Shown here one piece after another: positions 1 through 64,000 of a stretch of DNA of 64,000 nt. The position numbers and the translations under genes are program-made. Source of the DNA: Phnomibacter ginsenosidimutans (GTDB taxonomy: Bacteria; Bacteroidota; Bacteroidia; Chitinophagales; Chitinophagaceae); NCBI RefSeq assembly GCF_009740285.1, contig NZ_CP046566.1:3200658-3264657 (forward strand), in the 5' to 3' direction. Below the pieces are notes generated by a model. That model was given only the letters and a program-made list of their open reading frames with translations, had not been told where the DNA came from and made no database searches. How positions within the stretch are numbered: position 1 is the stretch's first letter; every line of letters begins with the position of its first letter.

Positions 1-42
1 CTCCAGTACGTTTTCCGCCCCGGTAAATCAATAATAAACACC

Positions 43-972
43 ATGAAAACACAACCAGCCCTTGCCTTTTCATTTACCCGACTGCTTCGTGCAAGCATGG
101 CTTGTTGCCTGCTGATGGCCGGCACTCTGGAGCAGCCTTTTGCACAAAGCGCAACGCCGTTGCTTTTTGTGGAGCAGGGCAAAATCGGGTACAAAGACGT
201 TTCTGGTAAAACAATTATTGCGCCACAGTTTGGTATGGCCGGCAGGTTTAGCGAAGGCTTGGCAAATGCCCAAATGACCGGCACGGGTAAGTTTGGTTTC
301 ATTGGGCTCAAAGGCGAGTGGAAGATCAAAGCAGATTTTGATGCTGCCGGCGATTTTTCGGAAGGAATGGCCCGGGTGCAACAACAGGGCAAATGGGGTT
401 ACATCGACAAAACAGGCCAGTGGAAAATCAGCCCCCAGTTTCAACTCTGCTATGAGTTCGTACAAGGTTTTGCCATAGCTCAAAAGGCTGGCAAATGGGG
501 CATCATCGATAAAAAAGGTAGTTGGGTGCTGGCACCGAGCTTCTACGACATCAGCACGCCTGCCAATGGCTGGTATAGTGCCAAACCAACCCTATCCGAG
601 CCCTGGAAAATTTTCAACATGAGACAGCCCCCACCAGCCGCTGGATTTTCAGCCAGCAAAATCAAAGCCTTCTCCACCAACGGTCTTGCGCCTGCCAGAG
701 ATGCACAGGATAAATGGGGTATCATTGATACCACTGGCGCATGGGTGGTTGCACCGCAATTCAGCAATCTTGAGCCCTTTGCAGAAGGTATGGCCGCAGC
801 AGAAAAAGATTTTAGCAGCTGGGGGTACATCGATAGCAAAGGCCAATGGAAAATTGCCCCGGCGTACGACCGTGCCGGCACTTTTTGGAAAGCGGCCGCA
901 TTGGTGGAAAAAGGAAACAGTATCAGTTACATCAACCCCAATGGCCAGTTGCTGTTCAGCTTCAGCAGGTGA
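43..972 (+). CDS. Secreted WG-repeat protein
   Basis: The 309-residue product begins with a basic and hydrophobic signal peptide of about 35 residues (cleavage probably near FAQS). The rest is built from WG repeats of the form WGxIDxxGxWxxxPxF; clear copies read WGYIDKTGQWKISPQF, WGIIDKKGSWVLAPSF, WGIIDTTGAWVVAPQF and WGYIDSKGQWKIAPAY. WG repeats (KWG family) form beta-propeller-like or stacked beta surfaces and are usually exported or surface-linked in Bacteroidota, but no enzymatic role is known. The gene stands alone and faces the RRM gene tail to tail. The ATG at 43 is the only start that keeps the signal peptide. The family call is firm; the cellular role is unknown. Confidence 0.85.
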   Translation: MKTQPALAFSFTRLLRASMACCLLMAGTLEQPFAQSATPLLFVEQGKIGYKDVSGKTIIAPQFGMAGRFSEGLANAQMTGTGKFGFIGLKGEWKIKADFDAAGDFSEGMARVQQQGKWGYIDKTGQWKISPQFQLCYEFVQGFAIAQKAGKWGIIDKKGSWVLAPSFYDISTPANGWYSAKPTLSEPWKIFNMRQPPPAAGFSASKIKAFSTNGLAPARDAQDKWGIIDTTGAWVVAPQFSNLEPFAEGMAAAEKDFSSWGYIDSKGQWKIAPAYDRAGTFWKAAALVEKGNSISYINPNGQLLFSFSR

Positions 973-988
973 GGCAGGGGCATGAAAA

Positions 989-1010
989 AACCCCGGCCGG
1001 AACCGGGGTT
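989..1010 (-). terminator. Intrinsic terminator of the RRM gene
   Basis: Arms AACCCCGG (989-996) and CCGGGGTT (1003-1010) enclose a 6-base loop. Read on the minus strand the hairpin is followed by a run of six T, so it ends transcription of the RRM gene. Confidence 0.75.
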
Positions 1011-1080
1011 GAAATGCGAATTCATTTACGGGAAGCCAAATAACGGGAACGATATATGGAGACCGGAATGATGCAATAGC

Positions 1081-1422
1081 TTAGTACCTACCGCGACCGC
1101 CGCCGTAACCGCCACCGCCGTAGTTTCCACCACCGCCACGGTTGCCGCCACGGAAACCACCACCGCCTGCAGGACGCTCTTCACGAGGACGAGCTTCGTT
1201 AACGCTGATGTTACGACCACCAACATCTTTGCCGTTCAGGGCATTGATGGCAGCATTCGCTTCATCGTTGTTGGGCATTTCAACGAAGCCGAAGCCTTTG
1301 CTACGGTTCGTCATCTTGTCCTTCACGATTTTGCAAGACGAAACTTCGCCGTAAGCTTCAAAGAGCTGCTGGAGTTCTTCTTCAGAAACGCCCCAGCTGA
1401 GGTTGCCAATGTACAAGTTCAT
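1081..1422 (-). CDS. RRM-domain RNA-binding protein, glycine-rich tail
   Basis: A 113-residue protein with one RNA recognition motif. RNP2 (LYIGNL, residues 3-8) and RNP1 (KGFGFVEM, residues 42-49) are both intact, and the C-terminal 30 residues are Gly/Arg/Tyr-rich (GGGGNYGGGGYGGGRGRY). This layout matches the small Rbp proteins of Cyanobacteria and Bacteroidota, which bind RNA and are often cold- or stress-regulated; the tail resembles RGG boxes. An upstream in-frame ATG at 1506 exists, but the RRM starts exactly at MNLYIGNLSW, so the start is placed at 1422. The target RNAs cannot be read from sequence. Confidence 0.93.
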   Translation of the reverse strand: MNLYIGNLSWGVSEEELQQLFEAYGEVSSCKIVKDKMTNRSKGFGFVEMPNNDEANAAINALNGKDVGGRNISVNEARPREERPAGGGGFRGGNRGGGGNYGGGGYGGGRGRY

Positions 1423-1658
1423 AAAATGGATTTCAAAAAAGTCCGGTGCCCGGTTCTTGATTAGTGGACACAAGACGGTTAAAAATACCAACAAAGGTTG
1501 CATCAATATTAGCAGTAAACCAAATATTCAGCCGAAAAACAATTGATATCCTGCCAATTCGATGGCCAAAACCAAACTCATGGTTTATCCGCCGGAAGAT
1601 TGTGGGTAATATTTGGTTTTTTTGTACCCCGCCCTGCCCATATTACAAATGCCTCCCT

Positions 1659-1666
1659 TACTTTTG
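1659..1666 (+). promoter_or_regulatory. Possible -7 box for atpD
   Basis: TACTTTTG matches the Bacteroidota -7 consensus TAnnTTTG and lies about 100 bases before the atpD start. No convincing -33 TTG is seen at the usual spacing, so this is tentative. Confidence 0.35.
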
Positions 1667-1737
1667 CAGCCAATTTGAAAACAGGCATTCCTTGTTTATT
1701 TGATCAAACAATGCTTGCCTCCCTCCTTTCAATTTGA

Positions 1738-3271
<1,534 letters not shown>

Positions 3272-3318
3272 TTCCCACTTGCTTTTGTGCCCATTTTTCA
3301 ACGCCAAATCTGTAACAC

Positions 3319-3570
3319 ATGAACTTAGAAATACTGACTCCCGAAAAAAAGCTTTTTAGCGACGACGTGTACGGCGTACAGCTTCCCGGTGTAAGCGGCT
3401 TGTTCGAAATACTGGAAAAACACGCCCCCATGGTAAGTGCGTTGGGCAAGGGAAAAGTAAAAGTGCTGAAAGACAAAAACAGTACCGTAAGCTTCGACAT
3501 CACCGGTGGTTTTATTGAAGTTATCAATAACAAGGCCACCGTACTGGTAGAAGGCGCTACAGAATTGTAA
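3319..3570 (+). CDS. atpC: ATP synthase F1 epsilon subunit, short form
   Basis: An 83-residue protein matching the N-terminal beta-sandwich domain of the epsilon subunit (MNLEILTPEKKLFSDDV, then LPGVSGLFEILEKHAPMVSAL). It lacks the C-terminal two-helix inhibitory domain; this short form is common in Bacteroidota, so it is not a truncation. It links the gamma stalk to the c-ring in F1Fo ATP synthase. It lies 47 bases downstream of atpD and is followed at once by a strong terminator, so atpD-atpC form one transcript. Confidence 0.95.
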   Translation: MNLEILTPEKKLFSDDVYGVQLPGVSGLFEILEKHAPMVSALGKGKVKVLKDKNSTVSFDITGGFIEVINNKATVLVEGATEL

Positions 3571-3589
3571 CCGCTATTTCAGCAATAGA

Positions 3590-3622
3590 AAAACGCTTCG
3601 ATACATCATCGAAGCGTTTTTT
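3590..3622 (+). terminator. Terminator shared by atpC and the yqgE-family gene
   Basis: A 13-base stem (AAAACGCTTCGAT, 3590-3602, with ATCGAAGCGTTTT, 3608-3620) and a 5-base loop are followed by a T-rich tract. A-runs on the other side allow it to work in both directions between the two convergent genes. Confidence 0.9.
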
Positions 3623-3625
3623 ATT

Positions 3626-4177
3626 TTAGTTCAACTGCGGATCGGTAGGATAATGAATGATGGGATGGAATGACTTATCCAGCTGCTGCACGGCCAGCTT
3701 CCAAATGTCTTCCGGCGCATCATGAAAAACCAAATCGGCACTGCCCTGCACGGTGAGCCAGCTTTGCTCCGCTATTTCTGCCGCCAGCTGCCCGGTACCC
3801 CAACCGCTGTAACCCAGGTAAAAGCGTATCTGGTCGAGCTCCAGCCGCTGTGCCATGATCAAATCAATGATGCTGGCAAAATCGCCACCCCAATACACCC
3901 CATCCGATACCAGCTGCGCATCAGGAATCAAATCGGGCAGCGTATGTAAAAAATGTAGGGTATCTGTTTGCACTGGACCACCATAAAACAGCGGAATGGT
4001 CATGCCCCGCAGCTCCGGAATAAAATCTTCCAGGTGCTGCTCAAAGGGCCGGTTCATCACCAACCCAAAACTGCTTTCTTCACTGTGTTCGCACAGATAC
4101 ACAGCCGTTCGCATGAAATTGGGATCCTTTAAAAAAGGTTCCGAAATCAATACTACACCGGGTGCTGGTTCAATCAT
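3626..4177 (-). CDS. YqgE/AlgH family protein
   Basis: The 183-residue product has the DUF179 signature: a start like PGVVLISEPFLKDPNFMRTA, then FGLVMNRPFE, FYGGPVQTDTLHFLHT and a late GYSGWGTGQLAAEI motif. YqgE/AlgH proteins are small cytoplasmic proteins of unresolved role; AlgH was linked to alginate regulation in Pseudomonas, but this is not evidence for function here. Length and motif order are typical. It converges on atpC through a shared terminator and is divergent from the sensor kinase gene. Confidence 0.93.
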   Translation of the reverse strand: MIEPAPGVVLISEPFLKDPNFMRTAVYLCEHSEESSFGLVMNRPFEQHLEDFIPELRGMTIPLFYGGPVQTDTLHFLHTLPDLIPDAQLVSDGVYWGGDFASIIDLIMAQRLELDQIRFYLGYSGWGTGQLAAEIAEQSWLTVQGSADLVFHDAPEDIWKLAVQQLDKSFHPIIHYPTDPQLN

Positions 4178-4336
4178 GCTTCAAAGTATTGTGCAAATAC
4201 CGAATTGCCCAAACGGTCTTTCATCTTTTTTTACCCATACCTGTGCAACCATTCACCCTTGCCGGCGTTAAAAAAAACCGCATGATGCGCCAAGGTTGCT
4301 TCTACCTGTACATTTGCTCGCTATTATCACCCGTTT

Positions 4337-5680
4337 ATGTCGCTAAAAAAGCTGTTACCTGTCATCATCATTCTGATCACCATCTCGTTGATTGGCATCA
4401 TTTACATGCAGTACAACCGCATTCAAAACCTGCTGCTCGTAAAGCAGGAACAGCTCTATGAAAAAGTGGTGAAGTCGATTGTAAACGTGGGCAAAGACCT
4501 GAGCGAAACCAATACCCGTACCCCCTCGCTGCGCCAACGCCGCAAAAGTTCGCTCAGCCTCAGCAATGAGCTGGTGCCCGTAGAACTGATGCAACCGGCA
4601 CTGATTTCTGAGCGTTTCACCCAATTTGAAGTACGTGAAAAACTGGAAGCAGCCTTTAAAGCCAATCAGGTACCCGCCAGCCATTTTGAGTTTGCCATTG
4701 TCAACAACATCAACCTCATGAACTACGAAATGAAGTCGCCGGGCTTCAACCACGTAGTAGAAGATACCATCAACAACTACATTTGGAACCTGCCCATAGA
4801 ACCACCCGTGGGCACCTGGGCCGAAGGATTGGCTCCTTATGAAAACATTGTAGTAGTGATTCCTGATTATAAAAAGCTGGCAGTAAAAGAATCCTACTTC
4901 GACTTCATCGGCGCCATCATTTTCACACTCTTCATCATGTTTGCGTTTTTTCTCACACTGAGCACCATGCTCAATCAGAAAAAGCTGAGTGAAATCAAAA
5001 GTGATTTCATCAACAACATGACGCATGAATTTAAAACCCCACTAGCCACTATCTCTCTGGCGGTAGATGCACTGAGCAACGAGAAAGTACTGAAAGATGA
5101 AAGCAAACTGCAGTATTTCCGCGGCATTATTAAAGATGAAAACAAGCGGATGAACAAGCATGTAGAAACCATTCTGCAGGCTGCAACCCTTGAACGGCAA
5201 GAGCTGACACTCAACAAACAAAAATGCAGCGGACACCACATAATTCAGCATGTGGTAGACAACTACAAACTGATGCTGGCCGAAAAACAAGGCAGTGCCA
5301 CCCTGCAGCTCAATGCCCGATACGATGAAATTTTTGTAGATGAACAACACTTTACCAACCTGGTAAACAACCTGATGGACAACGCCATCAAATACTCCAA
5401 AGATGCCCCGGAAATTATGATTACCACCCACAGTACCAACAAGTACTTCTGTATCAAAATAGACGACAAGGGCATTGGCATGAGCAAAGAATCGGTGAAG
5501 CGCATCTTCGAAAAATTTTACCGGGCTCATACCGGCAACATTCATAACGTAAAGGGATTTGGGCTGGGGATGACCTATGTAAAATCAATTGTGGATGCCC
5601 ATAAAGGCCGCATCAAAGTGGAGAGCACTCTGGGCAAAGGCAGCTCCTTTTTGGTCGAAATTCCACTGGCCAAAGCCTGA
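4337..5680 (+). CDS. Membrane sensor histidine kinase
   Basis: A 447-residue kinase with two membrane helices (about 7-24 and 189-211) flanking a periplasmic sensor domain of about 160 residues. No HAMP domain is evident; the second helix leads straight into the HisKA helix with phospho-acceptor His230 in NNMTHEFKTPL. The HATPase_c core has the N box (NLVNNLMDNAIKYSK, 341-355), G1 (DDKGIG, 376-381), an F box (FEKFYR) and G2 (GFGLG, 407-411), so it should be active. This architecture resembles RprX/PorY-type kinases of Bacteroidota. No response regulator lies next to it, so the partner is elsewhere. Confidence 0.93.
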   Translation: MSLKKLLPVIIILITISLIGIIYMQYNRIQNLLLVKQEQLYEKVVKSIVNVGKDLSETNTRTPSLRQRRKSSLSLSNELVPVELMQPALISERFTQFEVREKLEAAFKANQVPASHFEFAIVNNINLMNYEMKSPGFNHVVEDTINNYIWNLPIEPPVGTWAEGLAPYENIVVVIPDYKKLAVKESYFDFIGAIIFTLFIMFAFFLTLSTMLNQKKLSEIKSDFINNMTHEFKTPLATISLAVDALSNEKVLKDESKLQYFRGIIKDENKRMNKHVETILQAATLERQELTLNKQKCSGHHIIQHVVDNYKLMLAEKQGSATLQLNARYDEIFVDEQHFTNLVNNLMDNAIKYSKDAPEIMITTHSTNKYFCIKIDDKGIGMSKESVKRIFEKFYRAHTGNIHNVKGFGLGMTYVKSIVDAHKGRIKVESTLGKGSSFLVEIPLAKA

Positions 5681-5730
5681 GCCGGCCACTCTTGACTTAT
5701 ATCAAAAAATCGGGAAAATCATAAAAATTT

Positions 5731-5770
5731 AATGTACACACATTGATTTGCGGAAAAGCTGTTGTACATT
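5731..5770. repeat. Inverted repeat in 5681-5900 intergenic region
   Basis: AATGTACA (5731-5738) and TGTACATT (5763-5770) form 8-base arms around a 24-base spacer. Each arm also contains the palindrome TGTACA. It could be a regulator site pair or a weak hairpin; nothing else stands out in this 220-base gap. Confidence 0.35.
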
Positions 5771-5900
5771 GAGCCTACTTACTTACTAACCCACCGCATA
5801 TTTCTTCCGCATTTCCCACACGTTCCAGCCGTTGCATTTCGCCCCAAAGCCTTAGAAAGAACTATTCGCAATCACGGATTTTTTACAACCTACTGCGCAT

Positions 5901-6155
5901 ATGAACACTGGCTACATGCACCCGGTTTTGGCTGAAGCAAGCTTACCTATCAGCATTCCTTCCTGCCATTGCAGAGAAATGCTGCAATACCAGATTTTGT
6001 CCAACGTGGGCCAAATCCTTCGTCAGGGTTGGTTCAAGGGCAGCAACATTTACATTTCTACCCGCATGCTGCCCAAAGGCCAGCGCTTTTTGCTCCGCAT
6101 TGTTTGCAACGATCAGGTGCTGCACGAAGGCCGGTTTGAAACCATGGTAGACTAA
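5901..6155 (+). CDS. Small hypothetical protein
   Basis: An 84-residue product with no signal peptide or membrane helix. The last 40 residues (starting ILRQGWFKGSNIYISTRMLP and ending EGRFETMVD) alternate hydrophobic and polar residues in a pattern like a short beta-sandwich tail; it recalls, weakly, the final strands of a T9SS sorting domain, but the protein has no secretion signal. The stop overlaps the queA stop by 4 bases. The ATG at 5901 is the first start after a 220-base non-coding gap. A real gene is likely because coding bias is good, but its function is unknown. Confidence 0.55.
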   Translation: MNTGYMHPVLAEASLPISIPSCHCREMLQYQILSNVGQILRQGWFKGSNIYISTRMLPKGQRFLLRIVCNDQVLHEGRFETMVD

Positions 6156-7375
6156 GGCAGTAGCAAACTGCTATCGCCATAGCTCAAAAAGCGCCCCTCA
6201 TGGTCGAGGGCGTATTGATACAGCCGCTGCCAGTCTTCCCCAATCAATGCCGCCACCAACAACAGCAACGTGCTGTTGGGCTGATGAAAATTGGTGACCA
6301 ATCCTTTACACAACTGAAACACATATCCCGGCGCAATAATGATTTGCGTCCGCAAAATCAAACGTTGCAAGCCCTGCCGCCGCATCCATTGCAGCAAGGC
6401 GTTCAGTGCCGCTTCCTTGCCCGGATTTTGCTGCAGCCAGGTATCGTACACTTCCCATTGTTGCATTTCCAGTGCCTGCAAACTAATCCCGGGCTGATGA
6501 TAGGTTTTCACCCCCATCCAGTACACACTTTCCAGCGTACGCATGCTGGTGGTACCTACGGGAATGATGCTGTCTTGTTGCAGCAATGCCTCAAGGGTAG
6601 CCGTATCTACATCTATAAATTCGGCATGCATTTCATGATCCTGCATGCTGTCGGCTTTTACCGGCTTAAACGTACCCGCCCCTACATGCAGCGTTACATA
6701 CTGAAGCGGATGACCGGCTTTGACAAGGGCCTCCTGAATGGCGGGTGTAAAATGCAGGCCGGCTGTAGGTGCCGCCACGCTGCCAACCTGCGATGCATAT
6801 ACGGTTTGATAGCGTTCCAAATCGGAAGCTTCGGCCTTGCGTTGCAAATACGGCGGAATGGGCATTTCACCCATCAGGTGCAGTATTTGCGCAAAAGCCA
6901 GTGAAGCCGGCGTCCACGAAAAATGAATGATGAAACAATCGCTGCGCCGCTCCTGCATGGCGGCAGTAATGAGCACCGTTTCGCCTTCGTGCTGCACTTC
7001 TTTTTGTAGCTGCATGCCGGCCTTCCACTTGTTGGCACCACCAACCAAACATTTGTACTCGATGCTGCCCGTGCAGTTCATGGCCGTGGTAATATCTGCG
7101 TATTGCTCATGCGGCTCCAGCGCAAACAATTCGATGATACCGCCCGTGGCTTTCTGGAATAACAACCTTGCTTCTACTACCCGGCTGTTGTTGAACACCA
7201 GCATGGCATGCGCAGGCAAATGCTGCACAATGGCCGGAAATTTCTCCCGGGAAATCTGGCCTTGTTGGTACACAAACAGCTGGCTATCGTCGCGGTTGGG
7301 CAACGGGTAGCGGGCTATGCGGTCGTCCGGCAAATGGTAGGTATAATCAGCGATGGAAATGTGCTTGGGATGCAT
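6152..7375 (-). CDS. queA: tRNA preQ1(34) S-adenosylmethionine ribosyltransferase-isomerase
   Basis: QueA transfers and isomerises the ribosyl group of SAM onto preQ1 at tRNA position 34, giving epoxyqueuosine. The 407-residue protein shows the family landmarks: an N-terminal LPDDRIARYPLPNRDDSQLF, then VFNNSRVVEARL, SVAAPTAGLHFT, VTLHVGAGTFKPVKAD, MHAEF and a C-terminal LVTNFHQPNSTLLLLVAALIG. It is slightly longer than the usual 340-360 residues, with the extra residues spread through the middle, as seen in other Bacteroidota. It is transcribed leftward from the edge of the repeat-rich block at 7.4-9.4 kb. Confidence 0.95.
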   Translation of the reverse strand: MHPKHISIADYTYHLPDDRIARYPLPNRDDSQLFVYQQGQISREKFPAIVQHLPAHAMLVFNNSRVVEARLLFQKATGGIIELFALEPHEQYADITTAMNCTGSIEYKCLVGGANKWKAGMQLQKEVQHEGETVLITAAMQERRSDCFIIHFSWTPASLAFAQILHLMGEMPIPPYLQRKAEASDLERYQTVYASQVGSVAAPTAGLHFTPAIQEALVKAGHPLQYVTLHVGAGTFKPVKADSMQDHEMHAEFIDVDTATLEALLQQDSIIPVGTTSMRTLESVYWMGVKTYHQPGISLQALEMQQWEVYDTWLQQNPGKEAALNALLQWMRRQGLQRLILRTQIIIAPGYVFQLCKGLVTNFHQPNSTLLLLVAALIGEDWQRLYQYALDHEGRFLSYGDSSLLLP

Positions 7376-7434
7376 GCCGCAAAGATGTTGCTAGAAACGG
7401 ATGTGGCACAAAAAAAATGAGAGCCGAAGGGACA

Positions 7435-7509
7435 CTATTATTGTCATTACCAACAGCCATTTGTGCACTCTTGTAATTGTTGGTGAAAGCACCCGAAAAC
7501 GGCGACAAA
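7435..7509 (-). repeat. Cassette-like repeat R1
   Basis: One of four related elements (R1-R4). On the minus strand it reads TTGTCGCCGTTTTCGGGTG, then ACCAACA, the shared core GAGTGCACAAAT and TGTTGGT. ACCAACA and TGTTGGT are exact inverse complements, giving a 7-base stem around the core. It lies immediately 3' of the 96-residue ORF and about 60 bases 5' of queA. Confidence 0.6.
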
Positions 7510-7510
7510 A

Positions 7511-7801
7511 TCAGCTCATTGAAATTAGGAGATAAAAAGTTAGTGGAACAATAGTAATGCAAGCATAAAAGAGCCAAAGATTCCAGTTTATTATTTTGAT
7601 GAGCAAAACGTCGCTTTTGTTCGCCTTTGTGCTTACTCTCAAAGGAAACCAATTCTCCAATCTAACGCCTGCCGCAACAAATGAATATCTTGTAATCTTC
7701 ACGCCCTTTCGTTTACACCTCAACATAAGGTTTGCAACAAAAGAAAGTTGCGTTAAGATTACCCACATCAGCCCTAGGTCTTTCATAAATGGAGATGTCA
7801 T
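7511..7801 (-). CDS. Small hypothetical membrane protein
   Basis: A 96-residue ORF with two hydrophobic stretches (about residues 9-28 and 73-94) separated by a basic loop containing KRKGVKITRY and LENWFPLRVSTKANKS. The start may be the ATG at 7801 or the one at 7786. The stop sits directly against repeat R1, and the start lies 38 bases after repeat R2, so gene plus R1 looks like one unit. No family is recognised. Base composition is more AT-rich than the flanking housekeeping genes. The reality of the gene is probable rather than certain. Confidence 0.5.
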   Translation of the reverse strand: MTSPFMKDLGLMWVILTQLSFVANLMLRCKRKGVKITRYSFVAAGVRLENWFPLRVSTKANKSDVLLIKIINWNLWLFYACITIVPLTFYLLISMS

Positions 7802-7838
7802 TTACATGCTTAAGAAATCGTAAAGGTAATCTTCAATG

Positions 7839-7919
7839 GCACTGTTGCTGCCATCACCAACAGCAATTTGTGCACTCTCGAGGTTGCGGGTGGTGCCGCT
7901 TTCAACACCTATCAACCTT
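7839..7919 (-). repeat. Cassette-like repeat R2
   Basis: It shares with R1 and R3 the core GAGAGTGCACAAATTG and, on the plus strand, the outer hairpin CACTGTTG...CAACAGC. It lies 25 bases 3' of the 81-residue ORF and 38 bases 5' of the 96-residue ORF. Translated on the minus strand it gives NLESAQIAVGDGSNS, similar to the R1 and R3 translations. Confidence 0.6.
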
Positions 7920-7943
7920 GAAATTCACAGAATAAGAATAGCA

Positions 7944-8189
7944 TTACTTTATCTTTCTAAAACTGCTCCAAATTAGATAACATATATAATTTATTAGAAT
8001 CCATAATAAAACATAAATCAAAAATCTCAGATAACTTACTTCCAAAAAATCTGACATTAACCCTGGAGTAGTTGTATCAAATAAACTGATGTGTTTGATA
8101 TACTTCGCGGTAACAACTGGCAGACCAAATCCAATAATCCCCACGAGTCCAATTAAAGTAGTAAAAAGAAAAAAGGTTCTCCCGTTCAT
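7944..8189 (-). CDS. Small hypothetical membrane protein
   Basis: An 81-residue product with two predicted membrane helices: TFFLFTTLIGLVGIIGFGLP near the N terminus and FLIYVLLWILINYICYLIW near the C terminus, followed by a basic end (SSFRKIK). No family is recognised. The gene is strikingly AT-rich compared with the flanking housekeeping genes, which suggests recent acquisition. It is a single gene between repeat R2 on its 3' side and the R5/R3 elements on its 5' side. Confidence 0.6.
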   Translation of the reverse strand: MNGRTFFLFTTLIGLVGIIGFGLPVVTAKYIKHISLFDTTTPGLMSDFLEVSYLRFLIYVLLWILINYICYLIWSSFRKIK

Positions 8190-8213
8190 AATTAGATTGA
8201 TTAGGCTTTATGC

Positions 8214-8260
8214 TGCAAATGTTGTTATCGCCAACATCAATGGTAATAAATTATAAGCCT
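8214..8260 (-). repeat. Partial cassette-like repeat R5
   Basis: On the minus strand it contains GATGTTGGCGATAACAACAT, which matches the right half of R2 and R4 (GCTGTTGGTGATNNC). The GAGTGCACAAAT core is missing, so it appears to be a partial or decayed copy just upstream of the 81-residue ORF. Confidence 0.4.
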
Positions 8261-8316
8261 GTATTGTAAATGCTCTGCCTTGCAGGCCACTTATCAAGCT
8301 TATACTTCCGCTGCCA

Positions 8317-8337
8317 TGGTTCGTGGCTCACGAACCA
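8317..8337. repeat. Short perfect hairpin
   Basis: TGGTTCGTG (8317-8325) and CACGAACCA (8329-8337) pair perfectly around a GCT loop. There is no T-run, so it is not a typical terminator. It lies in the non-coding piece between repeats R3 and R5. Confidence 0.5.
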
Positions 8338-8397
8338 ATTTATCCATACACAGCATTCTAATTTAAATTTCCTGTTGAGCTGTCATTTCGAAGATAC

Positions 8398-8475
8398 CAC
8401 TGTTGCTGACATCACCTACTTCAATTTGTGCACTCTCGTAGTTGCGGGAGATAACACCCGAAAACGGCGACAAAT
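8398..8475 (-). repeat. Cassette-like repeat R3
   Basis: It shares TTGTCGCCGTTTTCGGGTG and GAGAGTGCACAAATTG with R1. The inner stem is CAACTAC with GTAGGTG, where changes on both arms relative to R1 mostly keep pairing. It lies 18 bases 3' of the 279-residue lipoprotein gene. Confidence 0.6.
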
Positions 8476-8492
8476 ATCGAATACCCTGACTC

Positions 8493-9332
8493 TTACTTAT
8501 CCTCATTTACAATTACTACAATCGACAATGCTTCATTTTTCTTATTCCTCTTCACTTTTTCTGTTGCCGCTAGAATAAAGTCAAATTTGTAGATTCCTAC
8601 ACTATCGAATTGTCGATTAAGTTCAATGGGAGTACTACCTATATTAATTAAACGATTCTCGATAGCTTGTTCATCTTTCTTTACTATCAACTGAAGGGTT
8701 GTGGCATATATGGGAGGACTGGCAATGGCAATTTCCAATGCTAAAGAATCGCCTGTTCTTAAAATAACAGGAAAACCTTCCTCTGGATCAGGCCATGCTT
8801 TACTTACAAAATTTATTTGGTTAATGAAACGCCCCTTTTCTTTCACTTTCGTACCGCTGCTATCAAAATCAATCTTGTAACCGCACTTTCCTTCCAGATT
8901 GTAGAAACAATAGGAAGCCATCTTTCCATTTCGGAAATACCAATAGTAGTTGCCATATGCGTCTCCCTTCCACCAAAATCCTTTTTCCTGGAGACTGCCG
9001 TCAGGATAAAACCAACTTGCTGTCCCGTCTTGCTGTCCTTTTTTAAATTGTATGATGCTCTCAAGGTTTCCTAAAGAATCATAGTGGTAGTGCAATCCTT
9101 CTCTTAATCCATTTAGATAGAATAATGAATCGGATAAAACTGCATTATCATAGTAATACTTTGCAGGGCCATGTAGTACAGAGTCTGCAGCGTAGTTTAA
9201 CTCAGCAATCACTACACCTGATTTATTCCGTTCGAGTACCAGCCCCCCTCGAGAAGATTCATTTGGCATACAACTGATGAATGTCTGTGCCACCAGTAGC
9301 CCAAAAAATAACCGATGCAGTTGTGAATTCAT
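8493..9332 (-). CDS. MORN/YwqK-like repeat lipoprotein
   Basis: A 279-residue protein with a lipoprotein signal peptide and lipobox (TFISC, Cys at residue 20). Residues 45-170 carry MORN-like repeats of the YwqK 'antitoxin' type, with units such as HGPAKYYYDNAVLSDSLFY, REGLHYHYDSLGNLES, QDGTASWFYPDGSLQEKG and GNYYWYFRNGKMASY. These are surface-lipoprotein scaffolds in Bacteroidota; the 'antitoxin' name is historical, no toxin gene is adjacent, and no catalytic site is seen. The last 80 residues have no recognised family. It is flanked by R4 (5') and R3 (3'). Confidence 0.75.
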   Translation of the reverse strand: MNSQLHRLFFGLLVAQTFISCMPNESSRGGLVLERNKSGVVIAELNYAADSVLHGPAKYYYDNAVLSDSLFYLNGLREGLHYHYDSLGNLESIIQFKKGQQDGTASWFYPDGSLQEKGFWWKGDAYGNYYWYFRNGKMASYCFYNLEGKCGYKIDFDSSGTKVKEKGRFINQINFVSKAWPDPEEGFPVILRTGDSLALEIAIASPPIYATTLQLIVKKDEQAIENRLINIGSTPIELNRQFDSVGIYKFDFILAATEKVKRNKKNEALSIVVIVNEDK

Positions 9333-9344
9333 TGCTACCTATTA

Positions 9345-9414
9345 GCCGTAGTTATCACCAACAGCTATTGATGCTAATCTACAACAGTTGCCGTTACTAT
9401 TGAAAACATTCACA
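9345..9414 (-). repeat. Cassette-like repeat R4 (divergent)
   Basis: On the minus strand the end reads ATAGCTGTTGGTGATAAC, as in R2, but the GTGCACAAAT core is degraded. It lies 13 bases before the lipoprotein start and beyond the terminator of the next gene, so it marks the upstream border of the block. Confidence 0.45.
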
Positions 9415-9453
9415 TTCACATCCCCAGCTACCACAGAAGGGCAACATGAAAAA

Positions 9454-9484
9454 ACCGGAAATCGGTGGAGGCCAGATTTCCGGT
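9454..9484 (-). terminator. Terminator of the coiled-coil protein gene
   Basis: Arms ACCGGAAATC (9454-9463) and GATTTCCGGT (9475-9484) pair over 10 bases. On the minus strand a T-run follows directly. Confidence 0.85.
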
Positions 9485-9525
9485 CGTTGGTAAATGTGTG
9501 TACGCTTGGGTGTGGTGTGGACTTG

Positions 9526-10266
9526 TTATAGAACGATGCGTTTGCCGGTTTTATTGGCGGTTGGCGGCTCTTCACCAAAATAGACTTTGTACTTCTCCGA
9601 TACGGCTTTCGATTGTGCCGCTCCGTTGATGTACAGAATACCCTCCTTCCATTCCAGCTGCACTTGCTCCTCATCTTTCAGCAATCCATCTTTCTTCAAC
9701 TCTTTCAGCCCTTCCTGTGTTTTTTTCAATTGCGCCTCAGCGGCTTTTAGCTGTACTTGGGCTTCGGCCATGGCCTGCTGCATTTCTTTTTCTTTACCCG
9801 CAAGGGCCGCCTGCATTTCTTTCATGGCACTGGCCATTTCTGTGGTCTGCACCTGCCGGGCATGGGCCAGCTCCGATTCCATGGCGGCCAAAGCTTCGTG
9901 GCTCAGGTGTTTGCTAATGTCCTTGTTCAATCGGATAGCATCGAGTTGCGCTTTGGATGCTTGCAGCGATGCTTCCACGGCCTGCAAATCAAGCTGCTGC
10001 AGGGCGGTTTGCATGCCGGCCCGGGCCTGCAGCAGCGCATCTTTCGGCAGGTTGGCCATGGCTTGTTGCAAAGCGGCCATGGCTTCGGCCAACCGGGCTT
10101 CAGCCTCCGCCATGTTTACAGATTTTTTACGGGTGGTATCAGCTGCAGCAGGCGGAGCGGCCCTGGGCTGCGCAAAACCCCGAAACGGAGGCTGTAACAA
10201 CAAAAGGGCGGTTACAACTACAATGGCCGGCAATAGCCAGCGGCGGCGGTACATCATTTGTTGCAT
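9526..10266 (-). CDS. Secreted/anchored coiled-coil protein with BlaR1-like tail
   Basis: A 246-residue product: a basic start with a hydrophobic segment (RRRWLLPAIVVVTALLLLQP), an Ala/Pro-rich linker, then about 130 residues of Ala/Gln/Glu/Lys-rich heptads (AEARLAEAMAALQQAMANLP and on) predicted as one long coiled coil. The C terminus (VQLEWKEGILYINGAAQSKA) resembles the tail found after the M56 peptidase domain in Bacteroidota BlaR1-like proteins, but no peptidase domain is present. The start at 10266 (MQQMMYRRRW) is preferred because the upstream ATG at 10329 lies inside the operator region. Function unknown. Confidence 0.7.
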   Translation of the reverse strand: MQQMMYRRRWLLPAIVVVTALLLLQPPFRGFAQPRAAPPAAADTTRKKSVNMAEAEARLAEAMAALQQAMANLPKDALLQARAGMQTALQQLDLQAVEASLQASKAQLDAIRLNKDISKHLSHEALAAMESELAHARQVQTTEMASAMKEMQAALAGKEKEMQQAMAEAQVQLKAAEAQLKKTQEGLKELKKDGLLKDEEQVQLEWKEGILYINGAAQSKAVSEKYKVYFGEEPPTANKTGKRIVL

Positions 10267-10285
10267 GTGTGTTGATTTTTTTTGT

Positions 10286-10327
10286 TTTACGAATTGTTTC
10301 GTAAATATAGTACGATTCAATTCGTAC
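10286..10327. promoter_or_regulatory. Tandem palindromic operator between divergent genes
   Basis: Two palindromes lie 4 bases apart. The first is TTTACGAA-TTGT-TTCGTAAA (10286-10305) with perfect 8-base arms. The second is GTACGA-TTCAAT-TCGTAC (10310-10327) with perfect 6-base arms. They sit just upstream of the minus-strand coiled-coil gene and 120 bases upstream of the plus-strand porin-like gene. The form suits a dimeric winged-helix repressor of the BlaI/MecI kind; that identity is inferred only from the BlaR1-like neighbour. Confidence 0.6.
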
Positions 10328-10446
10328 AAAATTCCTTCATCCCTCTTAACAAAGTCTTAGCGCTGTCCGGTACAGCAGGAGCCGAAAAAGCCGGCAAGCT
10401 TTTCTCCAACATTTTTGTTCTATTTTGCATCAGAACACACAACTAC

Positions 10447-11028
10447 ATGTCTATGAAAAACTGGCTGACACTGGCACTGCTTATTTTACTGGCTGCAAAC
10501 GCAGTAGCACAAGAAACACCAGCTCCCGAAGAAGCACCCAAAAAGTTCGACAAATCGAAACTGGTATTTGGCGGCAACATTGGCGCCACTTTTGGCGATT
10601 TTACCTTCATTCAGTTTTCGCCACAGGTGGGTTATGCGTTTACCAAGAATATAGTGGCCGGGGCCGGTGTCAACTTTTCATATTCCAGCCAAAAATTTCG
10701 CTACTTCAATGGCGATGAAAGTGAACGCTTCAATTATGGCTACGCTGGTTTGAATGTGTTTACGCGGGTGTATCCGGTCAACTTTTTGTTTTTGTCGGCA
10801 CAGCCGGAGCTCAACTACAACTGGGGCAAAATCAAATACAAAAATCCACCGGCACCCGATGTAAAAATTGATGGCGCCTTCATACCTACCCTCTTGCTGG
10901 GTGGCGGCGTAGCCATACCTATGGGCAACCGTGGCCAAACCATGCTGAGCCTGCAATACGATGTATTGCAAAACAACCGTTCGCCGTATGGCAAACGTGC
11001 TTTTTTCAATATTGGCTTTTCGCTCTAA
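10447..11028 (+). CDS. Outer membrane beta-barrel protein
   Basis: A 193-residue protein with a standard signal peptide (WLTLALLILLAANAVAQ, cleavage after AVAQ) and a Pro/Glu-rich spacer. The mature part alternates in beta-strand fashion (LVFGGNIGATFGDFTFIQFS, VGYAFTKNIVAGAGVNFSYS and on) and ends in FFNIGFSL with a terminal hydrophobic residue, as outer-membrane barrels do. It fits the OmpA-like 8-stranded porin family. The start is 10447, or the ATG at 10453. The stop overlaps that of the LOG gene by 4 bases. Confidence 0.85.
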   Translation: MSMKNWLTLALLILLAANAVAQETPAPEEAPKKFDKSKLVFGGNIGATFGDFTFIQFSPQVGYAFTKNIVAGAGVNFSYSSQKFRYFNGDESERFNYGYAGLNVFTRVYPVNFLFLSAQPELNYNWGKIKYKNPPAPDVKIDGAFIPTLLLGGGVAIPMGNRGQTMLSLQYDVLQNNRSPYGKRAFFNIGFSL

Positions 11029-11582
11029 AGCTTGCTGAGAGACAACACATGATGCATCAGGGTTTGTGGCAAATCAAAAATGCCCACCCGTTCACTCACA
11101 GGATCATACAAAAATCCTTGCTGCTGCATGCGTTGCATCATCTGAAATAAATCGGAATAATAACCACCACTATTGAGCACAAAAATGGGCTTGTCGTGTA
11201 TGGCCAGCTGGTTCCACGTAAGCATTTCAAACAGCTCATCCATGGTGCCAAAACCGCCGGGCAGTACAATGGCCGCATCACACAATTCATACATCATTTT
11301 CTTACGGGTGTGCATGTCTTTTACCACATGCAATTCGGTCAGGTTGTTGTGCTGATGCTCCCAGCTGCGCAACTGCTCTGGGATCACCCCAATCACCTTA
11401 CCGCCCGATTCCAGCGCCGCATCGGCCACGGCCCCCATCAATCCCTTGCTGCCACCACCATAAATCAACCGGATATTTTCTTCGGCCAACAAGCGCCCCA
11501 ACTGACGGGCATGTATGGCAAACAAATCATTTACGCCATTCTTCGAACCGCAAAACACGGCCAGTGCTTCCATCCTTTTCAT
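11025..11582 (-). CDS. LOG family protein (cytokinin riboside phosphate phosphoribohydrolase-like)
   Basis: A 185-residue Rossmann-fold protein of the TIGR00730 family. The signature PGGFGTMDELFE and the upstream GGGSKGLMGAVADAAL motif are both intact, so the nucleotide-binding and catalytic residues are present. LOG proteins release the base from N6-modified AMP; in non-plant bacteria they likely act as nucleotide 5'-monophosphate nucleosidases in nucleotide turnover. The start at 11582 (MKRMEALAVFCGS) fits the family better than the ATG at 11603. A second, longer LOG paralogue lies at 13.4 kb. Confidence 0.92.
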   Translation of the reverse strand: MKRMEALAVFCGSKNGVNDLFAIHARQLGRLLAEENIRLIYGGGSKGLMGAVADAALESGGKVIGVIPEQLRSWEHQHNNLTELHVVKDMHTRKKMMYELCDAAIVLPGGFGTMDELFEMLTWNQLAIHDKPIFVLNSGGYYSDLFQMMQRMQQQGFLYDPVSERVGIFDLPQTLMHHVLSLSKL

Positions 11583-11753
11583 AGTGTGTGCAAGGTACAA
11601 CACGCCGAAAAGTATGCAGCACCGTACTAATTATTTTTTCTTAATAATGTTTCAGCCTAGTGTTGCAAAAAGGCAGTACCCAACCTTATGCTTCACCGCT
11701 TCGGTATGTGGTAAATGCCTATTTTGTACCGTCAACCAATTACATGTTTAGCT

Positions 11754-13270
11754 ATGAGTGCATTGCTGTTGTTATCGATTGTGTTTGTCTACTTTTTAGT
11801 ATTGCTGGGGGTGGCTTGGTACACCAGTCGCAATGCCAACAATGATTCTTTTTTTATAGGCAACAGAAACAGCAACTGGATGCTGGTCGCCTTTGGCATG
11901 ATCGGCACAAGTCTGAGTGGCGTTACATTTGTAAGTGTGCCCGGCGGGGTGGCCAAAGAGTCCTTTGCCTACTTTCAAATTACCCTCGGTTATCTCATAG
12001 GTTACATAGTAATAGCGTATGTGTTGCTGCCTTTGTATTACCGGCTCAACCTCACGTCTATTTACAATTACCTCAGCTCCAGGCTTGGTTTTAAATCGTA
12101 CAAAACTGGCGCCGGCTTTTTTATACTCAGCCGTACATTGGGCGCCACGGCCCGCTTGTATCTCGTGGTGAATATTTTGCAGGATGCCATCCTCAGTAGT
12201 TTCAACATACCGTTTTGGGCTACCACACTCATACTACTGCTCATGATTCTGGTATACACGTACGAAGGCGGTGTAAAAACCATTGTGTATACCGACATGC
12301 TACAAACCACTTGTATGCTGGCCGGTTTGGTGCTTTGTGTGTACTTCATTTTATCGCAGCTCAACATAGGTGTGGGCGAAGCCGTAGCACAACTCGGCAA
12401 TACTATCAACCCCGAAGGCGCCCCTTACTCCAAAGTGTTTTTTGGTGAGCCGGGCAGCAAACTCTTTTTGTAAAACAAATTCTGGCGGGTGCATTCATCA
12501 CCATTACCATGACCGGTATGGACCAGGAAATGATGCAAAAAAACATCAGCGTACGTACCCTGAAAGATTCTCAGAAAAACGTGTTGGTGCTCGGCGGTAT
12601 CATGCTGCTGGTTATTCTGTTATTCTTGTTCCTCGGTGGCATTATGCACCTGTATGCGTTTGAAAAAGGCGCTGTGTGGGAAGCTGGCAAACTGATGCTG
12701 GATGGTAAAAATGTAACGAATGATAAACTGTTCCCCACGCTGGCATTGCAATACATGCCGCATGCCTTTAGCATCATCTTCATCATCGCCCTTATCAGTG
12801 CCTTGTTTCCCAGTGCCGACGGCGCCATTACGGCCCTCACATCTTCTTTCTGTATCGACATTATTGGCCTCAAACGCCGCACCGATTTGGATGAAGCCGC
12901 ACAGAAAAAACTTCGCCAGCGGGTACACCTCATTTTCGCAGGTATCTTCCTTGTATTTGTGATGCTCTTTAAATGGATAGACAGCCCGAGTATGATTGGG
13001 GTAATACTGAAAGTAGCAGGCTATACCTATGGGCCGCTATTGGGTTTATTTACCTTCGGCATCATTACCAAACGCCAGGTAAAAGACAAACTGGTGCCCA
13101 TTGTTTGCATCACGGCTCCCATCATTTGTTTCTTCATCGATTTTTTTCAGAAAAGCCTGTTTGGCAATTTTGAAATCGGTCTCGAACTGCTCATCATCAA
13201 CGGGCTGCTCACCTTTATTGGTTTGTGGATGGTATCGCACAAAACCAATACGCAGCCGGTTGTAGCATGA
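11754..13270 (+). CDS. Sodium:solute symporter (SSS family), frameshifted
   Basis: About 505 residues with some 13 membrane helices. The SSS core is clear: an N-terminal LLLLSIVFVYFLVLLGVAWY helix, then SFFIGNRNSNW, SGVTFVSVPGG and ARLYLVVNILQDA, and after the break TGMDQEMMQKN and SALFPSADGAITALTSSF. The frame breaks at 12465-12469, where CTCTTTTTGTAA needs one more T to read LFFVKQILAGAF; as given, it stops at 12473 and an open frame resumes downstream. The substrate cannot be told from sequence. The start at 11754 (MSALLLL) precedes the first helix. Confidence 0.9.
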
Positions 13271-13356
13271 TTGTTAAATGATGTACAGGTTGGCCAATAG
13301 CCATCAACTTTGACACACAACTTTTGTAATACACGAATAATAAACGACCCACGCAT

Positions 13357-14052
13357 ATGAATGAAGTAGTGAAAACCGCACAGCCCCGCCGGTGGGCAGA
13401 AAGCAAAGCACACAGCAGCTGGCAAATCTTTAAAATCATGGCTGAGTTTGTAGATGGCTTTGAAGCGCTGAGCCGCATCGGGCCCTGCATCAGCATTTTT
13501 GGAAGTGCCCGTACACAGCCCGGTCATCCGCACTATGAGCTGGCCGTAGAAATAGCCCGTGAATTGTCGCAGGAAGGTTTTGGTATCATTTCCGGTGGTG
13601 GCCCCGGCATTATGGAAGCGGCCAATAAAGGCGCTTTTTTGGCGGGTGGAAAATCAGTAGGCCTCAATATTGAACTGCCTTTCGAGCAAAAGCCCAACAG
13701 CTATATCGACCGCGATAAGAACCTGCATTTTGATTACTTCTTTGTACGCAAAACGCTGTTCATGAAATACTCGCAGGCATTTGTAATGATGCCCGGTGGC
13801 TTTGGTACACAGGATGAATTTTTTGAAGTAATGACCCTGGTACAAACCAACAAAATGCACCGGGTACCCATGGTGCTGGTGGGCCGCGATTACTGGAAAG
13901 GATTGGTAGACTGGGTAAACAATACCATGCTGAAGGAAAAATATATCAGCCCGGGCGACATAGAATTGTTTACCGTGGTAGATACGCCAAAAGAAGTCAC
14001 CAACTACATCCTCGACTTTTATACAAAGCATAAACTGGAGCCCAACTTCTAA
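13357..14052 (+). CDS. LOG family protein (TIGR00730), long form
   Basis: A 231-residue paralogue of the protein encoded at 11.0-11.6 kb. It has the Rossmann start (GPCISIFGSARTQPGHPHYE), SGGGPGIMEAANKGAF and the catalytic PGGFGTQDEFFEVMT. The 45-residue N-terminal helix (residues 1-45) is typical of the longer LOG subfamily, which includes proteins annotated as lysine decarboxylase by mistake. Its likely role is hydrolysis of nucleotide monophosphates. It is monocistronic with its own terminator. Confidence 0.93.
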   Translation: MNEVVKTAQPRRWAESKAHSSWQIFKIMAEFVDGFEALSRIGPCISIFGSARTQPGHPHYELAVEIARELSQEGFGIISGGGPGIMEAANKGAFLAGGKSVGLNIELPFEQKPNSYIDRDKNLHFDYFFVRKTLFMKYSQAFVMMPGGFGTQDEFFEVMTLVQTNKMHRVPMVLVGRDYWKGLVDWVNNTMLKEKYISPGDIELFTVVDTPKEVTNYILDFYTKHKLEPNF

Positions 14053-14057
14053 TAAAA

Positions 14058-14091
14058 AAAGGAGCATCAATACGGTGCTCCTTTTTTTATC
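14058..14091 (+). terminator. Terminator between LOG gene and kinase-like gene
   Basis: AAAGGAGCA (14058-14066) and TGCTCCTTT (14076-14084) form the stem, followed by a T-run. The flanking A-run lets it serve the convergent gene too. Confidence 0.88.
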
Positions 14092-15190
14092 AATCGTCAT
14101 ATCGAGCCCTCACTCTGGGCAGTAGCTTCATGCTCTTGCGAAGCGTTTGTTTCATGTGCATTTTTACCACATCTCCCATAGAGGCGCATTTTAAAAAATG
14201 AGGTTCATGATAATGATCGGCCAACTCCTGCCGTAGCTGTGCCAGCTTTTCTGGCGGGGCTATTTCATCTTTATGCATGATGTCCAACAGATGTTTCAAC
14301 CGGTATCTCGATGTCGCCAATCTGAAAGACATCAACGTTCTTTCCTCTGCCTGATATTGCTCAATGCTGTCCTTGTTCAAGTGCTTCAGCGTTAATTCAA
14401 CCAGCGGGTAATTTTCTTTTAAAAATTGGCAGAGGTATAAATTTTTCCGCCCTTCATACGATTGCTGATCAAAGTCGATGGCCCGGATGCGGTACTGATA
14501 ATCTTCAACATCGGGCGTAATATTGACCACAAAATTGTAGCTCCGCATATCGCCCAGCAACCGCACAAAGCAACGCTCGTTAAACTTCACAAACTCTTTG
14601 GCAAACCTGATTTTATTGAAGTTCGGATCTTCCATGTATTGCTGAATAAACACATCGCCGGGTATGCCGGGTATGTGTTCTTCTATCAGCGTATCGCCAC
14701 TGGTTAAAAATGTAATACGGTTGGGCGATAACATATGCTCCAGTTCCAAACCATAAATGCGGGAAGCATCGGCCTGCTTTACATAGTAGTGATCGTAGTT
14801 ATCGTTGAACTTATTGACAATGCGAATGCGGAAGGGTTGCGAATTGCCGAAAGGACAAAAATCTACCCTTGCCAAATCGAGCTGCGGTACAAACGTGAGG
14901 TCGCCTTCGGTACGGAGTGCTGCATAAGTTTCTACCAGCACTTCCCGCAGGTAATCCCAGTCGCGGCTGTCGTACGAAACGGTTTCCCACATTGTATCCT
15001 TACCATGCTTGTCTTTCAACGGCGATGAATACGTGAAGCGCCGCAAATCGGTATAATTAACCAGGTACTTTTTTTCGCGGCCATGCTGCTGCAAAAACTG
15101 TCGCAAGGCAGAACCGATTTTATACATCGGCTTTTTACGCGACGGCTTCAGCGATGGTGAATGATCGGATTGTGTATCGGGAAAATGCAT
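14090..15190 (-). CDS. Uncharacterised protein with kinase-like motifs
   Basis: A 366-residue protein with no standard annotation that I can name. In order it shows HYYVKQADASRIYGLELEHM (candidate ATP-binding Lys138 and a helix-C Glu), EEHIPGIPGD (hinge-like, 170-179), GDMRSYNFVV (213-222; Asp214 and Asn219 fit an HxD...N catalytic loop) and IRAIDFDQ (235-242; DFG-like metal site). This order and spacing resemble the APH/RIO/HipA kinase-like fold. The C-terminal third is helical and basic (LRKSMKLLPRVRARYDD). The start at 15190 is chosen because upstream sequence is repeat DNA. The fold is inference; the substrate is unknown. Confidence 0.6.
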   Translation of the reverse strand: MHFPDTQSDHSPSLKPSRKKPMYKIGSALRQFLQQHGREKKYLVNYTDLRRFTYSSPLKDKHGKDTMWETVSYDSRDWDYLREVLVETYAALRTEGDLTFVPQLDLARVDFCPFGNSQPFRIRIVNKFNDNYDHYYVKQADASRIYGLELEHMLSPNRITFLTSGDTLIEEHIPGIPGDVFIQQYMEDPNFNKIRFAKEFVKFNERCFVRLLGDMRSYNFVVNITPDVEDYQYRIRAIDFDQQSYEGRKNLYLCQFLKENYPLVELTLKHLNKDSIEQYQAEERTLMSFRLATSRYRLKHLLDIMHKDEIAPPEKLAQLRQELADHYHEPHFLKCASMGDVVKMHMKQTLRKSMKLLPRVRARYDD

Positions 15191-15252
15191 AGGTAATAAA
15201 GATACAGGACGGAAAGTGGATGTTAGATGACAGATGTTAGCAATACCGACTC

Positions 15253-15307
15253 CGGACTTCCCTTCATTAATTATACCTCTCCCAGCCTCTCCCAAGGGAG
15301 AGGGGAC
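15253..15307. repeat. 55-base intergenic repeat, copy A
   Basis: It matches copy B (15380-15434) with three substitutions over 55 bases. Both contain the hairpin CCTCTCCC-AA-GGGAGAGG. The gap 15191-15558 holds these plus many short 'CGGACTTCCG/CGGACTTTCG' units and no gene. Confidence 0.85.
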
Positions 15308-15379
15308 GTAGAGCCAGGCTGTGAACTCCGGACTTAACTTCTACGGACTACGGACTTCCGTCTACCAACTCCGGACTTC

Positions 15380-15434
15380 CGGACTTCCCTTCACTAATTC
15401 TACCTCTCCCGGCCTCTCCCAAGGGAGAGGGGAC
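15380..15434. repeat. 55-base intergenic repeat, copy B
   Basis: Second copy of the element at 15253-15307, in the same orientation, 72 bases further on. Confidence 0.85.
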
Positions 15435-15558
15435 TTAGCGTTTGGCAATGGACTCCCAACTTTCCATCTTCCGGACTTTCCGTCTTTCGGACTTTCGGAC
15501 TACTGTCTCCCGTCTCCCGACTACTCACTCATCCACTACCTTCGTGCCAATTCAACCA

Positions 15559-16194
15559 ATGCACATGCCACAGGATTTGGAATCTTACGCTTCACAACAC
15601 TGCAGCCCGTTGGAACCGCTGTTGCAAGAAGTACTGGCCTATACCGAACAACATCATCCCAAAGCGCATATGATTAGTGGTGCAGTGCAAGGCCTACTAC
15701 TGCAACAGTTGAGCCATATGCTTCGCCCCAAACGCATTTTGGAAATAGGTACATTCACCGGGTTTAGTGCATTGTGTTTGGCCGCCGGCCTGCCCGAAGA
15801 TGGCTTGTTGTATACGCTGGAAATGCGGGCCGAAGATGCTGCCACAGCGCAATCTTTTTTCGATCGTTCTGAAAAGAAAAATCAACTGCGGTTGTTGCAG
15901 GGCGATGCAAGACAAATCATTCCGACACTACAAGAAAGTTGGGACTTGGTGTTTATTGATGCCGATAAAATATCGTACATCGATTACTACAACATGCTGG
16001 TACCCCGCATGGCCGCTGGCAGTTTTTTACTGGCCGACAATGTGCTCTTTCATGGTGAAGTTTTACAAGACGAACTGAAAGGTAAAAACGCCAAAGCCAT
16101 TGCGGCATTCAATGCCCATGTGCAAGGCGACGACCGTACCCAAAATGTGTTGTTGACCGTACGGGATGGGCTCATGCTCATTCGCAAAAAATAA
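15559..16194 (+). CDS. SAM-dependent O-methyltransferase
   Basis: A 211-residue class I methyltransferase of the caffeoyl-CoA/catechol O-methyltransferase family. The SAM motif ILEIGTFTGFSALCLAAGLP is followed by LYTLEMR (acidic residue for the SAM ribose), the metal-site Asp in LVFIDADKISYIDYY and ADNVLFHGEV. Its substrate is likely a small hydroxylated compound. The open frame extends upstream into repeat DNA; the ATG at 15559 (or 15565) follows a TACCTTCG box at 15538-15545, which matches the local -7 promoter pattern, so the leader is very short. Confidence 0.92.
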   Translation: MHMPQDLESYASQHCSPLEPLLQEVLAYTEQHHPKAHMISGAVQGLLLQQLSHMLRPKRILEIGTFTGFSALCLAAGLPEDGLLYTLEMRAEDAATAQSFFDRSEKKNQLRLLQGDARQIIPTLQESWDLVFIDADKISYIDYYNMLVPRMAAGSFLLADNVLFHGEVLQDELKGKNAKAIAAFNAHVQGDDRTQNVLLTVRDGLMLIRKK

Positions 16195-16224
16195 CGGAAG
16201 CAGATTGCTACATACTACAATAGC

Positions 16225-17193
16225 TTACTGCAGGCGGAAAACCACATTCTGACTGTGTCGCATTTTTACAGGCCGGTTGTATTGAATGGCCGGCATCCAT
16301 TGGGGGCCTTTTTGCAACAGGCGAATCACTTCTCTGCTCAGCGATTCATGCGGCGATGATGCAATGCTGTATTCAGAAAGCACTCCGTCTTTATCTACTG
16401 TAAAATTGATTTTCACCACACCCTGAATCTCTCCTCGTCTTGCTTCGTCGGGGTAGCGCAGGTTGCTTTGCAAATACCTGTACCAACCATTGGCACCGCC
16501 GGGAAACATGGCTTCTCTTTCATAAATGCAAGGTCCGTTGGCAACATTGCCCAGCGAATCATAACATTCACTTATGGCAATAGAATCTTTGATGTACTGC
16601 ATTTTCATCATTAACCGGTCTTCTTGATAGATGGTCCACTCGCCATGGCGGGCCCCTTTCAGCATTGGCCCCGATTCGTTGAAGCCAGCCCCCCGATTCA
16701 TGCCTTTTACATAGCCGGTACCTTCTGCATTGAGCACACTTTCATACACCAGTTCGCCGGCATCGTTCCAGCGGCGGTTGGTATCTATCATTACGCCCAT
16801 ATTGTACTGAAACAAGGAGCTTCGTTTACCGTTTTCGTGCCATCCTTCAAAGCGGCCATGGCGTTTGCCATTTTCATACATGCCTTGTTCGGATATATTG
16901 CCCGAAGGATGATAACTGGTATACAAACCTTGCAAAATACGCCGGGTACTATCGGCATAATGACGGGTGTAGAGGCGTTTCTGATCGGGATAGCTGTACA
17001 AATCGGTGGCCCAGAGTGGCGGCTCCTGCCACACTTTCAGTAGATAGCTGTACGCATCATCAGCATCCATTATCCGGCGTCCCTGATAATCCAGTTTTAA
17101 AATATTAGTATCACCTACAGCCTGTGCTGTCAGCTCTACTTTACTCAAACAACAAAGGCTGATTAGGCAAATGAAACGAAAACAGAACTTCAT
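16225..17193 (-). CDS. YwqK-repeat protein with TonB C-terminal domain
   Basis: A 322-residue secreted protein: signal peptide (FICLISLCCLSKVELTAQA), MORN/YwqK-like repeats in residues 85-220 (GLYTSYHPSGNISEQGMYEN, RHGRFEGWHENGKRSSLFQY, RHGEWTIYQEDRLMMKMQY), then a TonB_C domain from about residue 235 (LRYPDEARRGEIQGVVKINF, ending MRHSQNVVFRLQ). Proteins of this type are common in Bacteroidota and are thought to act in the envelope; with no N-terminal membrane anchor it is not a classical energy transducer. It is divergent from the peptidase gene. Confidence 0.85.
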   Translation of the reverse strand: MKFCFRFICLISLCCLSKVELTAQAVGDTNILKLDYQGRRIMDADDAYSYLLKVWQEPPLWATDLYSYPDQKRLYTRHYADSTRRILQGLYTSYHPSGNISEQGMYENGKRHGRFEGWHENGKRSSLFQYNMGVMIDTNRRWNDAGELVYESVLNAEGTGYVKGMNRGAGFNESGPMLKGARHGEWTIYQEDRLMMKMQYIKDSIAISECYDSLGNVANGPCIYEREAMFPGGANGWYRYLQSNLRYPDEARRGEIQGVVKINFTVDKDGVLSEYSIASSPHESLSREVIRLLQKGPQWMPAIQYNRPVKMRHSQNVVFRLQ

Positions 17194-17361
17194 ATTCTCC
17201 CAATGGTTAAGGTGTCAAATATAGGTGGACAAAGCTGGCAAACGACGCCGTATGTATCAGCGGTGTTCTCTCATCTTTACATTGGCCAAACTGCTGCTAA
17301 TTTCCTGCGGGGTGAGCCATTTTTACCCGACATTTACAGCCTCAAAAAGCAAACCATTGTT

Positions 17362-18732
17362 ATGAGTTGGAAAGCCTATACCGAAGCGCATAAAGATCGC
17401 TTCCTCAACGAACTGCTCGACCTGCTGCGTATACCCAGCGTAAGTGCCCGCAGCGAACACAAAACCGATATGGAAGCCTGCGCCGAAGCGGTAAAAGCCC
17501 GCCTGTTGGAAGCTGGTGCCGACAGTGTAACCATCTATCCTACCGAAGGCCATCCCATTGTGTATGGCGAGAAAATAACTGACCCATCATTGCCTACCGT
17601 ACTGGTGTATGGCCACTACGATGTGCAGCCCGCCGACCCGCTGGAGCTGTGGCACAGCGGTCCCTTTGAGCCCACCATCAAAGACGGTAAAATTTATGCC
17701 CGTGGTGCCTGCGACGACAAGGGCCAGTTTTACATGCATGTAAAAGCTTTGGAAACCATGCACCACAATGGCGGCCTGCCCACCAACGTGAAGTTTATTA
17801 TTGAAGGCGAAGAAGAAATAGGCAGTCCTAACCTGGCTACATTTGTGAAGGCCAACAAAGAACTGCTGGCTTGCGATGTGATTCTCATCAGCGACACCGC
17901 CATGATTAGCCTCGATACACCGAGCATTGATGTAGGTGTACGTGGATTGACCTATGTAGAAGTAGAAGTAACCGGCCCCAACCGCGACCTGCACAGCGGT
18001 GTGTACGGTGGCGCTGTGGCTAACCCCGCTACTATTTTGTGCCAGCTCATTGCCAGCATGCACGACGAAAACAACCACATCACCATCCCCGGTTTTTATG
18101 ATGATGTATTGGTGGCTACCGAGGCTGAAAGAGCCAAAATGGCCGAAGCACCTTTTGATGAAGAAGAGTACAAGAACGATCTTGGCGTGAAGGCTCTCTG
18201 GGGTGAAAAAGGCTTTAGCACAAACGAACGTACCGGCATTCGCCCCACACTGGAAGTGAATGGCATTTGGGGTGGCTATACTGGCGAAGGCAGCAAAACT
18301 GTATTGCCATCCAAAGCTTTTGCCAAAGTAAGTTGCCGCCTGGTGCCCAACCAAAGCAGCCACAAAATTGAAGCCATGCTCATGGAGCATTTCAAAAAAA
18401 TTGCCCCTGACTATGTGCAGGTAGAAGTAAGGCCGCATCATGGCGGCGAGCCTTATGTAACGCCCATTGACAGCATTCCTTACAAAGCGGCGGCGGCGGC
18501 TATTTTGGAAACGTTTGGTAAAGAACCCATCCCTGTTCGTGGTGGTGGCAGCATTCCCATTTGTGCCTTGTTTGAGCAAGAGCTGGGTGTAAAAATTGTG
18601 TTCATGGGTTTTGGCCTCGACAGCGACAACCTGCACAGCCCCAACGAAAAATTCAACATCGACAACTATTACAAAGGCATCGAAACCATCCCCTATTTCC
18701 ACAAGCATTTTGCGGAGATGATGAAAGGGTAA
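17362..18732 (+). CDS. M20 family dipeptidase
   Basis: A 456-residue metallopeptidase of the CNDP/dipeptidase group. Zinc ligands and catalytic residues are visible: VLVYGHYDVQPADP (His and catalytic Asp), GRGACDDKGQF-like RGACDDKGQFYMHV (bridging Asp), IIEGEEEIGS (general base Glu and ligand Glu) and DTAMISLDTPSIDVGVRG; the final ligand His is in DSDNLHSPNEKF. The dimerisation lid lies in the middle. It hydrolyses dipeptides or small peptides in the cytoplasm. The start at 17362 (MSWKAYTEAHKDRF) is set by family alignment; the longer open frame upstream is not conserved-looking. Confidence 0.94.
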   Translation: MSWKAYTEAHKDRFLNELLDLLRIPSVSARSEHKTDMEACAEAVKARLLEAGADSVTIYPTEGHPIVYGEKITDPSLPTVLVYGHYDVQPADPLELWHSGPFEPTIKDGKIYARGACDDKGQFYMHVKALETMHHNGGLPTNVKFIIEGEEEIGSPNLATFVKANKELLACDVILISDTAMISLDTPSIDVGVRGLTYVEVEVTGPNRDLHSGVYGGAVANPATILCQLIASMHDENNHITIPGFYDDVLVATEAERAKMAEAPFDEEEYKNDLGVKALWGEKGFSTNERTGIRPTLEVNGIWGGYTGEGSKTVLPSKAFAKVSCRLVPNQSSHKIEAMLMEHFKKIAPDYVQVEVRPHHGGEPYVTPIDSIPYKAAAAAILETFGKEPIPVRGGGSIPICALFEQELGVKIVFMGFGLDSDNLHSPNEKFNIDNYYKGIETIPYFHKHFAEMMKG

Positions 18733-18785
18733 ATTGGTGGATTAGTCGATTAGTTAATTAGGAAAACCATTTTGCATAAATAAAA

Positions 18786-18815
18786 AGGCGTAGGATTTGC
18801 TCCTACGCTTTTTTT
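18786..18815. terminator. Bidirectional terminator, peptidase/bshA
   Basis: GCGTAGGA (18788-18795) pairs with TCCTACGC (18801-18808); a T-run follows on one side and an A-run precedes on the other, fitting two convergent genes. Confidence 0.88.
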
Positions 18816-18837
18816 ATTCGATCATTAAATCAGTTAC

Positions 18838-19971
18838 TTATTTCGCTTTCGATAATACAGATTCGTACAAGGCTTCGTACTTCGGTACTATTTGCTGTAT
18901 GTCGAACTTGCAGGCATGCTCGTAGGCTTGCTTTTTAAAGCGGGCCAAGGTGTCGTCATCTTTCAGCATGCTGATGGCGTATTCGGCCATTTCATCAATG
19001 TGGCCAACTGGTGCCATGTAGCCGGTTACACCATGTACATTTATTTCGGGAATACCGCCGGCATTGCTGCTTAACACAGGTACACTCGCCGCCATGGCTT
19101 CCAATGCACTCAGGCCAAAACTTTCGTATTCGCTGGTCAGCAAAAACAAATCACTGATCACCATCACGTCTTCCATTTGCTCCTGCTTGCCCACAAATCG
19201 AACATGATTGCAAATGTCCAATTCGCGGCTCAGCTCTTCGGCCATGTGGCGTTCAGGACCATCACCCACCATCATGAGTTTGCTGGGCACCTGTTTCAAC
19301 ACTTTGGCAAAAATGCGGATCACATCATCTACCCTTTTCAGCTTTCTGAAGTTGGATGCATGTATGAGAATACGTTCGCCATTTGGCGCCACCGCTTTGC
19401 GAAAAGCATCAATCGGCTTTTTTGAAAAACGACTAACGTCAACGAAGTTGTGAATGACCTCGATATCTTTTTTTACATGAAAAGACTTGTACGTTTCTTC
19501 TTTCAGGTTGTCTGATACGGCCGTAATGGCATCGCTTTCGTTGATGCTGAAGGTAACCACCGGCTCGTAGGTTTTGTCTTTACCCACCAGCGTAATATCC
19601 GTGCCATGCAGGGTGGTAATGACAGGCAACCGAATGCCATCATTCTTCTCCAGAATTTGCCGGGCTATGTAAGCACTCAATGCATGCGGAATGGCATAGT
19701 GCACATGCAGCAAATCGAGTTTTTGATTGAGCACCACATCTACAATGGTGCTGGCCAGCGCCGACTCATATGGCGGATATTCAAACAGCGGATAGGTGGT
19801 AATACGAACCTCGTGGTAAAAAATATTGGCATTGAATGCACTCAAACGAACCGGCTGACGGTACGTAATAAAATGCACCTGATGCCCCTGGTTGGCCAAT
19901 GCCATACCCAGTTCTGTAGCAAGCACGCCACTACCACCAAATGTGGGGTAGAGCACTATTCCAATTCTCAT
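18838..19971 (-). CDS. bshA: N-acetyl-alpha-D-glucosaminyl L-malate synthase
   Basis: First enzyme of bacillithiol synthesis: joins L-malate to UDP-GlcNAc. The 377-residue GT4 glycosyltransferase starts MRIGIVLYPTFGGSGVLATELG, diagnostic for BshA, then has LDLLHVHYAIPHALSAYIA and the donor-site EYESFGLSALEAMA motif. It implies that this organism uses bacillithiol as its low-molecular-weight thiol, as many Bacteroidota do; bshB and bshC are not in the window. Convergent with the dipeptidase gene. Confidence 0.94.
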   Translation of the reverse strand: MRIGIVLYPTFGGSGVLATELGMALANQGHQVHFITYRQPVRLSAFNANIFYHEVRITTYPLFEYPPYESALASTIVDVVLNQKLDLLHVHYAIPHALSAYIARQILEKNDGIRLPVITTLHGTDITLVGKDKTYEPVVTFSINESDAITAVSDNLKEETYKSFHVKKDIEVIHNFVDVSRFSKKPIDAFRKAVAPNGERILIHASNFRKLKRVDDVIRIFAKVLKQVPSKLMMVGDGPERHMAEELSRELDICNHVRFVGKQEQMEDVMVISDLFLLTSEYESFGLSALEAMAASVPVLSSNAGGIPEINVHGVTGYMAPVGHIDEMAEYAISMLKDDDTLARFKKQAYEHACKFDIQQIVPKYEALYESVLSKAK

Positions 19972-20121
19972 ACTGAACGGTAGTTGAAATGTTGAACCTG
20001 TGAAGTAACGATAAAATGCGTGGAAGGTTCGCTAATATTTGATGAAGCTTTCTTGAACAATCCGGCGACTAAAATTTTAGACGCTGCCGGGTGTTCCTTA
20101 CATTCGTACAAACCGATTTCC

Positions 20122-20520
20122 ATGCGCAAATTTGTTGGCATTACCACACTCATCATTCTTGTAGCCGCCGGCCTGTTGTTTTGGTGGCGTTTTTATTTTC
20201 CATTTGGCGAAAAAGGCGTGAAAGCCGGCGAACTCAACTTTGTGGTGTACAAAGGTTATGTGTTTAAAACCTGGGAAGGCCGGCTGATTCAGGCGGGTTA
20301 CAAATCGCAGGTGCCCGGTAGTGTGCAGAGCAACGAGTTTGAATTCAGCATTACCAACAATGCCATTGCAGAAAAGCTCCGGCTGTGCAGCGGCAAAATT
20401 GTAGAACTGAGCTATACGGAATATTTGGGAGCTATCCCTTGGCGTGGCAATAGTAAGTACATCGTTGACAGCATTATTTCCATCACTGATATGAAAGCAG
20501 GACCGCAATCACCCTATTAA
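20122..20520 (+). CDS. Hypothetical single-pass membrane protein
   Basis: A 132-residue product with one N-terminal membrane helix (FVGITTLIILVAAGLLFWWRF) and a soluble beta-rich domain (ELNFVVYKGYVFKTWEGRLI, EFEFSITNNAIAEKL, VELSYTEYLGAIPWRGNSKY). Similar short proteins are common in Bacteroidota and sometimes carry wrong enzyme names; no active site is visible. The start at 20122 fits the membrane helix; an upstream in-frame ATG at 20020 is less likely. The 3' end overlaps the convergent methylase gene by 12 bases. Confidence 0.75.
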   Translation: MRKFVGITTLIILVAAGLLFWWRFYFPFGEKGVKAGELNFVVYKGYVFKTWEGRLIQAGYKSQVPGSVQSNEFEFSITNNAIAEKLRLCSGKIVELSYTEYLGAIPWRGNSKYIVDSIISITDMKAGPQSPY

Positions 20521-21201
20521 AAAAATAACGGGTCTCTTGTGCAGCGAAGGAATGGTGGATTGCCGCCATTCCTTTATTGTTTTGGTGGCCACCCACTCGG
20601 TAGGTGCCGTCATGTCGGCAGCTATGCACAAGCGAGTGCTGGGCTGCAGGTGTTGTAGCATGTCTTTCAGCATCGGCTCGTTGCGGTAAGGCGTTTCTAT
20701 AAACAAATGACAGCCCTGCGTTTTTTGCGCTTCGGCTTCCAGTTGCTGCAGTTTCTTTTTCCGCTCCGCGGCATCTATGGGTAAATAGCCATGAAAAGAA
20801 AACTGCTGCCCGTTGAGCCCACTGGCCATCAATGCCAGCAAAATGGAAGACGGCCCCACCAAGGGTTTCACCGTTGCCTGCAGCTGCTGTGCTTTGGCCA
20901 CCAGCAGTTGGCCGGGGTCGGCTACACCGGGGCAGCCAGCCTCGCTGATGATACCAATGTTGGCACCATTTTTCACTTCTTGTGCAAAGGCATTCAGCAC
21001 CGATTCTTCTGCTTTGCCAATGGCATACCAGCGGTAATCATCAATCACCATTTCCCGCCACAGGCTTTTGAGATAGCGCCTTGCTGTCCGCTCATTTTCT
21101 ACAAAAAAAACAGTGCACTGTTTCACCGCATTCAACACATACGGCGGAATGGTTTCATTCACACCTTCGTAGAGATAACAGGGAATAAGATAAACGGACA
21201 T
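20509..21201 (-). CDS. SAM-dependent methyltransferase, RsmI-like (tetrapyrrole methylase fold)
   Basis: A 230-residue protein of the TP-methylase superfamily. It has VYLIPCYL at the N terminus, the SEAGCPGVADPGQLLVAKAQ motif typical of RsmI, LVGPSSILLALMASGLNGQQFSFHGYLP and FIETPYRNEPML. RsmI 2'-O-methylates C1402 of 16S rRNA; this shorter form, with a divergent start (IPCYL instead of VATPIGNL), is a recognised Bacteroidota subgroup whose exact target is less certain. The start at 21201 (MSVYLIP) is clear; upstream open frame is low-complexity spacer. 21202-21421 holds no gene. Confidence 0.88.
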   Translation of the reverse strand: MSVYLIPCYLYEGVNETIPPYVLNAVKQCTVFFVENERTARRYLKSLWREMVIDDYRWYAIGKAEESVLNAFAQEVKNGANIGIISEAGCPGVADPGQLLVAKAQQLQATVKPLVGPSSILLALMASGLNGQQFSFHGYLPIDAAERKKKLQQLEAEAQKTQGCHLFIETPYRNEPMLKDMLQHLQPSTRLCIAADMTAPTEWVATKTIKEWRQSTIPSLHKRPVIFLIG

Positions 21202-21421
21202 AAATTTCTGATTGCGGATTTTGGATTTCTGATTTGTGGCGACCATTGGCGAATGCCAGATTTTTGTTGTTCGAATATTCCAGTGTTCAATCGTTCTAGT
21301 ATTGAATCGTTGGTTCGCCAACTTCTTATGCCTTTTTCTTTGTTGCTCATTTCTTATTTGATAAGGTACTGTTCACAAACATCGAACAGTTTTCCAACTA
21401 CCAACCAGCAACTATCATCTA

Positions 21422-22183
21422 TCATCTGATTTCTTCCCGATGATACAAACTTATAGTAGCAGCTACCACCGCATAAGCTGGTGCCAGCACCCAACCTATA
21501 ATGGGCACAATGTGCATGAGATAAAACACCATGCCATTGCCAATGGCCAATCCTTTGTGCTGACTGATAAATTCAATGCTTTGGCCGGCACTCATTTTGT
21601 GACGCTCCGCACTATAATCGAGCATGCTGAAACCGTAGTAATAGCATTCAATAAACAAGCCCAGCAATGGCGCTGCCCAACCAACCAATGGCACTAGTGA
21701 AAGTAGCATCACTGCAATGATGTACACCGTTTGCCAAAGGGTATTGCGCAATGCCAGTTTGATACCCCGCACCATGTCTTTCAATAATTGCGCTACGCTA
21801 AAAGGAAAATCACGGCCCTCGAGAATGGCTTCTGTTTTTTCGCTGAGATAGGCAAATACGGGAGAACCAATGATGAGCCATAAAAACTTAAACAGCGAAA
21901 AATAAAACTGCAGCATAATGAGCGTTAGCACAAACTCTGCGAACGACACCAGAAAACTGAGCCAACCACTGTTCATACGATCGAGCCAACTGCGCAAACC
22001 CGTGATGGTGTTGAGATAATCCACGGCATCGCTGGCGGTGTTCCAAAAGAAATACATGCTTACGGCAAACAACAGCATGTATAAAATACCCGGTATTAAA
22101 ATCCAACGCCACAGTTTGTGGGTGGCAATGAACCGGTGTGCCTTGCCGTAGGCTTCAATGGATATGATGATTTCTTTGAGCAA
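21422..22183 (-). CDS. EI24 domain (CysZ-like) membrane protein
   Basis: A 253-residue integral membrane protein with four to five long helices (LWRWILIPGILYMLLFAVSM, FLVSFAEFVLTLIMLQFYFS, VYIIAVMLLSLVPLVGWAAP, VFYLMHIVPIIGWVLAPAYA) and the family-typical GFSMLDYSAERHKMS segment. EI24/CysZ proteins include sulfate permeases, but Bacteroidota members have not been tied to a substrate. The only plausible start is a TTG at 22181-22183, since the first in-frame ATG would delete the first helix. Confidence 0.87.
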   Translation of the reverse strand: MLKEIIISIEAYGKAHRFIATHKLWRWILIPGILYMLLFAVSMYFFWNTASDAVDYLNTITGLRSWLDRMNSGWLSFLVSFAEFVLTLIMLQFYFSLFKFLWLIIGSPVFAYLSEKTEAILEGRDFPFSVAQLLKDMVRGIKLALRNTLWQTVYIIAVMLLSLVPLVGWAAPLLGLFIECYYYGFSMLDYSAERHKMSAGQSIEFISQHKGLAIGNGMVFYLMHIVPIIGWVLAPAYAVVAATISLYHREEIR

Positions 22184-22253
22184 AATATTTGTATCCTATT
22201 TTTTCGTCACGCTTTTCCAAACAATATTACAGCCCACACAGGATATTTGATGC

Positions 22254-22868
22254 ATGAAACCTTTGTCCATCTCTTTTTACAGGCAAACAGATGTGGTACA
22301 AGTAGCTGCGCAACTCTTGGGCAAGGTACTGCATACCCGTTGGGATAACGAGCACTGCTATGCCAGAATTGTAGAAACAGAAGCGTACAACGGCGTAGTA
22401 GACAAAGCCAGCCATGCCTATGGCAACCGCCGCACCAACCGCACAGAAACCATGTACGCAACTGGCGGAATAGCGTACGTATATTTATGCTATGGCATGC
22501 ATCATTTGTTCAATGTGGTTACTGGTAAAAAAGATGTACCACAAGCTGTACTCATCAGAGCGGCTGAGCCGATGTTTGGCATAGAGCATATGTTGGAACG
22601 CCGCAATAAAAAACAATTGGATGCTACACTCACCAAAGGACCCGGCAGTCTGGCACAAGCCATGGGCATTCATACCCTGCACAGCGGCGAAAGCCTTACG
22701 GGACAACAGATTTGGATTGCCGATGATGGTTTCAGTTACAACGAATCAGACATTATTGCTACACCCCGCATTGGGGTAGATTATGCCGGAGAAGACGCTT
22801 TACTTCCCTATCGGTTCATTGTAAAAGGCAACAAATTTGTGAGTGGAAAAACAGCTCAAAACCGTTAG
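22254..22868 (+). CDS. DNA-3-methyladenine glycosylase (AAG/MPG family)
   Basis: Removes alkylated purines in base excision repair. The 204-residue protein has the family order AAQLLGKVLHTR, IVETEAYNGVVDKASHAYGN (catalytic Glu and Tyr/His contacts), RTETMYATGGIAYVYLCYGM and TKGPGSLAQAMGI. Length is normal. Divergent from the EI24 gene by 70 bases; its stop overlaps the convergent PorP/SprF gene by 4 bases. Confidence 0.94.
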   Translation: MKPLSISFYRQTDVVQVAAQLLGKVLHTRWDNEHCYARIVETEAYNGVVDKASHAYGNRRTNRTETMYATGGIAYVYLCYGMHHLFNVVTGKKDVPQAVLIRAAEPMFGIEHMLERRNKKQLDATLTKGPGSLAQAMGIHTLHSGESLTGQQIWIADDGFSYNESDIIATPRIGVDYAGEDALLPYRFIVKGNKFVSGKTAQNR

Positions 22869-23872
22869 AACTTCGGACAGTTGATGCCGATAGAACCATC
22901 TTTTTTATGAATGTAAATCAGCGAGATTTCAAACCCGCCCCGGCTGTTGCTGGCAGATTTTAATGAAGACGTATTCACATCGTAAGAAGCACCAAAACGC
23001 CAGTTGCCAAATTCTAATCCGATGTAAGGAATCAATGCATCGCCAAAGCGATACCAGCTGCCGGCATAAAAAGTAGTGGGGCGGTAATCAATATCATTGT
23101 TCAAATTGAAACCAACAGCTGCACCCAGCACTGCTTCACGGGCACCCGCCTGACTTTGGTACAAGCCCGATGTGTATACAGTTGCCGTACCACTGGCCAA
23201 CGGCCAATACAATCCCCCGTGCAATGTGTAGCGGTGCTGCAAATCGAAATTGGCACCCCGAAATGATTCTTTCGGCCTGTTGATATGGTACAAAGAAGCA
23301 CCGGCGTAATAGTTCATGTTGCCATCAAACACACCACTGAACAGTACACCGGTATTCAAATCGAAATAATTGATGTTGAGGTTTTGCGGGTTGAAGATTT
23401 CATTGGTAATACCCGTAAAACCATCGCTGCGCAATTGGTCTTCAAACTTCAGGTTGGCGGTGTTCAACCGCTTTTGCGCATATGTGCCCTGAAAGCCTAC
23501 CGTTACCGAATGGAAACCATCTTCATCAAGCCCTTTGTGATACGCAAGGCTGAGAGAGTAATAGGTATTTTTCAATACGCCATCTGCTTGCTCATCGGCA
23601 AAAGCCATACCGCCAATGGCAAGCCGGTCTATCTCCGGTAAGCGGCCAGTGAGAATCGGCGCATCTACACTTACCGTATAAGTAGTGAATGCGTTGTTGA
23701 TAGTCGGCCACTGGTTGCGATAGTTGCCCGCCACCCGCATGCTGCCATCAAATCGGCCAGTGAGTGCAGGATTCAGCGAAAGCGGTGATGCAAAAAACTG
23801 ACTGAAACGAGGATCCTGTGCATGCGTTGCCTGAAGGGTAAAGAGCAGTATGATGGTGGTGAGAATGCGCAT
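22865..23872 (-). CDS. PorP/SprF family type IX secretion membrane protein
   Basis: A 335-residue outer-membrane protein. The signal peptide (MRILTTIILLFTLQATHAQ) is followed by the hallmark DPRFSQFFASPLSLNPALTG and GNYRNQWPTINNAFTTYTVS. PorP/SprF proteins form outer-membrane barrels that work with T9SS or with partner adhesins (SprF exports SprB). The PorP paralogue is usually encoded next to a large adhesin; here no such partner is adjacent, so it is an orphan copy. It supports the T9SS seen elsewhere in the window. Confidence 0.93.
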   Translation of the reverse strand: MRILTTIILLFTLQATHAQDPRFSQFFASPLSLNPALTGRFDGSMRVAGNYRNQWPTINNAFTTYTVSVDAPILTGRLPEIDRLAIGGMAFADEQADGVLKNTYYSLSLAYHKGLDEDGFHSVTVGFQGTYAQKRLNTANLKFEDQLRSDGFTGITNEIFNPQNLNINYFDLNTGVLFSGVFDGNMNYYAGASLYHINRPKESFRGANFDLQHRYTLHGGLYWPLASGTATVYTSGLYQSQAGAREAVLGAAVGFNLNNDIDYRPTTFYAGSWYRFGDALIPYIGLEFGNWRFGASYDVNTSSLKSASNSRGGFEISLIYIHKKDGSIGINCPKF

Positions 23873-23956
23873 AATTTAATCAGCAGACAACACTAATTTA
23901 TGGATACGTTGCTTTGCAGCCGCAACAAATGCGATGTTTAACAAATAAAGCGGCGA

Positions 23957-24607
23957 CTACTGCTGTGTTTTAGGGCCATATGCCAAATCACCCGCATCGC
24001 CCAAGCCCGGTACAATATAGCCCTTGGCCGTCAGCTCATCATCAATATCACCACACCAGATTTTTACGTTGGGGGCGTTTCTGTGCACATACTCGATGCC
24101 CACACTGCAGGCAATGGCACATACAATATGTATTTGTGCAGGCGAGCCTTCGCCCACCAGTTCTTCAATGGTCTTTACCAACGAAGCACCAGTAGCCAAC
24201 ATAGGGTCTGCAATAATGAGCACTTTGCCATCCAAATCCGGACAGCTCACGTACTCGAGTTTTATTTCAAATGAACCATCACGATGATGTTTACGATAGG
24301 CAGAAATAAAGGCATTGTCGGCCCTGTCGAAATAATTGAGTAAGCCTTCATGCATGGGCAAACCGGCACGAAGAATGGTGGCCAGCACAGGTTGTTTTTT
24401 CAAACGGATAGCAGGGCTGCTTCCCAGCGGCGTTTCTACATCGTAGGTTTCCCAATCGAGTGATTTGGAGATTTCGTAAGCGGCTATTTCGGCAATGCGC
24501 TGCAGGTTGCGCCGAAAGCGCATCCTGTCCGTTTGTACGGTTACATCTCTCAACTCTGCCACCCAGGTATTTACCAGGCTGTTTTGCTCACTCAAATTAA
24601 TGACCAT
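23957..24607 (-). CDS. upp: Uracil phosphoribosyltransferase
   Basis: Converts uracil and PRPP to UMP in pyrimidine salvage. The 216-residue protein carries ATILRAGLPMHEGLL, the PRPP loop in VLIIADPMLATGASLVKTIE and the uracil-site C-terminal YIVPGLGDAGDLAYG. Length and motifs are standard. It is transcribed alone; divergent from anmK. Confidence 0.95.
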   Translation of the reverse strand: MVINLSEQNSLVNTWVAELRDVTVQTDRMRFRRNLQRIAEIAAYEISKSLDWETYDVETPLGSSPAIRLKKQPVLATILRAGLPMHEGLLNYFDRADNAFISAYRKHHRDGSFEIKLEYVSCPDLDGKVLIIADPMLATGASLVKTIEELVGEGSPAQIHIVCAIACSVGIEYVHRNAPNVKIWCGDIDDELTAKGYIVPGLGDAGDLAYGPKTQQ

Positions 24608-24755
24608 CTGCTGCTATCTAATTGTAAATAAAAAGTAATGTAGCTGCCGCAAAAAAGGGTTTTGCCGGCCTGCAAAAGCCTGCAGGTATTGCGGTTGCAT
24701 TTATCAAAATCAAATATCAATTATCTGTCCGAACTTTCGGGCCGAAAATTGAAAT

Positions 24756-25856
24756 ATGTTTTACAGAGTTATCGGTTTAATGAGCGGCAGCAGCCTTGAC
24801 GGATTAGATATTGTTTTTGCGGAGCTGGATGAAATCCGGGGTAAGTGGAGCTACCAGATAAAAGCTTCAGCATGCCTGCCGTATAGCGAAACATGGACCC
24901 ACAAATTGCGCCATGCCACCGACCTCAATGCAGCAGATTACCTGCGCCTGCATACCGAATATGGCCATTACCTCGGCGAACAAGTGAATGCATTTATAGA
25001 AACGCATCAGCTTCAGCATCAGGTGCAACTCATTGCCAGTCATGGGCACACCACTTTTCATGAACCACAGCATCGGATGACGGCACAGCTCGGCGATGGT
25101 GCGGCTATTGCAGCTACCACCGGCATCAACGTAGTAAGCGACCTCCGGGCCATGGATGTAGCCCTCGGTGGACAAGGTGCTCCTATTGTACCCATGGGCG
25201 AAAAATTACTGCTGGCTGAATATCCTTTACTCCTCAACATTGGAGGCATTGCTAACCTCTCGGCTAATGTGGGCGATAGCTATGTTGCCTTCGACATTTG
25301 CCCGGCCAACCGGGTGCTTAACTTATTTGCTGCACAAACTGGACTGGCCTACGATGCTGGCGGAGCATTGGCAGCCAAGGGTTTTGTGCGGGATGAAGTG
25401 CTGGCCAAAATGAATCAGCAGGCCTATTACAGTCAACCGTTTCCCAAATCACTGGCCAACCAGTTTGGCACCGATGTTATTTATCCATTGCTGAAAGATG
25501 CCAACCTTTCGGTGCAAGATGCACTCCGCACTATGGTGGAGCATATTTGCATACAAACTACCCGCAGCCTGGGTAAAGTCTTACCAAAGCTGTCTGCAGA
25601 ACAACCCAGAAAAATGCTGGTGACCGGTGGTGGTGCTTTCAACGATTTTTTAATTGAACGGCTTCGCCAAAGTTTACAAGCCATGCAGGTAGAAGTAATT
25701 GTACCCGAAGCTGGTTTGGTGAACTACAAAGAAGCATTGGTAATGGCATTGTTGGGTGTACTCCGCTGGCGGGAAGAAAACACCGTGATGCACACCGTAA
25801 CTGGTGCCAGCCGCAGCAGCATTGGCGGTGCAGTGTGGGTTGGCCAGTCGGCATAA
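24756..25856 (+). CDS. anmK: Anhydro-N-acetylmuramic acid kinase
   Basis: Phosphorylates and opens 1,6-anhydroMurNAc during peptidoglycan recycling. Landmarks: GLMSGSSLDGLDIVFAEL at the N terminus, SHGHTTFHEP, QLGDGAAIAATTGINVVSDL, DVALGGQGAPIVP (catalytic Asp region), NIGGIANLS and LVTGGGAFNDFLIERL. At 366 residues it is of normal length. Gene stands alone between upp and the membrane protein gene. Confidence 0.95.
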   Translation: MFYRVIGLMSGSSLDGLDIVFAELDEIRGKWSYQIKASACLPYSETWTHKLRHATDLNAADYLRLHTEYGHYLGEQVNAFIETHQLQHQVQLIASHGHTTFHEPQHRMTAQLGDGAAIAATTGINVVSDLRAMDVALGGQGAPIVPMGEKLLLAEYPLLLNIGGIANLSANVGDSYVAFDICPANRVLNLFAAQTGLAYDAGGALAAKGFVRDEVLAKMNQQAYYSQPFPKSLANQFGTDVIYPLLKDANLSVQDALRTMVEHICIQTTRSLGKVLPKLSAEQPRKMLVTGGGAFNDFLIERLRQSLQAMQVEVIVPEAGLVNYKEALVMALLGVLRWREENTVMHTVTGASRSSIGGAVWVGQSA

Positions 25857-25867
25857 ACCAATTGACG

Positions 25868-26662
25868 TTACTGTTGCTTGCTTATCACTAAAGGAATCTT
25901 TATTGGTTTTGCAAGATTGTTTTGCTTGATTGTTTGCTGTTCAACTTTTAGTTTATCAGCTTTAATAAACAGTTGCGGATTACTGGTTTCTACCTGTTGT
26001 TTCAGCTGCGGATTTTTCTCTAAGAATCCTGCCACAGCTACCACCGAATCTTTTTCGGCGCTGTTGATATCGATGGGTTTGCGGATCACGATTTCGTGAT
26101 TGTCTTCATTGAAATGCACATCAAAAGCTGCGATGTCGGGATGGTTCACTTCTCGGTTCAGGCTCACCACTCTGTAGCCAGTAATTGGGTTGTACACACA
26201 AATCCATTTGGGTGGTTTGGCCGAACCTTGTGTGGCCACACTTCTTTTAATCAATTCAAAACTGCCATCCGGATTTTTGGTGGTAGTGCCATCATCAAAA
26301 AAGAAACGGGTGCCTTCTTTTTCTCCGGGCATCACTACGCCTTTTACATGCCAGTCTATCACCGGCGATTTGGCCAGCTGGCTTTTCATCACCGCAATGG
26401 CAGAGTCTTGTTCTTTTACTTGTGCTGTCAATGCTTCCAGTTGTTTGGTTTGCTCATTGCCCAAAATGAAATACTGCAACCCAAGGCCAATAAGTACCAA
26501 TAAAAAATAGCCAGCAAAAGCACCTTTCAACTTCAGGTTGAGTTTTTTGTAAGGCCCCTCTACATTGGTTTCACTTTCGGGTAAAAACTTGTAAATGATG
26601 TACGCAGGAATCAATGGCAACAGCAGGATAGCTGAGAGTGCCAGGTAAAAATTGTTAGTCAT
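25868..26662 (-). CDS. Hypothetical membrane protein
   Basis: A 264-residue protein with two N-terminal helices (FYLALSAILLLPLIPAYIIY and AGYFLLVLIGLGLQYFIL), a short coiled coil (residues 74-95, QTKQLEALTAQVKEQDSAIA), then a soluble domain with a beta-like segment around WHVKGVVMPGEKEGTRFFFD and a Lys/Gln-rich tail. The soluble part has the feel of a carboxypeptidase-regulatory-like sandwich but no firm family. Its stop is 12 bases from the convergent anmK stop. Confidence 0.7.
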   Translation of the reverse strand: MTNNFYLALSAILLLPLIPAYIIYKFLPESETNVEGPYKKLNLKLKGAFAGYFLLVLIGLGLQYFILGNEQTKQLEALTAQVKEQDSAIAVMKSQLAKSPVIDWHVKGVVMPGEKEGTRFFFDDGTTTKNPDGSFELIKRSVATQGSAKPPKWICVYNPITGYRVVSLNREVNHPDIAAFDVHFNEDNHEIVIRKPIDINSAEKDSVVAVAGFLEKNPQLKQQVETSNPQLFIKADKLKVEQQTIKQNNLAKPIKIPLVISKQQ

Positions 26663-26718
26663 GTGGGAGTGATTTGAATCGATAAGGTAATCGATTCAAA
26701 TGCCAAATGCAAGCCCTG

Positions 26719-28374
26719 CTACACAAAGGAGAAACAATCGCCATCGAAGAGGCCTTTGTCGCTCAGCTTGAGGTGCGGTATTACCAGCAGCGCCATAAAC
26801 GACAACGTCATAAACGGCGAAGCCAACGTAGAACCCAGCTCCTGCTTTACGAACTGATCGATGGCGGTGTATTTTTCAGCCACAGCATAACCATCTTCAT
26901 TGGTCATGAGCCCGGCAACCGGCAAGGCCAAAACATGTTGTTGACCATTGCCACAAGCAGCTACGCCACCTTGTGCTGCAATTACCAAATTCACAGCAGC
27001 ACTCAGGCTTTCATCATCCACACCTACTGCTACAATGTTGTGGCTATCGTGAGCTACACTACTGGCAATGGCACCCGCTTTGAGCCCAAAATTTCTGATG
27101 AATGATTTGGCAATGGGTGCCTGATGATACCGGTTGACAACCACAATTTTCAACAGGTCATTTGCAACAGATGCATGCATGGCGTCACCATGTACCGGAA
27201 AATCGGTGATAGGCAACGTCAACTTATTGGTGATGAGTTGTCCATCCAATGCTTCGATGGCATACACTTGCTCAAAGTTTTCTTCTTCACCCCATTTATG
27301 GAGTGGGTAAGAAAAGTCGGCAGCTGTTGTCGGAGCACAATCAAACTGATTGATGGCATGCCATGCACGTGGCTGAATATGCGAAACGCCATTGCTGGCC
27401 ACCAGTTCACCATTGATGTAGGTGGCTGCAACTTCAAATTGCTGCAGGTTTTTCAGTACGATAAAATCTGCCGGATCACCAGACTGCAATAAACCCACAT
27501 CAAGTTTATAGTGCTGCACCGGATTCACACAAGCTACTTGCAATACATGAAAAACATCTATGCCCAGTGCCACAGCTCTGGCGCACAGCTGATTGATATG
27601 ACCGAGCACCAAACTATCAGGATGTTTATCATCGCTGCAAAACATCATTTGGGCATACCACTCCGGCAACAGCGGAATGAGTGCATTAAAGTTTTTAGCA
27701 GCACTTCCTTCCCGAATCAAAATTTTCATGCCCCGCTGTAGTTTATCGAGGGCTTCTTCCAGTGTAAAACATTCATGATCGGTACTGATGCCGGCTTCAA
27801 TGTATTGCTGTGCCGCATCGCCACGGAGACCGGGTGCATGCCCGTCTACGGGTTTGCCCAACGCATGAGCGGCGGCTATTTTTTCCATCACTTCCGGGTC
27901 TTTGTGCAACACTCCCGGAAAGTTCATCATCTCACTCAGGTACTTTATTTCGGGGCGTTGCAATAGCGCCGACACATCTTTAGCATCGAGGGCAGCACCG
28001 GCGGTTTCAAAGATGGTGGCGGGTACACAGCTGGGGGCACCAAAGTTGAATTTGAAAGAAACAGTTTTCCCGTTATCAATCATGTATTCCACGCCTTCCA
28101 TGCCGCATACATTGGCTATTTCATGCGGGTCGCTGATGGTGGACACCGTGCCATGCACCACGGCCAGGCGGGCAAATTCTGACGGAATGAGCATGCTGCT
28201 TTCTACATGCACATGTGCATCTACAAAGCCTGGCGTAATAAAGGGAAGCGATGGAAGGATAGCATCGCCCAAGGACTCAATGCTGGCAATGCGGCCTTCA
28301 GCAATATGGATATGGGCTGGAAAAATAGAACGGCGGGCAATGTCCACCAGATTGCCGGTAACTGTTTGGTTCAT
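26719..28374 (-). CDS. ade: Adenine deaminase
   Basis: Deaminates adenine to hypoxanthine in purine salvage. The 551-residue amidohydrolase has the metal motif TPGFVDAHVHVESSML, the later VDGHAPGLRG and GISTDHECFTLEEA motifs and FCSDDKHPDSL, followed by the C-terminal Ade domain with AHDSHNIVAVG and GGVAACGNG. All metal ligands appear intact. The start at 28374 (MNQTVTGNLVD) lies upstream of a conserved N-terminal barrel strand; an extra 28 residues in the longer frame look spurious. It follows rpsG on the same strand but is separated by a terminator. Confidence 0.94.
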   Translation of the reverse strand: MNQTVTGNLVDIARRSIFPAHIHIAEGRIASIESLGDAILPSLPFITPGFVDAHVHVESSMLIPSEFARLAVVHGTVSTISDPHEIANVCGMEGVEYMIDNGKTVSFKFNFGAPSCVPATIFETAGAALDAKDVSALLQRPEIKYLSEMMNFPGVLHKDPEVMEKIAAAHALGKPVDGHAPGLRGDAAQQYIEAGISTDHECFTLEEALDKLQRGMKILIREGSAAKNFNALIPLLPEWYAQMMFCSDDKHPDSLVLGHINQLCARAVALGIDVFHVLQVACVNPVQHYKLDVGLLQSGDPADFIVLKNLQQFEVAATYINGELVASNGVSHIQPRAWHAINQFDCAPTTAADFSYPLHKWGEEENFEQVYAIEALDGQLITNKLTLPITDFPVHGDAMHASVANDLLKIVVVNRYHQAPIAKSFIRNFGLKAGAIASSVAHDSHNIVAVGVDDESLSAAVNLVIAAQGGVAACGNGQQHVLALPVAGLMTNEDGYAVAEKYTAIDQFVKQELGSTLASPFMTLSFMALLVIPHLKLSDKGLFDGDCFSFV

Positions 28375-28444
28375 GCTGCCAAGTTCTTGCAAAAGCAGCA
28401 GCCTACCAAAATACAAGAGCCTGCATTTGCCGATGTATAAATGC

Positions 28445-28472
28445 AAAAAATCCCGCACCCAAAGGGGCGGGA
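28445..28472 (-). terminator. Terminator after rpsG
   Basis: TCCCGC (28451-28456) pairs with GCGGGA (28467-28472). Read on the minus strand the stem is followed by six T, ending the rpsL-rpsG transcript before ade. Confidence 0.85.
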
Positions 28473-28516
28473 CCTTTTATTCACCTCTAAAAACCAATTT
28501 TAAAAGCGGAGGAAGG

Positions 28517-28984
28517 TTATACACGGAAGTGACTGAACGCCTTGTTGGCTTCGGCCATACGGTGTGTATCTTCTTTCTTTTTGAAGGCGGCGCCTTCACC
28601 TTTGCTGGCTGCTACGATTTCGTTAGCCAGTTTGTCGGCCATGCTGCGACCGTTACGCTCACGACTGTAGCGAACGAGCCACTTAATGCTCAGGCTAATT
28701 TTACGGTCGGGGCGAACTTCGGCAGGAATCTGGAAGGTAGCACCACCGATACGACGGCTGCGAACTTCGACAGCAGGAGTAACGTTGGTCAATGCTTTTT
28801 TCCAAATTTCATATCCGTCTTCACCGGTGATTTTGGCTACTTTTTCCAAAGAATCGTAGAAAATAGTCAGAGCGGTGCTCTTCTTACCTTCCCACATCAG
28901 GTTGTTGACAAAACGGGTAACCAGTTTGTCGTTGAATTTTGGATCTGGTGCCAGGGGCAACTTTTTGGCTTGCGCTTTCCTCAT
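28517..28984 (-). CDS. rpsG: 30S ribosomal protein S7
   Basis: Primary binder that organises the 16S 3' domain. The 155-residue protein starts [20 protein letters not shown] and contains the family core [40 protein letters not shown] and [18 protein letters not shown]. It lies 31 bases downstream of rpsL, in the same transcript. fusA, which usually follows rpsG, is absent here: a terminator and adenine deaminase follow instead. Confidence 0.97.
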
Positions 28985-29015
28985 GATATATGATCAGTTG
29001 AAATCTTGATAGAAA

Positions 29016-29396
29016 TTATTTCTTAGCCTTCTCTTTCTTGGTACCATACTTAGAGCGGCTCTGCTTACGGTCTTTTACACCGGCAGTATCGAGGCTACCA
29101 CGAACGATGTGGTAACGTACACCTGGCAGGTCTTTTACACGACCACCGCGGATCAATACGATACTGTGCTCTTGCAGGTTGTGGCCTTCACCGGGGATGT
29201 AGGCAATCACTTCCACTTTGTTGGTCAAACGAACCTTCGCTACTTTACGAAGTGCGGAGTTTGGTTTCTTAGGCGTTGTTGTATATACACGGGTACAAAC
29301 ACCACGGCGCTGAGGGCATGCATCCAGTGCACGGCTCTTGCTCTTGGCTTTAATTACTTCTCTACCCTTGCGTACCAGTTGTTGAATAGTAGGCAT
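29016..29396 (-). CDS. rpsL: 30S ribosomal protein S12
   Basis: Decoding-centre protein. The 126-residue product has [13 protein letters not shown], then [19 protein letters not shown] and the [30 protein letters not shown] signatures. The Lys of TPKKPNS, a site of streptomycin-resistance changes, is wild type. The start is at 29396; an upstream ATG in the same frame would add a non-conserved stretch. First gene of the rpsL-rpsG unit. Confidence 0.97.
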
Positions 29397-29420
29397 TCGA
29401 TGCTTTTTAAAATTGGACGG

Positions 29421-29450
29421 CAAAGGTAAGTGTGGAGCAGTTAATTCCAA
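29421..29450 (-). promoter_or_regulatory. Promoter of rpsL-rpsG
   Basis: On the minus strand TTG (29450-29448) and TACCTTTG (29428-29421) are 19 bases apart. This matches the Bacteroidota sigma-ABfr consensus (TTG at -33, TAnnTTTG at -7). The start codon is 25 bases further on, so the leader is short. Confidence 0.7.
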
Positions 29451-29572
29451 AAAGAAAAACAAAGAAAAATGAGATTTTACTAAGATTAGGTACCTCCACG
29501 GTGGAAAAACCCCGCTATTCCCATGTTTTCCGACTGCATTGCTGCTTTGCCGGATGCAAAAGTCAGCATTTT

Positions 29573-30351
29573 TTACCAGTAAAAAAGTAGATACACAGTC
29601 ACCAATAGCAAATTACTGAGCCAGTTTACAGCATCGTTTGTCATCCATGCCCAGCCCCGCTGAGGCGATTTGGCCATGGCAAATGGTGGCTGGTCGCTCC
29701 AGCTACCGCCGGGCGAAGCGTATTTCGCCTGCGCCAAACTGCCTAATACGGAATCGAACAGCATCCCCGAAAAACCCAGGAAGGCGATGATTAAAATTTG
29801 AGACAATGATTCATCTGTTCCCAACCATGCAAGCCCGGCAATAGCACCGGCACCTATGGCCCCGCCCACAGTTCCCTGCCAGCTAACGCCGCCCGATACC
29901 CCGGCCGTCAGTTGTTGCCAACGAAGTATATCAACCACTTTACCACCTGCCCATTGGCCGATTTCGCTGCTCCAGGTATCGGCATTGCTCACGGCCAGCG
30001 AAATCCACGCTGCCCACAATAGTGATGAATGCCCCGTGGCGGCGTGTAGCAGCAGCAAAACAGCCGCTATACCGCCATTGGCTAACACTTGTACCCAATC
30101 TCTAGGCCGGCCCATTTTGGCATCGCTATGGTTGCTGCGGGGCAGTTTACCCAAAGCGGTGCCCGACACAAAAAGAACAACAACCCAACCGACAACCAGA
30201 GCCCACCCAGCCACCAAAAAATACAGCCCAGTAATGCCGCAGCCACAGCTCCGGAAAAACTGAGCCAACCTTTTTGATAAGCCAGCCATCCGGCCATGAC
30301 GCCTAGCAATAGGCCAGCCCAAATATTGTGTACATAATCCATCACAGGCAT
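29573..30351 (-). CDS. DUF92 integral membrane protein, frameshifted
   Basis: About 259 residues with six or more helices ([20 protein letters not shown] and [20 protein letters not shown] at the start; [20 protein letters not shown] late). The DUF92/TMEM19 signature [12 protein letters not shown] is intact. Plant relatives are phytyl-phosphate kinases, but bacterial function is unproven. The frame breaks at the A5 run 30170-30174: one extra base there joins LLFF to [10 protein letters not shown]. As given, the N-terminal part ends at 30082 and the C-terminal part is open from about 30322. Start at 30351 (MPVMDYVHN). Confidence 0.85.
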
Positions 30352-30503
30352 GCTACAATGCTACAGAAATATTTGGCGTAGCAGCTCACCCCACATTCCC
30401 TTTTGGTCCAGTTTCATGCAACAATCATTTCGCATTGCGGCAACGGGTTTCCTTTGCTTCAACTTTTTTTGCCACCCAATCGTATATAGTACAATTTTTT
30501 TAC

Positions 30504-31250
30504 ATGCAAGTATCACTCGACCAGTATAGAAACGAGATTATTGAACATCCACTGTATGCCCGGCTGCAAACCTTGGAAGACCTGCAGGTATTTGCCAGTC
30601 ACCATGTATTTGCCGTGTGGGATTTCATGAGTTTACTGAAATCATTGCAGCGCCAGCTCACCTGTGTAACCACGCCGTGGGTTCCCGTGGGTAGCGCCAA
30701 CACCCGATTTCTGATCAACGAAATTGTAACCGGAGAAGAAAGTGATGTAGACCAGCATGGCAACCGCTGCAGTCATTTTGAACTGTACCTGAAAGCCATG
30801 AAAGAACTGGGTGCAGACACTGCTCCTATTGAACAACTGGTGGCTGCCATACAATCTGGCAAGCCCATTGCAAAAGCCCTCGAGCAGGCCAACCTGCCCG
30901 AATCGGTACAGGCTTTTTGCAACTTCACTTTTACCTGCATTGCTCATGCACCCTTGCATGCTCAGGCTGCGGTGTTTACCTATGGCCGCGAAGACCTGAT
31001 ACCAGACATGTTCATGAGCCTGGTACGCCGTTTAAAAGAAGCCTATCCGCAGCAGCTGGAAACATTTACCTACTACCTCGAACGCCACATTGAGGTAGAT
31101 GGCGATCACCACAGCCAGCTGGCCATTCAAATGGTAAATGAGCTCTGCGGCAATGACCCCGCCAAACTGGAAGAAGCCACAGAGTTCGCCATTCAATCAT
31201 TGCAAATGCGGAAGCAATTGTGGGATGGCATTGTAGCAAACCTGAACTAA
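30504..31250 (+). CDS. DUF3050 family protein (haem-oxygenase-like fold)
   Basis: A 248-residue, mostly helical protein matching DUF3050: [54 protein letters not shown], then [20 protein letters not shown]. Conserved His and Glu residues in these segments could bind metal; the family has a haem-oxygenase-like helical bundle, related to di-iron oxygenases/oxidases (HDO), but no reaction is established. Start at 30504 (MQVSLDQY). Single gene with its own terminator. Confidence 0.88.
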
Positions 31251-31267
31251 AAAATGAATTCATAAAA

Positions 31268-31305
31268 AAAGAAAAGACGTCCCTGATGAGACGTCTTTTC
31301 TTTTT
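31268..31305. terminator. Terminator between DUF3050 gene and ilvE
   Basis: AAAGAAAAGACGT (31268-31280) pairs with ACGTCTTTTCTTT (31291-31303) around a 10-base loop, with a T-run after it. Confidence 0.88.
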
Positions 31306-31371
31306 ATCCGAATGGGTGAAATGATGCCCTGAACATCATTGCACATTATCACATTTTGTCATTGACAATTC

Positions 31372-32436
31372 TTACACACCCAACATCCAGCCATGAGTGT
31401 CGGCTTCGTGGCCGTAGCGGATGGCGTTGAGTTTGTTGAGCACAGCACTTGCCACAGGAGCATCTTCCGGATTAAAGAACATGTCGGTTTCTTTATAGCG
31501 CAGCTCTTTAATCTGGCTGATGGTAGCAGCTGTACCGGCACCAAACACTTCTGTGAGCTGGCCTGCCTGATAGGCTTCCAGTAATTCTTCAATGGCGATG
31601 GGGCGTTCTTCTACTTCGACTCCCATTTCTTTCAGCACGGTGATAACGCTGTTGCGGGTTACACCGGCCAAAATGGTACCTGCTTCCAGGCTTGGGGTAA
31701 GTGCTTTACCATTGACAATAAAAAACACATTCATTACGCCAATTTCCTGCACATAGCGGTGCTCCAGTGCGTCGGTCCACAGCACCTGGTCGTAGCCTTT
31801 GGCACGGGCTTTAGCTGTAGGATACATAGAAGCCGCGTAGTTGCCGGCTGTTTTGGCATAGCCTACGCCACCGGGTACTGCACGTACAAAATGTTCTTCC
31901 ACATATATCCGCATAGGGGCGGTAAAGTAGGGCCCGGTGGGGCTCAAAATGATGATGAACGTATACTTTTCCGAAGGGCGAACACCAATGGCATCGTCGC
32001 TGGCAAACATGAACGGGCGGATGTACAAGGCATGATCAGGGTACTGAGGCACCCATGCTTTATCAATCTCAATCAGCTGGCGCATGCCTTCAATGAAAAT
32101 TTCTTCCGGCACGGTGGGCATTTGCATTCTTTCGGCGCTGATGTTGAAGCGGTGAAAGTTGTCCATGGGACGAAAAATGGCCACTTCGCCACCCGGGGTC
32201 GGATAGGCTTTGATACCTTCAAAAATGGACTGACCATAATGCAGGGCTGCGTTGCTGGGGTCGATGGTAATAGACTGGTATGGTTTGATTTCGGGCTGTT
32301 GCCAGCTACCATTTTCATATTGTACAATGAACATGTGGTCGGTAAACATCCGGCCAAAAGGGATTTTTTCGAGGCTTACACCTTCGAGTTTGCTTTTCTC
32401 TGCAAGGGTTACTTTTACATCTAATGCTGCAATCAT
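31372..32436 (-). CDS. ilvE: Branched-chain amino acid aminotransferase
   Basis: PLP fold-type IV enzyme for the last step of Leu, Ile and Val synthesis (and first step of breakdown). The 354-residue protein has ALHYGQSIFEGIKAYPTPGG, YIRPFMFASDDAIGV, the PLP lysine in GYAKTAGNYAASM and EVFGAGTAATISQI. Length fits the longer eukaryote/Bacteroidota BCAT form. Divergent from the psi-like protein gene by about 50 bases. Confidence 0.94.
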   Translation of the reverse strand: MIAALDVKVTLAEKSKLEGVSLEKIPFGRMFTDHMFIVQYENGSWQQPEIKPYQSITIDPSNAALHYGQSIFEGIKAYPTPGGEVAIFRPMDNFHRFNISAERMQMPTVPEEIFIEGMRQLIEIDKAWVPQYPDHALYIRPFMFASDDAIGVRPSEKYTFIIILSPTGPYFTAPMRIYVEEHFVRAVPGGVGYAKTAGNYAASMYPTAKARAKGYDQVLWTDALEHRYVQEIGVMNVFFIVNGKALTPSLEAGTILAGVTRNSVITVLKEMGVEVEERPIAIEELLEAYQAGQLTEVFGAGTAATISQIKELRYKETDMFFNPEDAPVASAVLNKLNAIRYGHEADTHGWMLGV

Positions 32437-32488
32437 CTTTCAGCGTTTATTTTTGGCAAAGAAACAAAATGCCTACCAACCAGCCGTC

Positions 32489-33190
32489 ATGAGTGAGTCA
32501 AAGAGTGAATTTCAAGCCATCCGATTGCCAGATATGATTCTGGCCGACATGTTTGGTCAGCACCTGGTTTCGATAGAAGGCGACTACCAGCCCGTAGCCC
32601 GTGCCAGCGCAGCCGCCGCAGTAGCACCACCGCCTGCCGCCCCCGCACAAAAGCCTGTGATGCCTGTGCCGCCTGCACCAGCAGCCGCTCCAGCACCCGA
32701 GGAGCCCAAACCTGCTCCTGTGGCCCTGCCAACGCCTGTTGCTGAGCCGGAGCCAGCCCCCGTTGAGGTTGCACCCGCATCATTATCATTGCCGCCTCAT
32801 GCCGTGCTGGGCAATTTTAAGCAGCAGGTATTGCTGATACTGAACGAGCCAAATGCCGTGCATTGCAAAGACGCAGACCTGGAGTTTTTGCAAAAAGTAA
32901 TTGCCTCTGTAAAACTGAGCATGGATCATATTGCCATCCTCAACACCCATGGCAAACAGGTAACCTACCCCGAACTAAAAGCGCAGCTGCCCGCCAAAGT
33001 GGCCCTGTATTTTGGAGTGGAGCCCGTGAGCATAGGTGTACCCATGCGTATCCCCTATTTTCAGGTGCAGCCATGGGATGATTGCCGCTTTTTGTATGCG
33101 CCTTCACTGGCAGACATCAATGGCAACAGCCCCGCACAGGTAGAACTGAAAAAACAATTGTGGATGGCGCTGAAAAAGATTTTCGGGTAA
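32489..33190 (+). CDS. Pro/Ala-linker protein with HolD (psi)-like C-terminal domain
   Basis: A 233-residue protein in three parts: an N-terminal segment (FQAIRLPDMILADMFGQHLV), a 60-residue Pro/Ala/Glu linker (residues 37-105) and a C-terminal domain (LGNFKQQVLLILNEP, AKVALYFGVEP, FLYAPSLADINGNSPAQVEL, KKQLWMALKKIFG). The C-terminal order of a predicted interaction strand, a 'fLyapsLadi' motif and a final basic helix resembles DNA polymerase III psi, which bridges SSB and the clamp loader. I infer this only from pattern; no annotation is certain. Start at 32489 (MSESKSEF). Confidence 0.55.
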   Translation: MSESKSEFQAIRLPDMILADMFGQHLVSIEGDYQPVARASAAAAVAPPPAAPAQKPVMPVPPAPAAAPAPEEPKPAPVALPTPVAEPEPAPVEVAPASLSLPPHAVLGNFKQQVLLILNEPNAVHCKDADLEFLQKVIASVKLSMDHIAILNTHGKQVTYPELKAQLPAKVALYFGVEPVSIGVPMRIPYFQVQPWDDCRFLYAPSLADINGNSPAQVELKKQLWMALKKIFG

Positions 33191-33296
33191 GGGTTGGAAA
33201 GACTTTTCCATGAACATAAACCTGCAAACGTTACATCCATCACTGTTTCCTTCGTATATAGATTTTCAAAGACCTTTTATAGAACCAACCGTTTTC

Positions 33297-33872
33297 ATGC
33301 AACTCATTTTCGCCACCAACAATGCCCATAAAGTAGCCGAAATACAACAGGCCATTCCCTTTGGTATACAAGTGCTTTCGCTGAAGGAAGCAGGCATTGT
33401 GCAAGACATTCCGGAACCGTACGACACACTCGAGGGCAATGCCAGCGAAAAGTCGGGGGTGATACTGGCCCTTACGGGAAAAGATTGTTTTAGCGAAGAC
33501 ACCGGACTGGAAGTTGACGCACTGCATGGTGCACCCGGCGTACGCAGTGCCCGCTATGCCGGCGAAAAAGCCAGCTTTGCCGATAATGTAGCGCTGCTTT
33601 TGCAAAACCTGCAAGGCGAAGCCAACAGAAAAGCCCGATTTCGTACGGTTATTTCTCTCCGCTGGAAAGGCGAAGAACATTTGTTTGAAGGCATTTGTGA
33701 AGGACAAATCACTACAGCAGTGCAAGGCTCTGGCGGCTTTGGTTACGACCCTGTATTTGTGCCCGATGGTGAAACCCGCAGCTTTGCACAAATGACCTTA
33801 GAAGAAAAAAACCAGTACAGCCACCGGGCAAAAGCCGTGGCCAAATTGTTCGAATTTTTAGCTCATCAGTAA
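33297..33872 (+). CDS. rdgB: Non-canonical purine NTP pyrophosphatase (RdgB/HAM1)
   Basis: Hydrolyses dITP, XTP and other damaged purine NTPs to keep them out of DNA. The 191-residue protein begins LIFATNNAHKVAEIQQAI, then has the catalytic FSEDTGLEVDALHGAPGVRS and the substrate-binding GSGGFGYDPVF and SHRAKA motifs. The start at 33297 (MQLIFATNN) is set by the family. It is followed 9 bases later by the thioesterase gene, likely co-transcribed. Confidence 0.95.
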   Translation: MQLIFATNNAHKVAEIQQAIPFGIQVLSLKEAGIVQDIPEPYDTLEGNASEKSGVILALTGKDCFSEDTGLEVDALHGAPGVRSARYAGEKASFADNVALLLQNLQGEANRKARFRTVISLRWKGEEHLFEGICEGQITTAVQGSGGFGYDPVFVPDGETRSFAQMTLEEKNQYSHRAKAVAKLFEFLAHQ

Positions 33873-33881
33873 TTGTCTGTT

Positions 33882-34313
33882 ATGCCCCGTATTAAAATTC
33901 CGCAACTGAGCCACTACCCTTTTAGTGTTGATATACCCGTTCGCATCAGCGACCTCAATTATGCCGACCACGTAGGCAACGATTCTTTCTTGTCCATCAT
34001 GCATGATGCAAGGATGTTGTACCTGATGTCGAGAGGTTATTCGGAAATGAATGTGGAAGGGTTTGGCTTGATTATGGCGGATGCCGGCGTGGAATACAAG
34101 GCGCAATTGAAATACGGCGATGTGGTAAAAGTAGAGGTTGGGCTCGACGATTTCAGTAGTGTTGGCTTTGATGTGTATTACCGGCTTACGGTACAGCGCA
34201 ATGGCCAGCACAAGATTGCTGCACTGGGCAAAACAGGCATGGTGCTGTTTGATTTTCAGGCACAAAAAATGACCCCCATTTCTGATGAACTGAAGGCCAG
34301 ATTGATTGGTTAA
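33882..34313 (+). CDS. Thioesterase family protein (hotdog fold)
   Basis: A 143-residue 4HBT-type protein: PVRISDLNYADHVGNDSFLS (the Asp/Asn/His region where 4-hydroxybenzoyl-CoA thioesterases hold their catalytic Asp), LSIMHDARMLYL, then ADAGVEYKAQLKYGDVVKVE. It probably hydrolyses an acyl-CoA thioester. The ATG at 33882 is used; the in-frame TTG at 33873 is less likely. It lies directly after rdgB. Confidence 0.88.
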   Translation: MPRIKIPQLSHYPFSVDIPVRISDLNYADHVGNDSFLSIMHDARMLYLMSRGYSEMNVEGFGLIMADAGVEYKAQLKYGDVVKVEVGLDDFSSVGFDVYYRLTVQRNGQHKIAALGKTGMVLFDFQAQKMTPISDELKARLIG

Positions 34314-34319
34314 TCATTG

Positions 34320-34376
34320 CCTTTGTTGGTCGCCGACCAACAAAGGGGTGAACGCTGTTGATCAGCGACCAACAGT
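34320..34376. repeat. Paired GTTGGTC palindromes
   Basis: Two neighbouring palindromes. The first (34320-34346) has perfect 12-base arms CCTTTGTTGGTC/GACCAACAAAGG around a GCC loop. The second (about 34354-34374) has CTGTTGATC/GACCAACAG with one mismatch. Neither ends in a T-run. They share the GTTGGTC/GACCAAC theme and fill the gap between two convergent genes. Confidence 0.7.
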
Positions 34377-34402
34377 GGCGGAATCATTTTTACATCCGTC
34401 AC

Positions 34403-35140
34403 TTATACTTCATTCCAGATGCGCCAGGCAGCTTCTGCCTGACCTACCAGCATGTCGTAGCCATTTTTGGTAGCAGCACCACGAATGGCACCTTCTTTCA
34501 TAAACTGTGTTTGCTCTGGGTTGTACACCAAATCGTATAACAGATGATTTGAACCCACCGCATCGTAAGGAATCAACGGCCGCTCCAGCACATTGGGATA
34601 GGTACCCAACGGTGTTGTATTGATGATGAGCGAATGACTGCTTACCATATCTGCTGTGAGGCCATCGTAGGTAAGTGTAGAACCATCGTGCAGTTTGCGA
34701 CTCACCACTTCGTAAGCAATCCCCAATTTGCTCAGCACATACATCACGGCTTTGGATGCACCACCATTACCTAGCACCAATGCCTTGGTATGCTGCGGTT
34801 GCAGCAAGGGCCGCAAACTATTTTCAAACCCGATGTAATCTGTGTTAAAACCCTCGAGCCTGCCCTGCCGTATGCGAATGCAATTGCAAGCCTGCAAGGC
34901 AGCGGGCAATCCACTGGTATCGTGCAGGTATGGCAGCACGTCTTGTTTATACGGAATGGTTACGTTCAACCCTTCCAGCTCCGGATGGTTTTGCAACAAC
35001 TCGGGTAGCTTGCCGATATTGGCAATGGGAAACAGCTCGTAGCGACAATCTGTTCTCCTTTCTACTTCAAACTTGTGGGTGAAATAGTTTTTGGAGAAAG
35101 AATGTGACAACGGATAACCAATCAGGCCAAACAGTCGCAT
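34403..35140 (-). CDS. aroE: Shikimate dehydrogenase
   Basis: NADPH-dependent reduction of 3-dehydroshikimate. The 245-residue enzyme has FGLIGYPLSHSFSKNYFTHK (substrate site Ser residues), GLNVTIPYKQDV (catalytic Lys), GFNTDYIGF and the nucleotide site VLGNGGASKAVMYVL, then NTTPLGTYP and a final YDMLVGQAEAAWRIW. It is shorter than E. coli AroE, as is usual in Bacteroidota. Its start codon overlaps the stop of the upstream gene (ATGA), so the two are translationally coupled. Confidence 0.95.
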   Translation of the reverse strand: MRLFGLIGYPLSHSFSKNYFTHKFEVERRTDCRYELFPIANIGKLPELLQNHPELEGLNVTIPYKQDVLPYLHDTSGLPAALQACNCIRIRQGRLEGFNTDYIGFENSLRPLLQPQHTKALVLGNGGASKAVMYVLSKLGIAYEVVSRKLHDGSTLTYDGLTADMVSSHSLIINTTPLGTYPNVLERPLIPYDAVGSNHLLYDLVYNPEQTQFMKEGAIRGAATKNGYDMLVGQAEAAWRIWNEV

Positions 35141-35910
35141 CAGGCTTGTTCCTTATCGAGGTACAGGTGGAAAGTATCGCCACGCAAGCCAATGCGCATG
35201 GCCTCCAAGGGAATGACTTCGTTGGGGGCAATGTTGCCCAGGTTGACGTTGCAACCCAGCAACTCCAGGAAGTATAATTGCTGAGCTTTTTGCGGCGCTT
35301 CCCAAATGATTTTTTCGCCGGGAATCTGGGTGAGAATTTCCTGCACCAGGCCTTCCCGCACTTCGCCGCTACCGCGGTAGATACCTACGTTACCTGCTTC
35401 ACGGGCTTCAGCAATTACGTAGCTGCTACCGGCTTCCAGTTCAGCTTTCATTAGTTCAATCCACTTGTAGGGAGGAATGATATGTGCCGCATCTTTACTA
35501 CCCACTTCGCTCAGTACTTTGGCATGTTGGGTCAGCTTTTCAATGTAGCCGCATTTTTCGGCGTGGGGTATGGTTATGCTACCGTCGGATACTTCAATCC
35601 AATCGATACCGTAGTCTTTACAAATAGCAATGTAATCGTCGAACTGATTGCGGATGGCAAAGGCTTCAAACAGTGTACCGCCAAAATAAATAGGCACGTT
35701 CAACGCCTTATAGGTTTCAATTTTTTTGCGCAAATCGGGTGTAACCATCGAAGTACCAAAACCCAGTTTCACAACATCCACATGCGGATGCGCCACACTC
35801 ATAAAATTCTTCACTTCTTCAATACTCAGGCCTTTGTCCATCACCATGGTAATACCAGCGGTGCGGGGTTTCTGATTCCTGTCGGGCATTTGTGAAAGGG
35901 CAAAATTCAT
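35140..35910 (-). CDS. Phosphosulfolactate synthase (ComA family)
   Basis: Adds sulfite to phosphoenolpyruvate to give phosphosulfolactate. The 256-residue TIM-barrel protein has KPRTAGITMVMDKGLSIEEV, VDVVKLGFGTSMV, the family KYKALNVPIYFGGTLFEA-like ETYKALNVPIYFGGTLFEAF, WIEVSDGSITIP and EAREAGNVGIYRGSGEVREG. In methanogens it starts coenzyme M synthesis; in Bacteroidota a role in sulfolactate/cysteate supply for sulfonolipids is plausible but inferred. Start at 35910 (MNFALSQMP). It is in an operon with aroE through a 1-base overlap. Confidence 0.9.
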   Translation of the reverse strand: MNFALSQMPDRNQKPRTAGITMVMDKGLSIEEVKNFMSVAHPHVDVVKLGFGTSMVTPDLRKKIETYKALNVPIYFGGTLFEAFAIRNQFDDYIAICKDYGIDWIEVSDGSITIPHAEKCGYIEKLTQHAKVLSEVGSKDAAHIIPPYKWIELMKAELEAGSSYVIAEAREAGNVGIYRGSGEVREGLVQEILTQIPGEKIIWEAPQKAQQLYFLELLGCNVNLGNIAPNEVIPLEAMRIGLRGDTFHLYLDKEQA

Positions 35911-36047
35911 AACGTCATTTTTTTGTTTGAACGGCTGCAAACCTAAGTGAAAATCAGGCAGTAGCAGCATGACAATCATCAGGCTTTATACACACAAAAA
36001 ATGGCCGCTACGCATAGTAGCAGGCCATTGGTTGATTTTATCCGTAC

Positions 36048-37472
36048 TTACTTTTTGCCTTTTTTCTTGAGGTAGGCATTGGCCGGATCTATCACCCTGT
36101 TTACCTGTAAAATACCCGGCACCATATCTACCATTTTTTTGAACCCCTGCGGATGCACCGACAAAGCATGCTCTAGTTCGAGCAGGGCTTCTTTGGTTTT
36201 GCCCAGGCCAAACAATGCGGCACTATTGCTGTACAAAAACAGCGGATTACCCTTGGTTAGTTCAAATGCATTGCGGCTCTGCAACAACGCTTCTTCATAA
36301 AATTCACCTTGCAGCAATACACCAATCAATGCTTCTTGTCCACGAAGATTTTTAGGCTTCGCTTTTACGACGGCTGCATAGTGTTGCGCTGCTTCTTTCA
36401 GTTTGTTGAGCTGTGTGTAACAATCGCCCAACAGCAGGTTAAAATCTGGTTGATTGCGATGAATACGGGTTGCAGGCTCCATTTGACGAATGGCTTTGTC
36501 AAACTTCATTTCCCGATAGTAGGTAATAGCAATTTTGTAGTAAATGCGGCTATCGTCGGGGTTGATGTGGCTGGCTTTGCGGTAGTAAAACCGGGCCTGC
36601 GGATAATTTTCGAGTTTGTGGTAGCAATGGCCGATGGCTTCAAAAATGACTTCTTCGGGCCTGCTGAGTTCCAGTACTTTTTCGAGGCACTCAATGGCAT
36701 CCTTGTATTTGCGAATGCGGATGTAAGCATCGCCCATGTTGCGGTAGGCAATGTCCAGCTTGTCATCAATAGCCAGCGCATACTGATAAGCGTCGATGGC
36801 TTTTTCATACAGCTTCAATCCCTGAAAGGCAGCTGCCAGATTAAACCAGGCCAGTTCGTTGAACGGATGCTCATCGGTAATCCACTGGTGAAGCCGAATG
36901 CTTTCTTCGCTTCGACCGGTAAAGTCGGCCCAGAAGCAGATTTTGAGCAAGGCCTCTTCATTGTTTGGATCCTCTTCCAGTATCCATTTGAGGCAGTCGA
37001 ATACTTTTTGAAAATCTTCGTAGTCATCATATACATCCGCTAGCTCAAAAAGCAGTTCAATCCGTTCCTCTCCTTCAAACAGCTGCACACTTTCTTCCAA
37101 AATGCGGGCCGCTTTTTCGGGCTGCTCCAGTCCCAGATAGGCGTCGGTTTGCAAAATGTATAGCGAAATATCAGTAGCATCGTACAGCGCCGCTTTGTCC
37201 AACACAGCCAGCGCTTCTTCAAAATGGTGCTGGGCAATCAGGAAATCGGCTTTGCGGTACATGAGCTGTGCTGCAAAGGGAAAATGCTCCAGCCCAAGGG
37301 TGGCCGCTTCCAGTGCAGCGGGCACATTTTCCTGATCGTCGAAATAATCGATGATGCGTTCGAAATCCTCCTCTTCCAGAAACGATGCTGCCCTACCCGA
37401 CTTGAGGTTCTGGTAGGCTCTCAGCAGTTCCTGCATTTCTTCTCGTTCTCGACGGCTTGAATAGTTGGCCAT
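36048..37472 (-). CDS. Tetratricopeptide-repeat protein
   Basis: A 474-residue, mostly helical protein without signal peptide or membrane segment. At least ten TPR units are visible (for example AWFNLAAAFQGLKLYEKAID, AYQYALAIDDKLDIAYRNMG, ECLEKVLELSRPEEVIFEAI and SRIYYKIAITYYREMKFDKA), so it is a protein-protein interaction scaffold. No catalytic domain is attached. It lies upstream of nothing obvious; downstream on the same strand are the comA-like gene and aroE, but a 70-base gap separates them. Confidence 0.9.
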   Translation of the reverse strand: MANYSSRREREEMQELLRAYQNLKSGRAASFLEEEDFERIIDYFDDQENVPAALEAATLGLEHFPFAAQLMYRKADFLIAQHHFEEALAVLDKAALYDATDISLYILQTDAYLGLEQPEKAARILEESVQLFEGEERIELLFELADVYDDYEDFQKVFDCLKWILEEDPNNEEALLKICFWADFTGRSEESIRLHQWITDEHPFNELAWFNLAAAFQGLKLYEKAIDAYQYALAIDDKLDIAYRNMGDAYIRIRKYKDAIECLEKVLELSRPEEVIFEAIGHCYHKLENYPQARFYYRKASHINPDDSRIYYKIAITYYREMKFDKAIRQMEPATRIHRNQPDFNLLLGDCYTQLNKLKEAAQHYAAVVKAKPKNLRGQEALIGVLLQGEFYEEALLQSRNAFELTKGNPLFLYSNSAALFGLGKTKEALLELEHALSVHPQGFKKMVDMVPGILQVNRVIDPANAYLKKKGKK

Positions 37473-37585
37473 AGGGTTGAAGTAAGTTGTTTAAAGCTAC
37501 ACGTAAGCCCCTACAATTATCAGGGGGTCAATTTCAGTTTTATCCACTTTCTCACAACATTTCAAACAATCCGACGTTCTGTTAA

Positions 37586-37617
37586 TTGACAAATCCATAA
37601 CTTTTTACGTACTTTCG
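37586..37617 (+). promoter_or_regulatory. Promoter-like pair before the 117-residue ORF
   Basis: TTG (37586-37588) and TACTTTCG (37610-37617) are 21 bases apart and fit the -33/-7 pattern. The -7 box ends only 4 bases before the ATG at 37622, so the mRNA would be leaderless or start at the second ATG (37628). Confidence 0.45.
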
Positions 37618-37621
37618 CAGC

Positions 37622-37975
37622 ATGAAGATGAAACTACATACGAATACTGGCTTTGGGCTAATGGCTTCCCTGCTGTTGGTACTGGCTGTATGTGGTCAGT
37701 TTCAACTGTATGCAGCCAAGGGTGGCGGTAAAGAGAAAAAAGGTTACGTGTTGAAATTCAAGACATTCGACATGAAAACCAATTTTCAGCGCCAGTTTAC
37801 CCTGAAGCCCGGCATGCAATACAAGGGCAGTTTTAATCAGGTGATTAAAACGCCTCAAACAACTACGATTCAATCGATTATTACCTATCAGCGGGGAACG
37901 ACCACGTTTATTTACCCGTATCAGCATAGGGTTTCGGTGCCGAAGTTTAAAACACCAGAACCAGTAAGAAACTAA
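37622..37975 (+). CDS. Small secreted hypothetical protein
   Basis: A 117-residue protein with a clear signal peptide (FGLMASLLLVLAVCGQFQLY, cleavage near YAA) and a basic, Thr/Tyr-rich mature part of about 85 residues (KTFDMKTNFQRQFTLKPGMQ, TPQTTTIQSIITYQRGTTTF). No family is recognised; no cysteines remain after cleavage. It may start at the second ATG (37628). It stands alone and is followed by a strong terminator. Confidence 0.7.
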   Translation: MKMKLHTNTGFGLMASLLLVLAVCGQFQLYAAKGGGKEKKGYVLKFKTFDMKTNFQRQFTLKPGMQYKGSFNQVIKTPQTTTIQSIITYQRGTTTFIYPYQHRVSVPKFKTPEPVRN

Positions 37976-37999
37976 AAAGACCGCCATTGCGGTCTTTTT
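37974..37999 (+). terminator. Terminator after the small secreted protein
   Basis: AGACCGC and GCGGTCT pair around a CATT loop, with an A-run before and a T-run after; it can also end the convergent gene. Confidence 0.88.
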
Positions 38000-38020
38000 T
38001 TATCGCTACCCGAAAATTAT

Positions 38021-38659
38021 TTACTGTTCAAATGTGAGCACTTTTACCCCGGACTTGGGCATTTCAAACTGAGCGGCATTCACCATGGTCATCTGTACGC
38101 TTTGCGCCTGATAGTTGACGGTTACGCCATTGGGATTCGAGATTTCGTATTCGAGCACAATGCCTGATAAGCTGCCAAACAGCGGATCGAAACCTGTTGC
38201 CATCACCGTGAGGTCGGGGCAGTAGTAGGCCACCACGGTGCTGCCGTCGGCCATTTTGCCGGTTGCTTTTTTACAATTATAACCGGCTATTTGCTTCATC
38301 GTTTCTTCTTTGGCAAATACAACGCCATCGTACTTTTTATGGTATTTCTTCCAATTGGCGCCTACCAGTTCCAACAGGTATTTTTCATTTCCACTTTGCT
38401 TGAGAATAAAGCCATTGCCGGTTTGGGCATCGTAAATAGTGCTCTGGCTACGCAAGGGGCTTTTGAAATCAAGCCTTGCCTTGCCCGACTTGAGGAGTAA
38501 GGTTTGCGTAGCACCATTGAAGGCGCTGGCCACGGATGCATTCTCTCCACCTTTTACCAGCGTAACGTTGTACTGTATAATTCCTTCTGTAATAACCCGC
38601 TGTGCCCACAGCATGTGTGTCAGCAGCAAAGCCATTGTCAGAGTCAAAAACTTTTTCAT
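38021..38659 (-). CDS. Secreted DUF4412/GLPGLI-like protein
   Basis: A 212-residue protein with a signal peptide ending at WAQ. The beta-rich mature part follows the pattern of Bacteroidota lipid-carrier-like proteins of the DUF4412/GLPGLI group: EGIIQYNVTLVKG, KARLDFKSPLRSQSTIYDAQ, ETMKQIAGYNCKKATGKM ('IaGyxCkKA' is the family hallmark) and VVAYYCPDLTVMATGFDPLF. These are periplasmic or outer-membrane associated; the ligand is unknown. Confidence 0.8.
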   Translation of the reverse strand: MKKFLTLTMALLLTHMLWAQRVITEGIIQYNVTLVKGGENASVASAFNGATQTLLLKSGKARLDFKSPLRSQSTIYDAQTGNGFILKQSGNEKYLLELVGANWKKYHKKYDGVVFAKEETMKQIAGYNCKKATGKMADGSTVVAYYCPDLTVMATGFDPLFGSLSGIVLEYEISNPNGVTVNYQAQSVQMTMVNAAQFEMPKSGVKVLTFEQ

Positions 38660-38736
38660 GTGTTGCTTTTACTAAAGTAGACAGCAAATTAGGGAAAATG
38701 TAAAATGGCCTGCTGCCAATTAACAAGCCTGCAAGC

Positions 38737-38772
38737 AAAAGCCGCCTGCAGCATTGGCTACAGGCGGCTTTT
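38737..38772 (-). terminator. Terminator of yidC
   Basis: AAAAGCCGCCTG (38737-38748) pairs with CAGGCGGCTTTT (38761-38772) over 12 bases around a 12-base loop; on the minus strand the last four stem bases are the T-run. Confidence 0.85.
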
Positions 38773-38794
38773 ATTTAAGCTGAGCTAAAAGAAA

Positions 38795-40635
38795 TTATTT
38801 GCCCTGCTTCTTTTTCATTTCATCCATTTTCTTTTGGGCCTCCTGCATGCTGGCCAGCCGCTCCTGCCACTTCGATTGTTTTTGGGCTTCGCCTTGTTGG
38901 CTGCTATTTCTGCCAAAATCTTATCGTGGTTAATCACGTAGTTCTGAATCACAAATTGCAGAATCAGCGTAATCACGTTGGACACGGTATAGTACCAGGT
39001 AAGAGCCGATGGCAGCTTGTTGAAGATGAACAACATCATGAAAGGGAAGATGTACGGCATGTACTTCATCATGGGGTTGCCAGCATCGGGCGTAGTGCTC
39101 ATGCTGTAAATGCTGATGAGCAAACTGGTGATGGTAGCGGTGATGGTAAACAAGCTTACATGCGAACCATAAAACGGAATGGCAAAACCCATGTTGAGTA
39201 CAGAATCGTAGCTGCTCAAATCGCCGGCCCAGAGGAAAGGAATACCCCGCAGGTCGATATTGCTGTTGAAGAAACTATACAAGGCAAAGAAGATGGGAAT
39301 CTGGAACAAGGCCGGAATACAGCCACCCAGTGGGTTCACACCCGCTTCGCGGAAAAGTTTCATTTGCTCCATGCTGATGGCCTGCTGATCGCCATTGAGG
39401 CGAGCCTTCATGGCATCAATCTCGGGGCGGAGGGCTTTCATTTTGGCACCACTGAGGTAGCTGCTGTAGGTAAGCGGCACAATAAGCAAGCGGATGAAGA
39501 TGGTAAGCAACAAAATGGTCCAGCCACCATAGCCGCCCATGATATTGCCCAAGAAATCGAACACCGGCAAAATGAGCCAGCGGTTGATCCATTTTACAAA
39601 TGCGAATACACCACTACCAAGGTCTACGATATTGTGCATGCCATTGTCGTAGTCTTTCAGTACTTCGTAATCGTTAGGGCCATAGTACATTTCCAAAGGA
39701 ACTGTTGCTGTAGCACCAGCTGCCAATGAAGCCTGAGCAGTCATTTTCAAGGTAGCCACCGTGTTGCTATCCTGACCTTCAGCAGGCACCACCACATCGG
39801 CTTTCACCGATTTTAATTTTTGGCTGGCAATAATGCTGCTGTTGAAAAACTGCTGCTTCAAACCAAACCATTCTGCCGGCTGCTCCAATGCTTCGCTGGC
39901 GCCTTGCATGGCGGTGGTATAATCGTACTCGCCTTCCGTTTGGTACACCAGGCGGGTTTGTGTTTTTTCATATTCTGCATCGGCCTGTTGGCGATGCGCC
40001 ACCGTGTTCCAGTGCAGGTTGAGTGTTTGGCCGGTTACCAATTGGTTGGCACCATTCAGTACAATTTCGGCCTTGATGCGGTAATCATTGGGGCGAACAG
40101 TAAACTTATGCGTAATGCTGCTGCCGCCGTTGCTGCTGGAAGTATAGCTGATGGTTTGGCTGCTATCTGCATTTTTAGCCACGGCTACATTGCCAAAAAA
40201 CAATTTTGAAGATTCGGTAGACTGACCGGGCAAGGTATTGATAGCATAGCCAAAACTTTCGCCGGCGCCACCACCCATTACCACAGGTTTGCCATTGGCA
40301 CCTTTATAATTTTTCAACTCAACCGAACGGAGCCAACCGCCTTTGCTGCTGAATGTGGCTTTCAATACATTATTTTCCAATACAGCCAGGCTATCCCTGC
40401 TACCGGCAGCCACAAAGCTTCCGGCAGATACTGAATCCTTCAGCAGTGCCATGCGAACGCTATCCGCCTTCCATTGTGCCGAGTCTACCTTGGGCTTCAA
40501 TGCAGCGATGCTATCCTCCTGGCGCTTTTTCAACTCAGTGGCAGCCTGCTGATTGCTACTTACATACCAAAAGTAGCCCATGAACAACACCGCCAGTAAA
40601 GCAAACCCAATGACGGTATTCCGATCAAATCCCAT
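38795..40635 (-). CDS. yidC: Membrane protein insertase YidC (C-terminal frameshift)
   Basis: Inserts and folds inner-membrane proteins. The N-terminal helix (VIGFALLAVLFMGYFWYVS) is followed by the periplasmic beta-supersandwich (about 80-360) and the Oxa1 core: WTILLLTIFIRLLIVPLTYS (conserved Arg in helix 2), CIPALFQIPIFFALYSFFNS, and MMKYMPYIFPFMMLFIFNKL. The C-terminal tail breaks in the run at 38879-38883: as given it reads NNRSGRSGW and stops at 38815, but one extra base restores KPKKQSKWQERLASMQEAQK to a stop at 38795, about 613 residues. The altered tail lies beyond the catalytic core. Start at 40635; a TACCTTTG box lies 23 bases upstream. Confidence 0.94.
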
Positions 40636-40657
40636 ATTCGTTTATTAAAATGAGCGG

Positions 40658-40665
40658 CAAAGGTA
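40658..40665 (-). promoter_or_regulatory. -7 box of yidC
   Basis: TACCTTTG on the minus strand is an exact match to TAnnTTTG, 22 bases before the yidC start; no clear -33 TTG is seen. Confidence 0.5.
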
Positions 40666-40721
40666 ACGGCTGGCACCCACATAATGATAGCCGCTTACAC
40701 CTTAACCGCTGGTAAAAGAAA

Positions 40722-40739
40722 ACCGGCCGAAGCCGGTTC
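40722..40739 (-). terminator. Terminator of pyrG
   Basis: ACCGGC (40722-40727) pairs with GCCGGT (40732-40737) around CGAA, a stable tetraloop in reverse. On the minus strand a short T-rich tail follows. Confidence 0.7.
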
Positions 40740-40760
40740 AATTCTTTGAAAAAAGCTGTT

Positions 40761-42494
<1,734 letters not shown>

Positions 42495-42730
42495 TTACAA
42501 TCTTGACCTGGGAAAATATTAGAGGTCGTGCAAACATACAGGAATAACCCACTGATGCAAAATGACCGCACAGCAGCTGCCCGTGCAATGTGTGAAAAAT
42601 GTGTGTTGAACCATTTGATTAGTTGGCGAGAAAAACTGATAGCCTTTTTAGCGGAAATGAAAAGTGCAAAACGCCAAAACAAACAATTGTTGCCAGATGG
42701 CTGTATGTTGTACATAAAATCCCGAGAAAA

Positions 42731-43636
42731 ATGAAATATCTCCTGTTGAGTGGCAGTCTCTTTTTCGCTGCCCTGGTACAGCAAGTACTCTTGCCAAAAG
42801 AAGAAAATCCACAAGCCATTCTCGACAGAGTGGCCGCTTCGGTAGTATGCTGTGGCGCCGATGAAAACCTGCTGAGCACCGATGCCCGTTTTATGGCGGT
42901 TGTAAACGAACCTGGGTTTGCAGCCCTGCATCAAAGTCCGGTTGCATTTGAATACAACAATGCATTGGGCAGCATGATTCAGTTTGGCACTACAGATGGG
43001 GCACCGGCTCAAGCCTACGCCATTGATGCCAAAGTAAAAACCAACAAATACCTGATTGTAATTCAGGAATGGTGGGGCTTGAATGACCACATCAAGAAAG
43101 AAGCCGACAAATATTACACGGCGCTGGATGGTAAAGTAAATGTGCTGGCTGTAGACTTGTACGATGGCAAAATTGCAGCAACACCAGACAGTGCCATGAA
43201 ACTCATTCGGGCAGCACTCAGCAACACCCGCAAAGAAAACATCATTAAAGGAGCATTGGCTTTTGCAGGCCCAGATGCGCAGGTTTACAGCGTAGGCTGG
43301 TGCTTTGGTGGCATGATGAGTTTGCAAACCGCCATCATGGCCGGCAACAACATGAAGGCCTGCATTATGTTCTACGGCACGCCAGAAAAAGACAAAGCCA
43401 AACTGGCCAGCATTCAGTGTCCTGTGTTGGGCATTTTTGGCACACAAGACAAAAGCATACCCAATGAAACTGTGGATGCATTTGCCAGCAATATGAAAGA
43501 AGCGGGCAAAAATTTCAGCCTGCTGCGCTACGATGCGGTGCATGCATTTGCCAACCCCAGCAACCCCGGCTACAACAAAACTTTTGGAGATGAAGCTTTT
43601 AGCAAAAGCATTGCCTTTTTGAAAAGCAATATGTAA
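42731..43636 (+). CDS. Dienelactone hydrolase family protein, exported
   Basis: A 301-residue alpha/beta hydrolase with an N-terminal hydrophobic signal (YLLLSGSLFFAALVQQVLL). The nucleophile elbow reads GWCFGG (Cys, as in true dienelactone hydrolases), with an Asp in LGIFGTQDKSIP and His in YDAVHAFANP; WWGLNDHIKKEADKY is the family's N-terminal motif. It probably cleaves a small lactone or ester; the substrate is unknown. Start at 42731 is set by the signal peptide. Confidence 0.9.
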   Translation: MKYLLLSGSLFFAALVQQVLLPKEENPQAILDRVAASVVCCGADENLLSTDARFMAVVNEPGFAALHQSPVAFEYNNALGSMIQFGTTDGAPAQAYAIDAKVKTNKYLIVIQEWWGLNDHIKKEADKYYTALDGKVNVLAVDLYDGKIAATPDSAMKLIRAALSNTRKENIIKGALAFAGPDAQVYSVGWCFGGMMSLQTAIMAGNNMKACIMFYGTPEKDKAKLASIQCPVLGIFGTQDKSIPNETVDAFASNMKEAGKNFSLLRYDAVHAFANPSNPGYNKTFGDEAFSKSIAFLKSNM

Positions 43637-43708
43637 CGGACATGTATGTACGAAAAGCGGCGAACAAATTTTGTTCGCTGCTTTTTTTATGTTCGAATGA
43701 TTGACTAT

Positions 43709-44497
43709 CTACTTACCTATTTTATCATAACTGGTAATGATACCCCGAATGAGTGAGGAACTGAAACCCTGATGTTCCATTTCATTCAAACCAACAATGG
43801 TGCAACCTTTGGGCGTTGTTACTTTATCAATTTCATGCTCCGGATGATTGCCCGTTTTCAACAATAAATCTGCCGCACCCAATACCGTTTGTGCGGCGAT
43901 GAGTGAAGCTGTTTTGGCATCAAAACCAATTTCGATACCGCCCTGAATATTGGCACGGATGTAGCGCAACGCATACGCGGTACCACAGGCGCCGAGCACA
44001 GTTGCTGCATCCATCAGTTTTTCATCGATTACTGCTGTACGGCCCAGTTGATCAAACAGCTGCTGTACGTAATTGAGTTGCTTGGCGTCGGCACCGGCAT
44101 TGCTCAGGCAGGTCATGCTTTGCTGTATGGCAATGGCCGTATTGGGCATAGCCCGAATAACAGGCACCGGCTTGCCAATGGCTTTTTGCAACTGCTCCGT
44201 CCACACACCGGTGATAACAGAAACCAGTACATGTTTTTTGGCATTGAGTACCGATTTAAAACCTGCCAACACTTCGTTGTAGTTGTACGGCTTTACGGCC
44301 AGTATAATGATGTCGCTTTGCTGTACGGCTTTTTTATTGTCGCTCAGCACCTGGCAGCCTTGCTCTTGCAATGCTTTCAGCTGTTGTACATTTCTTCGGG
44401 TAATGCTGATAGCCGATGGCTTGCAAAAGCCACTGCTGACCAGTCCTTGAGCGATGGAACCTCCCAGATTGCCGCCGCCGATGATGGCGATTTTCAT
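43709..44497 (-). CDS. proC: Pyrroline-5-carboxylate reductase
   Basis: Last step of proline synthesis (P5C to proline, NAD(P)H). The 262-residue enzyme has the Rossmann start KIAIIGGGNLGGSIAQGLVS, ILAVKPYNYNEVL, IRAMPNTAIAIQQSMTCLS and the C-terminal TVLGAADLLLKTG/HPEHEIDKVTTPKGCTIVGL motif. Start at 44497, since the longer open frame upstream is not conserved. Separated from the metalloprotease gene on the same strand by a strong terminator. Confidence 0.95.
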   Translation of the reverse strand: MKIAIIGGGNLGGSIAQGLVSSGFCKPSAISITRRNVQQLKALQEQGCQVLSDNKKAVQQSDIIILAVKPYNYNEVLAGFKSVLNAKKHVLVSVITGVWTEQLQKAIGKPVPVIRAMPNTAIAIQQSMTCLSNAGADAKQLNYVQQLFDQLGRTAVIDEKLMDAATVLGACGTAYALRYIRANIQGGIEIGFDAKTASLIAAQTVLGAADLLLKTGNHPEHEIDKVTTPKGCTIVGLNEMEHQGFSSSLIRGIITSYDKIGK

Positions 44498-44550
44498 AAA
44501 TCGATTGCTTGTGATTGGTGATGGCCAAATATACTGGCTAAAAAAACAAA

Positions 44551-44574
44551 GCCCGGCTGACGCATCAGCCGGGC
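44551..44574 (-). terminator. Terminator of the metalloprotease gene
   Basis: GCCCGGCTGA (44551-44560) pairs with TCAGCCGGGC (44565-44574) around CGCA; the minus strand continues into a T-rich tract. Confidence 0.88.
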
Positions 44575-44597
44575 CTGTGTAAAGCAGCAAAATGAGA

Positions 44598-45398
44598 TTA
44601 GTACAAATAAGCCAGCGCCACTTTATCATTGGCGTTGAACGGACGGTTTTGACCGCTACCGATACAGGCTAGCATCCAGCTGTTAGGATCGGGGCCTGAA
44701 GGTGTACCAGGAATGAGGATAGCACCAACTGTTGATGCGCCTTCATTTACAGGAGAACCACCGCAGCTGTATTGGCGGCTCATGTAATCGGTATGGCGGA
44801 AACCAATACAGTGACCAATTTCGTGGGCCAATATAGAAGCTACTGTAGCCTGAGGCTGGCTACCAATTTGGCGGGTAGCCACCAAAATGCTATTGTAAGG
44901 CTGACCAGTCGAAGTAGGGAAACCCGCAGAAGCGAGGTACTGTGCATTTTTAGGTGCAGCACTCAATACGATATTTCCACCAGAAGTTACACGCTGAAAA
45001 GTGATTTGCAGATTTTCAGCATTGTAACGGGCAATGGCTTCGTCTGTAGCTGCAATGTAGCTGGTAGGCAAACTGGTAGCCACCCTAACGGTGATTACCC
45101 GGGGCAAACCAGTAACCAGATTGGTAGTGCGGTACTGTTCTTCATTGGCAACGCGAAGAATGGATCCGCCTTTGCCGGCGTTGTTCAACTGATCGTTGGT
45201 AAGTACAATGTCACCTTCTACCAAAAAGCCTTCTTCATGCTTTTGTACATTGGAAGTACCAAAACCAAGAGCGGCAATTTTTGCCAGCGTGGCATCACCA
45301 ATCGGTTCATCAGGGCTGTTGAGTGTGTTGTCTTTGGCGCAGGATGTAAGGAGGCCGGCCATGAGGCCCAGCGTCAGCAGTCGGGATGTTAACTTCAT
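44598..45398 (-). CDS. Zinc metalloprotease lipoprotein, HEIGH/M57 family
   Basis: A 266-residue lipoprotein (lipobox LLTSC, Cys20). The catalytic zinc motif HEIGHCIGFRH is complete (two His and Glu, third His at the end), preceded by ASILA and followed by DYMSRQYSCGG; this fits the 'dual-action HEIGH metallo-peptidase' (M57, myxobacterial protease B) family. The Cys pair in the mature region may be a disulfide. It likely acts at the cell surface; substrate unknown. Divergent from the S8 peptidase gene across 330 bases of AT-rich DNA. Confidence 0.9.
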   Translation of the reverse strand: MKLTSRLLTLGLMAGLLTSCAKDNTLNSPDEPIGDATLAKIAALGFGTSNVQKHEEGFLVEGDIVLTNDQLNNAGKGGSILRVANEEQYRTTNLVTGLPRVITVRVATSLPTSYIAATDEAIARYNAENLQITFQRVTSGGNIVLSAAPKNAQYLASAGFPTSTGQPYNSILVATRQIGSQPQATVASILAHEIGHCIGFRHTDYMSRQYSCGGSPVNEGASTVGAILIPGTPSGPDPNSWMLACIGSGQNRPFNANDKVALAYLY

Positions 45399-45637
45399 AC
45401 GTGTTGTAGTTTTAGATTTCCAAAATAGGCATCTCGCCAGCGGAAAAAAACTTTAGAAAAAAAATTAAAAAAAGCAATATCCCCTTCCGTGTATCGCTGA
45501 AAATTATCGAAGCGAATGGCATCAAAAATCGGGTTCATTAAAATTTCGTTAACACCCCTTTTCAAGTTCTACACATTAAGAAAATGCAACTAAGTATCGA
45601 TAAATCAATAAGTTGCGAAATGTAAAATTTTGATTTT

Positions 45638-45655
45638 TTCGTATGTATTTACGAA
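45638..45655. promoter_or_regulatory. TTCGTA/TACGAA palindrome in AT-rich gap
   Basis: Perfect 6-base arms TTCGTA and TACGAA around TGTATT, 70 bases before the S8 gene. The gap 45399-45728 is otherwise AT-rich without a gene. It uses the same half-site as the operator at 10286, in the opposite arrangement. Confidence 0.35.
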
Positions 45656-45728
45656 CACTCTCCATTTTTGGAAAAGGGTAAGGATGCGTTTGGCGGGTAA
45701 ATGGAAAGCCGCATCTTTGGAAGAACAC

Positions 45729-48381
45729 ATGCGTCAATACCGGTCATATATACTTTCACTCCAGCTCTTGCTTACCCTGCTGATGACAGGCCTGGCAGAT
45801 AGCGTGGCACAAACATTTTTGCCCGATACGCTGGCCGAAAAAATGCCGCTGAAAAAACTGTCGCAGGCACTGCAACAACGAAGTAAACTAGATGGAGCTG
45901 TACTTATTTATGTTCAATACAATCAAGCGGATAGTTTGCTGCGTTGGTTCACCGATAAGCCAGTGCAACTGCTGGCACACGATACCAGCTGGAAAGTAAT
46001 GACCTTGCAAATGCCTGCTTACTTTCTTATTCCATTATCAAAGCAGCCATCAGTTCAATTTATACAAGCAGCCAACAGAAGAGCCAAACCCGAACTGAGT
46101 GTGCCCGGCTTCGATCCATCGGCCAATGGCATAGCACTGGCTGCCACCCGTTTTGCAGCCAGTAATGGAAATGGCATTCGGGTTGCCATTAAAGAAGAAC
46201 GTTTTGATACGCTGGACATAGACTTTAGCCAACGTTTTTTTACCACTGCAAGAACGGCTACCCGCAGCACCAACCATGCCAGCATTATGGCCAGCATGCT
46301 GGCCGGCAGCGGTGCATCTTCCATCACAGGAAAAGGCGTAGCACCAGCTTCAATCATTACCAGCACCAACTTCGACATCTTGCTACCAGAGCCACTCGAT
46401 TTTTACAACACAAATACCATCAGCGTTCAAAACCACTCTTATGGTGTAGGCATCGAAAATGAATATGGCATTGATGCTGCTGCTTACGATGCCAGCACTG
46501 CCGCACTCCCCTATTTATTACATGTATTTAGTGCAGGCAATGCAGGTACACAAAGCTCCGCCTACGGCAAATACCAGGGCATAGTCAGCTGGGCCAACCT
46601 TACTGGCAGTTTTAAAATGAGCAAAAACAGTTTGGTATTGGCCGCCACCGATTCTTTCAACAAAAGAGAAATAGCCAGCTCCCGTGGCCCTGCCTACGAT
46701 GGCCGTATCAAACCTGAATTATCGGCCTTTGGTGAAGATGGCAGCTCAGGCTCGGCAGCTCTGGCATCTGGCGCTGTGGCTGTATTGCAGCAATCAATTC
46801 AACAACAATTAGGAAGCCTGCCAGATGCAGCGCTGGTGAAAGCCATCCTCATCAACAGCAGTACCGATGTGGGTGCAGAAGGCCCCGACTTTAGTGAAGG
46901 CTACGGACAGTTGAATGTATACAACGCACTACGTATTGCTGCTGGCAAGCAGTACGTCACAGGATCCATTCGGGCAGGCGACACAGTTCGGATAAACATA
47001 CCTGTTGCTGCCAATGCACAAAGCCTGGCGCTTACCCTTTGCTGGACAGACCCTGCAGCAACAGCAGGCAGCAGCAAAGCGTTGATTCACGATTTGCAAT
47101 TAATGCTTCGCCAACCCGACCAGCAGGTTGTACATCCGTGGATATTGAATAGTGCGGCACATGCCGACTCATTGCAGCAACCCGCCAAACGTGGAATGGA
47201 TACCCTCAATGTAGTAGAGCATATCAGTCTATTGCAACCAGCGACTGGCGAATATGAAGCCATGATTGTAGCACCAACCAATGTATCCGGCACACAAACA
47301 TTTGCATTGGCATGGCACAGCAACAGCAACAACGAGTTGGTATTTACGCATCCGACGAATACTTATCATGCCGACAGCCGAAATGGCGTAAGCATTAGAT
47401 GGGAGCATAATTTTCCGCATGGCCAAACAGGTGTGTTGTCGGTAAAAAATTTGGCTACGCAAAGCACCAGCCTTATCAATAACAACATAGCTCTCGATAG
47501 TAGACTGTTTGTCTGGCGACCTGCTGCGAATGCAGTTTATCCTGCACAATTACAACTGCAGGTTGGCCAGCAAGTGCTGTTGTCCGATAGCTTTTGGGTG
47601 CATCCGGGTATACAGCCACGCATTGGTTATGTATGTGGCGATACGCTTGCTGCTCTATTGGCAACACATTGCACTAGCAAGTAGTTACCGCATTTACCAT
47701 GTACAAAATGGCCAAATGCAAGTGCTTAGCACAACTGCAGATACGTTATTTCGCATCAGGCGTTCTTCATTGGAAAAGGACTGGCTGGCTGTGGCGCCGA
47801 TTTTTGGCACCCAGCTAGGCAACCGCAGCTATGCCATCAATTATCTCAACCAACAAGTGGGTTGTTATATTCAGCAGTTTACTGCTACTGCCGGCAACAA
47901 CAATGTGCTGCTGCAACTACAACTGGGATCCAACTTTGGTATTCAACAATTACAATTTGAAAAAGTAAAGAACGGCCAGGCTACAATGCTGTCAAGCATT
48001 TCCAACATCACCGGCAACAACTTTACAGCCGAAGATGCACAACCCCTGAGTGGCGAAAATTACTATCGTATTAAAATTACTTTGAGTAATGGTAGCGTGG
48101 TGTACTCCAACATTGAAACCGTATACATACCGGAAAGCAATGGTTTGGCGGTGTACCCCAATCCTGTAGCATTGGGCCAGCCCATTCGCATCATTAATAC
48201 CATGAGCGGAGAATTTCCTATAGCTGAACTCTATGATTTTACCGGCAGAAAAATCCGCAGTACTGCATTGGAAGGTTTTATCAATACCGTCAATACTGCA
48301 TACTTACATCGTGGTATTTATCTCCTGAAACTTACCCAGGCCGGCAAAACCATCAGTGTAAAAAAGATAACGGTCTTGTAG
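45729..48381 (+). CDS. Secreted S8 (subtilisin-like) peptidase with T9SS domain, frameshifted
   Basis: About 883 residues: signal peptide (SLQLLLTLLMTGLADSVAQ), S8 domain (about 140-440), then beta domains and a T9SS type A sorting domain at the end (GLAVYPNPVALGQPIRII, LYDFTGRKI, GIYLLKLTQ). His183 (NHASIMASMLAG), oxyanion Asn271 (FSAGNAG) and Ser340 (GSSGSAALASG) are in place, but the position of the catalytic Asp is Glu156 (VAIKEERFD), so activity is uncertain. One extra base near 47646-47650 shifts the frame; the first part stops at 47684 and the tail is in the next frame. Start at 45729 by signal peptide. Confidence 0.85.
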
Positions 48382-48386
48382 TGCTG

Positions 48387-49448
48387 TTACAACCTACGGA
48401 GATAGTTCCGCACATAGTCACCCACGCCTTCTTCTAATGAAGTGAACGCTTCTGCATAGCCGGCTTTGCGCAGCTTATCCATATTGGCTTCGGTGAAGTA
48501 TTGATACTTGTCGCGGATATCTTCCGGCATATCTATGAACACAATATTCGGTTCCGGATCCATCCCCCGGAAAGTAGCCGCAGCCAAATCGTAAAAACTG
48601 CGGGCCTGCCCGGTACCAAGGTTGTACAAGCCACTGCCTAAGCCCCCTTTAGGGGGTTTGGGGGTTTCTAACATCCACGCAATCACCTTCACCACATCTT
48701 TTACATAAATAAAATCCCGTAGCTGTTGACCGTGCTCAAAATCGGGGCGATGGCTTTTGAACAATTTAACCTGCCCCTCTTTTTTGATTTGATTGAATGC
48801 ATGCCAGATAACCGAAGCCATTCGGCCCTTGTGGTATTCATGCGGGCCGTATACATTAAAAAATTTGAGGCCTGCCCAAAAGGGTGGCGCACCTGCAGAG
48901 TCCGGCGTATGGGCGCCATCATCTCTCACCCAGCCATCTTCATCCTGTGTATTCAATCGCACATCGCCTACTTTTTCCAACACCCACTTGTCAAACTCAT
49001 TTTTACTGACGCCATAAGGATTCAATGGCTTCAGCAAAAAAGGCAATTCATGATTGTCATCGTAGCCCAACTCGCCTGCTCCATACGTAGCAGCACTCGA
49101 TGCATAAATAAACGGAATTTGCTTTTCGGTACAGTATTGCCACAGCATTTGGCTATACTCCACATTCAATTCTTCATGAATGGCATAGTTAAATTCAGTG
49201 GTATCTGTACGAGCACCCAAGTGAATGACTGCCGCTACTTCCGGCTGGTGCTCATTGAGCCAGAATGCCAGGTTGTACCGCTCCACCACATGGTCATAAG
49301 CAATGCTTTCCCAGTTGGCCCGCTTGTCTTCTCTGCCAAAATCATCCACCAAAATCAATTGTTCGTAGCCTAAAGTATTGAGGTGACGAGCCATTTCGCT
49401 GCCGATAAAACCAGCGGCGCCGGTAACAATGATGTATGGTGCTTGCAT
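48387..49448 (-). CDS. hldD: ADP-glyceromanno-heptose 6-epimerase
   Basis: Makes ADP-L-glycero-D-manno-heptose for lipopolysaccharide core. The 353-residue SDR has TGAAGFIGSEMARHLN, ASSAATYGAGE (catalytic Ser), NPYGVSKNEFDKWV (Tyr145, Lys149) and KFFNVYGPHEYHKGRMASV. It is 25-35 residues longer than usual owing to two insertions: about residues 161-188 (VRLNTQDEDGWVRDDGAH and on) and 262-272 (TPKPPKGGLGS). The second is encoded by the palindromic motif CCCCCTTTAGGGGG at 48643-48656. Start at 49448. Confidence 0.94.
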   Translation of the reverse strand: MQAPYIIVTGAAGFIGSEMARHLNTLGYEQLILVDDFGREDKRANWESIAYDHVVERYNLAFWLNEHQPEVAAVIHLGARTDTTEFNYAIHEELNVEYSQMLWQYCTEKQIPFIYASSAATYGAGELGYDDNHELPFLLKPLNPYGVSKNEFDKWVLEKVGDVRLNTQDEDGWVRDDGAHTPDSAGAPPFWAGLKFFNVYGPHEYHKGRMASVIWHAFNQIKKEGQVKLFKSHRPDFEHGQQLRDFIYVKDVVKVIAWMLETPKPPKGGLGSGLYNLGTGQARSFYDLAAATFRGMDPEPNIVFIDMPEDIRDKYQYFTEANMDKLRKAGYAEAFTSLEEGVGDYVRNYLRRL

Positions 49449-49506
49449 AAAAAAGTACAATTGATTGGGACAGCAAAAATGAGATTAAGTTTTGAAACAG
49501 CGGACA

Positions 49507-49522
49507 TACGTCCAAATACGTA
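49507..49522. promoter_or_regulatory. TACGT/ACGTA palindrome before response regulator
   Basis: TACGT and ACGTA arms around CCAAAT lie 35 bases upstream of the response-regulator start, in the divergent gap with hldD. It could be an autoregulatory site; this is inference from position only. Confidence 0.3.
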
Positions 49523-49556
49523 TTTTACAGCAATGTGAAGCCCCTATTTTTGAAAG

Positions 49557-50198
49557 ATGACGAACACACCCAAAACCATTTGTATAGTAGAAGACAAAGA
49601 TGACCTGCGGGAAGCGCTGAGCATGATGATCAGACTAACGGACGGTTATCAAATGACCGGGGCATTTAAAAACGCAGAAGATGCGATTCACCATATACCG
49701 GATATTCATCCTGCTGCTGTGCTGATGGACATCAACCTGCCCGATGCCAGCGGCATACAATGCGTCGTTACATTAAAATCAAAGTTTCCGGATATTTTAT
49801 TTTTGATGTGTACTGCTTACGAAGACAATGATAAAATTTTCAGCAGTTTGAAAGCCGGCGCCAGTGGCTACATTTTAAAAACCGACGGTCCTGCAAAAAT
49901 TGTAGAAGCGCTGGATGAACTTTTTGCCGGTGGCAGCCCCATGAGCAGCAGCATTGCCCGCAAAGTGGTGGCCAGTTTTAGTGGCTTGCCCGCAGGCAAT
50001 CATTTGGTACAACGATTATCGGACAGAGAAGAAGCAGTATTGCATTGTCTGGCCAAAGGATTGATGAACAAAGAAGTAGCCGACAGTTTACAAATCAGTC
50101 AGGGTACAGTAAAAAAGCATATCCAACACATTTATGAAAAGCTACACGTAAACACCCGTGTAGAAGCCGTGAACCTGTATCTTGGAAGAACAAAATAA
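49557..50198 (+). CDS. Response regulator, NarL/FixJ family
   Basis: A 213-residue two-domain regulator. The receiver has the acidic pocket in CIVEDKDDLRE, phospho-acceptor Asp58 (VLMDINLPD), a Thr switch in CTAYED and the conserved Lys in YILKTDG. The LuxR-type HTH is at about 150-205 (LSDREEAVLHCLAKGLMNKE, then QGTVKKHIQHIYEKL). It is followed 41 bases later by its likely partner kinase, an unusual regulator-first order. Confidence 0.94.
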   Translation: MTNTPKTICIVEDKDDLREALSMMIRLTDGYQMTGAFKNAEDAIHHIPDIHPAAVLMDINLPDASGIQCVVTLKSKFPDILFLMCTAYEDNDKIFSSLKAGASGYILKTDGPAKIVEALDELFAGGSPMSSSIARKVVASFSGLPAGNHLVQRLSDREEAVLHCLAKGLMNKEVADSLQISQGTVKKHIQHIYEKLHVNTRVEAVNLYLGRTK

Positions 50199-50239
50199 CC
50201 ATTCGACACATTTATAACATATTACGAACTAGTGCTACA

Positions 50240-51982
50240 ATGCTGGTTATTTGTTTATCAAGCATTGGCGCTTTGTCGCAGCAATCAATTACAGATTCGC
50301 TGCAACATTTGTATGCTGAAACCAAAGAGAACGAACAAAAAAGTCATCAGGCTTTGTTGCTGATTGAAGCTTGGATGGATTTGGAAAAATTAGACTCGGC
50401 TCAATTCTGGGCCAACGAACTATTTTCTGTATTGCCCGGCAACAAACAGGATGTGGTACATTATTACTACAATAGCAGACAGAGTGAAATTTATTACTAC
50501 AACAATTTTCCCAGGTTGGGATTGCAAAATGCTGAAAGAGGTTTACAAATAGCATTGTCGCTTAATGACAGCGTATTTATTGCTGATGCTTACAATTTCA
50601 GAGGTCTATTTTTGATGAACCTCAACAGAATTCAAGAAGCCATATCATCTTTTAAACTTGGATTACAATGGTCTGTCTGGAAATCGAATCCACCCAAGTA
50701 TCTTTCTCTTACGCAATACTATCATCTGTTAGGCAATTTAGCTGAGGCATTATTAAAAAATAATGAACCTGCAGCTTCATTACACTATGCCTTTTACTCG
50801 TACAACGAAGCTGTAAAGCACAATAGAAGGAGAGCCATAAGCGTTGCTCAAAACCAAATCGGCAGTTGCTATGATGCTTTAGGAAAAACTGATTCTGCCC
50901 TCTATTTTTTTAAAGCATGTATATCAGGCATAGATAATGATATAGATGTATTGTTGTTGAACTATGCTTCTTTGGGGCAGCATTTTAAGCACCTGCAACT
51001 TAATGAACAGGCAAACAGCGCTTTTAAAGAAGGTGTACTCTTGCTCACCAAAAGACCAGATATCAATAGCTACTTCAGTATTGAGTTCTTGAACAAAGCC
51101 ATTGTTTTTTTTAGAGAAACAGCACAAGAAAAACTGCTGCAAAATTGCATCTATAAAAAAATGATGATACTTGACAAAGTGCAGGCCGACTACAATGTGC
51201 AAATAAATGAAGTGATGGAAGCTGCGTTGAAAAATGAAACGCAACTGCTCAATCTCAGAATAGCCAATGAAGCTCGTAAAGTAAAACTCGATCAGTATAA
51301 AATCATTGCCCTGTCAACACTGCTTGTTTCGGTTCTACTCATCTTTTTATTGTACCGGAACCGGTTGCTGAAAAAACTGGAACTGGCCAAGCTACAAAAC
51401 AACATTCAGCAAGACCTGCATGATGAGTTGGGTGGTAGTCTTAGCATCATTCGCATATTGAGCGACCTAATGAGCAGCAAAAAATTATCGCAGGAAGAGA
51501 TCGCCAGTCTTTCACAAAAAATAAGTGGCACCGCCAGCGAAGCAGCCCAAAAAATGAATACGCTGATTTGGGCACTCAACACCGAAAACGACTCAGTAGC
51601 CAACCTGTGCGAATATACCCGGCAGTATAGCATTGCCTTTTTTGAAGGCACAACCATCGATATTCATTTCGAAGAGAAACTGTCGCAACCCAACAGTAAT
51701 ATTTACGGTACTGCCCGCAAAAACATTTTCCTCTGTATCAAAGAATCACTGCACAATGTATTGAAACATGCCAACGCCAGTGCAGTCCATATCCGATTTG
51801 AAACTACCAATGCTCAACAGCTGATTGTAACCGTATCAGACAACGGAAAAGGGATGCAACAAAACAATCAATTTGGCAACGGCCTTAAAAATATGCAGCA
51901 GCGAATGGCTGCCATCGGGGGTACTGCCAGCTTCACCAACAATGCTGGCTGCACCGTTGTGTTTGAGTGTTCCTTGCACTAA
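50240..51982 (+). CDS. TPR-sensor histidine kinase, HisKA_3 type
   Basis: A 580-residue kinase: N-terminal signal or membrane stretch (MLVICLSSIGALSQQ), TPR-like helical sensor region (about 25-330), a membrane helix (355-372), then HisKA_3 with phospho-acceptor His394 in QQDLHDELGGSLSIIR and an HATPase_c domain (KNIFLCIKESLHNVLKHANA, VSDNGKGMQ, GNGLKNMQQRMAAIGG). This is the NarX/DesK type that pairs with NarL-family regulators, matching the neighbour upstream. The TPR domain probably faces the periplasm and senses a peptide or protein ligand, which is inference. Confidence 0.92.
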   Translation: MLVICLSSIGALSQQSITDSLQHLYAETKENEQKSHQALLLIEAWMDLEKLDSAQFWANELFSVLPGNKQDVVHYYYNSRQSEIYYYNNFPRLGLQNAERGLQIALSLNDSVFIADAYNFRGLFLMNLNRIQEAISSFKLGLQWSVWKSNPPKYLSLTQYYHLLGNLAEALLKNNEPAASLHYAFYSYNEAVKHNRRRAISVAQNQIGSCYDALGKTDSALYFFKACISGIDNDIDVLLLNYASLGQHFKHLQLNEQANSAFKEGVLLLTKRPDINSYFSIEFLNKAIVFFRETAQEKLLQNCIYKKMMILDKVQADYNVQINEVMEAALKNETQLLNLRIANEARKVKLDQYKIIALSTLLVSVLLIFLLYRNRLLKKLELAKLQNNIQQDLHDELGGSLSIIRILSDLMSSKKLSQEEIASLSQKISGTASEAAQKMNTLIWALNTENDSVANLCEYTRQYSIAFFEGTTIDIHFEEKLSQPNSNIYGTARKNIFLCIKESLHNVLKHANASAVHIRFETTNAQQLIVTVSDNGKGMQQNNQFGNGLKNMQQRMAAIGGTASFTNNAGCTVVFECSLH

Positions 51983-52114
51983 AGTACTCACTAGGTAAAG
52001 ACATCACCCCTACGCATACTCCCTATTACGTATTGCCAGCGGGCACACAATACAGGATTTTTACAAGAGACTTTTTTACCCTTTATCCTGAATACCCAAG
52101 CCAACGCACCGCAC

Positions 52115-55100
52115 ATGAGACTTCTTTTACTCCTTTCCGTTTTGATGGTTCGTTTTTCAGCCATTGCTCAATCCAATTTTAGCAGCACCAACTTTCGGGT
52201 GGGCCAAAGCACTTACACCGACATTAGCAGCACCGGCACCGCCATTGCCATGACCAACAATGAAGCTGGAGTGAGTACCGCCCCTCAAAACATTGGCTTC
52301 AACTTTCAATTCAACGATTCTGTATTTACGCAGTTTCGCATACACGCCGATGGCATACTTCGCCTTGGCACCGAAGCACCTGCTGCCGCTACAAATATTA
52401 GTGTGAGCCCGGCCAATTCTCATGCCGCAGTGTTCACATCTACTGCTGACAGTTTTCAATACGTCATTCTTCCATTTTTCACCAACCTCGTAGCTGCAGG
52501 CTCACCGGCATTTCATGTACAAACCAGCGGTGTGGCCCCCAACAGAGTATGCACCATACAATGGAAAAACCTGCGGGATGCCGACAATTCGAACGGCGCT
52601 GTGTTGCATCAATTTACGCAACTGGAGTTTCAGGTAAAACTGTATGAAGGAAGTAACGATATTGAATTTGTGTACGGCAGCTTTATACCATCTGCCAACA
52701 CCCTCAGCACCCGCAATGCAGCCGTGGGTATAAAAGCAGGCAGCAATAGTTTTGCAGCCAATTACAAAGGGGTAAATACAGCCCCATTTAGTGCCATGGT
52801 TTCTTTTAACCAACGCAACAATGCCCGGCTGGCCAATGGCGTGTTATTCAGAAGAGATGTACCGCCGGCTAACGGATTTACACAGCGTTTTTTTGGCAGA
52901 ATAGTGAATGACATTTCGGTGGCCAACTTGTATGCAGACAGCGTAAGCCAGGTCACCAATCAATCGGGCAATAGAATTGAAACATTGGTAAAAAATGAGG
53001 GTACCGCTGCAGCAAGTAACATTGTTGTAAGTCTTCAAATAAGCGGATCCAATACGCATACAGCGTCTGTCAATATTACCAGTCTTGCAGCAGGTGCTAC
53101 ACAATTGGTAAGCTTTCCTGCATTTAGTACCAGCAACCCTGGTATGCAGCAAATACAAGTTTCTGTAACGGCAGATGCCGATGACAGAACAAGTAACAAC
53201 ATGCTTGCTGCTTCGCAAAAGATTTCGGCTGGTCACCAACAAACTCCGAATCTGAATAACGCAGGATTTGGCATTGGCTTTAATGGTGGCACTGGCTTTA
53301 TGGCCACGAAAATTTATGGAACCGGCACCAGAAAAATCAGACAAATCCGCATCCCATTCAATACCTACCGAAACATTGTAAACATGCGGGTATATGAAGA
53401 TGGAGGTGCTGGGGGTTCTCCATCATCCTCCGCACTTATTAGCAGTAGCAACTTTTTTACTACCAACGAAAACAGCATCATTATTTCATTTACCAATGCT
53501 GCAGCAAGTGTAACCGGCGATTATTACATTGCTGTACAGCAAACAAGCACCAGCAATATGGGATGGCGTAGCACTGCAGCACCTCCCATTCGTACCAACA
53601 GATTGTACACCAGCTCTACTGGCGCTTCATGGGCTGCTCAGGTAGACACTTTGCCCTGGCAGCAAATGGTAGAAGTATATGAAGAAACCACCGGGCCCGA
53701 TGTAGGTATTGAGTACTTAACAGCACCCGGTTGCAACTACAGCAATGCAGCTGACGTGACAGTAACACTTCGAAACTTTTCGAACACAACTATTGATTTT
53801 GCAGCTACGCCAGTTACAATAAGTGGCAATGTTCGTAACCCGCAGCAAACGGAATCGCCTTTTTCATTGACCAAAAACACCGGCACATTAGCAGCTGGTG
53901 CCAGTGAGCAAATTACGGTGCTGAGTAACTATGATTTTACCAAGCGGGGCTATCATTTATTCAGCGCCAAAACAACACTGCCCGGCGATGTAGAAAATGG
54001 CAATGATAGTCTTCGTTTCTTTTTGGGTAATCATGTGCCTGTAACCGGATCCATTACCGATTCTGTGTGTCCGTTGACGCCCATCACACTTACCGGCCCT
54101 GCTTACCTCGCCAATCTTCAATGGACCTTGAATGGTACGCCTTCATTTGGCACTACGCTTAATGTGAGTCCGATACAAACAACTACTGTGTATGTGCAAG
54201 GCACTGACTATCGGGGCTGCGTATTGCAAGACAGCGTTGTGTTGTTGGTAAAAAAAGATTACGGTGCTGCCGCAAAGCCTGTTATCCTGTTTGGCGACAC
54301 ACTGCTCAGCCATCGCAATGCATTTAAAGACACTTTGCGTGTAACCAAGCTGGCTGGCCATAGCATACGTTGGCTGGGTGGTTTTGGTACCGTTTCAGCA
54401 GATAGTTCGTTGCTGCTGACGCAGGTTGCAGGTTTACAAAATGCCAAAGTATCCGTTGCATACATCCGTGATAGTGATGGCTGCGGTACACTGGGCGATA
54501 CTCTCACCTACCGCTATGCTACAGGCCTGCTGCACAATACCAACGATACGCAAGTTGTATGTGATACCAGCTATTACGATGCAGGTGGTAGCACCGGTAT
54601 CACTGGCAATAGTATTACCAAAGTATTTACACCGGCTACTGCTGGCAAAAAAGTGAAGTTCACCTTGTACAATACCGATTTGGCAGACTTTGCCAGCATC
54701 ATGGTGTATGACGGAAGTTCAACATCTTCTCCACGCATAACAGCAATTGATGGCAGCAAAAACGGAAATACAGTGATGGAGTTTATTGCCTCCAATGAAA
54801 CAGGAGCACTCACGGTTCAATTCACCAGAGGTACATTCAACACCAGTGGTTGGTGGGCCGGGCTTACCTGCCATACTCCCGAAGTGTACCGCAGTGTACA
54901 AAACGGTTTGTGGACTGCTGCCAACACTTGGGAAAAGAAAATACCCGGCGGCAATTTTGTACCTGCTACGAGAGCACCATTCAAAGGTGATGACAGCATT
55001 TTGGTAAGACACGAAGTGTTGCTCAATGAGAGTGTACAAACAGATCAGCTAATTATTGAGCCAACCGGTCATTTACGTTTTGAATCGCCAACTAGCAATT

Positions 55101-56437
55101 TCATTTCGATGAACCTGTTTAAAACAAATGAACAGCCCCCTATTGAAGTAAAAGGAAAGCTGTCAACAAATGCCCCTACACAAATTTTTGGCGCCGATAA
55201 AATGATTGTAACCGGCGAACTGGCCAACGAAGGAAAGATCGATCTTGATTCGGTAATGATGGTAGGCACCAGCTTGCAGACCTTGGGTAAAAGCGGCGGC
55301 GGCGCAGGCATCATCAAACTATTACACCTGAACAATGCAGCTGGTGTACAAGTAGCAGGCACCCAAAATGTACTGAGTATTCGCTTTGTACAAGGCTTAC
55401 TCAATACCACAGCACAAGCATACATTGATGTTACAGGCACCGTGTTTGATGCAAGAGATGCTTCGCATATCAACGGCCCTGCGGGTGTTACCATCTTTGG
55501 ATCCGGCGATCGTTTCTATCCCATTGGCAGCAATGGTCAATATCGGCCTGTAACCATCACCAACAGCAACACCAACAGTTTTGATAATTCAGAAACCATT
55601 GTGGTAGAAGCAAAAGCTGGGGGTCCTGCAGCAAGAACATTGCCTGCTGGCATCAGCAACGTTTCGCAAGTGCGGCATTATCGCATCACCCGCATTGGCA
55701 ATAACGGCAGCGAGTATCAGGTTACACTGCCTTATGGAAGTGATGACGGCGTCAATGAGCCATCCAACCTCACCATTTTAAAAGATGATGGCGGCAGCAA
55801 CTGGATTGATATTGGCGGAACAGCTACAGGTGCTACACCAGGTAGCATTACCAGCAACAGCTTCAATAACTTCAGCGATTTTGTACTAGCCAATAAAACA
55901 GGTGGCACAAATCCGTTGCCCGTTACCTGGGTGAATTTCTCTGCAACTGCCCTTCAAAAAGATGTACAACTGAAATGGCAAACAGCAAACGAAAGTGATT
56001 GTAAAAAATATATCATAGAAAGAAGCAACAACGGCAATCAGTTTATAGCAATTGAAGAGGTTGTTTGTAACAATAATAACAGCAGCACCTACAAGTACAC
56101 AGATGTGCAACCCGGCCATGGTACCTGGTACTACCGCATTCGCCAGCAGGATACAGATGGCAGCTTTACTTACACTGCAGTGAGAAAAGTAAACCTGCAA
56201 CATGTGGCAACTATCAAACTCTATCCCAATCCGGCTAACAATGTACTCCGCATCAATCAGCTTCAAGGCAAAGCAAACATTGTAGTGTACGATGCAGCTG
56301 GCCAACAGATAGCACAATACCTCGCTACAGGCAGCAGTATAGATATTTCAGTTGCACACCTGAGCAACGGGCACTATACCATTCACATTGTTCAACCCAC
56401 AGGCAACACACAACACAAACTCATCATCTCACACTAA
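52115..56437 (+). CDS. Large T9SS-exported multidomain surface protein
   Basis: A 1440-residue secreted protein: signal peptide (LLLLLSVLMVRFSAIAQS), an N-terminal jelly-roll-like region (20-250), a CARDB-like Ig domain (about 265-370, LVKNEGTAAASNIVVSLQIS), further Ig-like repeats, a CUB domain (about 815-925, KVKFTLYNTDLADFASIMVY), a segment like the start of carbohydrate-binding beta-helices (WTAANTWEKKIPGGNF), and a C-terminal T9SS type A sorting domain (TIKLYPNPANNVLRINQLQ, ending HKLIISH). No enzyme domain is seen; it looks like an adhesin or matrix protein. It follows the two-component pair, 130 bases downstream on the same strand. Confidence 0.9.
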   Translation: MRLLLLLSVLMVRFSAIAQSNFSSTNFRVGQSTYTDISSTGTAIAMTNNEAGVSTAPQNIGFNFQFNDSVFTQFRIHADGILRLGTEAPAAATNISVSPANSHAAVFTSTADSFQYVILPFFTNLVAAGSPAFHVQTSGVAPNRVCTIQWKNLRDADNSNGAVLHQFTQLEFQVKLYEGSNDIEFVYGSFIPSANTLSTRNAAVGIKAGSNSFAANYKGVNTAPFSAMVSFNQRNNARLANGVLFRRDVPPANGFTQRFFGRIVNDISVANLYADSVSQVTNQSGNRIETLVKNEGTAAASNIVVSLQISGSNTHTASVNITSLAAGATQLVSFPAFSTSNPGMQQIQVSVTADADDRTSNNMLAASQKISAGHQQTPNLNNAGFGIGFNGGTGFMATKIYGTGTRKIRQIRIPFNTYRNIVNMRVYEDGGAGGSPSSSALISSSNFFTTNENSIIISFTNAAASVTGDYYIAVQQTSTSNMGWRSTAAPPIRTNRLYTSSTGASWAAQVDTLPWQQMVEVYEETTGPDVGIEYLTAPGCNYSNAADVTVTLRNFSNTTIDFAATPVTISGNVRNPQQTESPFSLTKNTGTLAAGASEQITVLSNYDFTKRGYHLFSAKTTLPGDVENGNDSLRFFLGNHVPVTGSITDSVCPLTPITLTGPAYLANLQWTLNGTPSFGTTLNVSPIQTTTVYVQGTDYRGCVLQDSVVLLVKKDYGAAAKPVILFGDTLLSHRNAFKDTLRVTKLAGHSIRWLGGFGTVSADSSLLLTQVAGLQNAKVSVAYIRDSDGCGTLGDTLTYRYATGLLHNTNDTQVVCDTSYYDAGGSTGITGNSITKVFTPATAGKKVKFTLYNTDLADFASIMVYDGSSTSSPRITAIDGSKNGNTVMEFIASNETGALTVQFTRGTFNTSGWWAGLTCHTPEVYRSVQNGLWTAANTWEKKIPGGNFVPATRAPFKGDDSILVRHEVLLNESVQTDQLIIEPTGHLRFESPTSNFISMNLFKTNEQPPIEVKGKLSTNAPTQIFGADKMIVTGELANEGKIDLDSVMMVGTSLQTLGKSGGGAGIIKLLHLNNAAGVQVAGTQNVLSIRFVQGLLNTTAQAYIDVTGTVFDARDASHINGPAGVTIFGSGDRFYPIGSNGQYRPVTITNSNTNSFDNSETIVVEAKAGGPAARTLPAGISNVSQVRHYRITRIGNNGSEYQVTLPYGSDDGVNEPSNLTILKDDGGSNWIDIGGTATGATPGSITSNSFNNFSDFVLANKTGGTNPLPVTWVNFSATALQKDVQLKWQTANESDCKKYIIERSNNGNQFIAIEEVVCNNNNSSTYKYTDVQPGHGTWYYRIRQQDTDGSFTYTAVRKVNLQHVATIKLYPNPANNVLRINQLQGKANIVVYDAAGQQIAQYLATGSSIDISVAHLSNGHYTIHIVQPTGNTQHKLIISH

Positions 56438-56526
56438 TAAGGCCGTTGAGAAACAGCAACCTGCATATACATCGGTATGTGCAGGTTTTCTTTGTGTACA
56501 ACATGCTACATTCACTGCAAAATTAA

Positions 56527-57126
56527 TTGTTGCAAACTCACCGTTATTTCATCATCCACAAACCCCGCAACATGGTCTCCCAATTTGTGAGCAGCCATGA
56601 TGTGAGGCTGTTGGGCGATTTAGATTTCGATTTTCCTGAAGGCACACACGCCATTGGCCGCTTAGACAAAGATTCCGAAGGCCTGCTGCTGCTCACTACC
56701 AACAAACGCATCACCAGATTGCTGTTTGAAGGCAGCACCCCGCATACACGTAGCTATTTGGTGCAGGTAAAGTATGAAGTGCCCGATGTAAAAATTGAAC
56801 TGCTGCGGGCAGGCATTGGCATCAGCCATACCAACGATAGTATTTATACCACACAACCCTGTTTGGTAGAACGTATTGCTCATCCTGAAACTTACATCAG
56901 CAATGCAGGTGAGTTACAGTTTTACATTCCGCACAGCTGGCTGCTCATCACCCTTACCGAAGGCAAGTTTCATCAGGTACGCAAAATGGTGAAAGGCATT
57001 GGTCATCCATGTAAAAGACTGATTCGCATCAGCATCGAAAACCTTACACTGCAAGGCTTAGCACCGGGTGAGGTAAAAGAGCTGACCGAAGAAGAATGCC
57101 TGGAAAAGCTGTGCATTCAACTATAA
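56527..57126 (+). CDS. Pseudouridine synthase, RsuA/RluB/E/F family (RluE-like)
   Basis: Isomerises a uridine in rRNA (RluE modifies 23S U2457; the exact target here is inferred). The 199-residue protein has YFIIHKPRNMVSQF, the catalytic-site AIGRLDKDSEGLLLLT (Asp in RLDxDSeGL) and LTEGKFHQVRKMVKGIGHPC. No S4 domain, as in RluE. The start is uncertain: the KPRNMVSQF motif lies upstream of the first ATG (56572), so a TTG at 56527 or 56530 must be used. Confidence 0.92.
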   Translation: MLQTHRYFIIHKPRNMVSQFVSSHDVRLLGDLDFDFPEGTHAIGRLDKDSEGLLLLTTNKRITRLLFEGSTPHTRSYLVQVKYEVPDVKIELLRAGIGISHTNDSIYTTQPCLVERIAHPETYISNAGELQFYIPHSWLLITLTEGKFHQVRKMVKGIGHPCKRLIRISIENLTLQGLAPGEVKELTEEECLEKLCIQL

Positions 57127-57131
57127 AAAAA

Positions 57132-57155
57132 GCCTGTCACTTTACAGCAACAGGC
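57132..57155 (-). terminator. Terminator of purL
   Basis: GCCTGT (57132-57137) pairs with ACAGGC (57150-57155); on the minus strand a run of seven T follows the stem. Confidence 0.7.
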
Positions 57156-57179
57156 GTCATTGTTTTACCAGTTCATATT

Positions 57180-59417
57180 TTACAAAGCACTTAATGCATG
57201 CTCACTTTCGTGACCTGCAAGCAGGTTGGCAATGGCATTGTCGTAATTTTCTTTCCATGCATCAATATTGCCCCAGCTGGCGGCGTCTACAATAATATCG
57301 CCGCTGGTTACTTCGCCTATTACTTCGTAGTGCTGACCGTGACTTTGCAGTGCTTCTTCCAACGTAGCGAGTGCATCCCGTTTTACCGTTACCGCTACAC
57401 GGCTTTGTGCTTCACCAAACAGGAAAGCATCTTTACGTACTGATGCATTTGTGTTGACATCAAAACCAAGATTGTTCCAGAAAGCACTTTCGCAAAGGGT
57501 AATGAACAAACCACCTTCACTCACATCATGTGCACTGCTGATGAGTTTGTTTTTGATGAGGTCGACCAATACTTTTTGCAAATGGAATTCTTCTTCCAGC
57601 TCAAACTGCGGTGCGGGGCTAAACTCCACGCCATGCATTTTGTGCAGGTATTCGCTGCTGTTGATGTCGTTGCTGCTTTTACCCAGCAGTACAATCACAT
57701 CGCCTGCCTGCTTAAAGTCAAGCGTCATTTTATCGTTCACATTTTCCAACAGGCCTACCATACCAATGGTGGGTGTTGGATACACCGGTCCGTCGGGGTT
57801 CTGGTTGTAAAAGCTCACGTTGCCACCCGTTACCGGTGTATTGAATTTTCTACAAGCATCGCCCATGCCTTTAATGGCGTTTACAAACTGCCAATACACT
57901 TCGGGGTCATAAGGATTACCAAAGTTGAGACAGTTGGTGACACCCAACGGCTCACCACCACTGCACACAATATTGCGGGCAGCTTCGGCTACGGCAATCA
58001 TCGCTCCTTTGTAGGGGTCGGCAAACACATAGCGACTGTTACAATCCGTGGTTACTGCGAGTGCTTTATTACTTGGCTTGGCCAGTACCACAGCCGCATC
58101 ACTTGGCGCATTGGTTTGGGTATTGCCCGTACCTACCATGCTGTCGTACTGTACGTACACGGCACGTTTGCTGGAAATGTTTGGGATGGTCACCAGCTTT
58201 TCTGCCACCGCTTTTAGGTCAGCGGGTTCGGCTACAGTTGATCGATCAAAAGCATTTACCTGTGTAAGGTATTTTGGCTCGGTGTATTCACGGGTGTATT
58301 GCGGCGCACCGCCACCCAGTACCAATATTTCTGCTTCAATCTGTGCTTCCAGCTGGCCGTGCATGTAAAAGCTCAGCAAGCCGTCGTCGGTTACTTCACC
58401 AATATTGCTGCAGGGCAGGTCCCATTTTTCAAACACTTTCAAAATGGCATCTTCCTGACCTTTTTTTGCCACCAGCAACATGCGTTCCTGGCTTTCGCTC
58501 AGCAGCAGTTCCCAGGTTTTCATATTGGCCTGGCGGGTAGGCACTTTGTCAAGGTCGATGCGCATACCGCTTTTGCCCTTGGCACTCATTTCGGCCGTAG
58601 AGCAAATAATGCCAGCAGCACCCATATCCTGCATGCCTACTACAGCACCGGTTTTAATTACTTCGAGGCAGGCTTCCAGCAATTTCTTTTCCTGAAAGGG
58701 GTCGCCCACCTGCACGGCCGGCAAGTCTTGAGCACTCTCTTCGGTAATGTCGGCACTGGCAAAGCTGGCACCACCGATGCCGTCTTTACCCGTAGCGCTA
58801 CCCACAAAAAACACGGGGTTGCCCACGCCTTCTGCTGTGGCACTCACGGTTTCACCCGCTTTTACAATGCCCACACTCATGGCATTTACCAGCGGATTGG
58901 TATGATATTTCTGCTCAAAATAAATTTCACCGCCTACGGTAGGTACGCCAAAGCAGTTGCCATAGTGACCAATGCCGTGCACCACGCCACCCAGCAACCA
59001 CTGGGTTTTCTTCTCGTTCAGGTTGCCAAAGCGCAGGCTGTTGAGTGCCGCAATGGGACGGGCACCCATGGTAAAAATATCGCGGTGAATGCCGCCCACA
59101 CCCGTAGCAGCTCCCTGAAAAGGTTCGATGGCACTGGGGTGGTTGTGGCTTTCAATCTTAAACACCACGCCCCAGTCATCGCCAATATCCATCAGGCCGG
59201 CGTTTTCTTCACCCGCAGCCACCAGCATACGGCCACCATCGCGGGGCAGGGTTTTCAGCCACTTGATGCTGTTTTTGTAGCTGCAATGTTCGCTCCACAT
59301 GCCGCTGAAGGCGCAGAGTTCATTGAAGTTGGGCGTACGGCCCATTTTTTCCTTAATCAGTTCATATTCCGCTTCCGTAATCCGGAGTTGCTGGAGCGTT
59401 GCGCTGTTTATTTCCAT
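57180..59417 (-). CDS. purL: Phosphoribosylformylglycinamidine synthase, large subunit (short form)
   Basis: Fourth step of purine synthesis (FGAR to FGAM, ATP and glutamine-derived ammonia). The 745-residue protein is the 'small PurL' form: ESHNHPSAIEPFQGAATGVG, MGARPIAALNSLRFG, VPTVGGEIYF in the first half, and TDCNSRYVFADPYKGAMIAV, PVTGGNVSFYNQNP in the second, without a glutaminase domain, so separate PurQ and PurS are needed. Start at 59417 (MEINSATLQQL): the longer open frame upstream is a translated GC-rich repeat. Confidence 0.95.
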   Translation of the reverse strand: MEINSATLQQLRITEAEYELIKEKMGRTPNFNELCAFSGMWSEHCSYKNSIKWLKTLPRDGGRMLVAAGEENAGLMDIGDDWGVVFKIESHNHPSAIEPFQGAATGVGGIHRDIFTMGARPIAALNSLRFGNLNEKKTQWLLGGVVHGIGHYGNCFGVPTVGGEIYFEQKYHTNPLVNAMSVGIVKAGETVSATAEGVGNPVFFVGSATGKDGIGGASFASADITEESAQDLPAVQVGDPFQEKKLLEACLEVIKTGAVVGMQDMGAAGIICSTAEMSAKGKSGMRIDLDKVPTRQANMKTWELLLSESQERMLLVAKKGQEDAILKVFEKWDLPCSNIGEVTDDGLLSFYMHGQLEAQIEAEILVLGGGAPQYTREYTEPKYLTQVNAFDRSTVAEPADLKAVAEKLVTIPNISSKRAVYVQYDSMVGTGNTQTNAPSDAAVVLAKPSNKALAVTTDCNSRYVFADPYKGAMIAVAEAARNIVCSGGEPLGVTNCLNFGNPYDPEVYWQFVNAIKGMGDACRKFNTPVTGGNVSFYNQNPDGPVYPTPTIGMVGLLENVNDKMTLDFKQAGDVIVLLGKSSNDINSSEYLHKMHGVEFSPAPQFELEEEFHLQKVLVDLIKNKLISSAHDVSEGGLFITLCESAFWNNLGFDVNTNASVRKDAFLFGEAQSRVAVTVKRDALATLEEALQSHGQHYEVIGEVTSGDIIVDAASWGNIDAWKENYDNAIANLLAGHESEHALSAL

Positions 59418-59499
59418 GAAAAAGTTTGTGAAGGCTCGATAATGAGCCGCAAATGTAACCCATGCCAGCGGGAATGCCGAAGGGTAATTCGGCGGGGCT

Positions 59500-59640
59500 G
59501 TGAACAGCTGTGCATATCCGGGCTGCGGTTCGCTCCCTTTCACACTCCGCTTCGCTCCGGCCCCGACCGAAGCGTCGGGGCTGGCCCCTGCCGGGCCCAT
59601 GTTTCAGGCAGCGCAGCCCTTGGGCTACAGGAAAACAATC
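59500..59640. repeat. GC-rich intergenic repeat element
   Basis: A GC-rich stretch within the 59418-59693 gap with nested palindromes, for example CCCCGAC (59561-59567) with GTCGGGG (59574-59580) and GGCCCCTGCCGGGCCC near 59583. Its base composition differs from both neighbouring genes. Such elements often occur between Chitinophagaceae genes and tend to create false N-terminal extensions. No gene is present in the gap. Confidence 0.6.
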
Positions 59641-59655
59641 AGCAGGATTGATCCA

Positions 59656-59690
59656 ACAAAAAGAGCAACCATCTTGGTTGCTCTTTTTGT
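59656..59690 (-). terminator. Terminator of the TSP3-repeat gene
   Basis: A 15-base stem (ACAAAAAGAGCAACC at 59656-59670 with GGTTGCTCTTTTTGT at 59676-59690) around ATCTT; on the minus strand it ends in a T-rich tract. Confidence 0.9.
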
Positions 59691-59693
59691 TGA

Positions 59694-62600
59694 TTAACGT
59701 TTCATCAGTTTCAGCACTTGTGTGCTGCCATCCGTTTGTAGTATTCGAATTACGTACATGCCATCTGGCAGGCTGGCAATGTTCAGTTCCATTTGCGGAG
59801 CAGTTACATTGTACCGCTTCACTATGGCACCGGCAGCATTGGTCAGTACCAGTTGTTTGGCATTGCCCAGGCCTGTAACCGTTACTTTACTGCTGGCAGG
59901 GTTTGGCAGTACTGCTACCATGGTAGCATTTACATTGCCCGTAAGCATTGCTACATTACTGTAGCTCACTTTGCCATCTTTATCCACCAGCTTTACTCTG
60001 TAGTACCACTGTGCACCAGCAGGTTTGCCAGTCACGTATTGGTATTTACGCAGTGTATTGCTGTTGCCAGCGGCAGCTACCTGTGCCAGTTTTGTAAAGC
60101 TGGTACCGTTGTAGCTCAGTTCTACTTCGAAGTAAGCTGTTTGCTGCTCCGTAAGCGTAGACCACTGCAGCAATACCTGCTGGTTGTTTACGCTGGCCTG
60201 CAGTTGTAAGCCCGTAGCGGGCAGCGCAACACCTAATACCATGTTGTAAATTACTGCATCGCCCGGTACACCTGCTGCATCTATTGCAGTGTAACCAAAA
60301 CTGGTAGACAATACGCCCAGCTGGTTGAAACGGATGTTCAACTTGGCAGGATCATAATTGGTTATGACGAAGTTTGGCGTGGTAATGTCAACACCATTAT
60401 AGTTGAGGGTGGCATCGGCAGAAGGTGGCAGTGTAGTAATCATAAAGGTACTACCCGTTCCTAATGTACCATCTTCAGCATCGGTGGCCGCCATTGGGTT
60501 GTTATCCAAATCGTAAGTTTCACCCACATCCAGCCCTACGCCAATCAGGTCGTTTTGGGCCGTTGCTACAGGTTTACGATCGAGGCCGAAAATGAAGTTG
60601 CCGAAACCGGTAGTGCTTGCCGTAAATGGAAGTTCTGCATTGTTCACAACATCAGCAGCGCCACCATAACCGTTTTTGTTTTCACCCGTTGCTGCCCAGC
60701 CGGTTGGCAGTGTAGTAGCAGGTTTGGCATTGCCCACAACACCCATGGTAGTGCTCAGCTGGAACTCGAGGTTAGCAGCAATAGCGGGCACGGTAGTAAC
60801 AGTGTATGAGCCATCGGCTTGTACTGGAGCTACAGCCACAACTTTACCATCGGGGCCAATCATATTTACATACAATACAGCACCGGGCAATAATCCGCCA
60901 CCACTATTGGTACCATTCAGTACCGTTTCACTTCCGGTGAGGGTTTTAGTACCATCATAGTCGTTGATAACAGAACCTGAAATGGTTACGTAAGTCAGGG
61001 TTTGGCGCCAGTCTTTATCACCACCGGGGTTTTGAGCATCGGGGTAGCTGGCAGGTGTAGTACCATTGGATGGATTGATGAGTGCATCGTTGATGTCGTA
61101 TTCATCCAGCAGGCCATCGCCATCGGTATCAGTGGTACCTGTGTAGGCCGTTTCGCTACCATCGATGATGCCATTGCCATTGGTATCCCAACCTTCGAGG
61201 CGGTCGGTGCGGCCGTCATCATCCGCATCTGCATCGAGATAATCGGGGTTGCCGGTACCATCGGTATTTACAGGTGTAATACCATTGCCGCCAAAACCAA
61301 CGGTGTTATCAAAAGCATCGGCCAAACCATCGCCATCCGTATCAGTAGCCGAATAGGCTATATAGCCAGCGGTACTTTGTCCTTCAATGTTGTCTACAAT
61401 ACCATCATTGTCGCTATCAATATCAATGTAGTTCGGTTTTGCATCAGCATCGCTGTTGGTTAATGGTAAAGCAGCACCGTCCACGACATCGGCCAGCCCA
61501 TCATTATCGGTATCAGTAATACCGGTACCGGTGCCGCTGCCTATTTGGCCGTTGTTATCAGGGTCGGAGCCGCCAGCTTCAATCACATCGGTTATGCCGT
61601 CGTTATCGCTATCCAAATCGAGATAGTTGGGTTTGCCATCGCCATCGCTATCGGGTGTTGGCAGAGGGGTGCCGCCCGATAGAGCATGGACGTCCGTTAA
61701 GTCAGAAATGCCATCGCCATCAGTATCTGTGATTGGACCAGTGCCAATTACACCATCTCCGTCGGCATCGGGGCCACCGGCTTCAATTACATCTGCAATA
61801 CCGTCGTTATCGCTATCGCGGTCGAGGTAGTTGGCGTTACCATCGGCATCAGTATCCAACACGGTAACAGCAGTGCCACCAGGCAATGTGCCCCCGTAAG
61901 AAAGGCTATTGATTTCATCGGCCAAATCGTTAATACCATCTGCATCAATATCGATAAAGATACCTGCACCAATTTGCCCATCACCATCCGCATCGGCAGT
62001 GGGGCCAAAAGCTTCTACTACATCGGCAATACCGTCGTTATCGCTGTCCAAATCAAGAAAATCTGGCAGCAGATCGCCATCAAAATTAGCTGGTGAAAGC
62101 GGTGTACCACTGAGTACCAGTGGCAAACCGTTGGCATCTACCAATACAGCATAAGCCGCACCATTCACGGTTGATCCATTGTATACACCCGGGAATCCGT
62201 CATCATCCGGATCTGAACCGCCAGCTTCCAGTACGTCGGGTATACCATCATTGTCGCTATCCGGATCGAGGTAGTTGGGCCAGCCATCTAAATCAGTATC
62301 GACTGTGCCTTCTACGGTATCGAGTATGCCATCGTTATCGTCGTCCAGGTCTATGTTATCTGTAATGCCATCCAAATCGCTATCGGGTGCTTCCCGCCAG
62401 TCTCTGTTGCTGCCTGCTGCAGGGTTTTGCAGGTTGGGCATGCTGAGGGGCGTTTGGTTGTTGTTGATATTGTTGGCTGTACCAATGCCAGATACCAAAT
62501 CGAAAATGTCAGCAATACCATCATTGTCTGCATCGGTAAATGCGGAAAGATCAAGTACGCCATCATTGTTAGCATCAATTTCGCTGGGGTCTAACACGCC

Positions 62601-64000
62601 CGGCGGCACTTTGCCATCACTGCTTGGTCCGAGGAAGTTTTCACGGATGTCGCGGAAACCATCGTTGTCAGCATCAGTATCAGCATAGTCGGCAGCACTA
62701 CCACCATCGGTATTTACATACCCGGCCGGTTGGCTGCTTCCACTAAAGTCTACATCATAGGCATTGTCCACTCCGTCACCATCGTGGTCGAGGCCGGTTG
62801 GAGCTACCCAGCCTTGGGTAGGTTGCCCTTCTATGTTATCTACAATACCGTCGTTATCTATATCAAGGTCGTACACGTTGATGAGTCCGTCACCATCGCG
62901 GTCGGCATTGTATGGAGTATTAGCGGTAGTAGTAACGTTGATTTTACCCGGTGTATACTCAGCGTTGGTGAGGTCATTCCATGGGTCGAGGGCATCTCCA
63001 AGGCCATCACCATCAGTGTCTACAAATACGCCGGCCACATCCAATTTACCATCCTGATTCGGATCGGACAGGCTATAGAAAAGTGCTTCCCAGTTGTCGA
63101 GTACACCATCATTATCGCTATCCAGATCGAGGTAGTTGAGTTTTCCATCGAGGTCTTTATCGCCGGGAGAGAGTGCCGTACCTCCGTTGCTGGCATCAGT
63201 CAGGTCGCTCCAGCCATCGCCATCGGTATCGGCCCAGGCACCGCCACCAGCAGGGTTTATTTCACCATTGCGGTCGCTGTCGGTACCGCCCATTTCTATA
63301 ACGTCTACCAGGCCATCATCATCACTATCGATATCGTAGGGGTTGGGGCGGCCGGTACCGTCAATATTATCATTGGGGTAATTATCAGGTGCACCATTGT
63401 TGTTGGCATCGGGGCCGGTGGTAAGCAGTGCATTGGCTGTGTTTTCGGCAGTGCCATCATTGTTGGTATCACCATCAACGTTTTGGCTAAAGCCGTCGCT
63501 GTCGGTATCGGTAAATCCATCTACCCGTCCATCGTTGTTGGCATCTGTACCGCCAGCTTCTTTAATATCTTGAAGGCCATCGTTGTCACTATCCAGGTCG
63601 AGGTAGTTGGGCAAATTGTCTCTGTCGCTGTTGGCATCTGTTACCACAGGGTAGCTATCGGGCACACCGTTGCTGTTGGCATCGGGGCCGGTAAGGAGCA
63701 ATGCGTTGGCTGAATTTTCTGCAGTGCCATCGTTATTGGTATCGCCATCTACCTGCTGGCTCAGACCATCGCCATCGGCATCGGTAAATCCATCAATGCG
63801 GCCATCGCCATTGGCATCGGTGCCACCGGTTTCTACCACATCGGGTATGCCATCATTATCGCTGTCTAAGTCGTAAATATTTTTAATGCCATCGCCATCG
63901 CTATCGGCATTGGCAATCGCATTACCACCTGTTGATACATCGTACAAGTTGGCAAGGCCATCGTTATCACTATCAGCAAATACATCCACACGGCCATCGC
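59694..64000 (-). CDS. Giant thrombospondin type-3 repeat protein with T9SS domain (5' end outside window)
   Basis: At least 1430 residues, open to the window edge. The first 1000 residues are acidic, calcium-binding TSP3-like repeats (units such as DSDNDGIADVIEAGGPDADG, DTDGDGISDLTD and NYLDLDSDNDGI). Then comes an SD-like domain (TISGSVINDYDGTKTLTGSE), an Ig/FN3-like part (LQASVNNQQVLLQWSTLTEQ) and the T9SS type A sorting domain (MVAVLPNPASSKVTVTGLGN, LPDGMYVIRILQTDG, ending VLKLMKR). It is an exported, Ca2+-rigidified surface filament or adhesin. The codon just inside the edge is in frame, so the start lies beyond 64000. Confidence 0.9.
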   Translation of the reverse strand, partial: DGRVDVFADSDNDGLANLYDVSTGGNAIANADSDGDGIKNIYDLDSDNDGIPDVVETGGTDANGDGRIDGFTDADGDGLSQQVDGDTNNDGTAENSANALLLTGPDANSNGVPDSYPVVTDANSDRDNLPNYLDLDSDNDGLQDIKEAGGTDANNDGRVDGFTDTDSDGFSQNVDGDTNNDGTAENTANALLTTGPDANNNGAPDNYPNDNIDGTGRPNPYDIDSDDDGLVDVIEMGGTDSDRNGEINPAGGGAWADTDGDGWSDLTDASNGGTALSPGDKDLDGKLNYLDLDSDNDGVLDNWEALFYSLSDPNQDGKLDVAGVFVDTDGDGLGDALDPWNDLTNAEYTPGKINVTTTANTPYNADRDGDGLINVYDLDIDNDGIVDNIEGQPTQGWVAPTGLDHDGDGVDNAYDVDFSGSSQPAGYVNTDGGSAADYADTDADNDGFRDIRENFLGPSSDGKVPPGVLDPSEIDANNDGVLDLSAFTDADNDGIADIFDLVSGIGTANNINNNQTPLSMPNLQNPAAGSNRDWREAPDSDLDGITDNIDLDDDNDGILDTVEGTVDTDLDGWPNYLDPDSDNDGIPDVLEAGGSDPDDDGFPGVYNGSTVNGAAYAVLVDANGLPLVLSGTPLSPANFDGDLLPDFLDLDSDNDGIADVVEAFGPTADADGDGQIGAGIFIDIDADGINDLADEINSLSYGGTLPGGTAVTVLDTDADGNANYLDRDSDNDGIADVIEAGGPDADGDGVIGTGPITDTDGDGISDLTDVHALSGGTPLPTPDSDGDGKPNYLDLDSDNDGITDVIEAGGSDPDNNGQIGSGTGTGITDTDNDGLADVVDGAALPLTNSDADAKPNYIDIDSDNDGIVDNIEGQSTAGYIAYSATDTDGDGLADAFDNTVGFGGNGITPVNTDGTGNPDYLDADADDDGRTDRLEGWDTNGNGIIDGSETAYTGTTDTDGDGLLDEYDINDALINPSNGTTPASYPDAQNPGGDKDWRQTLTYVTISGSVINDYDGTKTLTGSETVLNGTNSGGGLLPGAVLYVNMIGPDGKVVAVAPVQADGSYTVTTVPAIAANLEFQLSTTMGVVGNAKPATTLPTGWAATGENKNGYGGAADVVNNAELPFTASTTGFGNFIFGLDRKPVATAQNDLIGVGLDVGETYDLDNNPMAATDAEDGTLGTGSTFMITTLPPSADATLNYNGVDITTPNFVITNYDPAKLNIRFNQLGVLSTSFGYTAIDAAGVPGDAVIYNMVLGVALPATGLQLQASVNNQQVLLQWSTLTEQQTAYFEVELSYNGTSFTKLAQVAAAGNSNTLRKYQYVTGKPAGAQWYYRVKLVDKDGKVSYSNVAMLTGNVNATMVAVLPNPASSKVTVTGLGNAKQLVLTNAAGAIVKRYNVTAPQMELNIASLPDGMYVIRILQTDGSTQVLKLMKR

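Follow-up and report, generated by a model that had tools for sequence, protein, structure and literature searches.

HipA proteins are bacterial kinases with the kinase fold, and the catalytic loop of APH has the consensus GDLHPGN. In a 2007 account of the microbial kinome, PI3K was counted among the eukaryotic-specific families, and the part of that paper used here notes that PI3K has no sequence similarity to other kinase families outside key motifs (PMC1821047). Passages of a further study describe PI-kinase-like proteins in bacteria, namely OpiA/AnkK, MavQ and Lmor_1975 of Legionella, and support a bacterial origin for them (PMC9758233), so that a bacterial PI3K-like kinase is not unheard of. 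The same passages describe Lani_1194, a kinase-like family that had not been annotated before and that occurs in Legionella and elsewhere, Flavobacteriales included; its lysine is replaced by Arg, an ion-pair Glu cannot be identified, and 94% of its homologues carry a methyltransferase domain. These passages describe no Bacteroidota family with the motifs reported below (PMC9758233). The three PI-kinase-like Legionella proteins are set beside our protein by description, not by sequence. Titles and abstract beginnings of the top-ranked open-licence papers yielded no description of the present kinase family or of a bshA-linked kinase, which is not proof that there is none.

The gene and its distribution

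The window is the whole stretch of DNA that was analysed, 64,000 nucleotides of Phnomibacter ginsenosidimutans (NZ_CP046566.1, positions 3,200,658 to 3,264,657), and coordinates below are those of the window. The open reading frame lies where the initial annotation had placed it, on the minus strand and with the stop codon included:

14090-15190, minus strand: coding sequence of the PI3K-like kinase, 366 amino acids, ATG at 15190, stop at 14090-14092

It sits in a 4.37-Mb single-contig genome containing one match to the kinase, and its informatively named relatives are mostly Chitinophagaceae. The product had been described as unannotated, and for Pfam and NCBIfam this holds, as a search of the window protein at E up to 1 gave no family in either; the kinase founds a family that is not yet in either collection. 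When 54 homologues were searched against Pfam one by one, no consistent family emerged. The commonest family matched four of them (best E 0.05), the best E among the families listed was 0.0011 (two members; a cilia protein family), and there was no kinase among the 25 listed of the 29 families matched. At E up to 0.01, two NCBIfam families were matched, each by a single homologue. For the window protein itself, PHROGs gave one family of unknown function at E 0.55, a phmmer search of the PDB gave no match, and a profile search of the PDB gave one irrelevant match at E 0.19.

With a threshold of E 0.001, relatives of the kinase turned up in 99 of the 147 genomes sampled from the same family, a count that includes one genome (G122) represented by a 36-residue piece alone, and in 99 of 395 sampled genomes of the phylum, where one genome (G389) is represented by two stop-containing fragments. 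Roughly two in three of the genomes sampled from this bacterial family, and one in four of those from the phylum, thus contain a member of a kinase-like family that has no name in Pfam or NCBIfam. A scan of genome contigs for close relatives gave 170 stretches, 162 of them relatives, of which the best 80 were kept. When a profile was searched against 296 genomes of the phylum, 79 strong matches were followed by six weak or fragmentary ones (G389, G400, G175, G232, G372 and G431), and the kinase family is therefore compact. No match was found in the plasmids searched. Viral contigs gave 30 pattern matches, none of which encodes a relative of the kinase, and no match to a typed PI3K motif pattern.

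Two unusual copies were seen. Genome G389, of family f10, carries two kinase gene fragments with stops (L176) and an intact copy was not found there; the fragments are apparently a decaying relic in this one genome. Genome G034 has a second copy (L166:3995-5095) that is very divergent, on a long branch of 2.5 changes per column on the tree, and retains every invariant kinase residue.

Conserved kinase motifs

The motifs on which the kinase reading was first based are all present at the residues named for them: VKQ (K138), E149/E151, EEHIPG (170-175), GDMRSYNFVV (D214, N219) and IDFD (D239, D241). With a P-loop-like segment added, the candidate functional elements are as follows, all on the minus strand:

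14834-14851, minus strand: P-loop-like FGNSQP, residues 114-119; N116 and P119 invariant; PI3K-alpha counterpart SSAKRPLW
14759-14779, minus strand: K138-x-x-D141-x-x-R144, putative ATP-binding lysine motif; K, D and R unchanged in all 54 homologues; PI3K-alpha FKNGDDLRQD
14738-14740, minus strand: Glu151, candidate helix-C glutamate; 54 of 54; on model helix 142-154
14675-14683, minus strand: hinge-like EEH, residues 170-172; E170 and H172 invariant
14534-14554, minus strand: putative catalytic loop GDMRSYN, residues 213-219, with presumed roles for D214 and N219; PI3K-alpha GDRHNSN
14468-14479, minus strand: IDFD, residues 238-241, DFG-equivalent, presumed metal-binding motif; PI3K-alpha HIDFGH

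Conservation was examined in an alignment of 54 chosen diverse homologues, 41-93% identical to the window copy, in which 40 of the 366 positions were invariant. K138, E151, D214, N219, D239 and D241 were each identical in all 54, among them the three residues (Lys138, Asp214 and Asp239) on whose conservation the original proposal had been staked. The hypergeometric probability that six named positions would all fall on invariant columns is about 1.2e-6, and the motif set is therefore not due to chance. P119, D141, R144, E170, H172 and G213 were likewise invariant. Position 216 is R in 37 homologues and H in 17, and position 149 is E in 52 and D in two. Taken together, the window copy and the consensus read FGNSQPFR...VKQADASRIYG and GDM[RH]SxN...IDFDQQ. 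The lysine, helix-C Glu, Asp, Asn and DFx Asp that are sequence features of the protein-kinase-like (PKL) superfamily are thus present in order and conserved.

For comparison, the PI3K-alpha segments SSAKRPLW...FKNGDDLRQD, GDRHNSN and HIDFGH were confirmed in PDB entries. The P-loop proline, K-x-x-D-x-x-R, G-D-x-[RH]-x-x-N and I-D-F are common to PI3K and the window protein, so that the PI3K signature (K-x-G-D-D-L-R-Q-D, G-D-R-H-x-x-N, H-I-D-F-G) is kept in part. The two differ in that the final Gly of DFG in the PI3K sequence HIDFG is Asp in IDFD here, and in the spacing from the lysine to the catalytic Asp, which is 76 residues here and 113 in PI3K-alpha chain 3zim_A. The catalytic loop also resembles the G-D-[LM]-H-x-G-N type found in APH, with GDMHSGN occurring in several homologues of the window protein, and the motifs alone therefore decide neither for PI3K nor for APH. 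Unlike Lani_1194, the protein has both K138 and E151 and no methyltransferase domain.

A kinase fold does not always serve phosphotransfer to a substrate: SelO, SidJ and COQ8 are atypical kinase-fold families, and by their example the present fold might carry out AMP transfer, polyglutamylation or ATP hydrolysis, or might form a catalytically dead scaffold. We regard this as unlikely, since none of the canonical phosphotransfer residues varies among the 54 homologues, the divergent G034 copy included.

Predicted structure

A model of the window protein was built with AlphaFold2 from 80 rows (the window protein and 79 close homologues). It had a pLDDT of 80.6 and a pTM of 0.81, with low confidence at residues 1-15, 214-217 and 242-258. 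The N-terminal part was modelled as helices and two strands, followed by strands at 104-111, 120-126 and 131-139, the last of which carries K138. The middle consists of a helix at 142-154 containing E151, strands at 161-164 and 167-171 (the hinge), and helices at 178-184 and 193-206. After the catalytic loop the model has strands at 219-226 and 231-239, with DFD at the end of the second, and then a helical C-lobe. The predicted order of strands and helices is that of a bilobal kinase. This PKL fold, which agrees with the one first proposed for the protein, is a prediction, and the best 50 rows in each listing of structural matches were all kinases.

Foldseek against the PDB placed MK2 first (E 3.8e-5) among 50 best rows that were all kinases. 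The top rows were eukaryotic Ser/Thr kinases, with query-normalised TM scores of 0.20-0.31 and rmsd of 15-21. After re-alignment by VIA, which covers Foldseek's top 1000, the best 50 rows were all PI3K/PI4K/PIKK by title, including ATM, mTOR, PI4KIIIbeta and PI3Kgamma/delta, at 8-14% identity to the window protein; PI3K leads after re-alignment alone, and MK2 in Foldseek's own order. The best VIA match was VPS34, with Z 11.7 and rmsd 4.7 over 267 aligned residues, between model residues 26 and 359. According to the notes of the tool, models that lack a clear match commonly reach a best Z of 7-8, and 11.7 is therefore a good but not an overwhelming score. A model of one homologue, L005 (pLDDT 77.8, falling below 50 at 191-200 and 202-238), again gave PI3K/PI4K/PIKK in all of the best 50 VIA rows, with a modest best Z of 9.2.

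The N-terminal 110 residues had been described as unlike known kinases. This now appears too strong, because the PI3K-type VIA alignments begin near residue 26 and most of the N-terminal part therefore lies inside the aligned range, a range that gives the first and last aligned residues alone and so does not prove kinase likeness of the N-terminal part.

Relationship to known kinase families

The protein had been likened to APH, RIO and HipA types. For APH and HipA this was not borne out: the structural rows listed after re-alignment were PI3K/PI4K/PIKK, and neither APH nor HipA is found among the best 50 rows of any Foldseek or VIA listing, which does not prove that they are absent further down. 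Neither APH (PF01636) nor HipA (PF07804) was matched in Pfam. For RIO kinases the evidence is indirect, the lack of any Pfam family for the window protein. Profile-profile comparison by hhalign gave probabilities of 0.20% and 0.45% against two local APH alignments and 0.34% against a local HipA alignment, all below 1% and no better than the 0.1-1.5% scored by three unrelated control alignments; the local alignments are small (12 and 9 rows for APH, 10 for HipA), and distant homology could escape them. HipA has the kinase fold, as predicted for the window protein, but the two are joined by no Pfam signal and by no profile-profile signal to the local HipA alignment.

PF00454 (PI3_PI4_kinase) was found at E up to 0.001 in none of 99 phylum genomes, the window's genome included. 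It was absent from the Pfam search of the window protein and from the 25 listed of the 29 families matched by homologues. The closest listed structural matches of both models are nevertheless PI3K/PI4K/PIKK, and as there is no PF00454 match we call the protein PI3K-like, not a member of PI3_PI4_kinase.

The conserved motif set, the predicted bilobal fold and the PI3K-type matches together indicate that the protein is most likely a kinase, and most likely one nearer to PI3K than to the APH, RIO and HipA types. The core of the initial annotation, that this may be a new kinase with a complete motif set, therefore survives on the 54-of-54 invariance and the predicted fold; the comparison with APH and HipA is not borne out. 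We consider it likely, judging from the model and the motifs, that the protein is an active phosphotransferase with the PI3K/PI4K form of the protein-kinase-like fold, whatever its substrate. If it is PI3K/PI4K-like, it would place a bacterial branch with no tie to inositol lipids close to a superfamily known mainly from eukaryotes.

From these data we infer catalytic activity and the roles of individual residues. The gene product would be an ATP- and metal-dependent phosphotransferase, probably soluble, as no signal peptide was seen by eye. Lys138, paired with Glu151, is predicted to hold the ATP phosphates, and the EEH segment to form the hinge. Asp214 would act as the catalytic base, and Asn219 and Asp239/Asp241 would bind Mg2+.

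Linkage to bshA

Three neighbouring genes in the window are relevant:

13357-14052, plus strand: TIGR00730-family gene, window neighbour of the kinase
15442-16194, plus strand: O-methyltransferase-like product (by eye), no NCBIfam match at 1e-10
18838-19971, minus strand: BshA (TIGR03999, E 1e-163)

Outside the window's class but in the same phylum, bshA lies immediately upstream of the kinase, on the same strand, in 12 of the 16 kinase-positive genomes examined, of 28 found. The adjacency occurs in families f14, f26, f30, f40, f42, f44 and f54, and the examined genomes that lack it belong to f19 (two) and f38 (two). Among the out-of-class loci fetched, which cover 27 of the 28 genomes, 19 of 27 had bshA adjacent (at most 138 bases from the end of the bshA ORF to the start of the kinase match), the misses being six f38 and two f19 loci. 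The conserved flanking genes run in the opposite direction to the bshA-kinase pair, so the pair looks, from gene arrangement, like a two-gene operon. On a tree of 53 kinases the bshA-adjacency label needs three changes, which can be read as a single ancestral linkage that was lost twice, and not as repeated gains. Other nearby genes are also kept in part of the clade, and part of the bshA signal is therefore plain synteny.

Within the class, direct adjacency was seen in none of 64 genomes. Only the window's genome, among these 64, has the two genes close together, with 3.7 kb between bshA and the kinase. In 21 of the 64 both genes are on one contig, the next nearest pair being 125 kb apart, and in 43 they are on different contigs. 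One near case in 64, against 0.15 expected by an estimate from genome size, means that the proximity in the window is explicable by chance.

A link to bacillithiol by presence and absence was also tried and set aside. At E up to 0.001, 291 of the 296 phylum genomes have bshC (285 of them over its cut-off), and all 80 of the kinase-positive genomes examined have bshA, so such profiles cannot discriminate; with bshC near-universal, the kinase is not needed wherever bacillithiol genes occur.

The adjacency outside the class is a hint, from gene order, of a role in thiol metabolism. The available parts of two papers provide a precedent for modified bacillithiol in Bacteroidetes, N-methyl-bacillithiol, and the word 'kinase' was not found in their main text as available (PMC6282198; PMC12719100). 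According to the part used here of a 2015 review, in vitro cysteine ligation by BshC was still to be demonstrated at that time (PMC4360819). A bacillithiol-pathway kinase that phosphorylates GlcNAc-malate, GlcN-malate or bacillithiol itself is a long shot. If it were correct, it would imply a new phosphorylated low-molecular-weight thiol or an activated intermediate of cysteine ligation, a step whose mechanism was reported in 2015 as unresolved. The conserved bshA-kinase pair gives a direct way into what may be an unrecognised step of bacillithiol chemistry.

Inositol lipids and the class of substrate

The structural rows listed, PI3K/PI4K/PIKK, and the matching motifs could point to a lipid kinase whose substrate, as with true PI3K and PI4K, is phosphatidylinositol or some other inositol lipid. 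Co-occurrence with inositol-phosphate synthase (PF01658) was therefore examined in 296 phylum genomes, those with the 79 strong kinase matches being taken as kinase-positive and the six weak or fragmentary matches being counted as without kinase. PF01658 was present in 13 of 79 genomes with the kinase and in 35 of 217 without it (Fisher p 1.0), and there was no match in the window's genome. With no association between the two, phosphatidylinositol is an unlikely substrate and this reading of the protein was rejected. The absence of PF00454 from the 99 phylum genomes likewise tells against inositol lipids of any kind, and we give a lipid kinase only a very small chance. Unlike the PI3K/PI4K lipid kinases, the window protein has no link to an inositol pathway.

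Returning to the active phosphotransferase that we favour, about half of its likelihood falls to transfer to the hydroxyl of a small polar metabolite of sugar, polyol or thiol type. The remainder goes to protein or, least, to an inositol lipid, so that the chances of a protein kinase and of a lipid kinase are contained in that of the phosphotransferase as a whole. For the substrate, our best guess is a small hydroxylated metabolite; thiol metabolism comes first among its possible contexts, though with weak support.

Other neighbours of the kinase

Neighbours of the kinase within the class vary by lineage. Among 62 long-flank loci of Chitinophagaceae, a class II fructose-bisphosphate aldolase gene was present in 43, at +1 in 39 of them, and a gene of the cystathionine-beta-synthase/cysteine-synthase family also in 43, at -2 or -3 in 35. 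A TroA-like 'helical backbone metal receptor' gene seems to lie at -1 in up to 36 loci, a loose count because clustering merged the TroA-like gene with the kinase. These three neighbour clusters were named from one example each. In other members of the class, an ABC-transporter ATPase cluster lies near the kinase in 17 f5 loci.

No phylum-wide partner gene was found in the neighbour clusters. This, with the lack of signal in the HipA profile comparison, weighs against the reading that the enzyme acts on a cellular protein, as a protein kinase with a role like that of PIKK or HipA. Such an enzyme would fit the protein kinases that head the Foldseek list and the presence of ATM and mTOR among the VIA rows, and the conserved linkage to bshA could mean regulation of the partner enzyme; we hold it to be a possible reading, well short of an even chance.

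Several local arrangements were seen at individual loci. In two f8 genomes (L167:2306-6403 and L168) the kinase is part of a tight same-strand gene cluster, and its neighbours in L167 include a flavodoxin gene and an RnfB-like electron-transport gene. The kinase ORF, as called here, shares 8 bases with an upstream gene of 405-417 codons in nine loci of Chitinophagaceae, including three from Sediminibacterium, an arrangement that suggests translational coupling. One example of this gene is L030:4713-5963, whose product has no NCBIfam match at 1e-10.

In the window, the intergenic region at 15251-15469, between the kinase and the divergent upstream gene, contains a 92-base direct repeat, the copies being 83% identical and 127 bases apart. 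Each copy carries the 20-mer CCTCTCCCAAGGGAGAGGGG, which has an inverted repeat as its core and no exact occurrence anywhere in the genome besides these two. The core was found in none of the other 253 loci compared. The repeat is a lineage-specific element and possibly a regulatory one.
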